Origin: an uncultured Acidobacteriota bacterium
GTDB lineage: Bacteria > Acidobacteriota > Vicinamibacteria > Fen-336
Assembly: GCA_902826455.1 (NCBI GenBank)
Contig: CADEEV010000003.1
Coordinates: forward strand, 140,899-184,012
DNA length: 43,114 bases
Direction: 5' to 3'
Part shown: positions 1 through 43,114 of the stretch, piece after piece
How positions within the stretch are numbered: the first letter of the stretch is position 1
Layout: the number at the start of each line of letters is the position of its first letter
Made by a program: the position numbers and the translations under genes
The notes under the pieces: generated by a model
The model's input: the letters and a program-made list of their open reading frames with translations, nothing else
Databases searched by the model: none
What the model was told of the DNA's origin: nothing

Positions 1-9
1 GCCTGGGCC

Positions 10-1854
10 GTGGTGCGCCACGGTCGGGCGGGCCGCTGGCTGCTGTGGCTGCTCGTGGCGGCGCTGCCCTTCGTGCCGCTCCTCACCGGCCGCGGCTTGT
101 GGCTGCTCGTGTTCCAGGGACCCACGCTGCTGATCGTCGCCCTGGCAGCGGCAGGCTTCGGGCTCGCCGGAGCCACGCGTCGCGCGCCGTTGCCTCGCGC
201 GAACGCCGTGCTGATCGCGCTGCTCACGTTCCTCGGGTACGCCCTGCTCGCGCGCTTCCTCCCGGGAGCCGCCGGACCCCAGGGCGACGAGCCCCACTAC
301 CTCGTCATGGCCGAGAGCCTGCGCAGCGACGGCGACCTGGACCTGCGCGACGAGCACGACGACCGTGCCTACCGCTCGTTCTACGCCGGGCGGCTCGTGC
401 CCCATCGCTCGCCGGCGAGCCCGCGCGGCCGCCTCTACTCCGTCCACGCCCCGGGCCTACCGCTGCTGATGCTGCCCGGCTACGTCGTGGCGGGTTTCGC
501 GGGGGCGCAGCTCGCGATCGCCGCGGTGGCGGCCCTCGCCGTGGCCCTCGTCTTCGGCCTCGTCCGAGAGGTCAGCCGCGACGAGTGGACGGCCCGCACG
601 ACGGCCGCGGCCCTGGCGCTCGCACCGCCGTTCTCGTTCTACGCCGTCTCGCTCTACCCGGAGGCGTTCGGCGCCCTCGCCACGGCCGTCTTCCTGTGGA
701 CCGGCCGCAGCGATCCCACGCGCCCGCGCCTGCTGACCGCGGCGGCCATCGCGGCGGCGCTGCCGTGGTTCCATCCCAAGTTCCTGCCGCTCGCGGCGCT
801 GGGCCTGGGCCTCACCCTCGTGCGCCGCGGGCCGTGGGCGCAGCGAACCCTGGCGTTGGCCTTGGGGGCCGGCGGGCTCGTCGGGCTCCTCGTCCTGTTC
901 GGCGCTCTCTACGGCCGGGCCACGCTGTCGGCCGCCTACGGAGCCGGAATCGCCTCGGACGTTTCCCTGTCCCGTATCCCGCGCGGCCTGGCGGCGCTGG
1001 CCTTCGATCGCCAGTTCGGCCTCCTGCCGCTCGCGCCGCTCTGGCTTCTCGCGGTGCCGGGCGGTTTCCTGTTGTGGAGGCGGGCACCGGGCGACCTGAT
1101 GCGCGCCGTGCTCCTCGCCGCGGCGACCCTCGGGGTGGGGGCCTCGTTCAGCATGTGGTGGGGCGGCACGTGCCCGCCGGCGCGCTTCGTCGTGCCCGCA
1201 CTTCCGGTGCTGGCGCTGCTGATGGCCCCGGCCGTGACGCGTTTTCCACGCACGGCGTGGGGCCTGCTCGGGGCTGGGCTCGCGGTCACGCTCGTGGCCG
1301 CGGACGCACCCCGCGCGATCCACAACCGGCCCGACGGCGAGAGCGCGCTCTTGAAGGTGCTCGCTCCCACGGTGAGTCTCGATCCCCTGCTGCCGTCCTT
1401 CGTGCCCGACACGGGGCCGAGCGAGGTCGGCGTGCACGAGCGGCGTGCGACGCTCGAGCTGCTCTACGCCCTCGCCGCGCGCCGTGTCGTCGGGGTGTCG
1501 GGTCCCGTGGTGCCTGCGGATCTCTCCCTGCCCCTGGACCTCCCGGGCGCTCCCTGGTCGCTCACGCCGCGGGAGGTACGCGTCTCGCGCAGGCTCGACC
1601 TGCCTGCGGGCCGCTACCGCCTCGTGGCGCGCGGCGCCGTCGGAGCCGGAGGCGTACTGCGGCTCGGTCTCACTTCCGAGGAAGGTCGGCTGGGCGTGAT
1701 CCACATGACCCCGGGAGCCGCCGACGCCTCCCTGGAGCTGTCGCTTCCGAGCGGCGCCACCCGCGTCGCGTTGAGCGCCGAGGCGGAAGACGCCCCCGCA
1801 CTCCTCGAGAGCGTGCGCCTGCAGCCGGTCGCCCTCGCCGGGGTGCGGCCTTAG
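10..1854 (+). CDS. GT-C-like multi-spanning membrane protein, possibly partial at 5' end
   Basis: This is a polytopic inner-membrane protein of about 614 residues with roughly ten hydrophobic segments over residues 10-430, followed by a non-membrane C-terminal domain (about 450-614). The first large loop carries GDEPHYL with acidic pair D93-E94. That resembles the Asp/Glu motif in the first periplasmic loop of GT-C glycosyltransferases such as ArnT/PMT, which use polyprenyl-phosphate sugars. The start is uncertain: the frame is open from base 1, and GTG codons lie at 10 and 13, so the true start may be left of the window. The gene ends in a 4-base tail-to-tail overlap with the leftward gene at 1851, which has the same overall design. 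A GT-C-type sugar transferase is an inference from topology and the loop motif; no donor or acceptor can be named. Confidence 0.72.
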   Translation: MVRHGRAGRWLLWLLVAALPFVPLLTGRGLWLLVFQGPTLLIVALAAAGFGLAGATRRAPLPRANAVLIALLTFLGYALLARFLPGAAGPQGDEPHYLVMAESLRSDGDLDLRDEHDDRAYRSFYAGRLVPHRSPASPRGRLYSVHAPGLPLLMLPGYVVAGFAGAQLAIAAVAALAVALVFGLVREVSRDEWTARTTAAALALAPPFSFYAVSLYPEAFGALATAVFLWTGRSDPTRPRLLTAAAIAAALPWFHPKFLPLAALGLGLTLVRRGPWAQRTLALALGAGGLVGLLVLFGALYGRATLSAAYGAGIASDVSLSRIPRGLAALAFDRQFGLLPLAPLWLLAVPGGFLLWRRAPGDLMRAVLLAAATLGVGASFSMWWGGTCPPARFVVPALPVLALLMAPAVTRFPRTAWGLLGAGLAVTLVAADAPRAIHNRPDGESALLKVLAPTVSLDPLLPSFVPDTGPSEVGVHERRATLELLYALAARRVVGVSGPVVPADLSLPLDLPGAPWSLTPREVRVSRRLDLPAGRYRLVARGAVGAGGVLRLGLTSEEGRLGVIHMTPGAADASLELSLPSGATRVALSAEAEDAPALLESVRLQPVALAGVRP

Positions 1855-3620
1855 CGCAGCTCGTACACCCGCTCGGGATCCGTCGGCGGCACGAGCGCGA
1901 TGGCGTCGATCGACGCCAGGGCGTCGGCGCGGCCGATCGTGACCACGAGGTCGGGGCCGCCCGACTGCGCGTACAGATAAGGATGGCGGATGCGGAACGG
2001 CCCGGAGATCGGATACTCGCGGAACTGCGGGCGGCCGCCCCAGAACGAGCGCTCGCCCACGTAGAGCATGCCCTTGCCGTGGCCGGTCACGCGCAGCTCC
2101 AGCTTGCGACGCCGGGCCTCGGGAAGGACGCGCAGGAAGATGCCGTCCCAGCGGCCGCGCAGGCGCAGGTAGCCTTCGTCGATGCGGGCGCCCCGCATCA
2201 GGTACAGGTCGCCGAGGGTCGCGTCGGCGCTCTGGGTCACGATGCGGTCGGGGGCCTCGAAGCGCACGCGCGAGCCGCGGCCGCTGAAGAACACGACCGG
2301 GCGTTCGCGGATCACGAGCTTGCCGTCGCGGACCGCCGGCAGGGACGGCACGAAGGCGCCGCGGCCGAGGTAGAGGGGGAGCGGGCTGCGGGCGACGTCC
2401 CACAGCTCCGGGCGTCCGGGGGCCGGAGGCCGCTGGTAGAGGCGCTCCCAGCGGCCGTCGTCGGCGAAGGCCCCGACGAGCTGCACGCCGATCCCCAGCG
2501 CCGCGAGGATCCCGCCGACGAAGCCGACGCTCGCGATGCCCTCGGGCAGGAAGAGCAGCAGCAGCGGCAGGGCATCGGTCATGAGGCGCGGGCCGAAGCT
2601 CTCGCCGCCATGCCACTCGCTCCAGCGGCCCATCAGGCACAGGTGCGCGAGGGCGGCTCCACCGGCGACGAGCGGCAGCCAGCGCTCGTGGCCACGGCGC
2701 ACGGCGCGCACCAGCCCGGCAAGGGCGACCAGCACCACGGGCGTGAAGACGAGCAGGCCCTTCGCGGGCGAGACCAGCAGGCCGAGCTGGCCGCGTCCCC
2801 AGGGCTCGGAGAAGCGCCCGAGCGTCCCGGAGAAGCCGTGCTCGAGCGGCGAGCCGAAGGCGGCCCACTGGTACGCGAGGAGGAACAGCGCGGGACCCGC
2901 GCCCCAGGCGGCGAACGCGAGGACCTGCCGGGGCCAGCGCGCCAGGATCCCGGCGGCCAGGACGGCCGCGAGGGCCACGTCGGCATGCCGGCACGCCACC
3001 ACGAGAGCCAGCGGCAGCGCGGCGCGGCCGGCCCACACCGGATCCTCCTCGGCCTTCAGCGCCAGGAGCAATGCGATCGTCAGGAACAGGACAGCGGCGG
3101 GATGCTGCCAGAGCGCCTGGCTCGTGGACCAGACCGAGGTGCCGAGGGCGAACACGACTGCGGCGAAGCGCGCGTCGCTCGCAGGGTGCCGGCGTGAGAT
3201 CGCCAGGAACAGGAACGCGGCGGCCGCGGCCGAGAACAAGGACGCCGCGAGCTTGCCCGCGAACGCGACGCCGGTCTCGTCGAGGGAGAAGAAGAAGCTC
3301 GCGACCAGGAACACCGGCGTGGCGAGGAGCGAGGGCAGCAACGGGTAGATCGAGACGCCGTGGCCGTTCGCCTCGCGGACGAACGGGAACTCGGCGTCCG
3401 GGTACTCGTCGAGGGTGAAGTTGCCCTCGCGCACGAGGCTCGCGGCCACCCGGGCGTTGACCCGCGTGTCCCCCGACTCGATGGGGCGGCCGTTCGAGAG
3501 CAGCAGCAGGAACAGCACGAGGCCCAGCAGGAACGCGGTCGTGGGGCTGCCGCCGACTGGCCGCGCCGAGTAGAGCGTGCCCTCGTAGGCGTCGCGCGAC
3601 TCCGGAGCGCGGACCCCCAT
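1851..3620 (-). CDS. GT-C-like multi-spanning membrane protein with C-terminal soluble domain
   Basis: This 589-residue protein has about ten hydrophobic segments between residues 28 and 385, then a soluble, beta-rich-looking C-terminal part of about 200 residues. The segment after the first membrane helix (NGRPIESGDTRVNA, near residue 45) places an acidic motif where GT-C enzymes keep their catalytic Asp. The design (GT-C-like core plus soluble C-terminus) mirrors the convergent gene at 10-1854, so the two may be distant paralogues in envelope glycosylation; that is inference. Its ATG shares one base with the mltG stop (TGATG), so it is probably translated as the third gene of a ruvX-mltG transcript. 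No specific function is assigned. Confidence 0.75.
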   Translation of the reverse strand: MGVRAPESRDAYEGTLYSARPVGGSPTTAFLLGLVLFLLLLSNGRPIESGDTRVNARVAASLVREGNFTLDEYPDAEFPFVREANGHGVSIYPLLPSLLATPVFLVASFFFSLDETGVAFAGKLAASLFSAAAAAFLFLAISRRHPASDARFAAVVFALGTSVWSTSQALWQHPAAVLFLTIALLLALKAEEDPVWAGRAALPLALVVACRHADVALAAVLAAGILARWPRQVLAFAAWGAGPALFLLAYQWAAFGSPLEHGFSGTLGRFSEPWGRGQLGLLVSPAKGLLVFTPVVLVALAGLVRAVRRGHERWLPLVAGGAALAHLCLMGRWSEWHGGESFGPRLMTDALPLLLLFLPEGIASVGFVGGILAALGIGVQLVGAFADDGRWERLYQRPPAPGRPELWDVARSPLPLYLGRGAFVPSLPAVRDGKLVIRERPVVFFSGRGSRVRFEAPDRIVTQSADATLGDLYLMRGARIDEGYLRLRGRWDGIFLRVLPEARRRKLELRVTGHGKGMLYVGERSFWGGRPQFREYPISGPFRIRHPYLYAQSGGPDLVVTIGRADALASIDAIALVPPTDPERVYELR

Positions 3621-4672
3621 CAGCGCCCCTGCGCGCGAGGCCTGTGGCGCTGGTACCGGTCGACCGCCCGCTCGTGTTGCGCCAGGGTCTCGCTGAACTC
3701 GTGGCTGCCGTCGTTGCGGCTCACGAAGTAGAGGTCCTTCACGTCGGCCGGCGCCATCACGGCCTGGAGCGCCTCTCGCCCGGGAGAGCCGATCGGTCCC
3801 GGAGGCAGGCCAGGATAGCGATAGGTGTTGTACGGCGACTCGATCGCCAGATCCTTGCGCCGGATGTTGCCGTCCCAGGTGCCGGCCTTGCGCAAGGCGT
3901 AGATGACGGTGGGATCCGTCTGCAGCGGCATGCCCTTCTTCAGGCGATTCAGGAACACCGCCGCGATGCGGCTGCGCTCGTCGGCGCGCGCGGTCTCGAG
4001 CTCGACGAGCGAGGCCAGGGTCACGGCCTCGCGCAGGGTCAGGGAACGCTCGGCGAGCGCGGCGAGGAACGGCGTCGCGACCTCCCGGAAGCGCTGGACC
4101 ATGCGCGCCACGAGCACGCCCGCGGCGTCGGGCCGCCGGCCCACGTCGTAGGTGTCGGGGAAGAGGTAGCCCTCGAGGTCGGCCGCCTGCGGGTCGAGGT
4201 CCCGGACCAGCGCCGCCTGCTGGGCCGCCTTCAGGAACGCGTCGCGGGAAAGCCCCTTCGAGGCGGCGATGTCGGCCATCTCGCCCAGCGCGCGGCCCTC
4301 GGGGAACGTGATGTCGTGGCGCGAGACCTCGCCCCGCACCAGCTTGTTCACGATGTCCTCGAGGGTCAGGGTTCCTTCGAAGGAATACTCGCCCGCGCGC
4401 AGGCGCGCCCCGTCGCCACGCTGCAGGAGATAGGCCCGGAACACCATGGGATGGGAGACGAGGCCGAGGCCGCGGAGCGCTTCGCCGATGGACTCGGCGC
4501 TCGCCCCGGGCTCGATCGCCAGGGGATGCGGGGCCTCGCTCGCGAGGCGCATCGGGCGCCGCGTCGTCTCGTACTCCCAGGCGTACTTCGCCGTCGCGGC
4601 GAGCAGCGCCAGGAGCACGGCGCCCCGCAGGAGCGACGCGATCCTAGCTGTCAGGCCCGCGGCCCTCGGCAT
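3620..4672 (-). CDS. mltG: Endolytic murein transglycosylase MltG (YceG family)
   Basis: MltG cleaves nascent peptidoglycan glycan strands at the outer face of the inner membrane and is thought to terminate their elongation. The 350-residue length is normal for the family. One N-terminal membrane segment (about residues 13-29) is followed by a LysM-like region (PLAIEPGASAESIGEAL) and the YceG catalytic domain, with LASLVELETARADE (catalytic Glu region), LNRLKKGMPLQTDPTVIYAL, SPYNTYRYPGLPPGPI and LYFVSRNDGSHEF. All are hallmark blocks. The ATG at 4672 overlaps the end of ruvX by 29 bases. The ruvX-mltG order is common in bacteria. The next gene overlaps by one base, so all three are likely co-expressed. 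Confidence 0.96.
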   Translation of the reverse strand: MPRAAGLTARIASLLRGAVLLALLAATAKYAWEYETTRRPMRLASEAPHPLAIEPGASAESIGEALRGLGLVSHPMVFRAYLLQRGDGARLRAGEYSFEGTLTLEDIVNKLVRGEVSRHDITFPEGRALGEMADIAASKGLSRDAFLKAAQQAALVRDLDPQAADLEGYLFPDTYDVGRRPDAAGVLVARMVQRFREVATPFLAALAERSLTLREAVTLASLVELETARADERSRIAAVFLNRLKKGMPLQTDPTVIYALRKAGTWDGNIRRKDLAIESPYNTYRYPGLPPGPIGSPGREALQAVMAPADVKDLYFVSRNDGSHEFSETLAQHERAVDRYQRHRPRAQGR

Positions 4673-5087
4673 CCGCGACCTTGCGGTAGTCCAGGTAGTT
4701 CTGGAGGATCAGGATGGCCGCCACCTTGTCGACGTGGTCCTTGCGGTTCCTGCGGGACACGTCGCCCTCGATGAGCGCCTGCTGCGCGATGGCCGTGGTG
4801 AAGCGCTCGTCCCATGCGACGACCGGGATGCGCACGTGACGCTTGAGGCCCTCCATGAACTCGAGGACCTTCTCCGCCTGGGGCCCGATCGAGCCGTCGA
4901 GGCGCTTGGGAAGGCCGACCACCAGCTCCCCGGCCTCGTGGGTGCGCACCAGCTCCGCCACGGCCTTCAGGTCCTTCTTCGGGCCCACGCGGGCCAGGGT
5001 CTCGAGGCCGCTCGCGATCGTGGCGCTCTCGTCGGAGAGCGCGACGCCGATCCGCACGTCGCCCACGTCGAGGCCGAGGTAGCGCAT
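4644..5087 (-). CDS. ruvX: Putative pre-16S rRNA nuclease / Holliday junction resolvase-like RuvX (YqgF)
   Basis: This is a 147-residue RNase H-fold protein of the YqgF family, which takes part in 16S rRNA 5'-end maturation in E. coli and resembles Holliday junction resolvases. The N-terminal LGLDVGDVRIGVALSDE contains the first catalytic Asp. VVGLPKRLDGSIGPQAEKV and VVAWDERFTTAIAQQ are family signatures, and the C-terminal HVDKVAAILILQNYLD carries the last acidic residue. The ATG at 5087 lies 11 bases downstream of a TATACT box on the same strand (5099-5104), so the leader would be only a few bases long. It heads the leftward ruvX-mltG-membrane protein unit and is divergent from the kinase gene. 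Confidence 0.95.
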   Translation of the reverse strand: MRYLGLDVGDVRIGVALSDESATIASGLETLARVGPKKDLKAVAELVRTHEAGELVVGLPKRLDGSIGPQAEKVLEFMEGLKRHVRIPVVAWDERFTTAIAQQALIEGDVSRRNRKDHVDKVAAILILQNYLDYRKVADAEGRGPDS

Positions 5088-5098
5088 TTCGAAAGCGC

Positions 5099-5106
5099 AG
5101 TATACT
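5099..5106. promoter_or_regulatory. Overlapping divergent -10 boxes (ruvX / kinase)
   Basis: AGTATACT is a perfect palindrome that reads as TATACT on both strands. The minus-strand box ends 11 bases before the ruvX ATG. The plus-strand box starts 36 bases before the kinase ATG, which has an AGGA-type ribosome site. No convincing -35 hexamer is seen on either strand. It is a predicted bidirectional -10 element. Confidence 0.5.
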
Positions 5107-5136
5107 TCCCGCCCTCATCGCCCGCCCAGGATACTC

Positions 5137-6180
5137 ATGGCCGACTCCTCCAAGTACGTGATCCTCCACGAGCTCGGGGCCGGCGGCATGGGCACGATCC
5201 ACAAGGGCGCCCTGGTCGGCCAGGCCGGCTTCCAGCGCCCGATCGTGATCAAGAAGCTCAAGGCCGCGAGCGATCCCGAGCACCTGCGCATGTTCGTCGA
5301 CGAGGCCCGCCGCTACGCGGTGCTCGATCACGAGAACATCGGCCGGATGTTCGACTTCGAGGACGTCGGCGGCGAGCTCAGCATGATCCTGGAGTTCATC
5401 GACGGCTGGAGCCTCGTGGAGTACGTGGAGCGCCACCGCCAGCTCGGGCGCCGGCCGGACATCGACCTCGCCGTGTTCGTCGTGAGCCGCGTGTGCCGGG
5501 CGTTGCAGTACGTGTTCGAGCGCGCCGCGATCGTCCACCGCGACATCAGCCCAAGCAACATCATGATGACGCGCGAGGGCGCCGTGAAGCTGATCGACTT
5601 CGGGATCGCGACGCGCAGCGGGTCGAAGGACACCGGGCTCACGGGCAAGCCCGCCTACATGGCCCCCGAGATGATCGTCGAGCTGCGGGCCGACAACCGC
5701 AGCGACGTCTTCAGCCTGGGGGCGGTGTTCTTCGAGATGCTGACCGGCGAGCGCCTGTTCGGCGGGGCCACGGCGGGAGAAGTGCTGGAGCACGTCATCA
5801 CGGGCTCCCAGCCCTCGCCCCTCTCGCTCAATCCCGACATCCCGGAGCCGGTCCTCGAGATCCTGAAGCGCGCGCTGCAGCGGGATCCGGCCCAGCGCTT
5901 CGCCTCGGCGGCGGAGATGGGGGCGGCCTGCGAGCACTTCCTCTACGACAACCGCTACGGGCCCACGAACCTGAGCCTCAAGCAGCACCTGAGCGAGCTG
6001 TTCCCCGAGACTGCCCCGTCCCACCGGTCGACCGAGATCGAGCCGACGCTGTTCCCGGTGGCGAAGGACTCGGAGTTCTCGCCCCACATCACGCCCGTCT
6101 CGCAGCCCCGCCCCGCGTCCCTCGCCCCCGCCGACGGGCCGGCCGGCCGCCGCCTCCGCAGGCGTTCGCGCCCCCGCTAA
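5137..6180 (+). CDS. Soluble Ser/Thr protein kinase (Hanks type)
   Basis: This 347-residue kinase has a complete catalytic core: a Gly-rich loop GAGGMG (14-19), a VAIK-type lysine at about K39, HRDISPSN with catalytic D136, a DFG motif at D154 and the MAPEM activation-segment end. All key residues are present, so it should be active. Residues about 1-265 are kinase. The remaining tail (265-347) is polar and Arg/Pro-rich, with no membrane helix or sensor domain, unlike PknB-type receptors, so this is a cytoplasmic kinase. HRDISPSN in place of HRDLKPSN is a variant I associate with delta-proteobacterial and acidobacterial kinases (from memory). The substrate is unknown. The start is the ATG after CCAGGATACTC, divergent from ruvX. 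Confidence 0.93.
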   Translation: MADSSKYVILHELGAGGMGTIHKGALVGQAGFQRPIVIKKLKAASDPEHLRMFVDEARRYAVLDHENIGRMFDFEDVGGELSMILEFIDGWSLVEYVERHRQLGRRPDIDLAVFVVSRVCRALQYVFERAAIVHRDISPSNIMMTREGAVKLIDFGIATRSGSKDTGLTGKPAYMAPEMIVELRADNRSDVFSLGAVFFEMLTGERLFGGATAGEVLEHVITGSQPSPLSLNPDIPEPVLEILKRALQRDPAQRFASAAEMGAACEHFLYDNRYGPTNLSLKQHLSELFPETAPSHRSTEIEPTLFPVAKDSEFSPHITPVSQPRPASLAPADGPAGRRLRRRSRPR

Positions 6181-6253
6181 CGGCTCCCTCGGGAGCATCG
6201 GCTAGAATGGCGCGTTCTGGCCGCGCCGCGCGGCCCCTTTGCCGAGGAGTCCG

Positions 6254-8335
6254 ATGCTGCATCGCCGCGCCGCCGTCTTCCCCTTGACCCTGGCCATCGC
6301 CGTGGCCGGCTGCCCCGGCTCGCCCAAGACGACGAAGCCCGCCCGCAAGGCCCCGAACAAGGTCTTCGTGATGGGCTTCGACGGCATGGACCCGACCCTG
6401 ACGCGGAAGTTCATGGACGAAGGCAAGCTGCCGAACCTCAAGAAGCTGGCCGAGGCCGGAACCTTCGAGACCCTCGGCTCGACCCAGCCCTCGGAGTCCC
6501 CCACCGCGTGGTCCAGCTTCGCGACCGGCGTCAACCCAGGCAAGCACAACATCTACGACTTCCTCACGCGCAGCTTCGAGACGTACCTGCCGGACCTCGG
6601 CATGGTGAAGAAGGGCGATCCGCCCGAGTTCCTGTGGGGGCTGTTCCCCACCAAGCTGCCCAAGCTCACGTCGATCCGAGGCGGCACCTCGTTCTGGGTC
6701 CACGCCGGGCGTGACGGCGTCAAGAGCATCGTGCTGACGGTGCCGGTGACGTTCCCGCCCGAGGAGATCGAGCACGGAGAGATGCTGTCGGGACTGCCGC
6801 TGTCCGACATGCGCGGCACGATCGGCACCTTCAACTACTGGGGCACGGACCTCACCTCGTTCGAGGAAGGCAACACCGAGTTCGGCGGCTACCTGAAGAC
6901 GCTGCTCTTCGAGAACGGCGTCGCCGAGACCTTCATCAAGGGCCCGGAGAACCCGATCCTCAAGCAGGAGGAGCGCGAGCTCAAGGCGAAGAAGAAGGAC
7001 GGCGCGCTCTCGGAGAGCGACCAAAAGCGCCTCGACGAGCTCGCGACCACGAAGGACGTGAACATCCCCCTCAAGGTGAAGTGGAGCGAGAACTCGGGGC
7101 AGGCCGAGCTCGAGATCCAGGGCCAGAAGCTCACGCTGAAGCAGGGCCAGTGGAGCGACTGGGTGCCGATCTCCTTCAAGTTCAACTTCCTCATCAAGGT
7201 CCACGGCATGACGCAGTTCTACGTCGTGCGCGCCGACAAGGAGCTCCAGCTCTACGCGTCGCCGGTCAACATGGACCCGCGCAACCCCCCGATCGCCATC
7301 TCCAAGCCCGACGACTTCGCGCCGCGCCTCGCGAAACAGATCGGCCTCTACCGCACCCTCGGCTGGGCCGAGTCCGCCGACAAGGCCCTGAACGAGGGGC
7401 GCCTGAGCGAAGCGGACTTCATGTACGACTCGGAGAAGGCCTTCGACGACCGCGAGCGGATCTTCTTCAAGAACCTCGAGCGCACCGACTGGGACCTGTT
7501 CGTCGCGGTGATCGAGACGACCGACCGCGTCTCGCACATGATGTGGCGCCTGATCGACCCCAAGCACCCGATGTACGACGCCGAGCTCGCGGCGAAGTAC
7601 GGCGACTCGATCGAGAAGGTGTACCGGCGCGCCGACGACCTCGTGGGCAAGCTGCAGGCGAAGCTGCCCGAGGGCACGGTGTTCATGGTCATGTCCGACC
7701 ACGGCTTCCACACCTTCCGGCGCGGCGTGAACCTCAACACCTGGCTCGTCCAGAACGGCTACATGTCGTTCCACGGCCAGCTCGACAACAAGAAGGGTCT
7801 CGCCGACCTGTTCGGCCGCGGCAAGTTCTTCGAGGGCGTCGACTGGACGCGCACCAAGGCGTACGCCGTCGGCCTCGGCCAGATCTACTTCAACCTGCGC
7901 GGCCGCGAATCCCAGGGCGTCGTGTCCGCGGGGGCCGAGTACAAGGCGCTCCAGGACGAGATCCGCGGCAAGCTCGTGACGCTGCTCGATCCCGACACCA
8001 ACGAGCCGGTGTTCCGCGACATCTACAAGCGCGACGACATCTACAAGGGCGAGTACCTGCAGTTCGCCCCGGACCTGCAGGTCGGCTTCAACGACGGCTA
8101 CCGGGTGGGCTGGCAGGATACACTCGGCGGCGTGACCCGGGCCGTGGTCGAGAACAACAACCGCAAGTGGAGCGGCGACCATTGCGCGACGGCCACCGAG
8201 ATCAGCGGCGGCGTCTTCTTCAGCAACCGCAAGATCGACACGAAGACGCCGAACATCATGGATCTCTCGCCCACGATCCTGAAGCTGCTCGGCGTGCCCC
8301 TCCCCTCGGACCTGGACGGCAAGCCCCTGATGTGA
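6254..8335 (+). CDS. Lipoprotein of the alkaline phosphatase / type I phosphodiesterase superfamily
   Basis: This is a predicted secreted lipoprotein of 693 residues. The N-terminus reads MLHRRAAVFPLTLAIAVAGC, ending in a lipobox cysteine. The core has alkaline-phosphatase-superfamily marks: FVMGFDGMDPT (first metal Asp), SESPTAWSSFATGVNPGKHN (nucleophile region), ETTDRVSHMMW, VMSDHGFHTF and WSGDHCAT (metal ligands). A Lys/Glu-rich insert of about 100 residues sits in the middle (about 225-330). The ATG at 6254 is preferred over a TTG at 6239 because GAGGAG (6244-6249) lies just upstream and the signal peptide then begins cleanly. A TAGAAT box at 6203-6208 is a plausible -10. The substrate is unknown; type I phosphodiesterase or nucleotide pyrophosphatase is a family name only. 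A second lipoprotein of this superfamily lies at 36128. Confidence 0.88.
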   Translation: MLHRRAAVFPLTLAIAVAGCPGSPKTTKPARKAPNKVFVMGFDGMDPTLTRKFMDEGKLPNLKKLAEAGTFETLGSTQPSESPTAWSSFATGVNPGKHNIYDFLTRSFETYLPDLGMVKKGDPPEFLWGLFPTKLPKLTSIRGGTSFWVHAGRDGVKSIVLTVPVTFPPEEIEHGEMLSGLPLSDMRGTIGTFNYWGTDLTSFEEGNTEFGGYLKTLLFENGVAETFIKGPENPILKQEERELKAKKKDGALSESDQKRLDELATTKDVNIPLKVKWSENSGQAELEIQGQKLTLKQGQWSDWVPISFKFNFLIKVHGMTQFYVVRADKELQLYASPVNMDPRNPPIAISKPDDFAPRLAKQIGLYRTLGWAESADKALNEGRLSEADFMYDSEKAFDDRERIFFKNLERTDWDLFVAVIETTDRVSHMMWRLIDPKHPMYDAELAAKYGDSIEKVYRRADDLVGKLQAKLPEGTVFMVMSDHGFHTFRRGVNLNTWLVQNGYMSFHGQLDNKKGLADLFGRGKFFEGVDWTRTKAYAVGLGQIYFNLRGRESQGVVSAGAEYKALQDEIRGKLVTLLDPDTNEPVFRDIYKRDDIYKGEYLQFAPDLQVGFNDGYRVGWQDTLGGVTRAVVENNNRKWSGDHCATATEISGGVFFSNRKIDTKTPNIMDLSPTILKLLGVPLPSDLDGKPLM

Positions 8336-9492
8336 GGCGGCTGGCGCTGCTGCTGGGACTGGCCCTGCTGGCGCCCGCCCGCGCGGGGGGTCAGTCGTCG
8401 TCCCCCTCGGCAGAGCCGTCGCCGCAGCCGGCGCCGGTCGGGGACGAGCGCCTCCGCAAGGTCCAGGAGCGCCGGGCCACCCTCGAGCGGGAAGTGGCCC
8501 GGTTGCGCGTGGAAGAGAAGAGCCTGCTCGGCGCGGTGGAGCGCCTCGAGCTCGAGGTGCGCCTGGGCGGCGAACGCCTGCGCGAGTCCCAGCTGCTCCT
8601 GCAGCGCACCAACGCCCAGCTCGACGCGACCCTCAAGCGCTCGCGGCAGATCGAGGCCCAGGTCGAGGCCGAACGGCCCCTGCTGAGGGCACGGGCACGC
8701 GACCTCTACAAGCTCGGCGACGTGTCGTACATGCGGCTGCTGTTGTCCGTCGAGCGGCCCGCCGACTTCCTCAACGGCTACCGCTACGTGACGGCTCTCG
8801 CCCGCCGCGACAACCAGCGCATCGCCGCGTTCCGGTCGGATCTCGTCGCCCTCGCGACCACGCGCCAGGAGCTCGAGACGAAGACCACGGAAGCGGTCGC
8901 CCTGCGCAGCGACCTGCAGCGCACGCAACGGCAGCTCGAGGCCGATCGCAGCCGCAAGACCGAGCTGCTCACGTCCCTCGTCGAGAAGAAGGAGACGAAC
9001 GCGGCCTACGTCCAGGAGCTGCAGGATGCCGAGAGGCGGCTCCAGGGGATGATCGCCGGCCTGGGCGACACCGACGTGGCGGTCCCCGCCGCCGTCTTCA
9101 AGGGCGCCCTGCCCTGGCCGGTGAAGGGGCGCGTGCGCATTCCCTTCGGCTTGCGCAAGCACCCGCGCTTCGACACCTACACGGTGCAGAACGGCGTCGA
9201 GATCGCGGCGCCCGCCGACGCGCCGGCCACGGCCGTCTACGACGGAATCGTGGTGTTCGCCGATCGCTTCAAGGGCTACGGGCTGCTCGTGGTGGTCGAC
9301 CACGGTGGCAAGCACCACACGCTCTACGGCCACCTCTCCGCGGCGACGGTCCAGCCCGGCCAGAAGGTCAGCGCGGGGGACACCGTGGGTCTCGTCGGCG
9401 GCGGCCTCGAGGGTCCCGGCCTGTATTTCGAGGTCCGCTTCCAGGGAAAACCCGAGGATCCCCTGGATTGGCTGAAGAAGGACGACAGGTAG
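8332..9492 (+). CDS. EnvC-like murein hydrolase activator with degenerate LytM (M23) domain
   Basis: This secreted 386-residue protein has a signal peptide (MRRLALLLGLALLAPARA), a long coiled coil (about 35-250) and a C-terminal LytM/M23 domain (about 262-380). The start is GTG 8332, which overlaps the previous stop (GTGA). The LytM domain lacks the usual zinc ligands: the H-x-G-x-D block is replaced by QNGVEIAAP, and the final HLHFE block reads GLYFEVR. Only YGHL keeps a His. E. coli EnvC is degenerate in the same way and activates the amidases AmiA/AmiB under FtsEX control, so a non-enzymatic amidase activator is the best inference. The S41 gene starts 11 bases after the stop, an arrangement often seen for envC and ctp genes. 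No amidase gene lies nearby. Confidence 0.9.
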   Translation: MRRLALLLGLALLAPARAGGQSSSPSAEPSPQPAPVGDERLRKVQERRATLEREVARLRVEEKSLLGAVERLELEVRLGGERLRESQLLLQRTNAQLDATLKRSRQIEAQVEAERPLLRARARDLYKLGDVSYMRLLLSVERPADFLNGYRYVTALARRDNQRIAAFRSDLVALATTRQELETKTTEAVALRSDLQRTQRQLEADRSRKTELLTSLVEKKETNAAYVQELQDAERRLQGMIAGLGDTDVAVPAAVFKGALPWPVKGRVRIPFGLRKHPRFDTYTVQNGVEIAAPADAPATAVYDGIVVFADRFKGYGLLVVVDHGGKHHTLYGHLSAATVQPGQKVSAGDTVGLVGGGLEGPGLYFEVRFQGKPEDPLDWLKKDDR

Positions 9493-9497
9493 ATAAT
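9492..9497 (+). promoter_or_regulatory. Possible -10 box for the S41 gene
   Basis: GATAAT overlaps the last base of the EnvC-like gene and ends 6 bases before the ATG at 9504, so it would yield an essentially leaderless mRNA. No -35 was recognised. It could be chance; the gene is close enough to be co-transcribed. Confidence 0.25.
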
Positions 9498-9503
9498 GCG
9501 GTC

Positions 9504-10682
9504 ATGAGCCCGCGCGCCCGTCTCCTCGTCGCTTTCGTGTCCACCGGCGTCTGCGCCTACGTCCTCGCCGGCACCGTGCTCGGCCGGGTCTTCGGCGACA
9601 CGACCTACGGCCAGCTCTCGGTCTTCGGCGAGGTGATGAACCTCGTCCTGACCGCGTACGTGGATCCCGTGAACGTGGACCGGGTGATGGGCGGCGCCCG
9701 CGTGGGCCTGACCGACGCCCTCGATCCAGAGAGCGCCTACCTCGATCCCGAGGAGCTCAAGGCCTACCAGCAGCCGGCCAAGGACACGGACGCCGACATC
9801 GGCGTCGTGCTCTCGCGCCGCTTCACGTTCCTCGCGATCGTGGCGCCGCGAGCGGGCTCCCCCGCCGAGAAGGCGGGCGTCAAGAGCGGCGACATCGTGA
9901 AGACGATCGACGGCCGCCACACCCGCGGGGTCAGCGTGCCCGTGGGGGCGCGCCTGCTCCGCGGCGCGCCGGGCTCGACGGTCAAGCTCGAGATCCTGCG
10001 GCCGGGCGTCGATCCGGTGACGATCTCGGTCGTGCGCGAGCGTCTCACGGCGGAGGCGCCGAGCGGACGCGTGCTCGAGTCGGGCCCGGGCTATCTTCGC
10101 GTGGCCGAGTTCTCCCCGAAGACCGCCGACGCGGTGCGCGACGAGGTGGAGACGCTGAAGCGCGGCGGCGCCAAGAGCCTCGTGCTCGACCTGCGCGACG
10201 CCGCCTACGGCGATCCGGCCGACGGCGTCGATACGGCGGCCCTGTTCCTGAAGGGCGGCACCGTGGCGAAGGTCGTGGGACGGCGCGTCGCCGAGCGCAC
10301 GCTCACGGCCGATCCGAAACGCTCGGCCTGGGATCTGCCGATGGTCGTGCTCGTCGACTCCGGCACGGCGGGGCCGGCCGAGGTGGTCGCGGCGGCCCTT
10401 CTCGACGCCGGCAAGCCGGTCGTGGGCCAGCACACGTACGGCTCGGCACCGGTGCAGAAGCTGGTGACGCTGCCGGAGGGCGGCCTCGTCCTCACGGTCG
10501 CCAAGTACCTGTCGCCGAAGGGCAACCCGATCCACGGCAAGGGCGTCGAGCCCAGCGTGGCGGTCGCGCTCCACGACCTCGCGGACGACGACGACGACAC
10601 GACGGCGCCCGCGGGCGATCCGGTCCTCGACAAGGCGATCGAGATCCTGAACGGCGGCGGCGAGGTCAAGAAGGCGGCCTGA
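9504..10682 (+). CDS. S41/CtpA-family PDZ protein with catalytic Ser and Lys substituted (pseudoprotease)
   Basis: This 392-residue membrane-anchored or secreted protein has an N-terminal hydrophobic segment (about 7-28), a PDZ domain (about 95-185, with AGSPAEKAGVKSGDIVKTIDG) and an S41 tail-specific protease fold (about 190-375). In active members the block reads GTASASE and TFGKG, with the Ser and Lys forming the catalytic dyad. Here the same blocks read GTAGPAE (Ser to Gly at about 290) and TYGSAP (Lys to Ser at about 314). The fold-conserving block SPKGNPIHGKGVEPSVAV is intact and the frame is open, so this looks like a maintained non-proteolytic homologue rather than a decayed gene. It lies directly after the EnvC-like gene. 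A scaffolding role in controlling a cell-wall amidase is inference. A short Asp run (DDDDD) lies near the C-terminus. Confidence 0.9.
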   Translation: MSPRARLLVAFVSTGVCAYVLAGTVLGRVFGDTTYGQLSVFGEVMNLVLTAYVDPVNVDRVMGGARVGLTDALDPESAYLDPEELKAYQQPAKDTDADIGVVLSRRFTFLAIVAPRAGSPAEKAGVKSGDIVKTIDGRHTRGVSVPVGARLLRGAPGSTVKLEILRPGVDPVTISVVRERLTAEAPSGRVLESGPGYLRVAEFSPKTADAVRDEVETLKRGGAKSLVLDLRDAAYGDPADGVDTAALFLKGGTVAKVVGRRVAERTLTADPKRSAWDLPMVVLVDSGTAGPAEVVAAALLDAGKPVVGQHTYGSAPVQKLVTLPEGGLVLTVAKYLSPKGNPIHGKGVEPSVAVALHDLADDDDDTTAPAGDPVLDKAIEILNGGGEVKKAA

Positions 10683-10683
10683 C

Positions 10684-10698
10684 CCCGGCGCCGCCGGG
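10684..10698. terminator. GC-rich inverted repeat between convergent genes
   Basis: CCCGGCG-C-CGCCGGG has 7-base arms around one central base (the practical hairpin is shorter). It lies in the 26-base gap between the convergent S41 and TonB-fusion genes. It could act as a bidirectional terminator, but no T-tract follows on either side. Confidence 0.3.
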
Positions 10699-10708
10699 TG
10701 AGGCTCGG

Positions 10709-12307
10709 TCAGTTCAGCCGGAAGTTCACCGTGACGGTCATGACCACCGGCACGGGGATCCCGTTCAGCAGCGTCGGCTCGTAGACCCACTTCCTGACGG
10801 CGTCGACCGCCGCCTGGTCCAGCATGCCCTGGCCACGCAGCACCTTCACGTCGGTGACGTTGCCCTCGGCGCTGATCGTGCACTCCAGGATCACGACGCC
10901 CTGCTGCCGGGCGCGCTTCGCGAGCTCGGGGTAGACGGGGTTGACGTTCTTGATCTTGCGCGGCTCGCGGATCTCGCCGCCGACGCGCACGGGGCCGCTC
11001 GGAGCCTTGGGCGCTGCGGACACCGCCGGAGCCGGCGTCGCCTTCACGACGGGCCGGGGCCGGACCGGGCGCGGGGTGCTCGCGGGCTTCGGCGCCTGGG
11101 TCATGGCCGGCGCTTCCTCCTGCGCCGGTTCGGGCGTCGCCTCGGTCATCTCGCCGGCCGGCGGCTCTTCCGACATCGCGGCCGGCGGCTCGGACATCCC
11201 GCCGTCCATCGCGCCGCCACTGCCGAGGGCGCTCGTGAGGCTCGGCACGGCGAGCGCGGCGATCACGCCCGCGAGGCTCGCGCCGCCGCCGGCGGGCGCG
11301 GCCATGGACAGCGTGACCTTCTTGCCGGTCGCCTTGACGCTCAGGCCGTTCAGCATCTCCTTGGCGCCGGGAACCTTCGTGACCTGCGGGTTCTCGGCGG
11401 CGGAGCCCTTCACCATCGCGAGACCGCCGTCGAGCATGGCCGAGACCTGCGTGGCCGCGGCGTCGTCGGCCATCTCGGCCGTGAGCGCAAGGGAGCCCTC
11501 GAACTTGCCGCTGAGGGTGAGGTTCTTCGGCATCGGGAACATGGAGGCAGCGCCGGGGCCCGCTTCCTTCTGGCCGCGGTCCACGAGCGGCGCGTCGGCG
11601 ACGATCCAGTACCCCGAGCTCGCGTCGATGCCCTTCACGAGGCCCATCAGGGAGGCGTTCGTCTCTAGGGGCTTCTGGGACGCGGCCTGCGCGGTGAGCA
11701 GCTTCGTCACGGCGCCCTCGCTGCCGACGACCATGCGGCCCGCGTCGGGGACGGCGATCAGCACGCTGGGCTTGCCCGGCTCGGCGATCTCGAGGACGTC
11801 GACGCCGGCGACGGTCTTGCTCGTCGCGGTGTGGCCCTCGGCCTTGATCGACGCCTCGATCGCGCTCTTGATCTTGGCCTTGTCGAAGCGGCCGAGGGCG
11901 ATCATCACGCCGTCGGGCGTCGGCGCCGCGACGTTCGACACCGCGATCACGACGCGATCCACGTCGCGGTCGATGCGCAGGCCCAGCTTGGCCTCGCCTT
12001 CCGCAAGGCCTTTCTGGAGGTTCTCGCGGAACTCCTTCTTCGCGGCCTCGGCTTCCTCGGGGGTCTTGCCGGTCGAGGGCAGATCGCCGCTCGCGACCTT
12101 CTTGTAGCCCTCGCTGGCGAAGAACCCCTTGGCGTCGAATCCGCCCAGGAGGGCGGTGTCGGCCGGAAGGGACAACGCCTGGCCGCTGAGAGGGCCGACG
12201 TCGGCCGGTCCCTGGTGCTTCAGATACCAGAACACGCCCGCGCCGCCGCAGACGAGGAAAGCGAGGAGCAGGACGACGACCAGACCGACGACGACCTTCT
12301 TCGACAT
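10709..12307 (-). CDS. Membrane-anchored periplasmic protein with C-terminal TonB domain
   Basis: This 532-residue protein begins with MSKKVVVGLVVVLLLAFLV, a single N-terminal membrane anchor. A periplasmic domain of about 330 residues follows, opening with LSLPADTALLGGFDAKG. That faintly recalls DUF3352-type proteins, but I do not recognise it firmly. A Pro/Ala/Glu-rich linker (about 360-440) leads to a TonB C-terminal domain (about 445-532) with NPVYPELAKRARQQG, QAAVDAVRKWVYEP and VPVVMTVTVNFRLN. TonB domains pass energy to outer-membrane receptors. Fusions of a TonB domain to unrelated periplasmic modules are, as I recall, frequent in Acidobacteriota, and no ExbB/ExbD is encoded nearby. 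The ATG at 12307 follows a weak G-rich ribosome site, and the gene sits 20 bases after the GWxTD gene on the same strand, probably in one transcript. Confidence 0.85.
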   Translation of the reverse strand: MSKKVVVGLVVVLLLAFLVCGGAGVFWYLKHQGPADVGPLSGQALSLPADTALLGGFDAKGFFASEGYKKVASGDLPSTGKTPEEAEAAKKEFRENLQKGLAEGEAKLGLRIDRDVDRVVIAVSNVAAPTPDGVMIALGRFDKAKIKSAIEASIKAEGHTATSKTVAGVDVLEIAEPGKPSVLIAVPDAGRMVVGSEGAVTKLLTAQAASQKPLETNASLMGLVKGIDASSGYWIVADAPLVDRGQKEAGPGAASMFPMPKNLTLSGKFEGSLALTAEMADDAAATQVSAMLDGGLAMVKGSAAENPQVTKVPGAKEMLNGLSVKATGKKVTLSMAAPAGGGASLAGVIAALAVPSLTSALGSGGAMDGGMSEPPAAMSEEPPAGEMTEATPEPAQEEAPAMTQAPKPASTPRPVRPRPVVKATPAPAVSAAPKAPSGPVRVGGEIREPRKIKNVNPVYPELAKRARQQGVVILECTISAEGNVTDVKVLRGQGMLDQAAVDAVRKWVYEPTLLNGIPVPVVMTVTVNFRLN

Positions 12308-12327
12308 GCGAGGCCCCCTGGGGTGAG

Positions 12328-13728
12328 CTACTTGATTTCGAACGTGAACTGCTTGACGACTTCCTTCTTCGCGACGCTGTCCACGATCTTCACCTGCGCG
12401 GCGTAGCTGCCGGGCGTGAAGTCCTTGAACGGGATCGGGCCGACCACGTTGCCGCCGACGACGGTGTCGAAGGGCTGGTCGGGCGCCTTGGCCAGGGTCT
12501 TGCCGGCCTTCTGGATCGAGACGCTCGCGATCGCAGTCGCCTTGGACGTCGCGGGATCGACCTGGGCGTCGTAGAACTGGAAGAACATCATGACGGAGTC
12601 GTCCTTCGTGAAGGTCGTCCCGAACAGCGGGATCAGGCGCACCTTCGCGAGGGCGAACCCCTGGTAGGCGTGGTTGTTGTCCACGACCGCGCTCGGGAGA
12701 TCCTCGACGTCGCGCAACGGGATGAGCGTCGCGGTCAGGCCGCCGGTGTTGAGGTCCGGGACCTCGGTCTTCACCTCGGCGACCGAGCCCTTGCCCGTCT
12801 TCACTTCGAGAGCCCCACCCTTGACGGTGTAGGTCCCCGGGTTGAGCAGCATGCGGAACGTGGCCAGGAAGGAGCCGTCGGGGCGTACGTCGGCCGCCTC
12901 TTCCTGCTCGGCGAATGCCGCGGGCTTGCCCTCGGCGCTCAGGGCCTGGCCGACGACGGTGACCTTGAGGGTCTTCTTGCCGCCGGCGTCCTGGACCTCC
13001 ATGCCTTCCTGGACCTTGCCGCGCACGGTGCCCACGACCGCCGTGCCGCCCCCCTCGGTCTTCATGAACGTGACCTGCGTCTCGAGGGGATAGTCCTGAC
13101 GCGGAGCCTTCAGCAGCGCCTGGCCGGGGGTCGGCTTCGGCAGCAGGTCGACGAGCTTGACGAGATGGCCGTCGGCGCCGAAGCGGTAGTCGATGTTCGG
13201 GTGCACGATCTTGCCCTCGGCGAGGCGGTCGAGCTGCCTGTCGAAGTCGGCGGAAACCGGGCCGTGGCAGGCGTCGTTGAACGAGACGATCGCCTCGCCG
13301 CCGACGAAGCGCTTCTCGTCCTTGTACTTCCAGCTCTCGCCGCTGCCCTCTTGATCGTGCTGGATCGTCGTCGGCTCGCCCATGAGGATGAAGATCTTGC
13401 CGCAATCGTTCCTGGATCCGATCTCTCCGCCCTTCTTGAAGCGCGGGTCCACGATGGCGACGAGCTTCGCGTACTCGGTCTGGTACTCGTTCTCCGGGGT
13501 CTCGAGATCGGGATCGCGGCGCGCCCAGAAGATCTTCTTGAACTCTTCGCGGTCCGCCTTGTCCTTGAGATCCTTGAACTTCTTCGCCTCGTCGGTGGTC
13601 ACGATCGGATGCACGGAGTCGAGCCAGGCCTTGTCTTCCTTGGTCATCTTGTCGGCGCGCGCCGGGGAGGCAGGCAGCACGCCGAGGGCGAGGAACGTCA
13701 GCACGAGAGTGCGCCGCGAGGGCATCAT
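12328..13728 (-). CDS. Secreted GWxTD-domain protein
   Basis: This 466-residue secreted protein has a signal peptide ending near ASPARA. Residues about 28-130 match the GWxTD-domain pattern: TTDEAKKFKDLKDKADREEF, FWARRDPDLETPENEYQTEY and DCGKIFILMGEPTTIQ. The motif that names the family is degenerate here (EIGSRND where GWxTD is usual). Such proteins are, to my knowledge, largely restricted to Acidobacteriota and relatives, and their function is unknown. The remainder looks like beta-sandwich repeats. Two ATGs are adjacent (13728 and 13725). AGGAG lies 5 bases upstream of the first, and a TATAAT box at 13770-13775 lies 41 bases upstream. It heads the unit with the TonB-fusion gene. Confidence 0.85.
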   Translation of the reverse strand: MMPSRRTLVLTFLALGVLPASPARADKMTKEDKAWLDSVHPIVTTDEAKKFKDLKDKADREEFKKIFWARRDPDLETPENEYQTEYAKLVAIVDPRFKKGGEIGSRNDCGKIFILMGEPTTIQHDQEGSGESWKYKDEKRFVGGEAIVSFNDACHGPVSADFDRQLDRLAEGKIVHPNIDYRFGADGHLVKLVDLLPKPTPGQALLKAPRQDYPLETQVTFMKTEGGGTAVVGTVRGKVQEGMEVQDAGGKKTLKVTVVGQALSAEGKPAAFAEQEEAADVRPDGSFLATFRMLLNPGTYTVKGGALEVKTGKGSVAEVKTEVPDLNTGGLTATLIPLRDVEDLPSAVVDNNHAYQGFALAKVRLIPLFGTTFTKDDSVMMFFQFYDAQVDPATSKATAIASVSIQKAGKTLAKAPDQPFDTVVGGNVVGPIPFKDFTPGSYAAQVKIVDSVAKKEVVKQFTFEIK

Positions 13729-13769
13729 CGTCTCTCCTTGGATGGAGTGAAGCCGGTTAGAAAACGCGG

Positions 13770-13779
13770 ATTATATGCT
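13770..13779. promoter_or_regulatory. Overlapping divergent -10 boxes (GWxTD gene / transpeptidase gene)
   Basis: ATTATATGCT contains TATAAT on the minus strand (13770-13775, for the GWxTD gene) and TATGCT on the plus strand (13774-13779, 14 bases before the transpeptidase ATG). This AT-rich spot stands out in the GC-rich sequence. No clear -35 elements were found. It is a predicted shared -10 region. Confidence 0.5.
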
Positions 13780-13793
13780 ACGCTGCCGCGGGA

Positions 13794-14825
13794 ATGATCA
13801 AGGTTCTGGTGGCAGGCGGGCTGGTCGCCGCGACCGCCCTAGCGACCCCTGCCGACGCCGCCGTCAGGACCCGGACGCGCAGCCGCACGACCTCCCCGGC
13901 GCGCTCCGTGATCCCGGCGATCGTGATTCCCCCGGGGGCCTCGGCCCAGGATCAGGCGGTGGCCGAGGCCGCACGTCGTGCCCTGGGCAAGACCGCGGGC
14001 GCCGTCGTCGCGATCGATCCCCGCAGCGGGCGCGTGATCGCCCTCGTCAACCCGACCTACGGCCTCTTCAACGCCTACCAACCCTGCTCGGTCTTCAAGA
14101 TCGTGGTGGCCGTCGCGGGGCTCTCGGAGGGCGTCATCACCCCCGAGAGCACCCACAACTGCGTGCGCGGCTGCTGGTCGTGGCCCGGCCACGGCCGCAT
14201 CGACCTGAGGCGGGCTCTCGCGGTCTCCTGCAACCCGTACTTCGAGTGGGTCGGGGAACAGCTCGGGTACGCGACGATCGAGCAGTACGCGCAGCTTCTC
14301 GGCCTGGGCGCGACGTCGGGCATCAACCTCACCGGCGAGAGCAAGGGGCGCCTGCCCACGAAGGTGTCGCCGGCGGCCGTGGGGCACCTGTCGAGTCACG
14401 CGGCCGGCATCGAGACCTCGGCCGTCCAGCTCGCCGTGCTGCTCTCCGCAGCCATCAACGGCGGCATCGTCTATCAGCCGCAGGTCGGCGCCGCCGAGGG
14501 CTTCGTCCCCAAGGAGCGCTGGCGGCTGCGTCCGGCGACGAAGCTCGAGGGTCTCGCGGCTGGCTTCCTGGGCGCGGTCAACGAAGGCAGCGCGATGCCG
14601 GCCTTCGATCCCGACGTGCTCGTCGCGGGCAAGACCGGCTCCTGCTCACGGCTGGGATGGTTCGCGTCCTACGCGCCCGCCGACGATCCCGAGGTCGTGA
14701 TCGTCGTGTTCGTGAGGCGGGGCAACGGCCACCTGGCCTCGTCGATCGCGGGGAAGATCTACCAGGATCTCTACAAGCCCCGCGGCCTGGCTCCCCCGAC
14801 GGCTTCCGCCGCCGGGGGTCGCTAG
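13794..14825 (+). CDS. Stand-alone penicillin-binding transpeptidase-domain protein
   Basis: This exported 343-residue protein has a signal peptide (MIKVLVAGGLVAATALATPADA) and a single transpeptidase/beta-lactamase-fold domain. All three active-site motifs are present: SVFK (nucleophile S99, K102), SCN (SxN) and KTG in GKTGSC. The order and the LTGESKGRLP segment resemble the C-terminal half of PBP2/FtsI-type class B PBPs, but the N-terminal dimerisation domain and membrane anchor are absent. Two close cysteines (NCVRGCW) just after the first motif are unusual. It could be a small D,D-transpeptidase, a carboxypeptidase or a beta-lactam sensor/hydrolase; the sequence alone does not decide. 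The ATG at 13794 has a weak GGGA ribosome site. It is convergent with the PEGA gene. Confidence 0.85.
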   Translation: MIKVLVAGGLVAATALATPADAAVRTRTRSRTTSPARSVIPAIVIPPGASAQDQAVAEAARRALGKTAGAVVAIDPRSGRVIALVNPTYGLFNAYQPCSVFKIVVAVAGLSEGVITPESTHNCVRGCWSWPGHGRIDLRRALAVSCNPYFEWVGEQLGYATIEQYAQLLGLGATSGINLTGESKGRLPTKVSPAAVGHLSSHAAGIETSAVQLAVLLSAAINGGIVYQPQVGAAEGFVPKERWRLRPATKLEGLAAGFLGAVNEGSAMPAFDPDVLVAGKTGSCSRLGWFASYAPADDPEVVIVVFVRRGNGHLASSIAGKIYQDLYKPRGLAPPTASAAGGR

Positions 14826-14829
14826 CCTC

Positions 14830-14895
14830 TTACTTCTCGAGCTCCACGCTCAGGTCGACGGCTTCACCCGGGAGGACGTCCACGTCGCGATCGAG
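14830..14895 (-). other. Out-of-frame C-terminal remnant of the PEGA gene
   Basis: Read in a different minus frame from the PEGA gene, this stretch encodes a well-formed PEGA ending (LDRDVDVLPGEAVDL, then SVELEK and TAA). It continues the alignment broken after PGYRT in the annotated gene. A single missing base near 14895-14900 explains it, either a real frameshift or a sequencing error. Confidence 0.75.
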
Positions 14896-15899
14896 GTGCG
14901 GTAGCCGGGCCGCACGATCTCGACGCGGTGGCCGCCCGCCGGCAGATCCACCCGGGACAGGTCCCGGGCAGAACCGCTGAACGTGCCGTCCACGTACACC
15001 GAAGCGTCGTCGGGCCGCACGTCGAGGCGGAGCGTGCCTTGGCCGTCGCTGCTGCGGCGCTCCGGAGCCCGCGTGGCGCGATCGTCCGGCCGCGTCGCGT
15101 AGCGGTCGTCGGAGCGCGGCGGCGCGTAGTAGTCCGCGTCCGGCCCTTCGTGACCCTGGAGGCGGGCGTACTCCGAGTTGAGCTGCTCGCCGGTCCCGCG
15201 GACCATGTCGTGCTTGATCTTGACCGTGCCGCCCTCCTGGACGTACACGTCGAAGCGCTCGGTCTGGTAGCCGTCCAGCTTCAGGGTGATGTCGTGACGG
15301 CCGGGCGACACGTACAGGCGCTGGAACAGGCCGTCGAAATCGTCCACGACGCCGGCATAGTAGCCGTCGACGTAGACCTTGGCCTTCTCCTTGTCGACCA
15401 TGATCCGGACGGCGCCGGTGTCGCCGTAAGGCTGGACGTAGGAGCCGCCGTAGTACGTGGGGCCGCCGCCGTACCAGTAGCTGTCGAAGTACAGGCCGCC
15501 CCAGGGATACGAGCCGTAGCCCCAGTAGTAGGGCCGGGAGTAGTAAGGCCGGTAGTAGCCGCCGTAGTAGCCGCCGCCGTAGTAGCCCCCGCGGTATCCG
15601 CCACGGTTGTAGTAGCCGCGATAGCCGCCCGTCCCCGTGCCGGCCCGCGGATGGCGGCGCTGTGCGTCCGTCATCGCGACCGACCCGCCCGAGGACGACT
15701 GCCCCGAGGAGCGGTAGCCCGAGCCGCTGCTGCTGCCACTACTCCGGCTGCTGCTGCCGCCCGAGCTGTGGGACGAGTGGCTCGATCCCGAGGAGGACGA
15801 GCCGCCGCTGCCGCGCTGCTTGGCGTCCTCGGCACCCGACTGCGGCGCCGCAACCGCCAGGACCAGGACCGCCGTTGCCGCCAGATTCCGTCCGTTCAT
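14850..15899 (-). CDS. Ser/Gly/Tyr-rich secreted PEGA-domain protein, frameshifted at C-terminus
   Basis: This exported 349-residue protein has a signal peptide (about 1-23), a Ser/Gly/His low-complexity stretch (about 31-65), a Gly/Tyr-rich stretch (about 90-150, many GYYGG and RPYY units) and two PEGA domains (about 163-236 and 290-349). PEGA domains carry the PEGA-like VYVDG and PGYRT patterns and are found in surface or periplasmic proteins. The second is broken: after PGYRT the frame ends in SIATWTSSRVKPST, while the expected ending is encoded one frame over and stops at 14830, 4 bases from the convergent gene. The ATG at 15899 has GGAGGA 5 bases upstream, and a sigma-54-type promoter lies at 15941-15956. 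A surface structure or adhesin role is inference from composition. Confidence 0.82.
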   Translation of the reverse strand: MNGRNLAATAVLVLAVAAPQSGAEDAKQRGSGGSSSSGSSHSSHSSGGSSSRSSGSSSGSGYRSSGQSSSGGSVAMTDAQRRHPRAGTGTGGYRGYYNRGGYRGGYYGGGYYGGYYRPYYSRPYYWGYGSYPWGGLYFDSYWYGGGPTYYGGSYVQPYGDTGAVRIMVDKEKAKVYVDGYYAGVVDDFDGLFQRLYVSPGRHDITLKLDGYQTERFDVYVQEGGTVKIKHDMVRGTGEQLNSEYARLQGHEGPDADYYAPPRSDDRYATRPDDRATRAPERRSSDGQGTLRLDVRPDDASVYVDGTFSGSARDLSRVDLPAGGHRVEIVRPGYRTSIATWTSSRVKPST

Positions 15900-15940
15900 C
15901 GTCGTCCTCCGCGCAGGCTCATTCTGCGCCGACTTTCAAA

Positions 15941-15956
15941 AGCAATCCACGTGCCG
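15941..15956 (-). promoter_or_regulatory. Candidate sigma-54 (RpoN) -24/-12 promoter for the PEGA gene
   Basis: On the minus strand the site reads CGGCACGTGGATTGCT. It matches the consensus TGGCACG-N4-TTGCW at all defined bases but the first, with the required 10 bases between GG and GC. Transcription would start near 15930, about 30 bases before the ATG, with GGAGGA in between. Position and spacing are both as expected for a functional site. Confidence 0.7.
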
Positions 15957-16018
15957 CATGGCGTCCATGTCAAAAGCCAATGAAATGAGGCAGTTGACCT
16001 GTCGGGACGGTCGAGGAT

Positions 16019-16038
16019 CTGTCCCACGCCGGGGACAG
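16019..16038. promoter_or_regulatory. Inverted repeat, possible enhancer-binding site for the sigma-54 promoter
   Basis: CTGTCCC-N6-GGGACAG has 7-base perfect arms. Its centre lies about 98 bases upstream of the predicted sigma-54 start, inside the usual -80 to -150 range for enhancer-binding proteins. A related half-site, CTGTCGGGAC, lies just beside it at 15999-16008. It could instead be an operator for lpxB, whose start is about 45 bases to the right. Confidence 0.45.
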
Positions 16039-16069
16039 GACCGGCATGGCCTGGTGTAGGAGCCGGCCC

Positions 16070-16075
16070 TATACT
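16070..16075 (+). promoter_or_regulatory. Possible -10 box for lpxB
   Basis: TATACT ends 7 bases before the TTG start of lpxB, so transcription would begin at or next to the start codon. No good -35 is visible. This matches other near-leaderless candidates in the window. Confidence 0.35.
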
Positions 16076-16082
16076 CCGCAGG

Positions 16083-17228
16083 TTGAGTTCTACGAGCCCT
16101 CCCCGCCTGCTGCTCTCCTGCGGCGAGCCTTCCGGCGACGCGTACGGCGGAGCCCTGGTCGAGGACCTGCGCCGCCTGCACCCCGACCTGGCGGTCACGG
16201 GCCTGGGCGGAGACCGGATGCAGGCGGCGGGCGTCACTCTCGTCGCCCACGTCCGCGACCTGGCCGTGGTCGGGCTGATCGAGGTGGTGAAGCACCTCGG
16301 CGATCTGCGGGCCCTCTTCGCGCGTCTGCTGGCCGAGGTCGATCGCCATCGGCCCGACGTGGCCGTTCTCGTCGACTACCCCGATTTCAACCTGCGGCTC
16401 GCGCGCGAGCTGAAACGGCGCGGCATCCCGGTCGTCTATTACGTCTCGCCCCAGGTCTGGGCCTGGCGGCGCGGCCGGATCCGTACCATCCGCGAGACGG
16501 TGTCGCGCATGCTCGTGCTGTTCCCGTTCGAAGAGACGATCTACAGGGACGCGGGAGTGCCGGTGAGCTTCGTCGGCCATCCGCTCCTCGACCAGGTCGA
16601 GCCCGTGGCGGACCGCGGAGCGTTCCTGCGCGAGATCGGATTCGATCCGGAGCGCCCCGTCCTCGCGATCCTTCCCGGCAGCCGACCGCAGGAAGTCGCC
16701 CACAACCAGCCGCCGCTGGCGCAGGCACTCGCGAGGATCGCGGCGCGCCGTCCGGGCGTGCAGTTCGCCCTCGCCGCGGCGGCGACGCTCGCCGACGACG
16801 CCTTCCGCCCCCTTCTCGCGCAGCCCGGCCTGCGCCTCGTGCGCGGCCGGACGCACGGCGTCATGGCGAGCGCGACCGCGGGGATCGTGGCCTCCGGCAC
16901 CGCGACCGTCGAGGCGGCCATCCAGGGGCTGCCGATGGTCGTCGTCTACCGTGTCTCGCCCCTGACCTACGCGCTCGGACGTCCGCTGATGCGCGTGAGC
17001 CACTTCGCCATGGTGAACCTGATCGCCGGGCGCGAGATCGTGCCGGAGCTGATGCAGGGCGACTTCACGCCGCAACGGACGGCGGACGCGGCGCTCGATC
17101 TGCTCGAGAACGCGAGCCGCCGCGAGGCGATGCGCGGCGAGCTCGCGGCGGTGCGCCGGCAGCTCGGAGAACACGGGGCCTCCGCGCGGGCGGCCGCGAT
17201 CGTCGCCGGCTTCCTCCCGAAGCGATGA
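16083..17228 (+). CDS. lpxB: Lipid-A-disaccharide synthase LpxB
   Basis: LpxB joins UDP-2,3-diacylglucosamine and lipid X to make the lipid A disaccharide at the cytoplasmic face of the inner membrane. The 381-residue length is typical. Family blocks include SCGEPSGDAYGGAL (N-terminal), GLGGDRMQAAG, VVGLIEVVKHL, VLVDYPDFNLRLA, YYVSPQVWAWRRGR, FPFEETIY, FVGHPLLD, ILPGSRPQEV, ASGTATVEAAI and PELMQGDFTP. These establish a Gram-negative cell with lipid A. No ATG is available in frame. TTG at 16083 gives the expected N-terminus but has no real Shine-Dalgarno site. The stop overlaps the next gene (ATGA). The other lpx genes are not in this window. Confidence 0.96.
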   Translation: MSSTSPPRLLLSCGEPSGDAYGGALVEDLRRLHPDLAVTGLGGDRMQAAGVTLVAHVRDLAVVGLIEVVKHLGDLRALFARLLAEVDRHRPDVAVLVDYPDFNLRLARELKRRGIPVVYYVSPQVWAWRRGRIRTIRETVSRMLVLFPFEETIYRDAGVPVSFVGHPLLDQVEPVADRGAFLREIGFDPERPVLAILPGSRPQEVAHNQPPLAQALARIAARRPGVQFALAAAATLADDAFRPLLAQPGLRLVRGRTHGVMASATAGIVASGTATVEAAIQGLPMVVVYRVSPLTYALGRPLMRVSHFAMVNLIAGREIVPELMQGDFTPQRTADAALDLLENASRREAMRGELAAVRRQLGEHGASARAAAIVAGFLPKR

Positions 17229-18049
17229 GCCATCCCCTCGTCGCCTCGCTGGCCGCGATCCTGCCGGAAGACCGGCGTCGCGCGCCGTTCCTGGAGCTGC
17301 TGGAGCGCCGTCTGGAGGCGTTGCGCGCCGTGGCGGAAGGCCGCGGGCCGTGGCCGCATCCGGATCGCTGCCAGCGGGCCCTCGTCCGGCGAGTCCTGCG
17401 TCACGAGACCGGGAGCTGGGACGACGGCGACGAGAACCTGGTCCGCGGTTATCTCGACCGCTGGGCGCCCGCCGGCGCCAACCCCGAGGCGGCCGCGGCA
17501 ACGAGCCTGCTGGCGGCGGCCGACGCCCTGGGCTCGCTCGCCGCCCGTCCCGGAACGCTGTTCTTTCTGCTCTGGGAAATGGAGTCGATGCTGACAAGCC
17601 CGGAGGACATTGCTAGAATCCGTCGCGAATCTGGCACGCAACCGGCCGCACCCCGGAGGTCGCTGATGGCGAAGCGCATCCTTGTGGTCGACGACGACGA
17701 GAACATCCTGAACCTCGAGCGCACGATCCTCGAGCAGAAGGGCTTCGACGTGACCGGGGCTGCGGGCGGAGCGGAGGCTCTCACGCTTCTCGCCGCCAAG
17801 ACGTTCGACCTCGTGCTGCTCGACGTCATGATGCCGGAGATCGACGGCTTCACGGTGTGCCGGAAGATCAAGGAAGATCCGCGGCTGAGGGACATCCCCG
17901 TCATCTTCCTGACCGCCAAGGGCGGCGGGGAAGCCCTCGCCGAGGGCTTCGAGTCCGGCGCGGTGATGTACATCAACAAGCCCTTCACCGCCAACAAGCG
18001 GCTCACGAGCGTGAACACGATGCTGGAGTCCGGCACCAACCTCGCCTAG
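17225..18049 (+). CDS. Unknown N-terminal domain in frame with a response-regulator receiver domain
   Basis: One uninterrupted frame of 274 codons starts at an ATG overlapping the lpxB stop (ATGA). Residues 1-147 are a helical, Arg/Ala/Leu-rich domain I do not recognise. Residues 148-274 are a complete CheY-like receiver beginning MAKRILVVDDDEN, with acidic D9/D10, phosphoacceptor D53 (LLDVMMPEIDG), T83 and K105 (receiver numbering), and no output domain. The receiver has its own ATG at 17666 with GGAGG 6 bases upstream, plus a near-consensus promoter at 17591-17619. A separate 127-residue receiver could therefore be made alone, with the long form made from lpxB-coupled translation. Third-position GC is high throughout, so the N-terminal part looks like real coding sequence. 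The partner kinase is unknown. Confidence 0.8.
   Translation: MSHPLVASLAAILPEDRRRAPFLELLERRLEALRAVAEGRGPWPHPDRCQRALVRRVLRHETGSWDDGDENLVRGYLDRWAPAGANPEAAAATSLLAAADALGSLAARPGTLFFLLWEMESMLTSPEDIARIRRESGTQPAAPRRSLMAKRILVVDDDENILNLERTILEQKGFDVTGAAGGAEALTLLAAKTFDLVLLDVMMPEIDGFTVCRKIKEDPRLRDIPVIFLTAKGGGEALAEGFESGAVMYINKPFTANKRLTSVNTMLESGTNLA
17591..17619 (+). promoter_or_regulatory. Internal sigma-70-type promoter for the receiver domain
   Basis: CTGACA (17591-17596), a 17-base spacer and TAGAAT (17614-17619) with an upstream TG (extended -10, TGCTAGAAT) form the best housekeeping-type promoter in the window. It lies inside the coding region for the N-terminal domain and 46 bases before the receiver ATG at 17666, which has a GGAGG site. 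Confidence 0.6.
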
Positions 18050-18068
18050 CCGTTGCCGGGGCGACCCC

Positions 18069-18776
18069 TCAGGGACACAGGACGCCGCGAAGCACCCGGC
18101 CCCAGGCGGGCGCCAGCGTGGCCTTCAGCAGCCAGTCGGCAGCGATGAGCGCTGCAGGGGCGAGCCAGTAGGCCCGCGGCACACCGTTGCGGGCGTAGGG
18201 GCCCGGCCGGACCCGCCTCAGGAGCGGCTCCGCCAGCACGGCGCCGAGGATGCAGAAGGCGGCCACGCGGCTCAAGGCCCACGGCTGCCACCCGAACGCG
18301 AGCACGGTCGCCGTGGGCACCCCGGCCCGCGCCAGGGACGCGACGTAGTACGCCATGTAGTTCATCAGCACGGCGCCGAACAGGATCGAGAGGGCGCTCG
18401 CCGTCAGCAGGCTCAAGACCACGAAGGCGCCGAGGTGGAGCAGGTGTTGCGGCAGGAACAGCCGCCAGTTGCCTTCCCGGCCCACGCCCGTGCAGATCCA
18501 GGCGAACATCTCCTCGCGGTAGCCGGGGCCGTTCAGCACCGCGCGGCTCGGATCCTGCGGCCAGAGGGCGAACGAGACAGTGCCGCACACCGCGAGGGTG
18601 GCGGCCCAGGCCAACACCGTGACGACCGCGCCGCGGCGATCGCCCGAGCGGAGCCGTTCCACCATGGCGAGATAGACCGGCAGGGTGTTGAGCGCGGGCA
18701 GCAGCCAGGGGTTCCCCACCGCGAGGCCGAGCGGATAGGACACGGCGGTGGCGGCCAGCACGGCGGCGAGACGCAC
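18069..18776 (-). CDS. Unknown multi-spanning membrane protein
   Basis: This 235-residue hydrophobic protein has about six predicted membrane segments (near residues 1-20, 22-37, 52-72, 112-145, 168-185 and 205-220). I do not recognise a family or catalytic motif. The start is GTG at 18776, placed 5 bases after the stop of the amidohydrolase gene on the same strand, so the two are likely translated from one mRNA. The C-terminus converges with the receiver gene; a small GGGG-CGA-CCCC hairpin lies in the 19-base gap. Confidence 0.7.
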   Translation of the reverse strand: MRLAAVLAATAVSYPLGLAVGNPWLLPALNTLPVYLAMVERLRSGDRRGAVVTVLAWAATLAVCGTVSFALWPQDPSRAVLNGPGYREEMFAWICTGVGREGNWRLFLPQHLLHLGAFVVLSLLTASALSILFGAVLMNYMAYYVASLARAGVPTATVLAFGWQPWALSRVAAFCILGAVLAEPLLRRVRPGPYARNGVPRAYWLAPAALIAADWLLKATLAPAWGRVLRGVLCP

Positions 18777-18781
18777 GCGGC

Positions 18782-20053
18782 CTAGCGGCTCTCGCTCTTC
18801 TCGACGGCGCCACCCTTCATCACGAAGGAGACGTGCTCCAGGGCCTTCACGTCCGCCAGCGGATCCTTCGCGACGGCGATCAGGTCGGCCAGCTTGCCGG
18901 GCTCGAGGGTGCCGACCTTGTCCTGCAACCCCAGGGCCTCGGCGCCGACCCTCGTGGCGGCCTGGATCGCCTGCATCGGCGTCATGCCGTACTGGACCAT
19001 GTACGCGAACTGCCTCGCGTTGTCGCCGTGGGGGTAGACGCCGGCGTCGGTGCCGAACGCCATCTTCGCCCCGGCCTTCCAGGCCCTCTGGAAGCTCTCG
19101 CGCTGCAGGCGGCCGATGGCGCGCTCCTTCTCGAGGGACTCGGGCAGGAACCCGGCCTTCTCGCCTTCGCTCAGGATGTAGTCGTCGTTGTAGATGTCCA
19201 TGACGAGGAACGTGCCCTTCTCCTTCGCGAGACGGATGCCCTCGTCGTCGATCAGGCTCACGTGCTCGATCGTGTCGATGCCGGACTGGATCGCCTCCTT
19301 GATCGAGAGCGTGCCATGGGCGTGGGCGGCGACCCTCTTGCCCTGGCGATGCGCCTCCGCTGCGATCGCGGTCATCTCCTCGATCGTGTACTGGGGTGCG
19401 CCCACGGCGTCGCCCTTCGAGAGCACGCCGCCGCTCGCGCAGATCTTGATGAGGTCGGCTCCGAACTTGAAGTTGCGCCGCACCGCGGCGCGCGCGGCCT
19501 CGGGGCCGTCGGCGACGCCCTCGGCCGGCGTCCCCTGGGCCTCGAAGGGCAGCATGTTGTTGTCGCAGTGACCACCCGTGATGCCCAGGGCCGGCCCCGA
19601 CACGAGCATGCGTGGGCCGGGCAGGCCGCCCTCGTTGATCGTGTCGCGCAGCGCCACGTCGGAGAAGCCGTCGGCGCCGACGTTGCGCACGGTCGTGAAG
19701 CCGGCCTGCAGGGTCAGGCGCGCGTTGACCGCGCCGTCGAGGGTCGACTTGGGGAGGGAGATGCCGAGGGCGCGATAGCCGTGCATGTCGGCGCGGCCCG
19801 TCAGGTGCACGTGGGCGTCGATCAGCCCCGGGAGCAGCGTGGCGCCGCCCAGGTCGATGACGCGGGCCCCGGCGGGAATCGCGAGGCCGGCTCCCACGGC
19901 CCGGATCGTCTCGCCTTCGACGAGGACCACGGCGTTCTGGAGCGGCGCGCCGCCCTTGCCATCGATGAGACGAGCCGCCTTGACCGCGACCAGCGCGGCC
20001 TTCGGCGGCTCGGGAGCGGCAGCGAGAAGCAGGGCGACGAGCGGCAGCACCAT
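18782..20053 (-). CDS. Secreted metal-dependent amidohydrolase (imidazolonepropionase/prolidase-like)
   Basis: This 423-residue amidohydrolase-superfamily protein starts with a short hydrophobic leader (MVLPLVALLLAAAPEPP), so it is probably exported. Metal-site blocks are complete: LPGLIDAHVHL (HxH), a lysine in GADLIKICASGG (bridging Lys), RVAAHAHG, IDTIEHVS and MAFGTDAG. The C-terminal EPGKLADLIAV block is typical of the family. Relatives include Xaa-Pro dipeptidases, imidazolonepropionase-like enzymes and carboxypeptidases acting on N-acyl or Xaa-Pro substrates; the substrate cannot be read from the sequence. The ATG follows AGGAGGG by 3 bases. It lies 40 bases after the glyoxalase-like gene and is followed closely by the small membrane protein. 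Confidence 0.88.
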   Translation of the reverse strand: MVLPLVALLLAAAPEPPKAALVAVKAARLIDGKGGAPLQNAVVLVEGETIRAVGAGLAIPAGARVIDLGGATLLPGLIDAHVHLTGRADMHGYRALGISLPKSTLDGAVNARLTLQAGFTTVRNVGADGFSDVALRDTINEGGLPGPRMLVSGPALGITGGHCDNNMLPFEAQGTPAEGVADGPEAARAAVRRNFKFGADLIKICASGGVLSKGDAVGAPQYTIEEMTAIAAEAHRQGKRVAAHAHGTLSIKEAIQSGIDTIEHVSLIDDEGIRLAKEKGTFLVMDIYNDDYILSEGEKAGFLPESLEKERAIGRLQRESFQRAWKAGAKMAFGTDAGVYPHGDNARQFAYMVQYGMTPMQAIQAATRVGAEALGLQDKVGTLEPGKLADLIAVAKDPLADVKALEHVSFVMKGGAVEKSESR

Positions 20054-20092
20054 GGACCCTCCTGGGGGAAGGCCGCTAGTCTAACTCCGCCG

Positions 20093-21067
20093 CTAGCGTC
20101 GGCGGCGCGCCGCTTTCTTCTTCGCCGCCTTCCTCGCGGCCTTGCGGACGGGCTTCTTCTTCGCGGCCTTGCGTCGGGGCGCCGCGCGCTTCTTCGTCGC
20201 CGGCTTCCTTGCGGCCTTCTTCGGGGCGGCCTTCTTCCTGGGAGCCGGCTTCTTCTTCGCGACGGCCTTCTTCGGCGCCGCGGGCCTGGCCGCTGCGGCC
20301 TTGGAATGCAGCGCGAACATCCCGCCCTGCGGGTCGAGCGCCATCACGATCGAATCCCCGCCGGGAACTTCCATCGGCCCGTTCACGACCGTGCCGCCGG
20401 CGGCCTTGATCGTCTTCGCGGAGGCTTTCACGTCGGCCACCATGGCGTAAGGCAGCCAGGACGGAGGCCCGGCCATTTCCTTCGGTTTGAGGTAGATCCC
20501 GCCCAGGGGCGCGTCGGCCCTGCGGCCGAACATCTGATAGACACCCAGCGGCCCCATGTCCATGGCGCTCGTCTTCACCCAGCCGAAGAGCGCGGTGTAG
20601 AACTTCCAGGCGGCCGCGGGATCGGTCGTGGCGAGCTCGTGCCACGAGAACGTGCCCGGCTGCGCCTCCGCTTCCGGATCCGGGTCCTGCGCCGGCTGAT
20701 AGAGGGCGAAGTAGGCGCCCTGGGGATCCTCGAGGACCACGATGCGGCCGACCGACGGGATGTTCATCGGCCCCATGTGCGTCTTCGCGCCCAGGCCGGT
20801 CGCCTTCGCGTGGACGGCCTCCAGGTTCGGCGTGCCCACGTACGACAGCCAGTGGGGCGGGACGCCGGCGTTGCGCACCTCGTCCGGGAGCATCATCACG
20901 CCGCCGACAGGCGCGCCGCCCTTGCGCGTCCAGAGCTCGTAGCGCTGGTCCGGATTGGGAAAGGCCTCGCTGCCCCAGCCCACGACCTTCCTGTAGAAGG
21001 CCTGCGCTTCGTCGAAATCGCTCGCGAGGTACTCGTACCAGAGAAAGCGACCCAGGAAATCGGCCAT
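20093..21067 (-). CDS. Double VOC (glyoxalase-like) protein with histone H1-like tail
   Basis: This 324-residue protein has two vicinal-oxygen-chelate domains (about 6-122 and 138-253). Each begins with a WYEYLASDFDEAQAFY / WHELATTDPAAAWKFY block and ends in DPQGAYFAL / DPQGGMFAL. This tandem design is common in proteins loosely annotated as glyoxalase or antibiotic-resistance-like; the true substrate is usually unknown. Residues about 258-324 form a strongly basic Lys/Ala/Pro/Arg tail (AAPKKAVAKKKPAPRKKAA and similar units), like bacterial histone H1-type tails that bind DNA or RNA. I have not met this combination on a VOC protein, so the tail may tether it to nucleic acid. The ATG has GGAGGA 4 bases upstream. 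Confidence 0.88.
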   Translation of the reverse strand: MADFLGRFLWYEYLASDFDEAQAFYRKVVGWGSEAFPNPDQRYELWTRKGGAPVGGVMMLPDEVRNAGVPPHWLSYVGTPNLEAVHAKATGLGAKTHMGPMNIPSVGRIVVLEDPQGAYFALYQPAQDPDPEAEAQPGTFSWHELATTDPAAAWKFYTALFGWVKTSAMDMGPLGVYQMFGRRADAPLGGIYLKPKEMAGPPSWLPYAMVADVKASAKTIKAAGGTVVNGPMEVPGGDSIVMALDPQGGMFALHSKAAAARPAAPKKAVAKKKPAPRKKAAPKKAARKPATKKRAAPRRKAAKKKPVRKAARKAAKKKAARRRR

Positions 21068-21130
21068 GAATTCCTCCCGAAGTGTCCCTCCTACATGATG
21101 TCAGGAAGGCGGCCGGCTCGCGAAGAAAAA

Positions 21131-23560
21131 TTAGCGCGTCGTGATGGCGTGGGGCAGCGGCGGATCGAAGCGCCCGTTCCCGTCGACGTCGACGAAGACC
21201 GGGTTCGTCAGGGCGTACGGAGCGATGCCTTCGTCCGGGCTCGCCTGCACGACCGGGAACAGCCGGCCCTGCCCGGAGGCCTGGACCGCCAGGAACGCAT
21301 CGCGAGGGAGCTCGAGATCGAGGGTCGCGCGCAGGTGGCGGGCCGGCGTCGACTCGAGCAGGACCGCGTCGAGGAGCCGTTCCTCACCGTTCACGAACAG
21401 GCGGATCTGGTCGACGCGGGCCCACTCGGGGCTCCGCACGTCGATCGCGATCGAGACGCGGCCGTCCCGGGCGGTCAGGGTATCGCCGGGGCCGGCGGTG
21501 CCATCGACCGTGAAGGCCACGACGGGACCGTTGCTCGCGTAGGAGCGGCCGCGGCGCATCGCTTCGACGAGGGCCTTCTCGTCGAAGGCGGCGCCCTTCG
21601 GGCCGTCGTAGCGGACGTAGGTGCGTGAGTAGCCGGGCTCGTCGCGATCGATCTCGTGGCTGTCCGACGAGCCGACGAGGGGCCGGAAGAAGCCGCGCCG
21701 CAGCAGGTTCAGCCAGTCCCGCTTCGCCTTGACGTTCTGCTCGGCCTCGAGGCGCGGGCCGTTCACGACCTCGAGCACGTCGAAGGACAGATCGAAGCCG
21801 GGGCGCGCCGAGCCCGCGTCGGTCGCGTCGAGACCGTGCCACGTCAGGTAGTCGTACTCCGTGCCGCGGGGGTGGTTGGACTGGATCAGGACGCCGGGGT
21901 CCCTCTCGCGGCTCCGCCGGAACAGCCCCGCGATGTCGGTCGAGCGCGAGCTGAGGGCGCCGCCGTTGGGCTTCGTGTCGTCGACCCTCATGGGATACGC
22001 GTTGAAGTCGAGCCGGTCGGGCACCGTGACCTCGGCGCCGACGATCACCCCGAGCTCCGACGCGAGGCCGAGCCGGGTCACCGTGGGCGTCCAGTCGTAG
22101 GGGTGGTTGTGCTCCGTCGCCACCGCGATGTCGATGCCCTCGGCGACGAGGGCGCGCACCTTCTCGGCCACGTCCACCGACCCGTCCGAGACGAGCGTGT
22201 GCAGGTGAGGGTCGACCGCGACCCACCCCGGAGTCGCGACCACCGCGTCGACCTGGAGCGCGACGTCCTGTCGGCTGCCCGCGCTCACGTCGACCGCGAC
22301 CGAGTCGAGAGACTGGCGAGGGCCTCGCGAGCCGTTGACCAGGTAGCGGCCCGGCGGGAGCGCCACGTCCAGGCCGTCGCCCCCGGGGAACACGGAGTTC
22401 TTGAAGGACTCCCAATAGCGCGCACCCTGGACCGGATCCACGGTTCGGAAGAACGGCGACGGCGTCCCGTCGAGTCCGAGGAACGTGACCTTGCCGGGCA
22501 CGGGCCGGCCCTCTCGATCGCGCAGCCGTACGCGCACGTGGCCCTGCGGCGGATCGACGAGGGACACGCGAGCCGGCGCGGCGCCGCCGATCGTGAGCGG
22601 ACGCTCGACGACCGCGGGGAAGAAGTTCGCGCGCGCCGTGTAGCTGCCCGCGGGCAGCGCGAGCTCCACGCTGCCGGAGCCCGCGAGGAAGGAGCGGAAG
22701 TAGATGGCACCGCTCGCGGTCTCGCGCACGATCAGCTCGGCCGGCCCGGAACCCTCGCTCGCGAGGTCGACGGTCGCGGGCGCCGTGGCCTGACCCAGCG
22801 CGGCGTAGACCTGCCTCAGCAGCTCCGCCGGCTGCGCGGCCGTCAGCAGGACGTAGCGGATCGTGTGGGCCTGGCCGGGTCGCAGGGTCACGGGAGCGGG
22901 CGGCTCGAGGGTCAGCGAGCCGTCCCAGATGGCCGGCAGCCTCGGCTCGGGACGGCGTGGGTTCCCGTCGAGCCACGCGAGGTAGTGGCCGGGCCGCGGG
23001 TAGACGCGGAACGCCTGGGTCTCGTGGCCCGCCACGTCCGACGGACTCCAGTCGTACATCTGGTGGGGATCGAAGAAGAGCGCGAACACGAGATCGACGA
23101 GAGGTCGTGGCCCCGCGTTGGTCAGGGTGGACACGAGCTCGACCCGCCCGTGCCCGGCGTCGAAGGCGTAGCGCGTGACGACGTCGGCGCGGTCCCCGTT
23201 CGCTCCGACCCAGGCGGCCCGGGCTTCGACCGAGGCATCGGCCGTGGTCACGGCCTCGTACCGGAGGTGGACCGTCGTGTCGTCGACACGGATGTAGGGC
23301 GAGCCCGCCGCGAGCCGCTCGCCGGAAGCCGGCAGGCCCGCGGGCCGGAAACGCAGGAGGCTGCCGCGCAGGTCCGCCGTCGGAAAGCTGTAGAAGCACT
23401 CGTCGTCCCGGGAGCTCGAGCCGAGCACCAGCTCGAAAGGCGACGCGGCGAGCCGCCGGTCGCCCGCGACGCACCCGGCGCACTCCCGAGCCTCGGCCTC
23501 GGTCAGCGAGTGGCCGTCCGCCGCGGCGAGCAGGAGCGCGAGCGCCGGGAGCGCCAGCAC
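21131..23560 (-). CDS. Secreted CehA/McbA-type PHP metallohydrolase
   Basis: This exported 809-residue protein starts at GTG 23560, two bases after the kinase stop, which yields a clean signal peptide (MLALPALALLLAAADG). Residues about 20-440 are beta-rich modules of unknown role. Residues about 445-700 form a PHP-type catalytic domain: VDPHLHTLVSDGS (HxH), TEHNHPYD, QSNHPRG and VGSSDSHE hold the expected metal-binding His/Asp residues. The end reads VFVDVDGNGRFDPPLP. The family includes the carbaryl hydrolase CehA and McbA, but most members have unknown substrates, so a phosphoesterase or amidase activity is only possible. It is the last gene of the leftward operon that begins at the acyl-CoA dehydrogenase. 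Confidence 0.85.
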   Translation of the reverse strand: MLALPALALLLAAADGHSLTEAEARECAGCVAGDRRLAASPFELVLGSSSRDDECFYSFPTADLRGSLLRFRPAGLPASGERLAAGSPYIRVDDTTVHLRYEAVTTADASVEARAAWVGANGDRADVVTRYAFDAGHGRVELVSTLTNAGPRPLVDLVFALFFDPHQMYDWSPSDVAGHETQAFRVYPRPGHYLAWLDGNPRRPEPRLPAIWDGSLTLEPPAPVTLRPGQAHTIRYVLLTAAQPAELLRQVYAALGQATAPATVDLASEGSGPAELIVRETASGAIYFRSFLAGSGSVELALPAGSYTARANFFPAVVERPLTIGGAAPARVSLVDPPQGHVRVRLRDREGRPVPGKVTFLGLDGTPSPFFRTVDPVQGARYWESFKNSVFPGGDGLDVALPPGRYLVNGSRGPRQSLDSVAVDVSAGSRQDVALQVDAVVATPGWVAVDPHLHTLVSDGSVDVAEKVRALVAEGIDIAVATEHNHPYDWTPTVTRLGLASELGVIVGAEVTVPDRLDFNAYPMRVDDTKPNGGALSSRSTDIAGLFRRSRERDPGVLIQSNHPRGTEYDYLTWHGLDATDAGSARPGFDLSFDVLEVVNGPRLEAEQNVKAKRDWLNLLRRGFFRPLVGSSDSHEIDRDEPGYSRTYVRYDGPKGAAFDEKALVEAMRRGRSYASNGPVVAFTVDGTAGPGDTLTARDGRVSIAIDVRSPEWARVDQIRLFVNGEERLLDAVLLESTPARHLRATLDLELPRDAFLAVQASGQGRLFPVVQASPDEGIAPYALTNPVFVDVDGNGRFDPPLPHAITTR

Positions 23561-23562
23561 GG

Positions 23563-24483
23563 CTAGAGGCTCTCGAAGTGGGTCAGCTTCTTGAAGAGTC
23601 GGAAGCGCTCGTCGATCTCGGCGCGGGTCAGCGCCACGAGGCGGTCGAGGCTGAAGGCCTCGACGCAGAACGAGGCGAGCGTGCTGCCCATGATCACCGC
23701 GCGGCGCAGGACGTCGTCGCTCTCGTCGGCGGCTCCGGCGAGGTAGCCGATGAAGCCGCCCGCGAAGGTGTCGCCCGCGCCGGTCGGATCGAAGACGCTC
23801 TCGAGGGGATAGGCCGGAGCCGCGAACGAGCCGTGCTCCGAGAACATGAGCACGCCGTGCTCGCCTTTCTTGATCACCAGGATGCTGGGGCCCATGGCGC
23901 GGATCACGCGGGCCGCCTTGACGATGTTCCACTCGCCCGAGAGCTGCCGCGCTTCGGCGTCGTTGATGAGGAGGATGTCGACGCGCTCGAGGGTCTTCTT
24001 GAGCTCCTCGAGGCGGCCCGAGATCCAGAAGTTCATGGTGTCGCAGGCGACGAGGCGCGGCTTCTGGACCTGGTCGAGCACGCTGCGCTGGAGAGCGGGA
24101 TCGATGTTGCCCAGGAAGACGAGCCCGGACCTGCGGTAGCTCTCGGGAATCCGCGGCTTGAAGTGCTCGAAGACGTTCAGGTCGGTGCGGATCGTGTCGC
24201 GGGAGTTGAGGTCGTAGGAGTACTTGCCCTGCCAGTGGAAGGTCTTGCCGGCGGCGCGCTCGAGGCCCGCGACGTCGATGGGGCGTCCCTTGAACGCCGC
24301 GAGCTCCTTGTCGCCGAAGTCATCGCCCACGACGCCCACGAGGTTCACCGGGGCGAAGAACGACGCCGCCACCGAGAAGAACGACGCGCTGCCGCCCAGC
24401 ACCTGCTCCGCCTTGCCGAACGGCGTCTCGACGGTGTCGTACGCGACGCTTCCCACGACCAGGATCGACGTCTCACGGCTCAT
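23563..24483 (-). CDS. PfkB-family sugar/nucleoside kinase
   Basis: This 306-residue ribokinase-fold kinase has LGGSASFFSVAASFF (substrate-binding Gly-Gly region), VVGDDFGDKEL, ILLINDAEARQLSG and the C-terminal signature DPTGAGDTFAGGF with the catalytic Asp. Its ATG shares one base with the MTA phosphorylase stop (TGATG), so the two are translationally coupled. The coupling suggests a substrate linked to methylthioadenosine or adenosine salvage, perhaps a nucleoside or a methylthio-sugar, but classical methylthioribose kinase belongs to another family. Adenosine kinase-like activity is an alternative. The family call is certain; the substrate is not. Confidence 0.9.
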   Translation of the reverse strand: MSRETSILVVGSVAYDTVETPFGKAEQVLGGSASFFSVAASFFAPVNLVGVVGDDFGDKELAAFKGRPIDVAGLERAAGKTFHWQGKYSYDLNSRDTIRTDLNVFEHFKPRIPESYRRSGLVFLGNIDPALQRSVLDQVQKPRLVACDTMNFWISGRLEELKKTLERVDILLINDAEARQLSGEWNIVKAARVIRAMGPSILVIKKGEHGVLMFSEHGSFAAPAYPLESVFDPTGAGDTFAGGFIGYLAGAADESDDVLRRAVIMGSTLASFCVEAFSLDRLVALTRAEIDERFRLFKKLTHFESL

Positions 24484-25364
24484 CACTTGGCTCCCACGGG
24501 CATGTAGCGCCCCACGATCGGGGCGAGGTCTCGCTTCGTCTCTTCGGGCACGAGCTCTGGCGCCGTGAACAGCGCGTGCTGGAGCGCGTGCGCGCACTCG
24601 CAGGCGCGCGCCGCCGGCAGGCGCCGCAGCGTCGCGCGCAGCACGGCCTTCGCCGTCGCCGAGTTGCGGCCCAGGTTGGCGATCACCTGGTCGACGGTCA
24701 CGGCGTCGTGGTCCGGGTGCCAGCAGTCGTAGTCGGTCACCATGGCGAACGTCACGTAGCAGATCTCGGCTTCGCGCGCGAGCTTGGCCTCCTGCAGGTT
24801 CGTCATGCCGATCACGTCCATGCCCCACGACCGGTAGAGCTGGGACTCCGCGACCGTCGAGAAGTGCGGGCCTTCGATGCAGACGTAGGTGCCGCCCCGA
24901 TGGAACGTAGCCCCGGCCTCGGCGCACGCCGCCGCGCCGAGCTCGGAGAGGACGCCGCAGATCGGATGCGCGAAGGCGACGTGGGCCACCAGGCCGCGTC
25001 CGAAGAACGTCGACTTCCGGGTGAGCGTGCGGTCCACGAACTGGTCGGGCAGCACGATGTGGAGCGGCGCGTACGCCTCCTTCAGCGAGCCGACGGCCGA
25101 GATCGACAGGATGCGCTCGACACCCAGCGTCTTCATGGCGAAGACGTTCGCCTGGAAGGGCAGCTCGGTGGGCAGCAACCGGTGGCCGCGGCCGTGGCGC
25201 GGCAGGAACGCCACGCGCCGGCCCTCCAGGGTGCCGACCACGAGCGCGTCGGAGGGCTTGCCGAAGGGCGTGTCGACGACGACCTCGCGCCGGTCGGTGA
25301 AGCCCTCCATGTCGTAGAGGCCGCTGCCTCCGATGATGCCGATCTCCACCCGCTCGGTCGTCAC
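24483..25364 (-). CDS. mtnP: S-methyl-5'-thioadenosine phosphorylase
   Basis: This enzyme splits methylthioadenosine with phosphate to adenine and 5-methylthioribose-1-phosphate, the first step of MTA salvage. The 293-residue protein has the family blocks IGIIGGSGLYDMEGF, VVDTPFGKPSDAL, FLPRHGRGHRLLPTELPF (phosphate and ribose site), YVCIEGPHFSTVAES, MDVIGMTNLQEAKLARE and FAMVTDYDCWH. These fit MTAP better than purine nucleoside phosphorylase. The start is GTG, overlapping the upstream epimerase stop (GTGA). Downstream, the stop overlaps the PfkB kinase start. Neither the MtnA isomerase nor later salvage genes are in the window. Confidence 0.95.
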   Translation of the reverse strand: MTTERVEIGIIGGSGLYDMEGFTDRREVVVDTPFGKPSDALVVGTLEGRRVAFLPRHGRGHRLLPTELPFQANVFAMKTLGVERILSISAVGSLKEAYAPLHIVLPDQFVDRTLTRKSTFFGRGLVAHVAFAHPICGVLSELGAAACAEAGATFHRGGTYVCIEGPHFSTVAESQLYRSWGMDVIGMTNLQEAKLAREAEICYVTFAMVTDYDCWHPDHDAVTVDQVIANLGRNSATAKAVLRATLRRLPAARACECAHALQHALFTAPELVPEETKRDLAPIVGRYMPVGAK

Positions 25365-25768
25365 GCCTCGTCCTCCTTGAGCTCGAGCAGCACGCCCGCG
25401 GCCGAGCGCGGGTGGATGAAGGCGACCCGGCAGCCGCCGGCGCCGATGCGCGGCGTCTCGTCGAGGAGCTGCACGCCCTTCGCCCGCATGTCGGCCATGG
25501 CCGCCTCGATGTCGTCGACCAGCACGCAGACGTGGTGGAGGCCGCTGCGCTTCTCCAGGAACTTCGCGATCGTCGAGGAGGGTGCCGTGGGCTCGAGCAG
25601 CTCGAGGTGCGACTCCCCCACCGGCAGGAACACGGTCTTCACGCGCTCGGTCGCCACGTCGTGGCTGGACTCGACGTGGAACCCCAGGGCCTCGAAGGCC
25701 GTCGTCGCCGCCGAGGCGTCGGGCACGGCGATCCCGAGATGGTCGATCTTGAGCACCCGGAACGTCAT
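25361..25768 (-). CDS. mce: Methylmalonyl-CoA epimerase
   Basis: This 135-residue single VOC-domain protein interconverts (S)- and (R)-methylmalonyl-CoA between propionyl-CoA carboxylase and methylmalonyl-CoA mutase. KIDHLGIAVPD (first metal His), SHLELLEPT, GLHHVCVLVDDIEAAM (second His) and GVLLELKE (Glu ligand) are the family landmarks, and the size is standard. It overlaps both neighbours by 4 bases (meaB stop upstream and mtnP start downstream), so it is tightly coupled. Placement next to meaB supports the function. The mutase subunits are not in this window. Confidence 0.94.
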   Translation of the reverse strand: MTFRVLKIDHLGIAVPDASAATTAFEALGFHVESSHDVATERVKTVFLPVGESHLELLEPTAPSSTIAKFLEKRSGLHHVCVLVDDIEAAMADMRAKGVQLLDETPRIGAGGCRVAFIHPRSAAGVLLELKEDEA

Positions 25769-26673
25769 GCCTGGAGCCCCATCTTCGTCACGACCTCCTC
25801 GGCGGCGCTGAACGGGTCGATCTCGCGTGCCGCCAGGCGATCGACCAGTCGCTTCGACTCGGCCTGGGACAGCACGCGTTCCCGGGCCGCCTGCATCAAG
25901 CGCGTCGTGAGCGCGTCGCGGAACTGCTGCTCGAGCTGCGAGCGCTTCTTGTGGGCGAGCTGTCCGCTGCGATCGGCCTGGTCCAGGAACCTGTCGACGG
26001 CCGCGAGCAGCGTGTCGAGGCCGCGGTCGTCGGTCGCCACGGTCTCGACGATCTCGGGAACGTGGCCCTCCTTGCTCGAGAGCGAGAGCATCGACTGGAT
26101 CTCGGCCACGACGCGCTCCTTGCCCTCGCGGTCGGCCTTGTTCACGACGAAGACGTCGGCGATCTCCATGATCCCCGCCTTCAGTGCCTGGACCTCGTCG
26201 CCGAGGCCCGGGACGAGCACCACGAGGCTCACGTCGGCGGCGCTCACGATGTCGACCTCGTCCTGCCCGACGCCCACGGTCTCGACGAGCACGACGTCCT
26301 TGCCGGCCGCGGCGAGGACCGTGAGCACGTGAGCCGTGGCCGCGGCCAGGCCGCCGAGGTGGCCGCGCGTGGCCATCGACCGGATGAACACGCCGGGATC
26401 CGTCGCGTGGGCCTGCATGCGGATCCGGTCCCCGAGGATGGCGCCGCCGCTGTAGGGCGAGGTGGGATCCACCGCGACGATGCCCACGGTCTTGCCCTGG
26501 CGGCGCAGGTGCGCCGCGAGGCGGTCCACGAGCGTCGACTTGCCGGCCCCCGGCGGGCCCGTGATGCCGAGGACCAGGGTCTTGCCGGTCTTCGCGAAGA
26601 GGGCGGCGATCAGGGCGCGAGCCCCGGCCTCGCCGTCCTCGACGAGGCTGATCGCGCGGGCCACGGAGCGCAC
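25765..26673 (-). CDS. meaB: Methylmalonyl-CoA mutase-associated GTPase MeaB
   Basis: This G3E-type P-loop GTPase guards B12 loading and protects methylmalonyl-CoA mutase. Walker A is GPPGAGKSTLVD, and other family blocks are VAVDPTSPYSGGAILGDRIRM, FIRSMATRGHLGG, VLVETVGVGQDEVDI and NKADREGKE (NKxD). GTG 26673 gives 302 residues. However, the conserved N-terminal helix (ALAAGVLRGD just before RSVARAISLVE) is encoded upstream in the same frame, and no ATG, GTG or TTG reaches it. A CTG at 26718, one base after the acyl-CoA dehydrogenase stop, would restore a 317-residue protein and is a credible true start. The 3' end overlaps the epimerase start. Confidence 0.94.
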   Translation of the reverse strand: MRSVARAISLVEDGEAGARALIAALFAKTGKTLVLGITGPPGAGKSTLVDRLAAHLRRQGKTVGIVAVDPTSPYSGGAILGDRIRMQAHATDPGVFIRSMATRGHLGGLAAATAHVLTVLAAAGKDVVLVETVGVGQDEVDIVSAADVSLVVLVPGLGDEVQALKAGIMEIADVFVVNKADREGKERVVAEIQSMLSLSSKEGHVPEIVETVATDDRGLDTLLAAVDRFLDQADRSGQLAHKKRSQLEQQFRDALTTRLMQAARERVLSQAESKRLVDRLAAREIDPFSAAEEVVTKMGLQA

Positions 26674-26719
26674 GTCGCCGCGCAGGACGCCGGCCGCCAG
26701 GGCCTCGGTGTCGGCCAGG

Positions 26720-27877
26720 CTAGCGCACCATGCCGCGCAGCTTCAGCAGCTCGCGCGAGATCACGAGGCGCTGCACCTCGCTCGTGCCCTCGCCGATGGT
26801 GCCGAGCTTGCTGTCGCGCAGGAAGCGCTCGACGGGGTAGTCCTTCGTGAAGCCGTAGCCGCCGTGGATCTGGATCGCCTCGAGCGCGATCTGCACCGAC
26901 ACCTCGCTCGCGAACAGCTTCGCCATCGAGGACTCGGTGGTGTGCTCGCGCCCCGCGTCCCGCAGCGAGGCGGCGCGGTGCACGAGCAGCCGCGCGGCGT
27001 CGATCTGCACCGCCATGTCGGCGATCTTGAACTGCACGGCCTGGAACTCGGCGATTGCGTGGCCGAACTGCTTGCGGCCCCGCGCGTAGCTCATGGACGC
27101 CTCGAACGCCGCCTGGGCGATGCCGACGGACCAGGCCGCGATGCCGATCCGGCCGCGGTCGAGGATGCGCAGCGTGTCGATGAAGCCGTAGCCCTCGTTG
27201 CCGAGGAGGTTCTCGCCCTTCACCCGCACGTCCTCGAGGATCAGCTCGGAGGTGTCGGAGGAGCGCACGCCGAGCTTGTCCTCCTTCTTGCCCGCCCGGA
27301 AGCCCTTCGTGCCGCGCTCGACTATGAACGCGGAGATCCCCTTGCTGCCCTTGGTCTTGTCGGTCACCGCCATCACGACCGCCGTGTCGGCGACGCTCGC
27401 GTTGGTGATGAACGTCTTCGAGCCGTTCAGGACCCAGTCGGCGCCGTCGCGCACCGCCACGGTCTTCGTGCCGCCGGCGTCGGAGCCCGCGCTGTTCTCC
27501 GTGAGGCCCCAGCAGCCGACCTTCTGGCCCTGGGCGAGCGGCGTCAGGTACTTCTTCTTCTGCGCGTCGTTGCCCGCGAGGAAGATGTGGCCCGAGCACA
27601 GGCTGTGATGGGCGGCCAGGGACAGGGCGACACCCGCGTCGACGCGCGAGAGCTCCTCCATCACGATGGCCCAGTCCACCGTCGACATGCCCGAGCCGCC
27701 GTACTCGGTGGGCCAGGCGACGCCCATCAGACCGAGCTCGCCGAGCTTGGTGAAGATCTCGCGGGGAAACTCCTGCTTCTCGTCCCACTCGCGCGAGTGC
27801 GGCTTGAGCTCGCTCTCCGCGAAGTCGCGCACGGTGTTCTTGAGGAGCTGTTGCTCCTCGTTCAGGGTGAAATCCAC
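26720..27877 (-). CDS. Acyl-CoA dehydrogenase
   Basis: This FAD enzyme makes the first alpha,beta-desaturation of an acyl-CoA and passes electrons to ETF. The start is GTG 27877 (MDFTLNEEQQ, typical N-terminus), with GGAGG 9 bases upstream; the TTG at 27886 overlaps that site and is less likely. The 385 residues contain GCWGLTENSAGSDAGG and KTFITNAS (FAD and substrate contacts), RKQFGHAIAEFQAVQFKIADM, QIHGGYGFTKDYPVERFLRD and IGEGTSEVQ, whose Glu is the usual catalytic base in short-chain enzymes. Its position before meaB and mce suggests a short or branched-chain acyl-CoA whose oxidation yields propionyl-CoA; the exact chain length is inference. It is the first gene of the leftward operon. 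Confidence 0.94.
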   Translation of the reverse strand: MDFTLNEEQQLLKNTVRDFAESELKPHSREWDEKQEFPREIFTKLGELGLMGVAWPTEYGGSGMSTVDWAIVMEELSRVDAGVALSLAAHHSLCSGHIFLAGNDAQKKKYLTPLAQGQKVGCWGLTENSAGSDAGGTKTVAVRDGADWVLNGSKTFITNASVADTAVVMAVTDKTKGSKGISAFIVERGTKGFRAGKKEDKLGVRSSDTSELILEDVRVKGENLLGNEGYGFIDTLRILDRGRIGIAAWSVGIAQAAFEASMSYARGRKQFGHAIAEFQAVQFKIADMAVQIDAARLLVHRAASLRDAGREHTTESSMAKLFASEVSVQIALEAIQIHGGYGFTKDYPVERFLRDSKLGTIGEGTSEVQRLVISRELLKLRGMVR

Positions 27878-27899
27878 GGACCACAACCTCCGATGCGCG

Positions 27900-27914
27900 C
27901 GCCGACAGTCGGCG
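27900..27914. promoter_or_regulatory. Perfect 15-base palindrome, candidate operator
   Basis: CGCCGAC-A-GTCGGCG has 7-base perfect arms around one base. It lies between the divergent acyl-CoA dehydrogenase and aminotransferase genes. It would occupy the -35 region of the rightward promoter and the early transcribed region of the leftward one, a good place for a repressor. No regulator gene is adjacent. Confidence 0.4.
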
Positions 27915-27923
27915 GGACCCCGA

Positions 27924-27933
27924 ATGATACACT
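27924..27933. promoter_or_regulatory. Overlapping divergent -10 boxes (acyl-CoA dehydrogenase / aminotransferase)
   Basis: ATGATACACT carries TATCAT on the minus strand (27924-27929) and TACACT with an upstream TG (extended -10) on the plus strand (27928-27933). Both genes have good ribosome sites (GGAGG and AAGGAGG) some 40 bases away. It is a predicted shared -10 region. Confidence 0.5.
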
Positions 27934-27970
27934 CGCCCCGTTTCCCGAGGTACCAAAGAAGGAGGCCTTC

Positions 27971-29095
27971 ATGGCCGGTTCTCGACTGTCACGTCGGTCG
28001 TTCGCAGCCGCTCTGGGCGCGGGTGTCAGCGGCTCCCTCCTCGCCCCGCGATTCCTACCGGCCGTTCGGGCGGCGGCGCCCGCCGGGCCGATCCGGCTCG
28101 ACTCCAACGAGAACCCCTATGGCCCGTCGGCCCGCGCCCGAGAGGCGATGACCGCGTCCCAGGTCATCGCGTCGCGCTATCCCGACGCAGCCGAGGACAC
28201 GCTCCGCGAGGCGATCGCGCGTCATCACGGCGTGAGCCCGGAACAGGTCGTGCTCGGCTGCGGCTCGGGCGAGATCCTCAAGATGGCCGACATGGCGTTC
28301 CTGGCTCCGGGCCGCACGGTCGTCGTGGCCCAGCCCACCTTCGAGGCCGTGATCCTCTACGCCCGAAGCACGCGGGCCGAAGCGGTGACGGTCCCCCAGA
28401 CCTCCGACTTCCGTCACGACCTGCCGCGCATGGCCGCCGCCTGCGACGCCCGCACGGGCATGGTCTACGTCTGCAATCCCAACAACCCCACCGGAACGAT
28501 CGTCTCGTCGGCCGAGCTCGCGGCCTTCCTCGAGCGCGTGCCCCGCACGGCGACCGTGCTGGTGGACGAGGCCTACCATCACTTCGTCGAGGACAAGAGC
28601 TACGGGACGGTCATCCCCTCGATCGCGAAGCACCCGAACCTCGTCGTGGCCCGCACGTTCTCGAAGATCTACGGGCTCGCCGGCATGCGCATGGGCTACG
28701 CGGTCGCGACGAAGGAGAACGCCGACGCGCTGCGCGACCAGCAGATCTGGAGCAACGGCAACGCGGCCGTGCTCGCCGCCGCGGTCGCTTCCATCGAGGA
28801 CGCGGGCCACGTCACCCAGCAGCGCGACGCGCTGAACGGCACGAAGCGCTACCTGTGCGACGCCTTCGCGAAGGACGGTCGGCGCTTCATCCCGTCCCAC
28901 GCGAACTTCGTGATGGTCGAGGTAGGCAGCGACGTGACGCCGGTCATCGCCGCGTTCAAGGCCCAGGGCATCCATGTGGGCCGCAAGTTCCCCACTATGG
29001 AGACCTGGCTGCGCATCTCGATCGGAACGCAAGCGGAGACCGAGGCCTTCGTGGCCGCCCTGCGGACGATCGTGCCGGCCCGCCGCGCGGCGTGA
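27971..29095 (+). CDS. Tat-exported HisC-like PLP aminotransferase
   Basis: This class I/II aminotransferase of 374 residues resembles histidinol-phosphate aminotransferase but carries a twin-arginine signal (LSRRSFAAALGAGVSGSLL, about 6-24, cleavage near AVRA), so a folded, PLP-loaded enzyme is expected outside the inner membrane. LDSNENPYGPS, VYVCNPNNPTG, VLVDEAYHHF, the PLP lysine in RTFSKIYGLAGMRMGYA (about K232) and WLRISIG are the family blocks. AAGGAGG lies 5 bases before ATG 27971. The stop overlaps the mtgA GTG start (GTGA). A periplasmic amino-group transfer linked to cell-wall synthesis is inference. It is unlikely to be the biosynthetic HisC because of the export signal. Confidence 0.9.
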   Translation: MAGSRLSRRSFAAALGAGVSGSLLAPRFLPAVRAAAPAGPIRLDSNENPYGPSARAREAMTASQVIASRYPDAAEDTLREAIARHHGVSPEQVVLGCGSGEILKMADMAFLAPGRTVVVAQPTFEAVILYARSTRAEAVTVPQTSDFRHDLPRMAAACDARTGMVYVCNPNNPTGTIVSSAELAAFLERVPRTATVLVDEAYHHFVEDKSYGTVIPSIAKHPNLVVARTFSKIYGLAGMRMGYAVATKENADALRDQQIWSNGNAAVLAAAVASIEDAGHVTQQRDALNGTKRYLCDAFAKDGRRFIPSHANFVMVEVGSDVTPVIAAFKAQGIHVGRKFPTMETWLRISIGTQAETEAFVAALRTIVPARRAA

Positions 29096-29874
29096 GAAAG
29101 GCCGTCCTCGGGAGCCTCGCGCTCCTGCTGGCCTACGCGGCTTTCCTGTTCTGGGGTCTGCCCGATCGCGCCCAGGTCCGGGCCCTCGCGAAGAAGAACC
29201 CCGGCAAGACGGCGATCATGCTGCAGCGCGAGGCGGAGGCGAGGGCGGCCCGGCGGCGGCCGCGCTCGCTCCAGACCTGGGTGCCGCTCTCGCGCATCTC
29301 GCGCAACCTCCTGCAGGCGGTGCTCACCGCGGAGGACGCGAAGTTCTTCGGCCACGGCGGCGTCGACTGGGAGGCGATCCAGACCTCCTTCGAGAAGAAC
29401 ATCGAGAAGCGGCGCTTCGCCCAGGGCGGCAGCACGATCACCCAGCAGCTCGCGAAGAACCTGTTCTTCTCGACCCAGAAGAGCGTCACGCGCAAGCTGC
29501 GCGAGTTCATCGTCACCGGCTGGCTCGAGGACGACCTGCGCAAGACGCGCATCCTCGAGATCTACCTGAACGTGATCGAGTGGGGCGACGGGGTGTACGG
29601 ATGCGAGGCCGCCGCGCAGCGCTACTACGGCAAGTCGGCCGCGGCCCTTTCCCCCGAGGATGCGGCCGGCCTCGCCGCCATGATCCCGAACCCGCGCCGC
29701 ATCAACCCGCGCATCGATCCGGCCCGCCACGCCCGGGCCCAGCGCCGCGTGCTCTGGCTGATGGCGCGGGCCGGCTACATGAAGCGCGGCCTCGGGAAGC
29801 TCGGCACCGAGCCGACCCCGGAGCCGGTCGACGACTCCGGCCCCGAGCCCACGGAGCCCGAGGAGACGCCTTGA
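29092..29874 (+). CDS. mtgA: Monofunctional peptidoglycan glycosyltransferase MtgA (GT51)
   Basis: This enzyme polymerises lipid II into glycan strands at the outer face of the inner membrane. The 260-residue protein has one N-terminal membrane anchor (about 5-22) and a GT51 domain. TAEDAKFFGHGGVD (catalytic Glu near residue 81), GGSTITQQLAKNLFF, KLREFIVTGWLE and ILEIYLNVIEWGDGVYGCEAAAQRYYGK are diagnostic. There is no transpeptidase domain, so it is the monofunctional form. The C-terminus is acidic and Pro-rich. It starts with GTG overlapping the aminotransferase stop, and its TGA overlaps the TTG start of the next gene, so all three are translationally coupled. Confidence 0.95.
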   Translation: MRKAVLGSLALLLAYAAFLFWGLPDRAQVRALAKKNPGKTAIMLQREAEARAARRRPRSLQTWVPLSRISRNLLQAVLTAEDAKFFGHGGVDWEAIQTSFEKNIEKRRFAQGGSTITQQLAKNLFFSTQKSVTRKLREFIVTGWLEDDLRKTRILEIYLNVIEWGDGVYGCEAAAQRYYGKSAAALSPEDAAGLAAMIPNPRRINPRIDPARHARAQRRVLWLMARAGYMKRGLGKLGTEPTPEPVDDSGPEPTEPEETP

Positions 29875-30587
29875 TCCGTGCGCTGCGTGCCGCCCTCGCG
29901 AGCGCCGCGCGCCGCCGGCTCGGGGTCCCGACGATGGGCTCGAGCCTCGACCGCCTGCGGCACGCGCTGCCGGGCCTGGGGCGCGCCTGCGACATCGGCG
30001 CGTACCGGGGCGACTTCACGCAGGAGCTCCTCGCGCGCTGGCCCGGTCTCGAGGTCACGTGCCTCGAGCCCCTCGACGCGCGGCGCGACGAGCTGGCTCG
30101 CCGTTTCGCGGGTCGATCGCGCGTGCACGTCCGTGGCGAGCTGCTCGGCGCGACGAGCGGCCGGGAGGTCGACTTCGCCACGCTCGAGACCGCCTCCAGC
30201 GTCCTGCGCGAGCACGTCGACCAGACGATGCCGCGCGTCCGCCGCACCACGGCCGCCCTCGACGACCTGGTGGCGGCCGGCGCGGTTCCGGGGCCGCTGG
30301 AGCTCATCAAGGTCGACGTCCAGGGCTACGAGCTCGAGGTCCTTCGCGGGGCGGAGCGCTGCCTCGCGTCCGCCCAGGTGCTGATACTGGAGCTCAACCT
30401 CCTGGACATCCACGTGGGCGTGCCCCTGATCCACGAGGTCTCCCAGCACCTCGCCCTGCGCTCGTTCGTGATGCACGACATCGCCGGCCTGATGCGGCGG
30501 CCGCTGGACGCGGCGCTCTGGCAGGTCGACGCCGTCTTCGTCCGGACCGATTCGCCGCTCCGCGCCGACAAGCGCTGGGGCGCCTGA
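29871..30587 (+). CDS. FkbM-family SAM-dependent methyltransferase
   Basis: This 238-residue Rossmann-fold methyltransferase has an SAM-binding block CDIGAYRGDFTQELL with the acidic EPLDARRDELARRF following, and an FkbM-type LIKVDVQGYELEVLRGAERCL and LILELNLLDIHVG. FkbM proteins usually O-methylate sugars or other metabolites. The TTG start at 29871 overlaps the mtgA stop (TTGA), with GAGGAG about 6 bases upstream. Its place in the operon behind a peptidoglycan polymerase suggests a cell-envelope substrate, but this is inference. The N-terminus is Arg/Ala-rich, with no signal peptide. Confidence 0.87.
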   Translation: MIRALRAALASAARRRLGVPTMGSSLDRLRHALPGLGRACDIGAYRGDFTQELLARWPGLEVTCLEPLDARRDELARRFAGRSRVHVRGELLGATSGREVDFATLETASSVLREHVDQTMPRVRRTTAALDDLVAAGAVPGPLELIKVDVQGYELEVLRGAERCLASAQVLILELNLLDIHVGVPLIHEVSQHLALRSFVMHDIAGLMRRPLDAALWQVDAVFVRTDSPLRADKRWGA

Positions 30588-30606
30588 AGGGTTAGGATCG
30601 CCCTCC

Positions 30607-31086
30607 ATGGATCATCGCTGTCCCCAGTGCGGAACGCGGCTGCCGGCAGGCGTGCCGGCCTGGGCCCACCACCTGACCGTCGCGTCGGCCATGACGTCGG
30701 CGCCCGTCACCCTCGGCCCCGAGGAAACCCTGATGAAGGCCGTCGAGGTGATGCGCCTCCACGGCATCCGGCGCATCCCGATCGTGCTCGGCGACGACCT
30801 GGTGGGCCTGCTCGTGGAGGGCGACCTGAAGCGCGCCCAGCCTTCGACGCTCTCGGACTCCCAGGAGGAGTTCAACCAGATCATGGAGTCGACGACGGTC
30901 TCGCGGATCATGATCAACAAGCCGATCACGGTCGACGAGACGCTGCCGCTGGTCGCGGCGGCCGAGACGCTCCACGAGACGAAGTACGGCGCGCTGCCGG
31001 TCGTGCACAACGGCCGGCTGGTCGGCATCCTCACGGACAACGACCTCATCCGCTGCCTGGCCGAGCTGCTCCAGCAGGGCGGCTAG
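30607..31086 (+). CDS. Tandem CBS-domain protein with N-terminal CxxC motif
   Basis: This 159-residue protein has two CBS domains (about 24-80 and 95-157): VASAMTSAPVTLGPEETLMKAVEVM, HGIRRIPIVL, VSRIMINKPITVDETLPLVAAAE and YGALPVVHNGRLVGILTDNDLIRCL. Together they form a Bateman module that binds adenosyl nucleotides and senses energy state. The first 25 residues hold a half zinc-ribbon (CPQCG) followed by HH at about 21-22, which may complete a metal site or be shared between subunits of a dimer. A TAGGAT sequence at 30593-30598 is a weak -10 candidate. The stop overlaps that of the convergent EamA gene by 4 bases. The regulated target is unknown. Confidence 0.9.
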   Translation: MDHRCPQCGTRLPAGVPAWAHHLTVASAMTSAPVTLGPEETLMKAVEVMRLHGIRRIPIVLGDDLVGLLVEGDLKRAQPSTLSDSQEEFNQIMESTTVSRIMINKPITVDETLPLVAAAETLHETKYGALPVVHNGRLVGILTDNDLIRCLAELLQQGG

Positions 31087-31937
31087 CGCGCGAGCCGCAG
31101 GCCCGTGAGGATGATCGCGGCGCCGATCAGGCGCTGCACGCCGAAGCGCTCGCCCAGGAAGAAATACGACGCGACGCCGCTCAGGATGATGTCCACGAAG
31201 ATGTAGAGCGAGGCGTGGGCGAGACCCTTCTTCGTGATCGCCCAGTTCCAGATCCAGTAGCCGATGTAGACGGGCAACACGGCGGAGAACAGCAACGCGC
31301 CCATTACGCGAGGCTCGAGGCTCGCCCAGGGGAAGGCCAGGAGGTCGCGCCACGACCAGAAGATCAACGGAACCGCCCCGAGCGCCATCGTGTAGGCCAT
31401 GATTGTGCGGCCCTTGTAGCGCTCGAAGAGCACGCCGCTCGACAAGCCGTACACGGCGAACGACAGGGCGCTCACCAGGTTCAGCAGGTCGCCCGCGCCG
31501 AACGCGACGCTCACGCCGTGGCCGACGTCCTGCAAGAAGAACAGGATCGCGCCCAGGAACGCCACGCCGACGCCGATCCACTGGCGCCGGAGCACGGCCA
31601 CACCGGTGACCCACAGCAGGAGCAGGGCAAACACGGGCTCCGTTCCCTGGAGCAGGTTCGAGACGAATGCCGTCGTGCGGAAGAGGCCCTCCATGAAGAG
31701 GACCTGGTAGAGCGAGACGCCGGTGAAGGCGCAGAGCAACAGGCGCGGCAGGTCGCGGCGCTCGACCTTCCAGGGGCCGCCTTGCGCCGCGAGGACGCTC
31801 AGCCCGATGGCCGAGACGAGCACGAAGCGCACGCTCGACAGCACGGGGGGCGGCAGCGTGCCGAGCAGCCACTTGAGCACGATCATGTTGGAGGCCCAGA
31901 AGAGGGCCATGCAGAGCAGTGCGGCGTCGACGGCCAT
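31083..31937 (-). CDS. EamA/DMT-family transporter
   Basis: This 284-residue protein with about ten hydrophobic segments is built from two EamA repeats, the fold of drug/metabolite transporters that export amino acids, sugars or other metabolites. Typical blocks are ALFWASNMIVLKWLLG, RFVLVSAIGL, FTGVSLYQVLFMEGL, QWIGVGVAFLGAILFFL and SGVASYFFLGERFGVQRLIGAAIILTG. ATG 31937 was chosen; a GTG at 31955 would add six residues but lies inside the predicted -10 region. Its promoter box (TATGCT on this strand) overlaps that of the divergent methyltransferase gene. The substrate is unknown. Confidence 0.88.
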   Translation of the reverse strand: MAVDAALLCMALFWASNMIVLKWLLGTLPPPVLSSVRFVLVSAIGLSVLAAQGGPWKVERRDLPRLLLCAFTGVSLYQVLFMEGLFRTTAFVSNLLQGTEPVFALLLLWVTGVAVLRRQWIGVGVAFLGAILFFLQDVGHGVSVAFGAGDLLNLVSALSFAVYGLSSGVLFERYKGRTIMAYTMALGAVPLIFWSWRDLLAFPWASLEPRVMGALLFSAVLPVYIGYWIWNWAITKKGLAHASLYIFVDIILSGVASYFFLGERFGVQRLIGAAIILTGLRLAR

Positions 31938-31946
31938 GGATGCGCG

Positions 31947-31956
31947 AGCATACACT
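31947..31956. promoter_or_regulatory. Overlapping divergent -10 boxes (EamA transporter / methyltransferase)
   Basis: AGCATACACT reads TATGCT on the minus strand (31947-31952, 9 bases before the EamA ATG) and TACACT on the plus strand (31951-31956, 7 bases before the methyltransferase GTG). Both transcripts would be nearly leaderless. No -35 boxes were recognised. Confidence 0.5.
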
Positions 31957-31963
31957 GGAGCCC

Positions 31964-32680
31964 GTGGAAGGGACTCGTGAAGATGCCGACGTCGAGAGCT
32001 CGACCGACACGTACGCCCGGCGCTTTGCAGGGCCGGTCGGCGCGTACTTCCTCGAGGTCCAGGCCCGCACCACGTTGGCGCTCGTCCCGAAAGGCGCGTC
32101 CGTCCTCGACGTCGGCGGCGGCCATGGCCAGCTGACCGGGCCGCTGGTCGACGCCGGCCACGAGGTCACCATCCTCGGCAGCGACCCGTCGTGCGCCCGC
32201 CGTGTCGAGGCTTGGGTGAACACCGGACGCGCGCGCTTCCGCTCCGGCGACCTCTTGCGGCTGCCCTTCGAGGATCGCTCCTTCGACGCGGTGCTGGCGT
32301 TCCGCCTCCTGCCTCACGTCGGGCGCTGGCAAGGTCTCGTGGGCGAGCTGTGCCGCGTGGCGCGCCACGTCGTGGTGGTCGACTACCCCACCACGCGCAG
32401 CGTCAACGCGGCCTCCGGGGCGCTCTTCGGGATGAAGAAGGGCGTCGAGGGCGACACGCGGCCGTTCCGTGTGTTCTCGGACGCCGAGGTGCGCGACGCG
32501 TTCCGCGCGGCCGGCTTCGTGGCCGACGTGCGACGGCCCCAGTTCCTGTTCCCCATGGCCCTGCACAGGGCTCTCGGGATCGCGCCGCTCAGCCACGGCG
32601 CCGAGACGGTCGCGGCGGTTTCGGGGCTGACCTCGCTGCTCGGCTCGCCGGTCATATTGAGGGCCGAGCGTCGTGGCTGA
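31964..32680 (+). CDS. Class I SAM-dependent methyltransferase
   Basis: This 238-residue methyltransferase has SAM-binding motif I at VLDVGGGHGQLTGPL, a GSDPSC acidic loop, FRSGDLLRLPFEDRSFDAVLAFRLLPHV and a later VVVVDYPTTRSVN region, typical of type-11 methyltransferases. The start is taken as GTG 31964, downstream of the TACACT box with GGAG 3 bases before it. The open frame extends further left but would then overlap the divergent EamA gene. It overlaps the next methyltransferase by 8 bases, so the pair is co-translated. The substrate is unknown; envelope polysaccharide or lipid modification is a guess from the paired arrangement. Confidence 0.85.
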   Translation: MEGTREDADVESSTDTYARRFAGPVGAYFLEVQARTTLALVPKGASVLDVGGGHGQLTGPLVDAGHEVTILGSDPSCARRVEAWVNTGRARFRSGDLLRLPFEDRSFDAVLAFRLLPHVGRWQGLVGELCRVARHVVVVDYPTTRSVNAASGALFGMKKGVEGDTRPFRVFSDAEVRDAFRAAGFVADVRRPQFLFPMALHRALGIAPLSHGAETVAAVSGLTSLLGSPVILRAERRG

Positions 32681-33449
32681 AGCGCCCTGGGCCGTCGGCC
32701 TCTTCAGGAAGTCGGTCCTGAAGCAGCGCAAGCTGCGCGAGCTGACCGCGAGCCTCGGACCCAGCGAAGGGCTGCGCTGCCTGGACCTCGGCTCCGACAA
32801 CGGCGTGATCAGCCTGCTGCTGCGAGCCCGCGGCGGCTCCTGGGCCTCGGCCGACCTCACCGACGAAGCCGTCGAGTCGATCCGGGGCCTCGTCGGCAGC
32901 GACGTCCACAAGACCGACGGGATCCGGCTCCCGTTCCCCGACGCGAGCTTCGACCGGGTCGTGGTCGTCGACATGCTGGAACACGCCCCCGACGAAGCTG
33001 CTTTCGCCCGGGAGCTGGCGCGGCTCACCAGGCCCGGCGGCCTGCTGATCGTCAACACGCCGCACCTGAAGCCGACGCTGCTCCGCAGGCTGCGCCACGC
33101 GATCGGACAGACCGACGAGAAGCACGGACACCTGCGGCCGGGCTACACGCCCGAGCGGCTGCGGGAGATCTTCGGCGGCGGTTTCGAGCTGCGCGAGCAC
33201 CGCACCTACTCGCGCTTCTTCTCGGAAGCGGTCGACACCGCCCTCAACTGGGGCGTCGAGCGCCTGGGCAAGAAGGGCTCCGCCAAGGGCATGGTCGTCA
33301 CCGGCAGCGACGTCGCGAAGCACGCGAGGCTGTTCCGCGCCTACTCCTTGATCTACCCGATCGTCGCGTCCGTCGCGGCCCTCGACGCTCTCATCCCGTT
33401 CGTGTCGGGCTACATGCTGATCGCCACGCTGACGCGGCGCGTCCAGTAG
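32673..33449 (+). CDS. Class I SAM-dependent methyltransferase with hydrophobic C-terminus
   Basis: This is a 258-residue type-11 methyltransferase. Motif I is CLDLGSDNGVISLLL, followed by SADLTDEAVESI, GIRLPFPDASFDRVVVVDMLEHAPDEAAFARELARLTRPGGLLIVNTPH and HLRPGYTPERLREIF. The last 40 residues (LIYPIVASVAALDALIPFVSG) are hydrophobic and could anchor it to the membrane or bury a lipid substrate. GTG 32673 overlaps the stop of the preceding methyltransferase by 8 bases. The two enzymes may methylate sites on the same molecule, which is inference from the overlap. Confidence 0.87.
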   Translation: MAEAPWAVGLFRKSVLKQRKLRELTASLGPSEGLRCLDLGSDNGVISLLLRARGGSWASADLTDEAVESIRGLVGSDVHKTDGIRLPFPDASFDRVVVVDMLEHAPDEAAFARELARLTRPGGLLIVNTPHLKPTLLRRLRHAIGQTDEKHGHLRPGYTPERLREIFGGGFELREHRTYSRFFSEAVDTALNWGVERLGKKGSAKGMVVTGSDVAKHARLFRAYSLIYPIVASVAALDALIPFVSGYMLIATLTRRVQ

Positions 33450-33526
33450 CCTGAACGGGCCGAAGACTCACATCTCTTTACACACCGCTCGCGGACGGAT
33501 GCGCTAGCGTAGCTGCCACTTCTCCC

Positions 33527-33982
33527 ATGCCCCACGCGCTCAAGGTCAACGGCCGGCTCCGCGAGGTCGACGCGAGCCCGGACACGCCGCTGCTCTGGGT
33601 GCTGCGGGATCACCTCGATCTCACGGGCACGAAGTACGGCTGCGGCCTCGGCATCTGCGGAGCCTGCACGATCGAGATCGACGGCCACGCGGCCCGCGCC
33701 TGCCAGGTGAGCCTCGGCGACGCCCGGGGAGCGTCGATCACGACGATCGAGGGCTTGTCGGCGCAGGGCGATCACCCGGTGCAGGCGGCCTGGCTCGCCG
33801 AGGACGTCGCGCAGTGCGGCTTCTGCCAGCCCGGCATGATCATGGAAGCGGTGTGCCTGCTGGCCGCGCGGCCCGGGGCGTCCGACCGCGACATCGACGA
33901 GACGCTGCGCGATCACGTCTGCCGCTGCGGCACCTACCCCCGGATCCGCCGCGCGATCCACAAGGCCGGGCAGGCGAAGTGA
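33527..33982 (+). CDS. iorA: 2Fe-2S subunit of a molybdenum hydroxylase (isoquinoline 1-oxidoreductase alpha-like)
   Basis: This 151-residue small subunit of the xanthine oxidase family carries two 2Fe-2S clusters. The plant-type cluster is built by [21 protein letters not shown], and the second by [13 protein letters not shown] with [14 protein letters not shown]. It passes electrons from the molybdenum site to an acceptor. It overlaps the large subunit (GTGA). There is no FAD subunit, as in the isoquinoline oxidoreductase and aldehyde dehydrogenase branch. The ATG at 33527 lacks a clear Shine-Dalgarno site; TAGCGT at 33505-33510 is a weak -10 candidate. The true substrate may be another aldehyde or N-heterocycle, so the symbol reflects the family only. 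Confidence 0.92.
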
Positions 33983-36111
33983 CGAGTCGTCGCGCCTTCC
34001 TGCAGGCGACCTCGCTGACCGGCGCGGCGCTGCTCCTCGACATCGGCCCCGACGCCGTGGCGGCGTCACCCGCGGCGACGTTCCGACCGACCGCGTTCCT
34101 GCGCATCGACGCCGACGGCTCTACCACCCTGTTCGTGGACAAGGCGGAGATGGGCCAGGGCGTCCGGACCTCCCTGGCGATGATCCTGGCCGAGGAGCTC
34201 GACGCCGACTGGAGCCGCGTGGCCGTCGAGACGGCGACGCCCGGGCCCGCTTTCCCCGACATGCACACGGCCGGAAGCGGGAGCGTGAGCGACGCCTGGC
34301 GTGGCCTGCGGGCGGCAGGCGCGGCCGCACGCGCGATGCTGCTGAGGGCCGCGGCGGAGCAGTGGCGCGTGGCGCCCGGCGAGTGTCGCACCGAGGCCGG
34401 CGCCGTGATCCACGCTCGCACGAAGCGCCGGCTCGGCTACGGCGCCCTCGTCGCCCGGGCCGCGGCGCTGCCCGTGCCGAAGGACGCGCCGCTCAAGAAG
34501 GAAGCGGACTTCCGCCGCGTCGGCACCCCGCAGCGGCGCGTCGACGGACCCAAGATCGTGACGGGCTCCGCGCTGTACGCCGCGGACGTGCGCGTTCCGG
34601 GCATGAAGTACGCGACGCTCGTGCGGTGTCCCGTCGAGGGTGGAGCCGTGAAGAGCTGGGACGGCGCCGACGCGCTGGCGCGACCGGGCGTGCGCGGCGT
34701 CGTGGCGATCTCGAACGGCGTGGCCGTGATCGCCGACAGCACCTGGGCGGCGCTGAAGGGCCGCGAGGCGTTGCGCGTCGAGTGGGACCTGGGCCCGAAC
34801 GCGGGCTTCTCGACCGCGGCGCTACGCGAGGAACGCCTCACGGCCGCACGCCGCGGCGGCGAGGTGGCCCGCAACGACGGCGACGTCGACGCGGCCTTCC
34901 GCGCTGCGGCACGGACCCTCGAGGCCGAGTACGAGGACTCCTACCAGGCCCACGCCTCGGTCGAGACCCTGGCGTGCCTCGCCGACGTGAAGCCCGACCG
35001 CTGCGAGGTCTGGGTCGGCACCCAGTCTCCGAACCGCGCGCAGAAGATCGCCTCCGAGGTCGCGGGCGTGCCGGAGGGCGAGGTCACGCTGCACCTCACG
35101 CTGCTGGGGGGCGCCTTTGGCCGGCGCATCGCGAACGATTTCGTACGCGAGGCCGTCGAGATCGCCAAGGCGGCGAAGGTCCCGGTGCAGCTCTTGTGGA
35201 CACGGGCCGACGACACCCACCACGACTACTTCCATCCGGCGCAGACCCACGTGCTGCGCGCGGCGCTCGACGCCTCCGGCCGGCTCACCGGCTGGCGCCA
35301 CTCGGCCGCGGACTCGTCGCTCACGATGTTCGGCACGCCGGACCGGAAGGACCCCGATACGTTCCAGCTCTGGGGCGCCCACGACAACCCGTACGCGATC
35401 CCGGCGCTGCGCACGGACCTGTCTCTGTTCGACTCGCCGGTGCGCACCGGGGCCTGGCGCGCCGTCATGTATCCGCCGAGCGTGTTCGCGCGCGAGTCGT
35501 TCCTCGACGAGATCGCCCACGCGAGCGGTCGCGACCCGCTGGAGCTGCGCCGCTCGCTCCTGACGGAGCCCCGCCTCGGCGAAGTCCCTGGCGGCCGGCC
35601 CATCGATCGCCACCGGCTGCGGCGCGTGCTCGAGGTCGCGGCCGAGAAGGCCGGCTGGGGCACACCCCTCGGCGCCGGGCGCGGCCGCGGCATCGCCTGC
35701 AACATCTACCACCGCTCCACCTGCGTCGCGCAGGTCGCGGAGGTGACCGCCGCGGGCGACTCCGTGCGCGTCGATCGCATCGTCACGGCGGTCGACTGCG
35801 GCACGGTGGTCAACCCCCTCGGGGCCGAGGGACAGGTGGAGAGCGCCATCGCCTGGGGACTGACGGCCGCCCTCAAGTCCGAGATCACGATCGCGAAGGG
35901 GCGCGTCGAGCAGTCCACCTTCCGGGACTTCCCCGTGCTGCGCATCGACGAGATGCCGCAGGTCGAGACGCACTTCGTCCGCACGCCCGACGCGCCCGCC
36001 CGCGGTCTCGGCGAGCAGTGCGTGCCGACCGTCGCGCCGGCCGTGATGAGCGCGCTCTTCGCGGCCACGGGCCGCCGGGTGCGCCGCCTGCCGCTCCGGG
36101 GTCCCGCCTAG
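33979..36111 (+). CDS. iorB: Molybdopterin-binding large subunit of isoquinoline 1-oxidoreductase-type hydroxylase, Tat signal
   Basis: This is the 710-residue catalytic subunit, binding molybdopterin cytosine dinucleotide. GTG 33979 overlaps the small-subunit stop and opens a twin-arginine-type signal ([20 protein letters not shown]), so the folded complex is probably exported. Family blocks include [61 protein letters not shown] and the C-terminal [15 protein letters not shown], whose E679 is the expected catalytic base. The small subunit has no signal and would travel with it. Isoquinoline, another N-heterocycle or an aldehyde could be the substrate. Maturation genes (XdhC-like, MoCo synthesis) are not in the window. 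Confidence 0.93.
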
Positions 36112-36116
36112 TCCGT

Positions 36117-36122
36117 TACACT
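36117..36122 (+). promoter_or_regulatory. Possible -10 box for the phosphodiesterase-like lipoprotein gene
   Basis: TACACT ends 6 bases before GTG 36128, in the only 16-base gap after the hydroxylase gene. The mRNA would be leaderless. No -35 was found. Confidence 0.35.
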
Positions 36123-36127
36123 GCCGC

Positions 36128-37768
36128 GTGGTCAGCGTCTCGCGGCGACTCTCCGGCCGTGCCGCCCTCCTGCTGCTCTCCAGCCTCGGGATGGCCTGCG
36201 CGCGGGAGGACCGGCCGGTGCGCGGGCTGTGGAGCGGCTCCGTCGAGACCGACGGCGTGCCGGTCAGCCGGGCGACGTTGAGCGGAGCTGCCCAGTGCCG
36301 GCTGTTGCGTCACCGCGGCCAGGACCTCGAGCTCCGCATCGCCGGCACGAGCCCCGGTCCGGCGCAGGTGCGGATCAGCGACCTCGCGACCGGCGCGCCG
36401 CGCGTCGTCGCGACGGAGACCCTCGCCGAGCGGGCCGGCGCGTTTGCCCGCGAGCTGCGGGTCGCCGCTGCCACCCTCGGTGCGACCGACTGGGTCGGCC
36501 TGGGCTTCGACCGCGGCGGCATCGTCATCGAGTCCCTGGAGGTCGTCGAGGCCGATCGGCCGCGGGTGATCGTGCTGGGGCTCGACGCCCTCACCTGGCG
36601 CGTCCTCGATCCCCTGCTCGCGGCCGGCCGGCTTCCCCACTTCCAGGCGCTGCTGCGCGCCGGTGTCGCCGGGCGGCTCAAGTCGGTGCAGCCGCTGCTG
36701 TCACCGGCGATCTGGACGACCATCGCGACGGGCCAGGGTCACGGCGCCCACGGCATCCACGGCTTCGTGGACGACGCCGGCAAGCTCGTGCACTCGGGCC
36801 AGGTGAAGACGAAGCGGATCTGGGAGATCGTGGGCGAGCACGCCGGCGCCACGGTGGGCGTGAGCGGCTGGTTCGTCACCTGGCCCGTCGACGCGGTGAC
36901 CGGCTTCATGCTCTCGGACCGCGCCACCTCGGTCACCCCCGGCGACAGGGAGCGGCCGCTGTCCTTCCACCCCGCGGCTCTCCAGGACGCCTTCGATCCC
37001 ATCGTCCGCGAGCGGCAGCGTCGGTCGGTGGCCGAGCTCGCGCGGTTCACGCCGTTCCCGTTCGAGGCCGGCTGGCGCGAGCGGCTGAAGCCGGGCGATC
37101 CCGCCTACGAGCGCAGCGCGTCCCTCGATCCCGTGCTGCTGCGCGTGTTCCAGCGCGACTCCTCGCTCGTCGAAGGCGGCCTGCAGCTGCTCCAGGCCCT
37201 CGAGCCCGACCTGTTCCTTACCTACCTGCGCGGCAGCGATCACGCCCAGCACGCGTTCTGGTTCGAGCGGGCGCCCCAGGATGCCCTCACGCCCGTGGAC
37301 CCTGAGAACCAGCGCCTGTTCGGCGGGATCATCGACAACTACTACGTGTACCTCGACGAGGCCCTCGGGCGCTTCATGAGCGTCGCGCCCCGGGACACGG
37401 TCTTCCTCGTGCTGAGCGACCACGGCTTCCGCACCGAGGTCGTGGGCAACGGACCCGAGCGCCGCCCCGCGGCGCGCCACGAGCTCGAGGGCGTCTACGC
37501 CGTCTCGGGCCCCGGCTTCCGCCGCGGCGTCCGCGGGCCGGAGCTGTCGGTCTTCGACGTGGCGCCGTTGCTGCTCCACCTCTACGGCCTGCCGGCCGCG
37601 CGCGACATGCGCGGCCGCGTCCCCGTCGAGCTGCTGGATCCGCCGCCGGCCGCGGAGCCGGCGCGCATCGACAGCTACGGCAGGCGGGCGACGTCGGGGA
37701 GCTCGCGGGAGAGCGCCGCCGACGCCGACATCGTCGAGCAGCTGAAGGCGCTGGGCTACATCCAGTAG
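36128..37768 (+). CDS. Lipoprotein of the alkaline phosphatase / nucleotide pyrophosphatase superfamily
   Basis: This 546-residue lipoprotein starts at GTG 36128 and has a signal ending in the lipobox SLGMAC. Residues about 30-140 look like a small beta-sandwich. The catalytic domain (about 140-500) has VIVLGLDALTWRVLDPL (metal Asp), QPLLSPAIWTTIATGQGHGAHGIHG (nucleophile Thr region), YLRGSDHAQHAFWF, LVLSDHGFRTE and RPAARHELEGVYAVSGPG (metal His). It belongs to the same superfamily as the lipoprotein at 6254 but is shorter and lacks its Lys-rich insert. Type I phosphodiesterases act on nucleotides or phospho-alcohol groups; the natural substrate here is unknown. The end converges with the diguanylate cyclase gene, 8 bases away. 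Confidence 0.88.
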   Translation: MVSVSRRLSGRAALLLLSSLGMACAREDRPVRGLWSGSVETDGVPVSRATLSGAAQCRLLRHRGQDLELRIAGTSPGPAQVRISDLATGAPRVVATETLAERAGAFARELRVAAATLGATDWVGLGFDRGGIVIESLEVVEADRPRVIVLGLDALTWRVLDPLLAAGRLPHFQALLRAGVAGRLKSVQPLLSPAIWTTIATGQGHGAHGIHGFVDDAGKLVHSGQVKTKRIWEIVGEHAGATVGVSGWFVTWPVDAVTGFMLSDRATSVTPGDRERPLSFHPAALQDAFDPIVRERQRRSVAELARFTPFPFEAGWRERLKPGDPAYERSASLDPVLLRVFQRDSSLVEGGLQLLQALEPDLFLTYLRGSDHAQHAFWFERAPQDALTPVDPENQRLFGGIIDNYYVYLDEALGRFMSVAPRDTVFLVLSDHGFRTEVVGNGPERRPAARHELEGVYAVSGPGFRRGVRGPELSVFDVAPLLLHLYGLPAARDMRGRVPVELLDPPPAAEPARIDSYGRRATSGSSRESAADADIVEQLKALGYIQ

Positions 37769-37776
37769 CCCGCGGT

Positions 37777-39237
37777 CTAGCGGCGGTTGTCCTTGTCCTT
37801 GTACATGCGCTCGTCGGCGAGGCGGATCAGGGCCTCCTTGGAGCGCGCGTCGAGCGGGTAGGTGGCGACGCCCAGGGAACAGCCGATGCGGGCGTTGATG
37901 CCTTCCTCCTGCAGGAAGGTGTGGCCCTCGATCATCTGGCGCAGCTTGTCGCCGAGGGCGATCGCCGCGTCGGCGTCGGTCTGGGGCAGGATCACGACGA
38001 ACTCGTCGCCGCCGTAACGGGCCGGGTAGTCGGTCTCGCGCACCGCGGCGCGCAGCAGGAAGCCCACCTCGCGCAGCACGCGGCTGCCCCGCAGGTGGCC
38101 GAACTGGTCGTTGATGGGCTTGAAGCGGTCGAGGTCCACGAAGATCAGGGACAGCGTCGAGCGGTAGCGGTCGACGAGCTTCAGCTCACGGTCGAGGATC
38201 TGGTGGAAGAAGCGGAAGTTGTAGAGCGGGGTGACCTCGTCCGTGATCGACATCTCCCGGGTCTTCTGGAACAGCCGCACGTTCTCGAAGGCGAGGGCGA
38301 CGGAGTCGGCGAGGGGCTGCACGTGGGCGAGGGTCGCGTCGTCGTAGGCCTCGGTGCTCTTCGAGCCCAGGGCCAGCACCCCGATGCCGCGGCCTCGTGA
38401 ATTCAAGGGCAGGATCACGTAGGAGCGGATCCCCTCCTCGAGCAGGCGCATGTCCTCGATGAAGCGATGGTCGTGGAGCAGGTCGCGCTGCAGGATCGGC
38501 TTGTTGTTGAGCACGACCGACCCGGGGCCGCTGCCCACGACGGGCAGCACGCTTCCCAGGCCCCAGGTGGACTCGTCGGGGTAGCCGGTGATCTCGATGT
38601 AGTCGCCCGATTCGTTCACGAACCCGCAGGCGAGGCGATCGAAGGACTGGAGCGCCGCGATCTCCTTCGCGAAGGCCGGCACGACGGTCTTCAGGTCCAT
38701 GCTGGCGGTCAAGGCCGCCGAGATGCGGTTCAGGAACTCGAGGCGCGAGGTGCTCGCGCGCAGCGCGGCATAGAGGCGCGCGTTGTCGAGACCGGTGCCG
38801 ATCTGCTTCCCCACCGCTTCGAGCAGCTCGAGGTCCGGCGCCATGCTCTCGTCGTCGGCGTCGTGGATCGTGAGCACGCCGAGCTGCCGCTGCTTGGTCA
38901 TGAGCGGCGCCGCCGCGAGCCAGCCGCCCTGCTCGAGCTCCTTCACCAGGGGCCGGCCGCGGTCGAGCGACGCGCGCGCCAGCTCCATCGTCGCCGCCAT
39001 GTCGCTGCTGGGGGCCCGGAACTGCGCGGCGGGCCGGAGGACGTGCTCGTCGTCGGTCGTGAGGGTGAGGCCGCCGGTGACGCCCAGGGTGCGCACGACG
39101 TGCTCCAGGGTCGAGGCCAGCAGGCCCTCTTCCTCGATCTCCACGGTGAGGTCGTCGACCAGGGACATGAGCGCGCGGATGGTGCGGTCCTGCGCCTCGC
39201 TCGACGGGGCGACGTGGGCGCGGTCGCGGGGGCTCAT
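37777..39237 (-). CDS. GAF-GAF-GGDEF diguanylate cyclase
   Basis: This is a cytoplasmic sensor of 486 residues. Two GAF domains (about 35-155 and 165-315) probably bind a small ligand, and a C-terminal GGDEF domain (about 320-486) makes cyclic di-GMP. The active site is intact (RYGGDEF at about 406-412), and a feedback-inhibition I-site RETD (about 400-403) lies exactly five residues upstream. No transmembrane segment or phosphodiesterase (EAL) domain is present. LFVDLDRFKPINDQFGHL-type metal and nucleotide residues are also kept. The start is ATG 39237; no Shine-Dalgarno site is seen, but an extended -10 (TGCTATCGT) lies 9 bases upstream. It is downstream of glpD on the same strand. Confidence 0.94.
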   Translation of the reverse strand: MSPRDRAHVAPSSEAQDRTIRALMSLVDDLTVEIEEEGLLASTLEHVVRTLGVTGGLTLTTDDEHVLRPAAQFRAPSSDMAATMELARASLDRGRPLVKELEQGGWLAAAPLMTKQRQLGVLTIHDADDESMAPDLELLEAVGKQIGTGLDNARLYAALRASTSRLEFLNRISAALTASMDLKTVVPAFAKEIAALQSFDRLACGFVNESGDYIEITGYPDESTWGLGSVLPVVGSGPGSVVLNNKPILQRDLLHDHRFIEDMRLLEEGIRSYVILPLNSRGRGIGVLALGSKSTEAYDDATLAHVQPLADSVALAFENVRLFQKTREMSITDEVTPLYNFRFFHQILDRELKLVDRYRSTLSLIFVDLDRFKPINDQFGHLRGSRVLREVGFLLRAAVRETDYPARYGGDEFVVILPQTDADAAIALGDKLRQMIEGHTFLQEEGINARIGCSLGVATYPLDARSKEALIRLADERMYKDKDNRR

Positions 39238-39246
39238 GGCGCGCTC

Positions 39247-39255
39247 ACGATAGCA
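39247..39255 (-). promoter_or_regulatory. Extended -10 element TGCTATCGT for the diguanylate cyclase gene
   Basis: On the minus strand TGCTATCGT fits the TGn-TATnnT extended -10 form and ends 9 bases before the ATG. The identical 9-base string precedes glpD at 40718-40726, with a very similar distance to the start codon. No -35 is needed for this class. Confidence 0.5.
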
Positions 39256-39270
39256 AGATTCAGGGGGGCG

Positions 39271-40710
39271 TCATAGCGCGAGGCCCGCCAGGCTCTCGGA
39301 CAGCCCGGCCTTCTCCCGGGCCACCCGGATCGCGTCCCAACCCAGGGCGTCGGACAGCGCCAGGACGATGGCGTCGAGCTCCGACTCGGCCGGCAGACCG
39401 CCGCTCACGAGGTCGAGCCTGCGCAGCACGATGTCGGACAGGGTGAGGGCCATCTCGTCCTTCATCGCGGCGAGCGCCTGCTGCGTCAGGGTGCCCGGGA
39501 GCGGCGCCGCGTGCTTCAGGACCGTGGCGGCCGTGCGCGAGGGCCGGCCGGAGCCGAGCTTGCGTGCCACGAGGTCGATCGCCTCCTCGGCCACGGCGCG
39601 GGCCGTCGTGTACTTGACGCCCTGCACCGAGACGAGACCGGCGAGGCCGTCGCGCGCATGGTCCACGAGCAGGTGCCGCCCCGCGAGCTGACGCGCGCTG
39701 CGGCCGGGCACGCGTCCGCGGTGGACGAGGGCGACGTCGGCCGGCTCGAGGCGCGCCCACGGGTAGGCGTGACGGGCCTCGTCCAGGAACCGGCGCCCGT
39801 CCTCGACCGGATCGGCGGTCGCGGCCGGCACGTAGTCGGTGCCGACGATGGCGCGGCCGGCCCACGGCACCAGGAAGAGGTATCGGCCGTTCGAGAGGGC
39901 GCCCAGCGCGTGGTCGCGCACGACCGGCCGTCGCAGCACCAGGTTCAAGGCCGAGAGCAGCGGCACCGGCGGCCGCCGGGAACCGGCCAGGCCGAGGACC
40001 TCGTCCATGCCGGGGCCGGCGGCGTTCAGGATCACGCGCGCGCGCACCTCGACGATCTCGCCGCTCACCATGTCCTCGATGCGCACGACCGTGATGCGAT
40101 CGCCGGAAACCCCGAAGCCCACGACGCGCGCATGGTTGGCGAGCAGCGCATGCGCGGCGTCGGCCGCGTGCAGCACGCCGACGAGCAGGCGCTCGCTGCT
40201 CGAGACCTGGGCGTCCGTCCAGGTGGCGCCGCCCGTCAGGCCGGCGGCGGGCACGCCGGGCGCGAGGTGCAGCAGCTCCTCGCGGCTCAGGCTACGGCCG
40301 GGCGGGATGCGCTGGGGCGCCGGGAGGCCCTCGTTTCGGTCGCGGCTCACGAGGTCGTTCGCACGCAGCGCGATCGCCAGCGCCTCGCGTCCCTTGAGCC
40401 CGTGGCCGTAGGTCGGCACGACGAAGCGCAGCGGCTTCACCAGCGCGGGCGCGATGCGCAGCAGCGTGCGGCGCTCGCGGATCGACTCGCGCATGCGCGG
40501 CAGGTCGAGCCCCTGCAGGTAGCGCAGCCCGCCGTGGATCGTCTTCAGGCTGTTCCAGGACGTGCCCGAGCCGAAGTCCTCCGCCTCGACGAGCGCCGTC
40601 TTCAGCCCGCGCTGCGCCGCGTCCCAGGCCGCGAACGCGCCGTGGATGCCGCCGCCGATGATCAGCACGTCGTGCTCGCGCGCGGCGATCGCGGCCAGGT
40701 CTCTCTTCAC
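39271..40710 (-). CDS. glpD: FAD-dependent glycerol-3-phosphate dehydrogenase GlpD
   Basis: This enzyme oxidises sn-glycerol-3-phosphate to dihydroxyacetone phosphate at the membrane and gives electrons to the quinone pool. The 479-residue length fits bacterial GlpD. The N-terminal FAD site is HDVLIIGGGIHGAFAAWDAAQRG; SGTSWNSLKTIHGGLRYLQ, GATWTDAQ, NAAGPGMDEV, LFLVPWAGRAIVGTDY and VQGVKYTTARAVAEEA are further family blocks. The GTG at 40710 has no strong ribosome site, and a TGCTATCGT box lies 7 bases upstream. No glycerol kinase or facilitator gene is nearby, so the enzyme may serve phospholipid turnover or respiration from glycolytic triose. Confidence 0.94.
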   Translation of the reverse strand: MKRDLAAIAAREHDVLIIGGGIHGAFAAWDAAQRGLKTALVEAEDFGSGTSWNSLKTIHGGLRYLQGLDLPRMRESIRERRTLLRIAPALVKPLRFVVPTYGHGLKGREALAIALRANDLVSRDRNEGLPAPQRIPPGRSLSREELLHLAPGVPAAGLTGGATWTDAQVSSSERLLVGVLHAADAAHALLANHARVVGFGVSGDRITVVRIEDMVSGEIVEVRARVILNAAGPGMDEVLGLAGSRRPPVPLLSALNLVLRRPVVRDHALGALSNGRYLFLVPWAGRAIVGTDYVPAATADPVEDGRRFLDEARHAYPWARLEPADVALVHRGRVPGRSARQLAGRHLLVDHARDGLAGLVSVQGVKYTTARAVAEEAIDLVARKLGSGRPSRTAATVLKHAAPLPGTLTQQALAAMKDEMALTLSDIVLRRLDLVSGGLPAESELDAIVLALSDALGWDAIRVAREKAGLSESLAGLAL

Positions 40711-40717
40711 CCGACCG

Positions 40718-40726
40718 ACGATAGCA
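40718..40726 (-). promoter_or_regulatory. Extended -10 element TGCTATCGT for glpD
   Basis: TGCTATCGT on the minus strand ends 7 bases before the glpD GTG and is identical to the element at 39247-39255. The glpD transcript would be nearly leaderless. Confidence 0.5.
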
Positions 40727-40744
40727 TCCGGCTTCGGAGCGCCG

Positions 40745-43114
40745 CTAGTTCCTTGGCGGAGCGAGCAGCAACGTCACGCCGCCGCTCGTGTACTCGGCGC
40801 GTCCTTCGGGCGTGATGCGGTGCGCCACGCTCCCTGCCCGCACGGCGCGCACGGTGGCGGCCACGGCGGCGAGACGCTCGGGCGGCGCCAGGGCCTTCTC
40901 GTGGTTCGTGAGCAGGTGTCGCACGCCGGGCAACGCCCGCAGGCGGGCCAGGGAGCGCTGGTACGCGTCGAGATCGGTCTCTGGCTCGAACAGCCAGAGC
41001 GGGCCGTCGTAGAACGTGTCGCCCGTGAACAGCAGACCGGCCTCGCGATCGAAGAGCGCGAGCGAGTCCGGTGTGTGGCCCGGCACGCTCAGGATCTCGA
41101 GGCGCCGGCCGCCGAGATCCACGACGTCGCCGTCCTTGACCCAGTCGGTGATCGTCCAGGGCCGGATGCGGTAGCTCGCGACGGCCTGTCCCGCCGGCAA
41201 GGGACGGCACAAGGCCTCGGGAGCGACTTCGCCCTTCACGACGTCGTGGGCCATTCCGCGCGCGCTCGCACGCGTGAACCGCGTGTCGAGAGCGAGGACG
41301 CGGTCGAAGTCGGCGTTGCCGCCCACGTGGTCGAAGTGGGTGTGGGAGTTGAGCACCCGCACGGGCAGCGTCGTCAGGGACTCGACGGCCTTGCGGATCG
41401 GGCCCATGCCCATCCCGCTGTCGAACAGCAGGGCGCCCGTCGATCCCACCACGAGGTACGAGATCACCTCCTGGAACTGGTACGGCTCGAGGATCTCGTA
41501 GACGCCGTCGGCCACCCGGTAGATGCGGAACCAGTCGTCGGGGCTCGGGAGCTCGGCGAGACCCGCCGACGACGGTGCGTCCTTGCAGAACGCCGCGACG
41601 GGCGAGAGGAGCGCCGTCGCGGCCGTCAGCTCGCGCGTGGCGGCGTCGACGGCGGCCTCGAGCCGCAGGCGCTCGCGGTCGAAGTCCGCGCCCCGCGCCC
41701 GGCGCAGCGCCGGCAGGGTGTCGCCGCTGTACAGGGAGTAGATGTCCCAGCCGTAGACCACGTGGCGATACCACGACGCGCCGTCGGGCGCCGCGAAGCC
41801 GGTCTCGGCGCGCTGCAGGTGATCGTTGACGGCGCGGAGCGTCGCTGCCGGCACCCCGACGGCAGCGTGGGTCTCGAACGTCCGGGCGGCGGTCGCGAGC
41901 GCCGCCACCTTCTCCCGTGTGGCGCCGAGGGACGAATCGGGCGTCAGTCGATCGAGGTAGCCCGAAAGGGCTTCGGCCGTGCGGCTGAAGCGCAAGGGCA
42001 GGATCTCGGCCTGCGCCAGCCGCAGCACCGTGCGGCCCAGGGTGTCGGCCAGCGCCACGCCGGTCCGCCAGCCGGGATCGCCGTGGGTCGTCATCCAGCG
42101 CCGCGTGTCGTAGGCGGAATGGTACGAGCCGTAGCTGGCGTCGCTGCCGTACTCGAGAGACAGCGCGGGCAGTCCGAGGTAGTCCTGGAACGGCACGAAG
42201 TCGGCGCCGCTGCCGAGCGGCTTGAGATCGACCGGCGCGCCGGCGACCGACTCCACGAGCTCGCGCAGCGACGCGGAGCCCCCGGCCTTCAGCGGACCGG
42301 CGAGGTAGTAGTCGGTGTTGACGTAGGCGACGGCGCGCTCGCGCAGCTCGGCCGCGCGATCCTCCGCATACTCCGTGGAGCCCACGAGGCCGTACTCCTC
42401 CGCGTCCCAGAACGCGAACACGATGGAGCGCCGCGGCTGCCAGCCCGTCTTGCGCAGCTCGGAAAGGGCGCGCGCGAGCTCGAGCACCGCGGCCGCGGAG
42501 CTGCCAGGATCGACGCCGCCGAAGGTCCAGGCGTCGTGATGGGTGCCGAGGATCACCTCGCGGTCGGGCTCCTCCTTGCCTTCGATGCGGCCCAGCACGT
42601 CGTAGATCGGCCGCAGGCCCGCGGTCATCGCGACGTCGAGGTCCACGACCGCGGGACCGGGACCCACGCCGCCCGTGAGCGCCTTCAGGATCGGCTCGGC
42701 CGCCGACCACGACAGCACGGCCGCGGGGATCTTCGGCAGGGTCGGCGCGCTCCTCGGATCGAGGCGCTTCGCTTCGTCCGTCGCGGCGACTCCGGGCGTG
42801 AGGGGGTCGCCGTGCCAGAACCAGCTGTACTTGGCGTTGCCGCGCTGCACGAAGCCGGGCGACCGCCACGGGCCGGCAGGCCACACGGGGCCCCTTGCGG
42901 CCCCGTCGTCGCGAGGATCGCTGTAGACGAGGATGCCGCGCGCCCCGCGGCTCTCGGCGGTGTGCACCTTCACCGCCCGGTGAACCTTCCCGTAGCGCGC
43001 GAGGGCGATGGCGCCCTTCACGGAGACGCCCTTCGTCTCGAGAGCCTCGTAGTCGGCCGGGAGGCCGTAGTGCACGTACACCACCGGTCCCTCGACCCTG
43101 CCCGGCGCCGAGTA
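40745..43114 (-). CDS. M28B (glutamate carboxypeptidase II-like) peptidase fused to metallo-beta-lactamase-fold hydrolase, 5' partial
   Basis: The open frame runs off the right edge, and 789 codons are visible. Visible residues 1-505 follow glutamate carboxypeptidase II: a protease-associated segment (GAIALARYGKVHRAVKVHTA), a two-zinc peptidase core with LGTHHDAWTFGGVDPGSSAA, FWDAEEYGLVGSTEYAED, YVNTDYY and YHSAYDT, and a TFR-dimerisation-like helical part (SWYRHVVYGWDIYSLYSGDT). From about residue 525 a metallo-beta-lactamase domain follows without a stop: SYLVVGSTGALLFDSGMGMG, NSHTHFDHVGG (HxHxDH), SVPGHTPDSLALF and LLFTGDTFYDGPLWLF, LLTNHE. Both active sites look complete. The peptidase would trim an acidic C-terminal residue. 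The MBL domain's substrate is unknown. A secretion signal is likely but lies outside the window. It is upstream of glpD. Confidence 0.92.
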   Translation of the reverse strand, partial: YSAPGRVEGPVVYVHYGLPADYEALETKGVSVKGAIALARYGKVHRAVKVHTAESRGARGILVYSDPRDDGAARGPVWPAGPWRSPGFVQRGNAKYSWFWHGDPLTPGVAATDEAKRLDPRSAPTLPKIPAAVLSWSAAEPILKALTGGVGPGPAVVDLDVAMTAGLRPIYDVLGRIEGKEEPDREVILGTHHDAWTFGGVDPGSSAAAVLELARALSELRKTGWQPRRSIVFAFWDAEEYGLVGSTEYAEDRAAELRERAVAYVNTDYYLAGPLKAGGSASLRELVESVAGAPVDLKPLGSGADFVPFQDYLGLPALSLEYGSDASYGSYHSAYDTRRWMTTHGDPGWRTGVALADTLGRTVLRLAQAEILPLRFSRTAEALSGYLDRLTPDSSLGATREKVAALATAARTFETHAAVGVPAATLRAVNDHLQRAETGFAAPDGASWYRHVVYGWDIYSLYSGDTLPALRRARGADFDRERLRLEAAVDAATRELTAATALLSPVAAFCKDAPSSAGLAELPSPDDWFRIYRVADGVYEILEPYQFQEVISYLVVGSTGALLFDSGMGMGPIRKAVESLTTLPVRVLNSHTHFDHVGGNADFDRVLALDTRFTRASARGMAHDVVKGEVAPEALCRPLPAGQAVASYRIRPWTITDWVKDGDVVDLGGRRLEILSVPGHTPDSLALFDREAGLLFTGDTFYDGPLWLFEPETDLDAYQRSLARLRALPGVRHLLTNHEKALAPPERLAAVAATVRAVRAGSVAHRITPEGRAEYTSGGVTLLLAPPRN

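Follow-up and report, generated by a model that had tools for sequence, protein, structure and literature searches.

Genes and features of the locus

The window, by which we mean the whole stretch of 43,114 nucleotides analysed from an uncultured Acidobacteriota bacterium, carries downstream of an EnvC-like gene an open reading frame for a CtpA homologue, pseudo-CtpA. The relevant features are as follows.

6239..8335, + strand: type I phosphodiesterase-family gene (PF01663), upstream of EnvC (Pfam)
8332..9492, + strand: EnvC-like amidase activator, coiled coil and degenerate LytM/M23 domain, GTG start (profile, alignment)
9504..10682, + strand: pseudo-CtpA, S41 fold with PDZ, without catalytic Ser/Lys, 392 aa (ORF, profile, alignment, structure match)
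9510..9593, + strand: N-terminal hydrophobic helix, residues 3-30 (sequence; DSSP of the model, of low or middling confidence there)
9786..10043, + strand: PDZ domain, about residues 95-180, carboxylate site Arg153 retained, hinge Phe replaced by Asp96 (Pfam, structure, alignment)
10089..10562, + strand: S41 core domain, residues 196-353 (Pfam)
10188..10211, + strand: degenerate oxyanion-loop motif DLRDAAYG, residues 229-236; DLRxNPGG in active CTPs (alignment)
10371..10373, + strand: Gly290 codon GGG, replacing the nucleophile Ser (sequence, alignment)
10443..10445, + strand: Ser314 codon TCG, replacing the general-base Lys (sequence, alignment)
10668..10679, + strand: C-terminal Lys-Lys-Ala-Ala tail, with -xAA common to most orthologues (tail counts)

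The pseudo-CtpA frame extends from the ATG at 9504 to the stop codon at 10680-10682 without an internal stop. Pfam assigns residues 196-353 to Peptidase_S41 (PF03572; 107 bits, E 1e-30) and recognises the PDZ domain by both PDZ_6 (38 bits) and PDZ_2 (34 bits), each above its cut-off, such that the clean frame and retained PDZ domain noted in a first-pass annotation of this DNA are both upheld. The NCBIfam model TIGR00225 (prc) yields 203.5 bits, below its cut-off of 218.6. As judged from its sequence, the protein is a non-peptidase homologue and not an S41 peptidase, the lack of activity being inferred. The helix at residues 3-30, modelled with low to middling confidence, is predicted to be a signal peptide or membrane anchor preceding an N-terminal dimerisation region.

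The EnvC gene, the GTG start of which (8332) overlaps the preceding stop codon, ends at 9492, 11 bp before pseudo-CtpA, from which we infer that both belong to the same operon. The best solved relatives of this EnvC are the EnvC proteins of FtsEX-EnvC complexes, and its LytM site, compared by eye, is degenerate in 8/8 aligned sequences. A PF01663 phosphodiesterase gene also lies directly 5' of EnvC in another Acidobacteriota genome (L111, 1737-3791).

Replacement of the catalytic residues

The closest solved relative of pseudo-CtpA is the CtpA of P. aeruginosa (E 3e-48), an enzyme with a Ser-Lys-Gln catalytic triad (PMC8764530). On alignment, its GSASAAE block (Ser302) corresponds to GTAGPAE in the window protein, placing Gly290 at the nucleophile position, and SFGKGSVQ (Lys327) corresponds to TYGSAPVQ, placing Ser314 at that of the base; only the third residue is retained, such that Ser302-Lys327-Gln331 of the active enzyme stands against Gly290-Ser314-Gln318. 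The proposal made from the sequence alone, that Ser is replaced by Gly at about 290 and Lys by Ser at about 314 in an S41/CtpA homologue, is thus confirmed at both positions, as are the coordinates then given for the frame. Two further changes, the loss of the NPGG loop and that of the PDZ hinge Phe, had been overlooked. The oxyanion loop reads RDAAYG where the active form has RNNPGG; the DLRxNPGG loop is nearly invariant in 70 active CTPs, in which Gly235 and Gly236 are conserved at 100%, in contrast to 25% for Gly235 in the pseudo-CtpA set. The scaffold residues Asp229, Arg231, Glu293, Gly308 and Gly313 are conserved at 99-100% in the pseudo-CtpA set and are near-invariant in the active set too.

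Loss of the dyad throughout the phylum

Orthologues were collected from 40 relatives, from 297 genomes sampled across the phylum and from 35 genomes of families with weaker first matches. After removal of identical sequences and of the non-orthologue L250, a protein which possesses Ser and Lys but falls outside the pseudo-CtpA clade and groups with Armatimonadota, 116 orthologues representing about 73 Acidobacteriota family codes remained. Both Ser and Lys are missing from 107 of these, while 5 retain Ser only, 3 Lys only and 1 both, amounting to the absence of Ser in 95% and of Lys in 97%. Named genomes, from Vicinamibacteria and from other Acidobacteriota, carry identical motifs. The active CTPs used for comparison possess both residues without exception (70/70, comprising 19/19 from Myxococcota, 20/20 from Pseudomonadota, 4/4 from Armatimonadota, 2/2 from Gemmatimonadota and 25/25 long CtpAs of Acidobacteriota). 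Since the residue losses recur in more than 100 orthologues, neither sequencing error nor chance can account for them, and the same recurrence across the phylum excludes a pseudogene.

Position 290 is Gly in 92/116 orthologues, and Ser to Gly is the replacement that is conserved. At position 314, by comparison, 17 residue types occur, with Arg in 46/116 orthologues and in most Vicinamibacteria, and the change of Lys to Ser is unique to the window genome among its relatives. The expectation that Gly and Ser would be conserved together across the clade consequently holds for Ser to Gly and for the loss of the dyad as such, and does so for the entire phylum and not merely the clade, but not for Lys to Ser. 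Because Gly is near-constant whereas the base position drifts, the alignment suggests, although this remains an inference, that the exchange of Ser for Gly preceded the decay of Lys. The idea of a non-proteolytic, binding-only Ctp is supported in its first part by the conserved loss of the dyad (107/116), while binding fits the data but has not been shown. Either of two observations would have spoken against it: orthologues with an intact dyad, of which there is 1/116, nested inside the clade, and a catalytic role for the nearby Ser of VDSG. This Ser286 could be rejected as an alternative nucleophile, being unconserved, with Arg, Gly or Asn at that position elsewhere.

It could still be argued that the protein remains catalytic through a shifted or altered active site, using, for example, another Ser or Cys nucleophile, given that Gln318 is 73% conserved, that Cys replaces Ser in one family (f3) and that a single orthologue, L094, retains Ser and Lys. 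We consider this very unlikely: no other Ser, Cys or Lys is conserved near the active site in the orthologue alignment, Ser286 varies, and neither the diversity of residues at position 314 nor the loss of the NPGG loop is what this explanation would call for. Non-canonical catalysis is nevertheless not excluded, f3 being a case in point.

The f3 sequences themselves (L033, L034 and L035) form a divergent branch with Cys at the nucleophile position (GTVCPGE) and Arg at that of Lys.

Phylogeny and the exceptional member

In a mixture-model tree of 52 rows all Acidobacteriota pseudo-CtpAs are monophyletic, with support of 100/99 and recovery in 100% of 200 bootstrap trees, and in a quick tree of 157 rows the clade has a support of 99. 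In the 52-row tree the long CtpAs of the same genomes are separated from pseudo-CtpA with 97/98 support. Pseudo-CtpA groups not with these but with the EnvC-linked CtpAs, the branching among the EnvC-linked phyla being only moderately supported.

L094 (3971-5170, - strand; genome G066, family code f35) is alone among the EnvC-linked Acidobacteriota members in having both Ser and Lys, has in addition Gln and a near-NPGG loop (RNNAGG), and is nested within the pseudo-CtpA clade next to the Lys-only members L275 and L100. That these close relatives keep Lys suggests that Lys was lost more than once. It is possible, so far as the sequence can tell, that L094 retained or regained activity, itself inferred, or that Lys was lost several times.

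Fold, PDZ domain and selection

An AlphaFold model built from 19 sequences has a mean pLDDT of 84.8, with the core above 90, and superposes over residues 18-387 on P. aeruginosa CtpA (Z 37.6 over 344 residues), in keeping with the earlier statement that the fold is intact. The superposition on the CtpAs of P. aeruginosa and H. pylori takes in the segments through which CtpA dimerises at its N- and C-terminal ends, and we infer from the model that pseudo-CtpA may oligomerise likewise. The two pseudomonad and acidobacterial proteins agree in fold, domain order, position after envC, length class and predicted oligomerisation regions; they differ in that the window protein lacks the NPGG loop and the PDZ hinge Phe and has acquired a -KKAA tail.

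Modules of the vertebrate interphotoreceptor retinoid-binding protein (IRBP/RBP3) also share the S41 fold (Z about 14-18), and are known for binding, not for proteolysis. Being retinoid-binding and only about 20% identical to pseudo-CtpA, they provide a precedent and not a functional relative.

In H. pylori CtpA, which matches the window protein in fold with Z 37.6, the PDZ hinge residue Phe-105 contacts the substrate C-terminus, and a role of Arg-162 has likewise been described (PMC12749690). The window protein, lacking the catalytic residues of this enzyme, retains the Arg as Arg153 (49% overall, 78% in its own class) but has Asp96 in place of the Phe, a position occupied by Phe or Tyr in 97% of active sequences. 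This loss of the hinge Phe weakens the case for a simple role in binding C-termini. Within the same domain, residues 104-107 (window 9813-9824) form a basic-aromatic stretch, (T/S)(R/K)(R/Q)(Y/F), which is conserved in the pseudo-CtpA clade and variable in active CTPs; it is a candidate for a new binding surface, for which there are no binding data.

Within the family dN/dS is 0.34-0.52, a value that is merely indicative because dS is near saturation, and pseudo-CtpA is under purifying selection. A decaying gene without present function could in principle be suspected from the faster evolution of pseudo-CtpA, which between a given pair of genomes has diverged more than the long CtpA (e.g. 67% as against 80% identity), but this proposal is scarcely tenable in the face of a full-length open frame in nearly every sampled genome, retention throughout the phylum, near-invariant scaffold residues, purifying selection, a conserved operon and a new tail.

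Operon context and the relation to EnvC

EnvC directly precedes the gene in the majority of Vicinamibacteria loci and also in many further families, and in many Acidobacteriota families a divergent polysaccharide deacetylase of the SddA family (PF04748) lies 3' of it, although this deacetylase is absent from the 14 genomes of the window's own family. The same operon in Myxococcota and Pseudomonadota carries an intact CtpA. Since the gene order equals the envC-ctpA-PA5135 order of P. aeruginosa (PMC12569750), pseudo-CtpA is, on the evidence of gene order and sequence, a non-peptidase descendant of the CtpA of the envC-ctpA-deacetylase operon. In P. aeruginosa the CtpA of this operon (PA5134) is activated by LbcA and degrades cell-wall hydrolases (PMC12569750, PMC8764530). 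A comparable loss is found in the Agrobacterium envC operon, where the SddA homologue ATU2773 is inactive (PMC12440217): here too an enzyme of the same ancestral operon lacks active-site residues and still lies beside envC, although it is a polysaccharide deacetylase and not CtpA, and belongs to another phylum.

Pseudo-CtpA might then be only a structural partner of EnvC in FtsEX-EnvC-amidase activation, with two pseudo-peptidases in one division module. The tight, operon-like linkage to EnvC in the window and in many families, the fact that EnvC is itself a degenerate LytM protein and the presence of two Amidase_3 genes in the window genome are all compatible with this. Nevertheless, a search of 23 genomes in which pseudo-CtpA has no EnvC beside it (they represent about 19 family codes, and the majority have a completeness of 90% or more) revealed no full-length EnvC at any other place, scores in these genomes being at most 122 bits, mainly from the M23 domain, as compared to 487 and 513 bits for the positive controls. 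EnvC can therefore not be the sole partner, at least one role of pseudo-CtpA must be independent of it, and we regard the purely structural explanation as rather unlikely. The EnvC-less loci that keep pseudo-CtpA are L066-L071, L074-L075, L077-L088, L090-L092, L095, L104 and L105.

The C-terminal tail and the active paralogue

The window protein ends in EVKKAA. An Ala-Ala end, of the form -K(K)AA or -xAA, is found in 73/126 pseudo-CtpA rows (58%) and in 45/73 family codes, the latter count being the safer since the 126 rows include repeat fetches of the same genomes. In the controls such an end is rare or absent: EnvC 0/76, long CtpA 1/25, active EnvC-linked CtpA 0/39 and other long ORFs 3/232, although some of the frames in this ORF set are spurious. 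Since C-terminal tails are what CTPs recognise, a PDZ protease, and in particular the active long CtpA, could plausibly grip pseudo-CtpA by its -AA tail, a recognition inferred by analogy.

The genome of the window organism encodes five S41 domains, among them a canonical CtpA on contig C42 with HSASASE and TFGKG motifs, and by virtue of these motifs the organism has an active-looking CtpA paralogue. Pseudo-CtpA could on this basis be a subunit that regulates the long CtpA, or a substrate trapped by it, its -KKAA end docking in the PDZ domain of the protease, with the consequence that it would act as an adaptor or competitive inhibitor or be subject to regulated turnover. The strong enrichment of the -AA tail, the intact long CtpA in every one of the Acidobacteriota genomes sampled for it (25/25), the degradation of SsrA-tagged proteins by E. 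coli Prc (PMC6686036), the CtpB structure 4c2g, which contains a peptide with Val-Pro-Ala at its end, and the adjoining inactive and active CTPs encoded by Armatimonadota, apparently independently, all argue in its favour. But the long CtpA is a separate paralogue, only about 30% identical, for which reason the formation of mixed oligomers is not self-evident; the -AA end is missing from about 40% of pseudo-CtpAs; and there are no binding data. The proposal is accordingly no more than tentative.

A probable non-proteolytic CtpA lineage

We conclude, with a probability of roughly 0.8, that pseudo-CtpA represents an ancient, phylum-wide and conserved lineage of non-proteolytic CtpA, there being no experiment on activity or binding. 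The protein has probably been repurposed from protein cutting to protein binding, its most likely function, again inferred, being a binding-based control of cell-wall enzymes, possibly via the active CtpA, by a mechanism that has not been demonstrated. That it serves the active CtpA or cell-wall hydrolases specifically as an adaptor, a mechanism likewise inferred, we hold only as a possibility.

In this scenario the CtpA of the envC-ctpA-sddA operon would have lost its nucleophile (Ser to Gly), general base and oxyanion loop early in Acidobacteriota, and the inactive protein would since have been retained throughout the phylum in a non-proteolytic role in the cell envelope, where it would be anchored to the inner membrane and, like the CtpA of P. 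aeruginosa, probably form oligomers. Its PDZ/core tunnel could hold C-termini or partner proteins without cutting them, so that the protein would help to control peptidoglycan hydrolases in the role of adaptor, trap or regulatory subunit. The -AA tail would most likely be the feature by which a PDZ protease recognises it, the active second CtpA being the foremost candidate. One speculative form of such control is a two-part CTP system, in which an active long CtpA is accompanied by a dead -KKAA CtpA recruiting, shielding or timing the turnover of peptidoglycan hydrolases. If true, this would be a bacterial counterpart of the active/inactive protease pairs, fixed early in Acidobacteriota.

Pseudoproteases usually occur as scattered paralogues. 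In the present case it is the operon-encoded form of a well-studied cell-wall protease that appears dead in almost every sampled family of Acidobacteriota, a major soil phylum, and intact in other phyla. Among the open-access papers searched, none was found that describes a CtpA inactive throughout a phylum. The annotation 'CtpA / S41 peptidase' is misleading for this gene in Acidobacteriota genomes. The lineage offers a deeply sampled natural experiment on the roles of CtpA besides cutting, and specific tests of function are made possible by the -KKAA tail and by the persistence of the gene without EnvC.

Tandem CTP gene pairs occur in Armatimonadota (L128, L148, L194, L195, L196, L199, L201, L204 and L205), where one member has a degraded site (e.g. 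GTANVSE / FGDG) and adjoins one with an intact site (SASASE / FGKG). The inactive partner is apparently of independent origin, and Armatimonadota would, if the two-part system proves true, have evolved a tandem version of it on their own.

Follow-up and report, generated by a model that had tools for sequence, protein, structure and literature searches.

The window, i.e., the whole stretch of 43,114 nucleotides analysed here, lies in contig 3 (236 kb, extending past the window edge) of an uncultured and probably acidobacterial host, whose assembly comprises 5.26 Mb in 108 contigs. At its right end, the minus strand holds a single frame (43114-40745) with the Pfam domains PA, Peptidase_M28, TFR_dimer and Lactamase_B, all above the gathering score, that is, the parts of an M28B peptidase of the glutamate carboxypeptidase II (GCPII) type followed by a metallo-beta-lactamase-fold (MBL) domain. 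The features of this region are as follows.

39271-40710, minus strand: FAD-dependent (glycerol-3-phosphate-type) oxidoreductase, the next gene downstream (DAO, PF01266, E 2.6e-37, above cut-off)
40745-43114, minus strand: whole M28-MBL frame within the window, running on 5' past a 10-N gap to a TTG start
40928-41461, minus strand: metallo-beta-lactamase-fold domain (Lactamase_B, PF00753, E 4.6e-20)
41551-41605, minus strand: junction of the end of M28 homology and the MBL mature start (sequence alignment, GC3)
41606-41917, minus strand: TFR_dimer (transferrin-receptor-like dimerisation) domain (PF04253, E 8.7e-9)
42101-42598, minus strand: Peptidase_M28 catalytic domain (PF04389, E 6.9e-22)
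42899-43096, minus strand: PA (protease-associated) domain, the N-terminal part of the GCPII-like module (PF02225, E 1.1e-8)

In the translated frame (P0001), these domains occupy residues 7-72 (PA), 173-338 (Peptidase_M28), 400-503 (TFR_dimer) and 552-729 (Lactamase_B), with the MBL motifs HTHFDH and GHTPDS at residues 591-596 and 679-684, respectively.

Coding frame, N-terminus and neighbouring genes

The frame is open over 789 codons, which is in itself no evidence of coding, given that a GC content of approximately 73% makes open frames common, and another minus-strand frame of the window is also open, over 801 codons. It is the homology across both halves, together with the GC content of third codon positions (GC3, at 0.93 for M28, 0.92 for MBL and 0.95 near the junction, with an unchanging position preference and no shift of frame), that identifies 40745-43114 on the minus strand as the coding frame. 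The uninterrupted joining of the GCPII-type parts to an MBL domain, as proposed in the initial annotation, is thus confirmed by the Pfam domains, the even GC3 and the homology of the two halves, and by every sequence test available the fusion is real.

The gene continues beyond the window, where a scaffold gap of 10 Ns (positions 8014-8023 of the extended locus, L009), which is not a contig end, lies exactly at the right edge and splits it. The extension of the contig recovered the N-terminus that the initial annotation had placed past this edge, with a TTG start at L009 8348 and GCPII-type homology over L009 8348-8024. The segment that follows the start, LLRSAPALAALALVGNATGARG, resembles a signal peptide, and VREYQAYLSYPKRIAVRL then matches the segment found ahead of the PA domain in relatives. 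Both flanks of the gap fit one protein by homology; they stand in different frames as assembled, with an arbitrary count of Ns, and the comparison with relatives would place roughly 20 residues of the protein inside the gap.

The gene immediately upstream (L009, minus strand, with its stop at 8338 and a likely ATG at 10071) has a 3' end that overlaps the M28-MBL gene by 11 bases, and encodes a protein of the CocE/NonD type, with Peptidase_S15 and PepX_C / CocE_NonD domains, a TIGR00976 score well above the cut-off (365.3 vs 66.3 bits) and cocaine esterase as its closest solved structure. Further upstream, the CocE gene is abutted by the gene of a beta-eliminating lyase, presumably of the threonine aldolase type. 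On the downstream side, 34 bases separate the M28-MBL gene from the FAD oxidoreductase gene on the same strand, and the two are possibly carried on one transcript. The oxidoreductase scores 28.9 bits with DAO_C (PF16901), under the cut-off of 31.4, and is followed, also on the same strand, by the gene of a GGDEF protein.

The junction and the distribution of the fusion

The homology of the M28 relatives stops at approximately residue 500, and the final M28 residues of the fusion, ATRELTAATALLSPVAA, pass straight into FCKDAPSSAGLAELPSPDDWFRIYR with no signal peptide between them. Stand-alone MBL relatives mostly start with a signal peptide or a lipobox (judged by eye), followed by the pattern W-C-x-x-LPRPxY...WFEVY, and it is with their mature start (WCRxLPRPxY) that the segment FCKDAPSSAGL at the junction aligns. 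The junction is located at approximately residues 506-508 (window about 41590-41600), and not at 41500-41560, for which the initial annotation had recommended a check of the raw reads for a hidden stop or indel; at the junction itself, the assembled sequence has no stop, and the frame and the GC3 run unbroken through this point. This is the anatomy to be expected of a true fusion onto a protein that was exported already.

An artefact of assembly or sequencing, in which adjacent genes were joined by a missed stop, a frameshift or a misjoin, would account for the presence of the fusion in no other genome examined, and the assembly is indeed fragmented into 108 contigs, with an N gap inside the gene at the window edge. 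This gap, however, is about 1.5 kb away from the junction. The MBL signal peptide has been lost while the mature start was kept, which is not what reading through a missed stop from one entire gene into another would produce, and the junction anatomy and the GC frame plot led to the rejection of a missed stop or frameshift. The junction segment also argues against an artefact, as it has a single full-length match in the genome, namely itself, with only short, weak stretches elsewhere. Given this, an artefact is very improbable.

No second M28-MBL fusion was found in 193 genomes of the class, in overlapping draws of approximately 395 genomes of the phylum, or in a single scan that covered 84,980 species genomes and reached mainly close relatives. 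The MBL was absent from every M28 relative examined, and the subfamily members related to the MBL half, at 31-54% identity, are encoded in frames of only about 275-454 codons, which could not hold the fusion, although some relatives are at contig ends, where a fusion is possible, such as an MBL of 275 amino acids cut at its N-terminus (G126). The closest stand-alone copies in the phylum share 52-53% (L176/G054), 54% (L105/G129) and 51% (L180/G512) identity with the MBL half. The initial annotation held that the fusion would be refuted if the closest relatives always had two separate genes. This is indeed the arrangement found, yet it marks the fusion as specific to one lineage rather than false, since what is missing at the junction is exactly the signal peptide that a stand-alone MBL would have. 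The architecture joins known enzymes in a new combination that is apparently lineage-specific, and a literature search, of incomplete coverage, returned no description of an M28-MBL protein.

Most of the close M28 relatives in named records are from the Acidobacteriota. A tree built from 57 M28 rows places the sequence of the window within a clade of 22 rows (100/100 support) that includes the CocE-linked members. The sequence is drawn as the first branch of this clade, the remaining rows being held together at 92/66 support, and lies apart from those of its own paralogues that were included. An alignment that combined rows of M28 alone with rows of MBL alone was misaligned and dropped, being used only to compare the M28 rows with one another.

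A number of other arrangements were observed in these searches. Contigs 23, 34, 39 and 77 of the host genome (G000) carry further GCPII-like M28 genes or fragments, with no MBL in the match, and at one locus of a relative (L159, match 1501-3240, in a genome that also contains L040 and L197) the M28 active-site motif FAFWDAEEFGLVGSTE occurs twice in tandem in one frame, through either an assembly error or a duplication. The MBL-half relatives of Erysipelotrichaceae (L053-L056) have no obvious signal peptide, which indicates that the family is not always exported.

Active sites and specificity of the two halves

The zinc ligands and the catalytic glutamate of the M28 half (H192, D202, E239/E240, D268 and H332, in P0001 numbering) are invariant in 30 rows, and align with those of human GCPII/GCPIII wherever the alignment reaches them. 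The PA, Peptidase_M28 and TFR_dimer architecture and the two-zinc site thus place this half in the M28B, or GCPII-type, peptidases. A predicted full-length model, built with M28 rows only, has a pLDDT of mostly 70-98 in the M28 half and is poor in the MBL half, and thus carries no claim on the orientation of the domains.

In GCPII, R210 contacts the alpha-carboxylate, and the preference for acidic substrates is set by K699 in the S1' pocket and by the arginine patch (R534/R536) in S1 (PMC9768917). The counterpart of R210 is kept in the M28 half, and K699 is replaced by Leu461, R534 by Ser319 and R536 by Glu321, with the same Leu and Glu at the K699 and R536 positions in the clade members in the alignment. 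These replacements argue against glutamate specificity, and a carboxypeptidase-like enzyme without it is to be expected from the residues of the pocket. Trematode M28B enzymes with comparable changes yielded no identified substrate in peptide libraries. The possibility of a true glutamate carboxypeptidase, of the folate poly-gamma-glutamate or Asp-Glu type, with the MBL acting on the released product, is favoured by the retained zinc ligands and R210 and by GCPII/III as the best PDB matches (E of about 1e-69), but receives very little credence given the loss of the three residues that would read an acidic side chain.

The MBL half has a complete metal site, with seven residues (H591, H593, D595, H596, H680, D699 and H738) that are invariant in 22 rows, and its membership of the metallo-beta-lactamase superfamily follows from PF00753, from the HxHxDH...H...D...H site and from a domain model with a pLDDT of 94. 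The neighbours returned by a fold search (class B1 enzymes, SPM-1, YcbL, PqsE and chlorothalonil dehalogenase) are too broad a set to indicate function, and the hydroxyacylglutathione hydrolase model of NCBIfam (GSH_gloB) scores 59.1 bits against a cut-off of 200.8.

On the other hand, class B1 enzymes occupy the top rows of the structural comparison (Z about 22, rmsd 2.2-2.8), and the CocE/NonD superfamily includes cephalosporin acylases, both of which would suit a true beta-lactamase that forms an antibiotic-degrading set with the peptidase and an acylase-like protein of the CocE family. The second-site ligand of the MBL half, however, is an Asp (TGD, residue 699), which together with HxHxDH we take to be the glyoxalase II/lactonase pattern, this position being Cys in class B1 and Ser in class B3. 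The NCBIfam models of true class B enzymes fall far below their cut-offs (bla_class_B_core, 43.8 vs 100 bits; bla_subclass_B3, 40.7 vs 240), and the best PDB sequence matches are glyoxalase II-like proteins, YcbL among them, and MIM-2. This antibiotic-degrading role is accordingly most unlikely.

Partner enzymes, a possible common substrate and known systems

In most of the members of the 22-row clade that were examined, CocE lies directly upstream of M28, some members being without CocE in the flanking sequence examined. The two adjoin as separate genes in about ten relatives, overlap as separate genes in the genome of the window, and share one stop-free frame in seven loci (L027, L028, L029, L031, L037, L049 and L194). 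Three of these CocE-M28 fusions, scanned with Pfam, have S15, PepX_C, PA, M28 and TFR_dimer domains, and no second signal peptide was present in those read in sequence. One other CocE-M28 pair, on a contig labelled as a Klebsiella pneumoniae MAG (L034), groups with Acidobacteriota and Gemmatimonadota, and its label is probably wrong.

The reading that we favour, which we give an even chance of being right, is that of a genuine, lineage-specific and exported M28-MBL fusion with two active sites, in a CocE-linked operon, that helps to degrade acylated or esterified peptide-like nutrients. The fusion event would have set a whole mature MBL hydrolase, which relatives produce on its own as an exported protein or a lipoprotein, right behind the dimerisation domain of an exported M28B exopeptidase, discarding the signal peptide of the MBL. 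The product, predicted to be expressed as a single polypeptide, would be exported by its signal peptide to the periplasm or the cell exterior and would dimerise through TFR_dimer. The M28 half may trim C-terminal, non-acidic residues off small peptides or aminoacyl conjugates. The bond cleaved by the MBL half may be that of an ester, a thioester or a lactone, and CocE may take off an acyl ester; jointly the three enzymes would break down such nutrients, with a possible hand-over of intermediates between the sites.

The sequential hydrolysis of one substrate, as suggested in the initial annotation, is a reasonable supposition. The M28 and MBL genes are not neighbours in relatives, so that gene order gives a common substrate no support. 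Members of the M28 clade occur together with members of the MBL subfamily in four of eight genomes besides the host (hypergeometric P of 0.003, uncorrected for phylogeny, with three of the four genomes from one family and presence lists based on E-value cut-offs), which weakly supports a shared substrate.

A real fusion of two unrelated activities with no common substrate, in which the exported dimeric peptidase would be no more than a vehicle that provides the MBL with export, stability or dimerisation, is a serious alternative, albeit a less probable one. It fits the single occurrence of the fusion and the unlinked stand-alone genes, and no neighbour family of the stand-alone MBLs recurs in more than 3 of 20 loci (a nine-locus group in this comparison was a reverse-strand shadow of the MBL gene and was disregarded). 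The full retention of both metal sites speaks against it, however, as does the fusion of the same M28 subfamily to CocE in relatives, which suggests the coupling of a pathway.

A broader proposal, that exported CocE esterases, M28B exopeptidases and MBL hydrolases have merged recurrently into multi-site enzymes that break down a single class of acylated or esterified peptide compound stepwise and pass intermediates between their sites, with the present locus as one stage of this process, seems rather unlikely. The fused M28-MBL form is known from one example, which provides no comparative proof of its retention by selection, and the surprise is moderate, given that this single case joins two ordinary members of huge families. 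The fused pair would nonetheless indicate a functional relationship that is not apparent from separate genes, and the M28-MBL and CocE-M28 fusions together may serve as a “Rosetta-stone” hint at the natural substrate of the GCPII-like peptidases of bacteria, of which the literature search returned no description. The fusion also offers a compact protein with two metal sites for testing.

Compared with known systems, the M28 half has the domain order, zinc ligands, catalytic Glu and R210-type residue of GCPII/III (M28B; PDB 2c6c, 3fec), and differs in the replaced K699 and arginine patch, the bacterial origin, the signal-peptide-like start and the added C-terminal MBL. The MBL half shares the fold of glyoxalase II/YcbL (PDB 2xf4, 2qed) and of class B1 enzymes (BcII, SPM-1), and the bridging Asp of glyoxalase II, at an identity of about 12-26% and below the curated NCBIfam cut-offs. 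The stand-alone MBLs of the phylum, alignable over their full length, have the same HxHxDH/H/D/H site and mature N-terminal motif, in separate genes with their own signal peptide or lipobox that are not beside M28 genes. Finally, the seven CocE-M28 fusions likewise join the same M28 subfamily to a second hydrolase, which in their case is an N-terminal CocE/NonD esterase in a protein that has no MBL.
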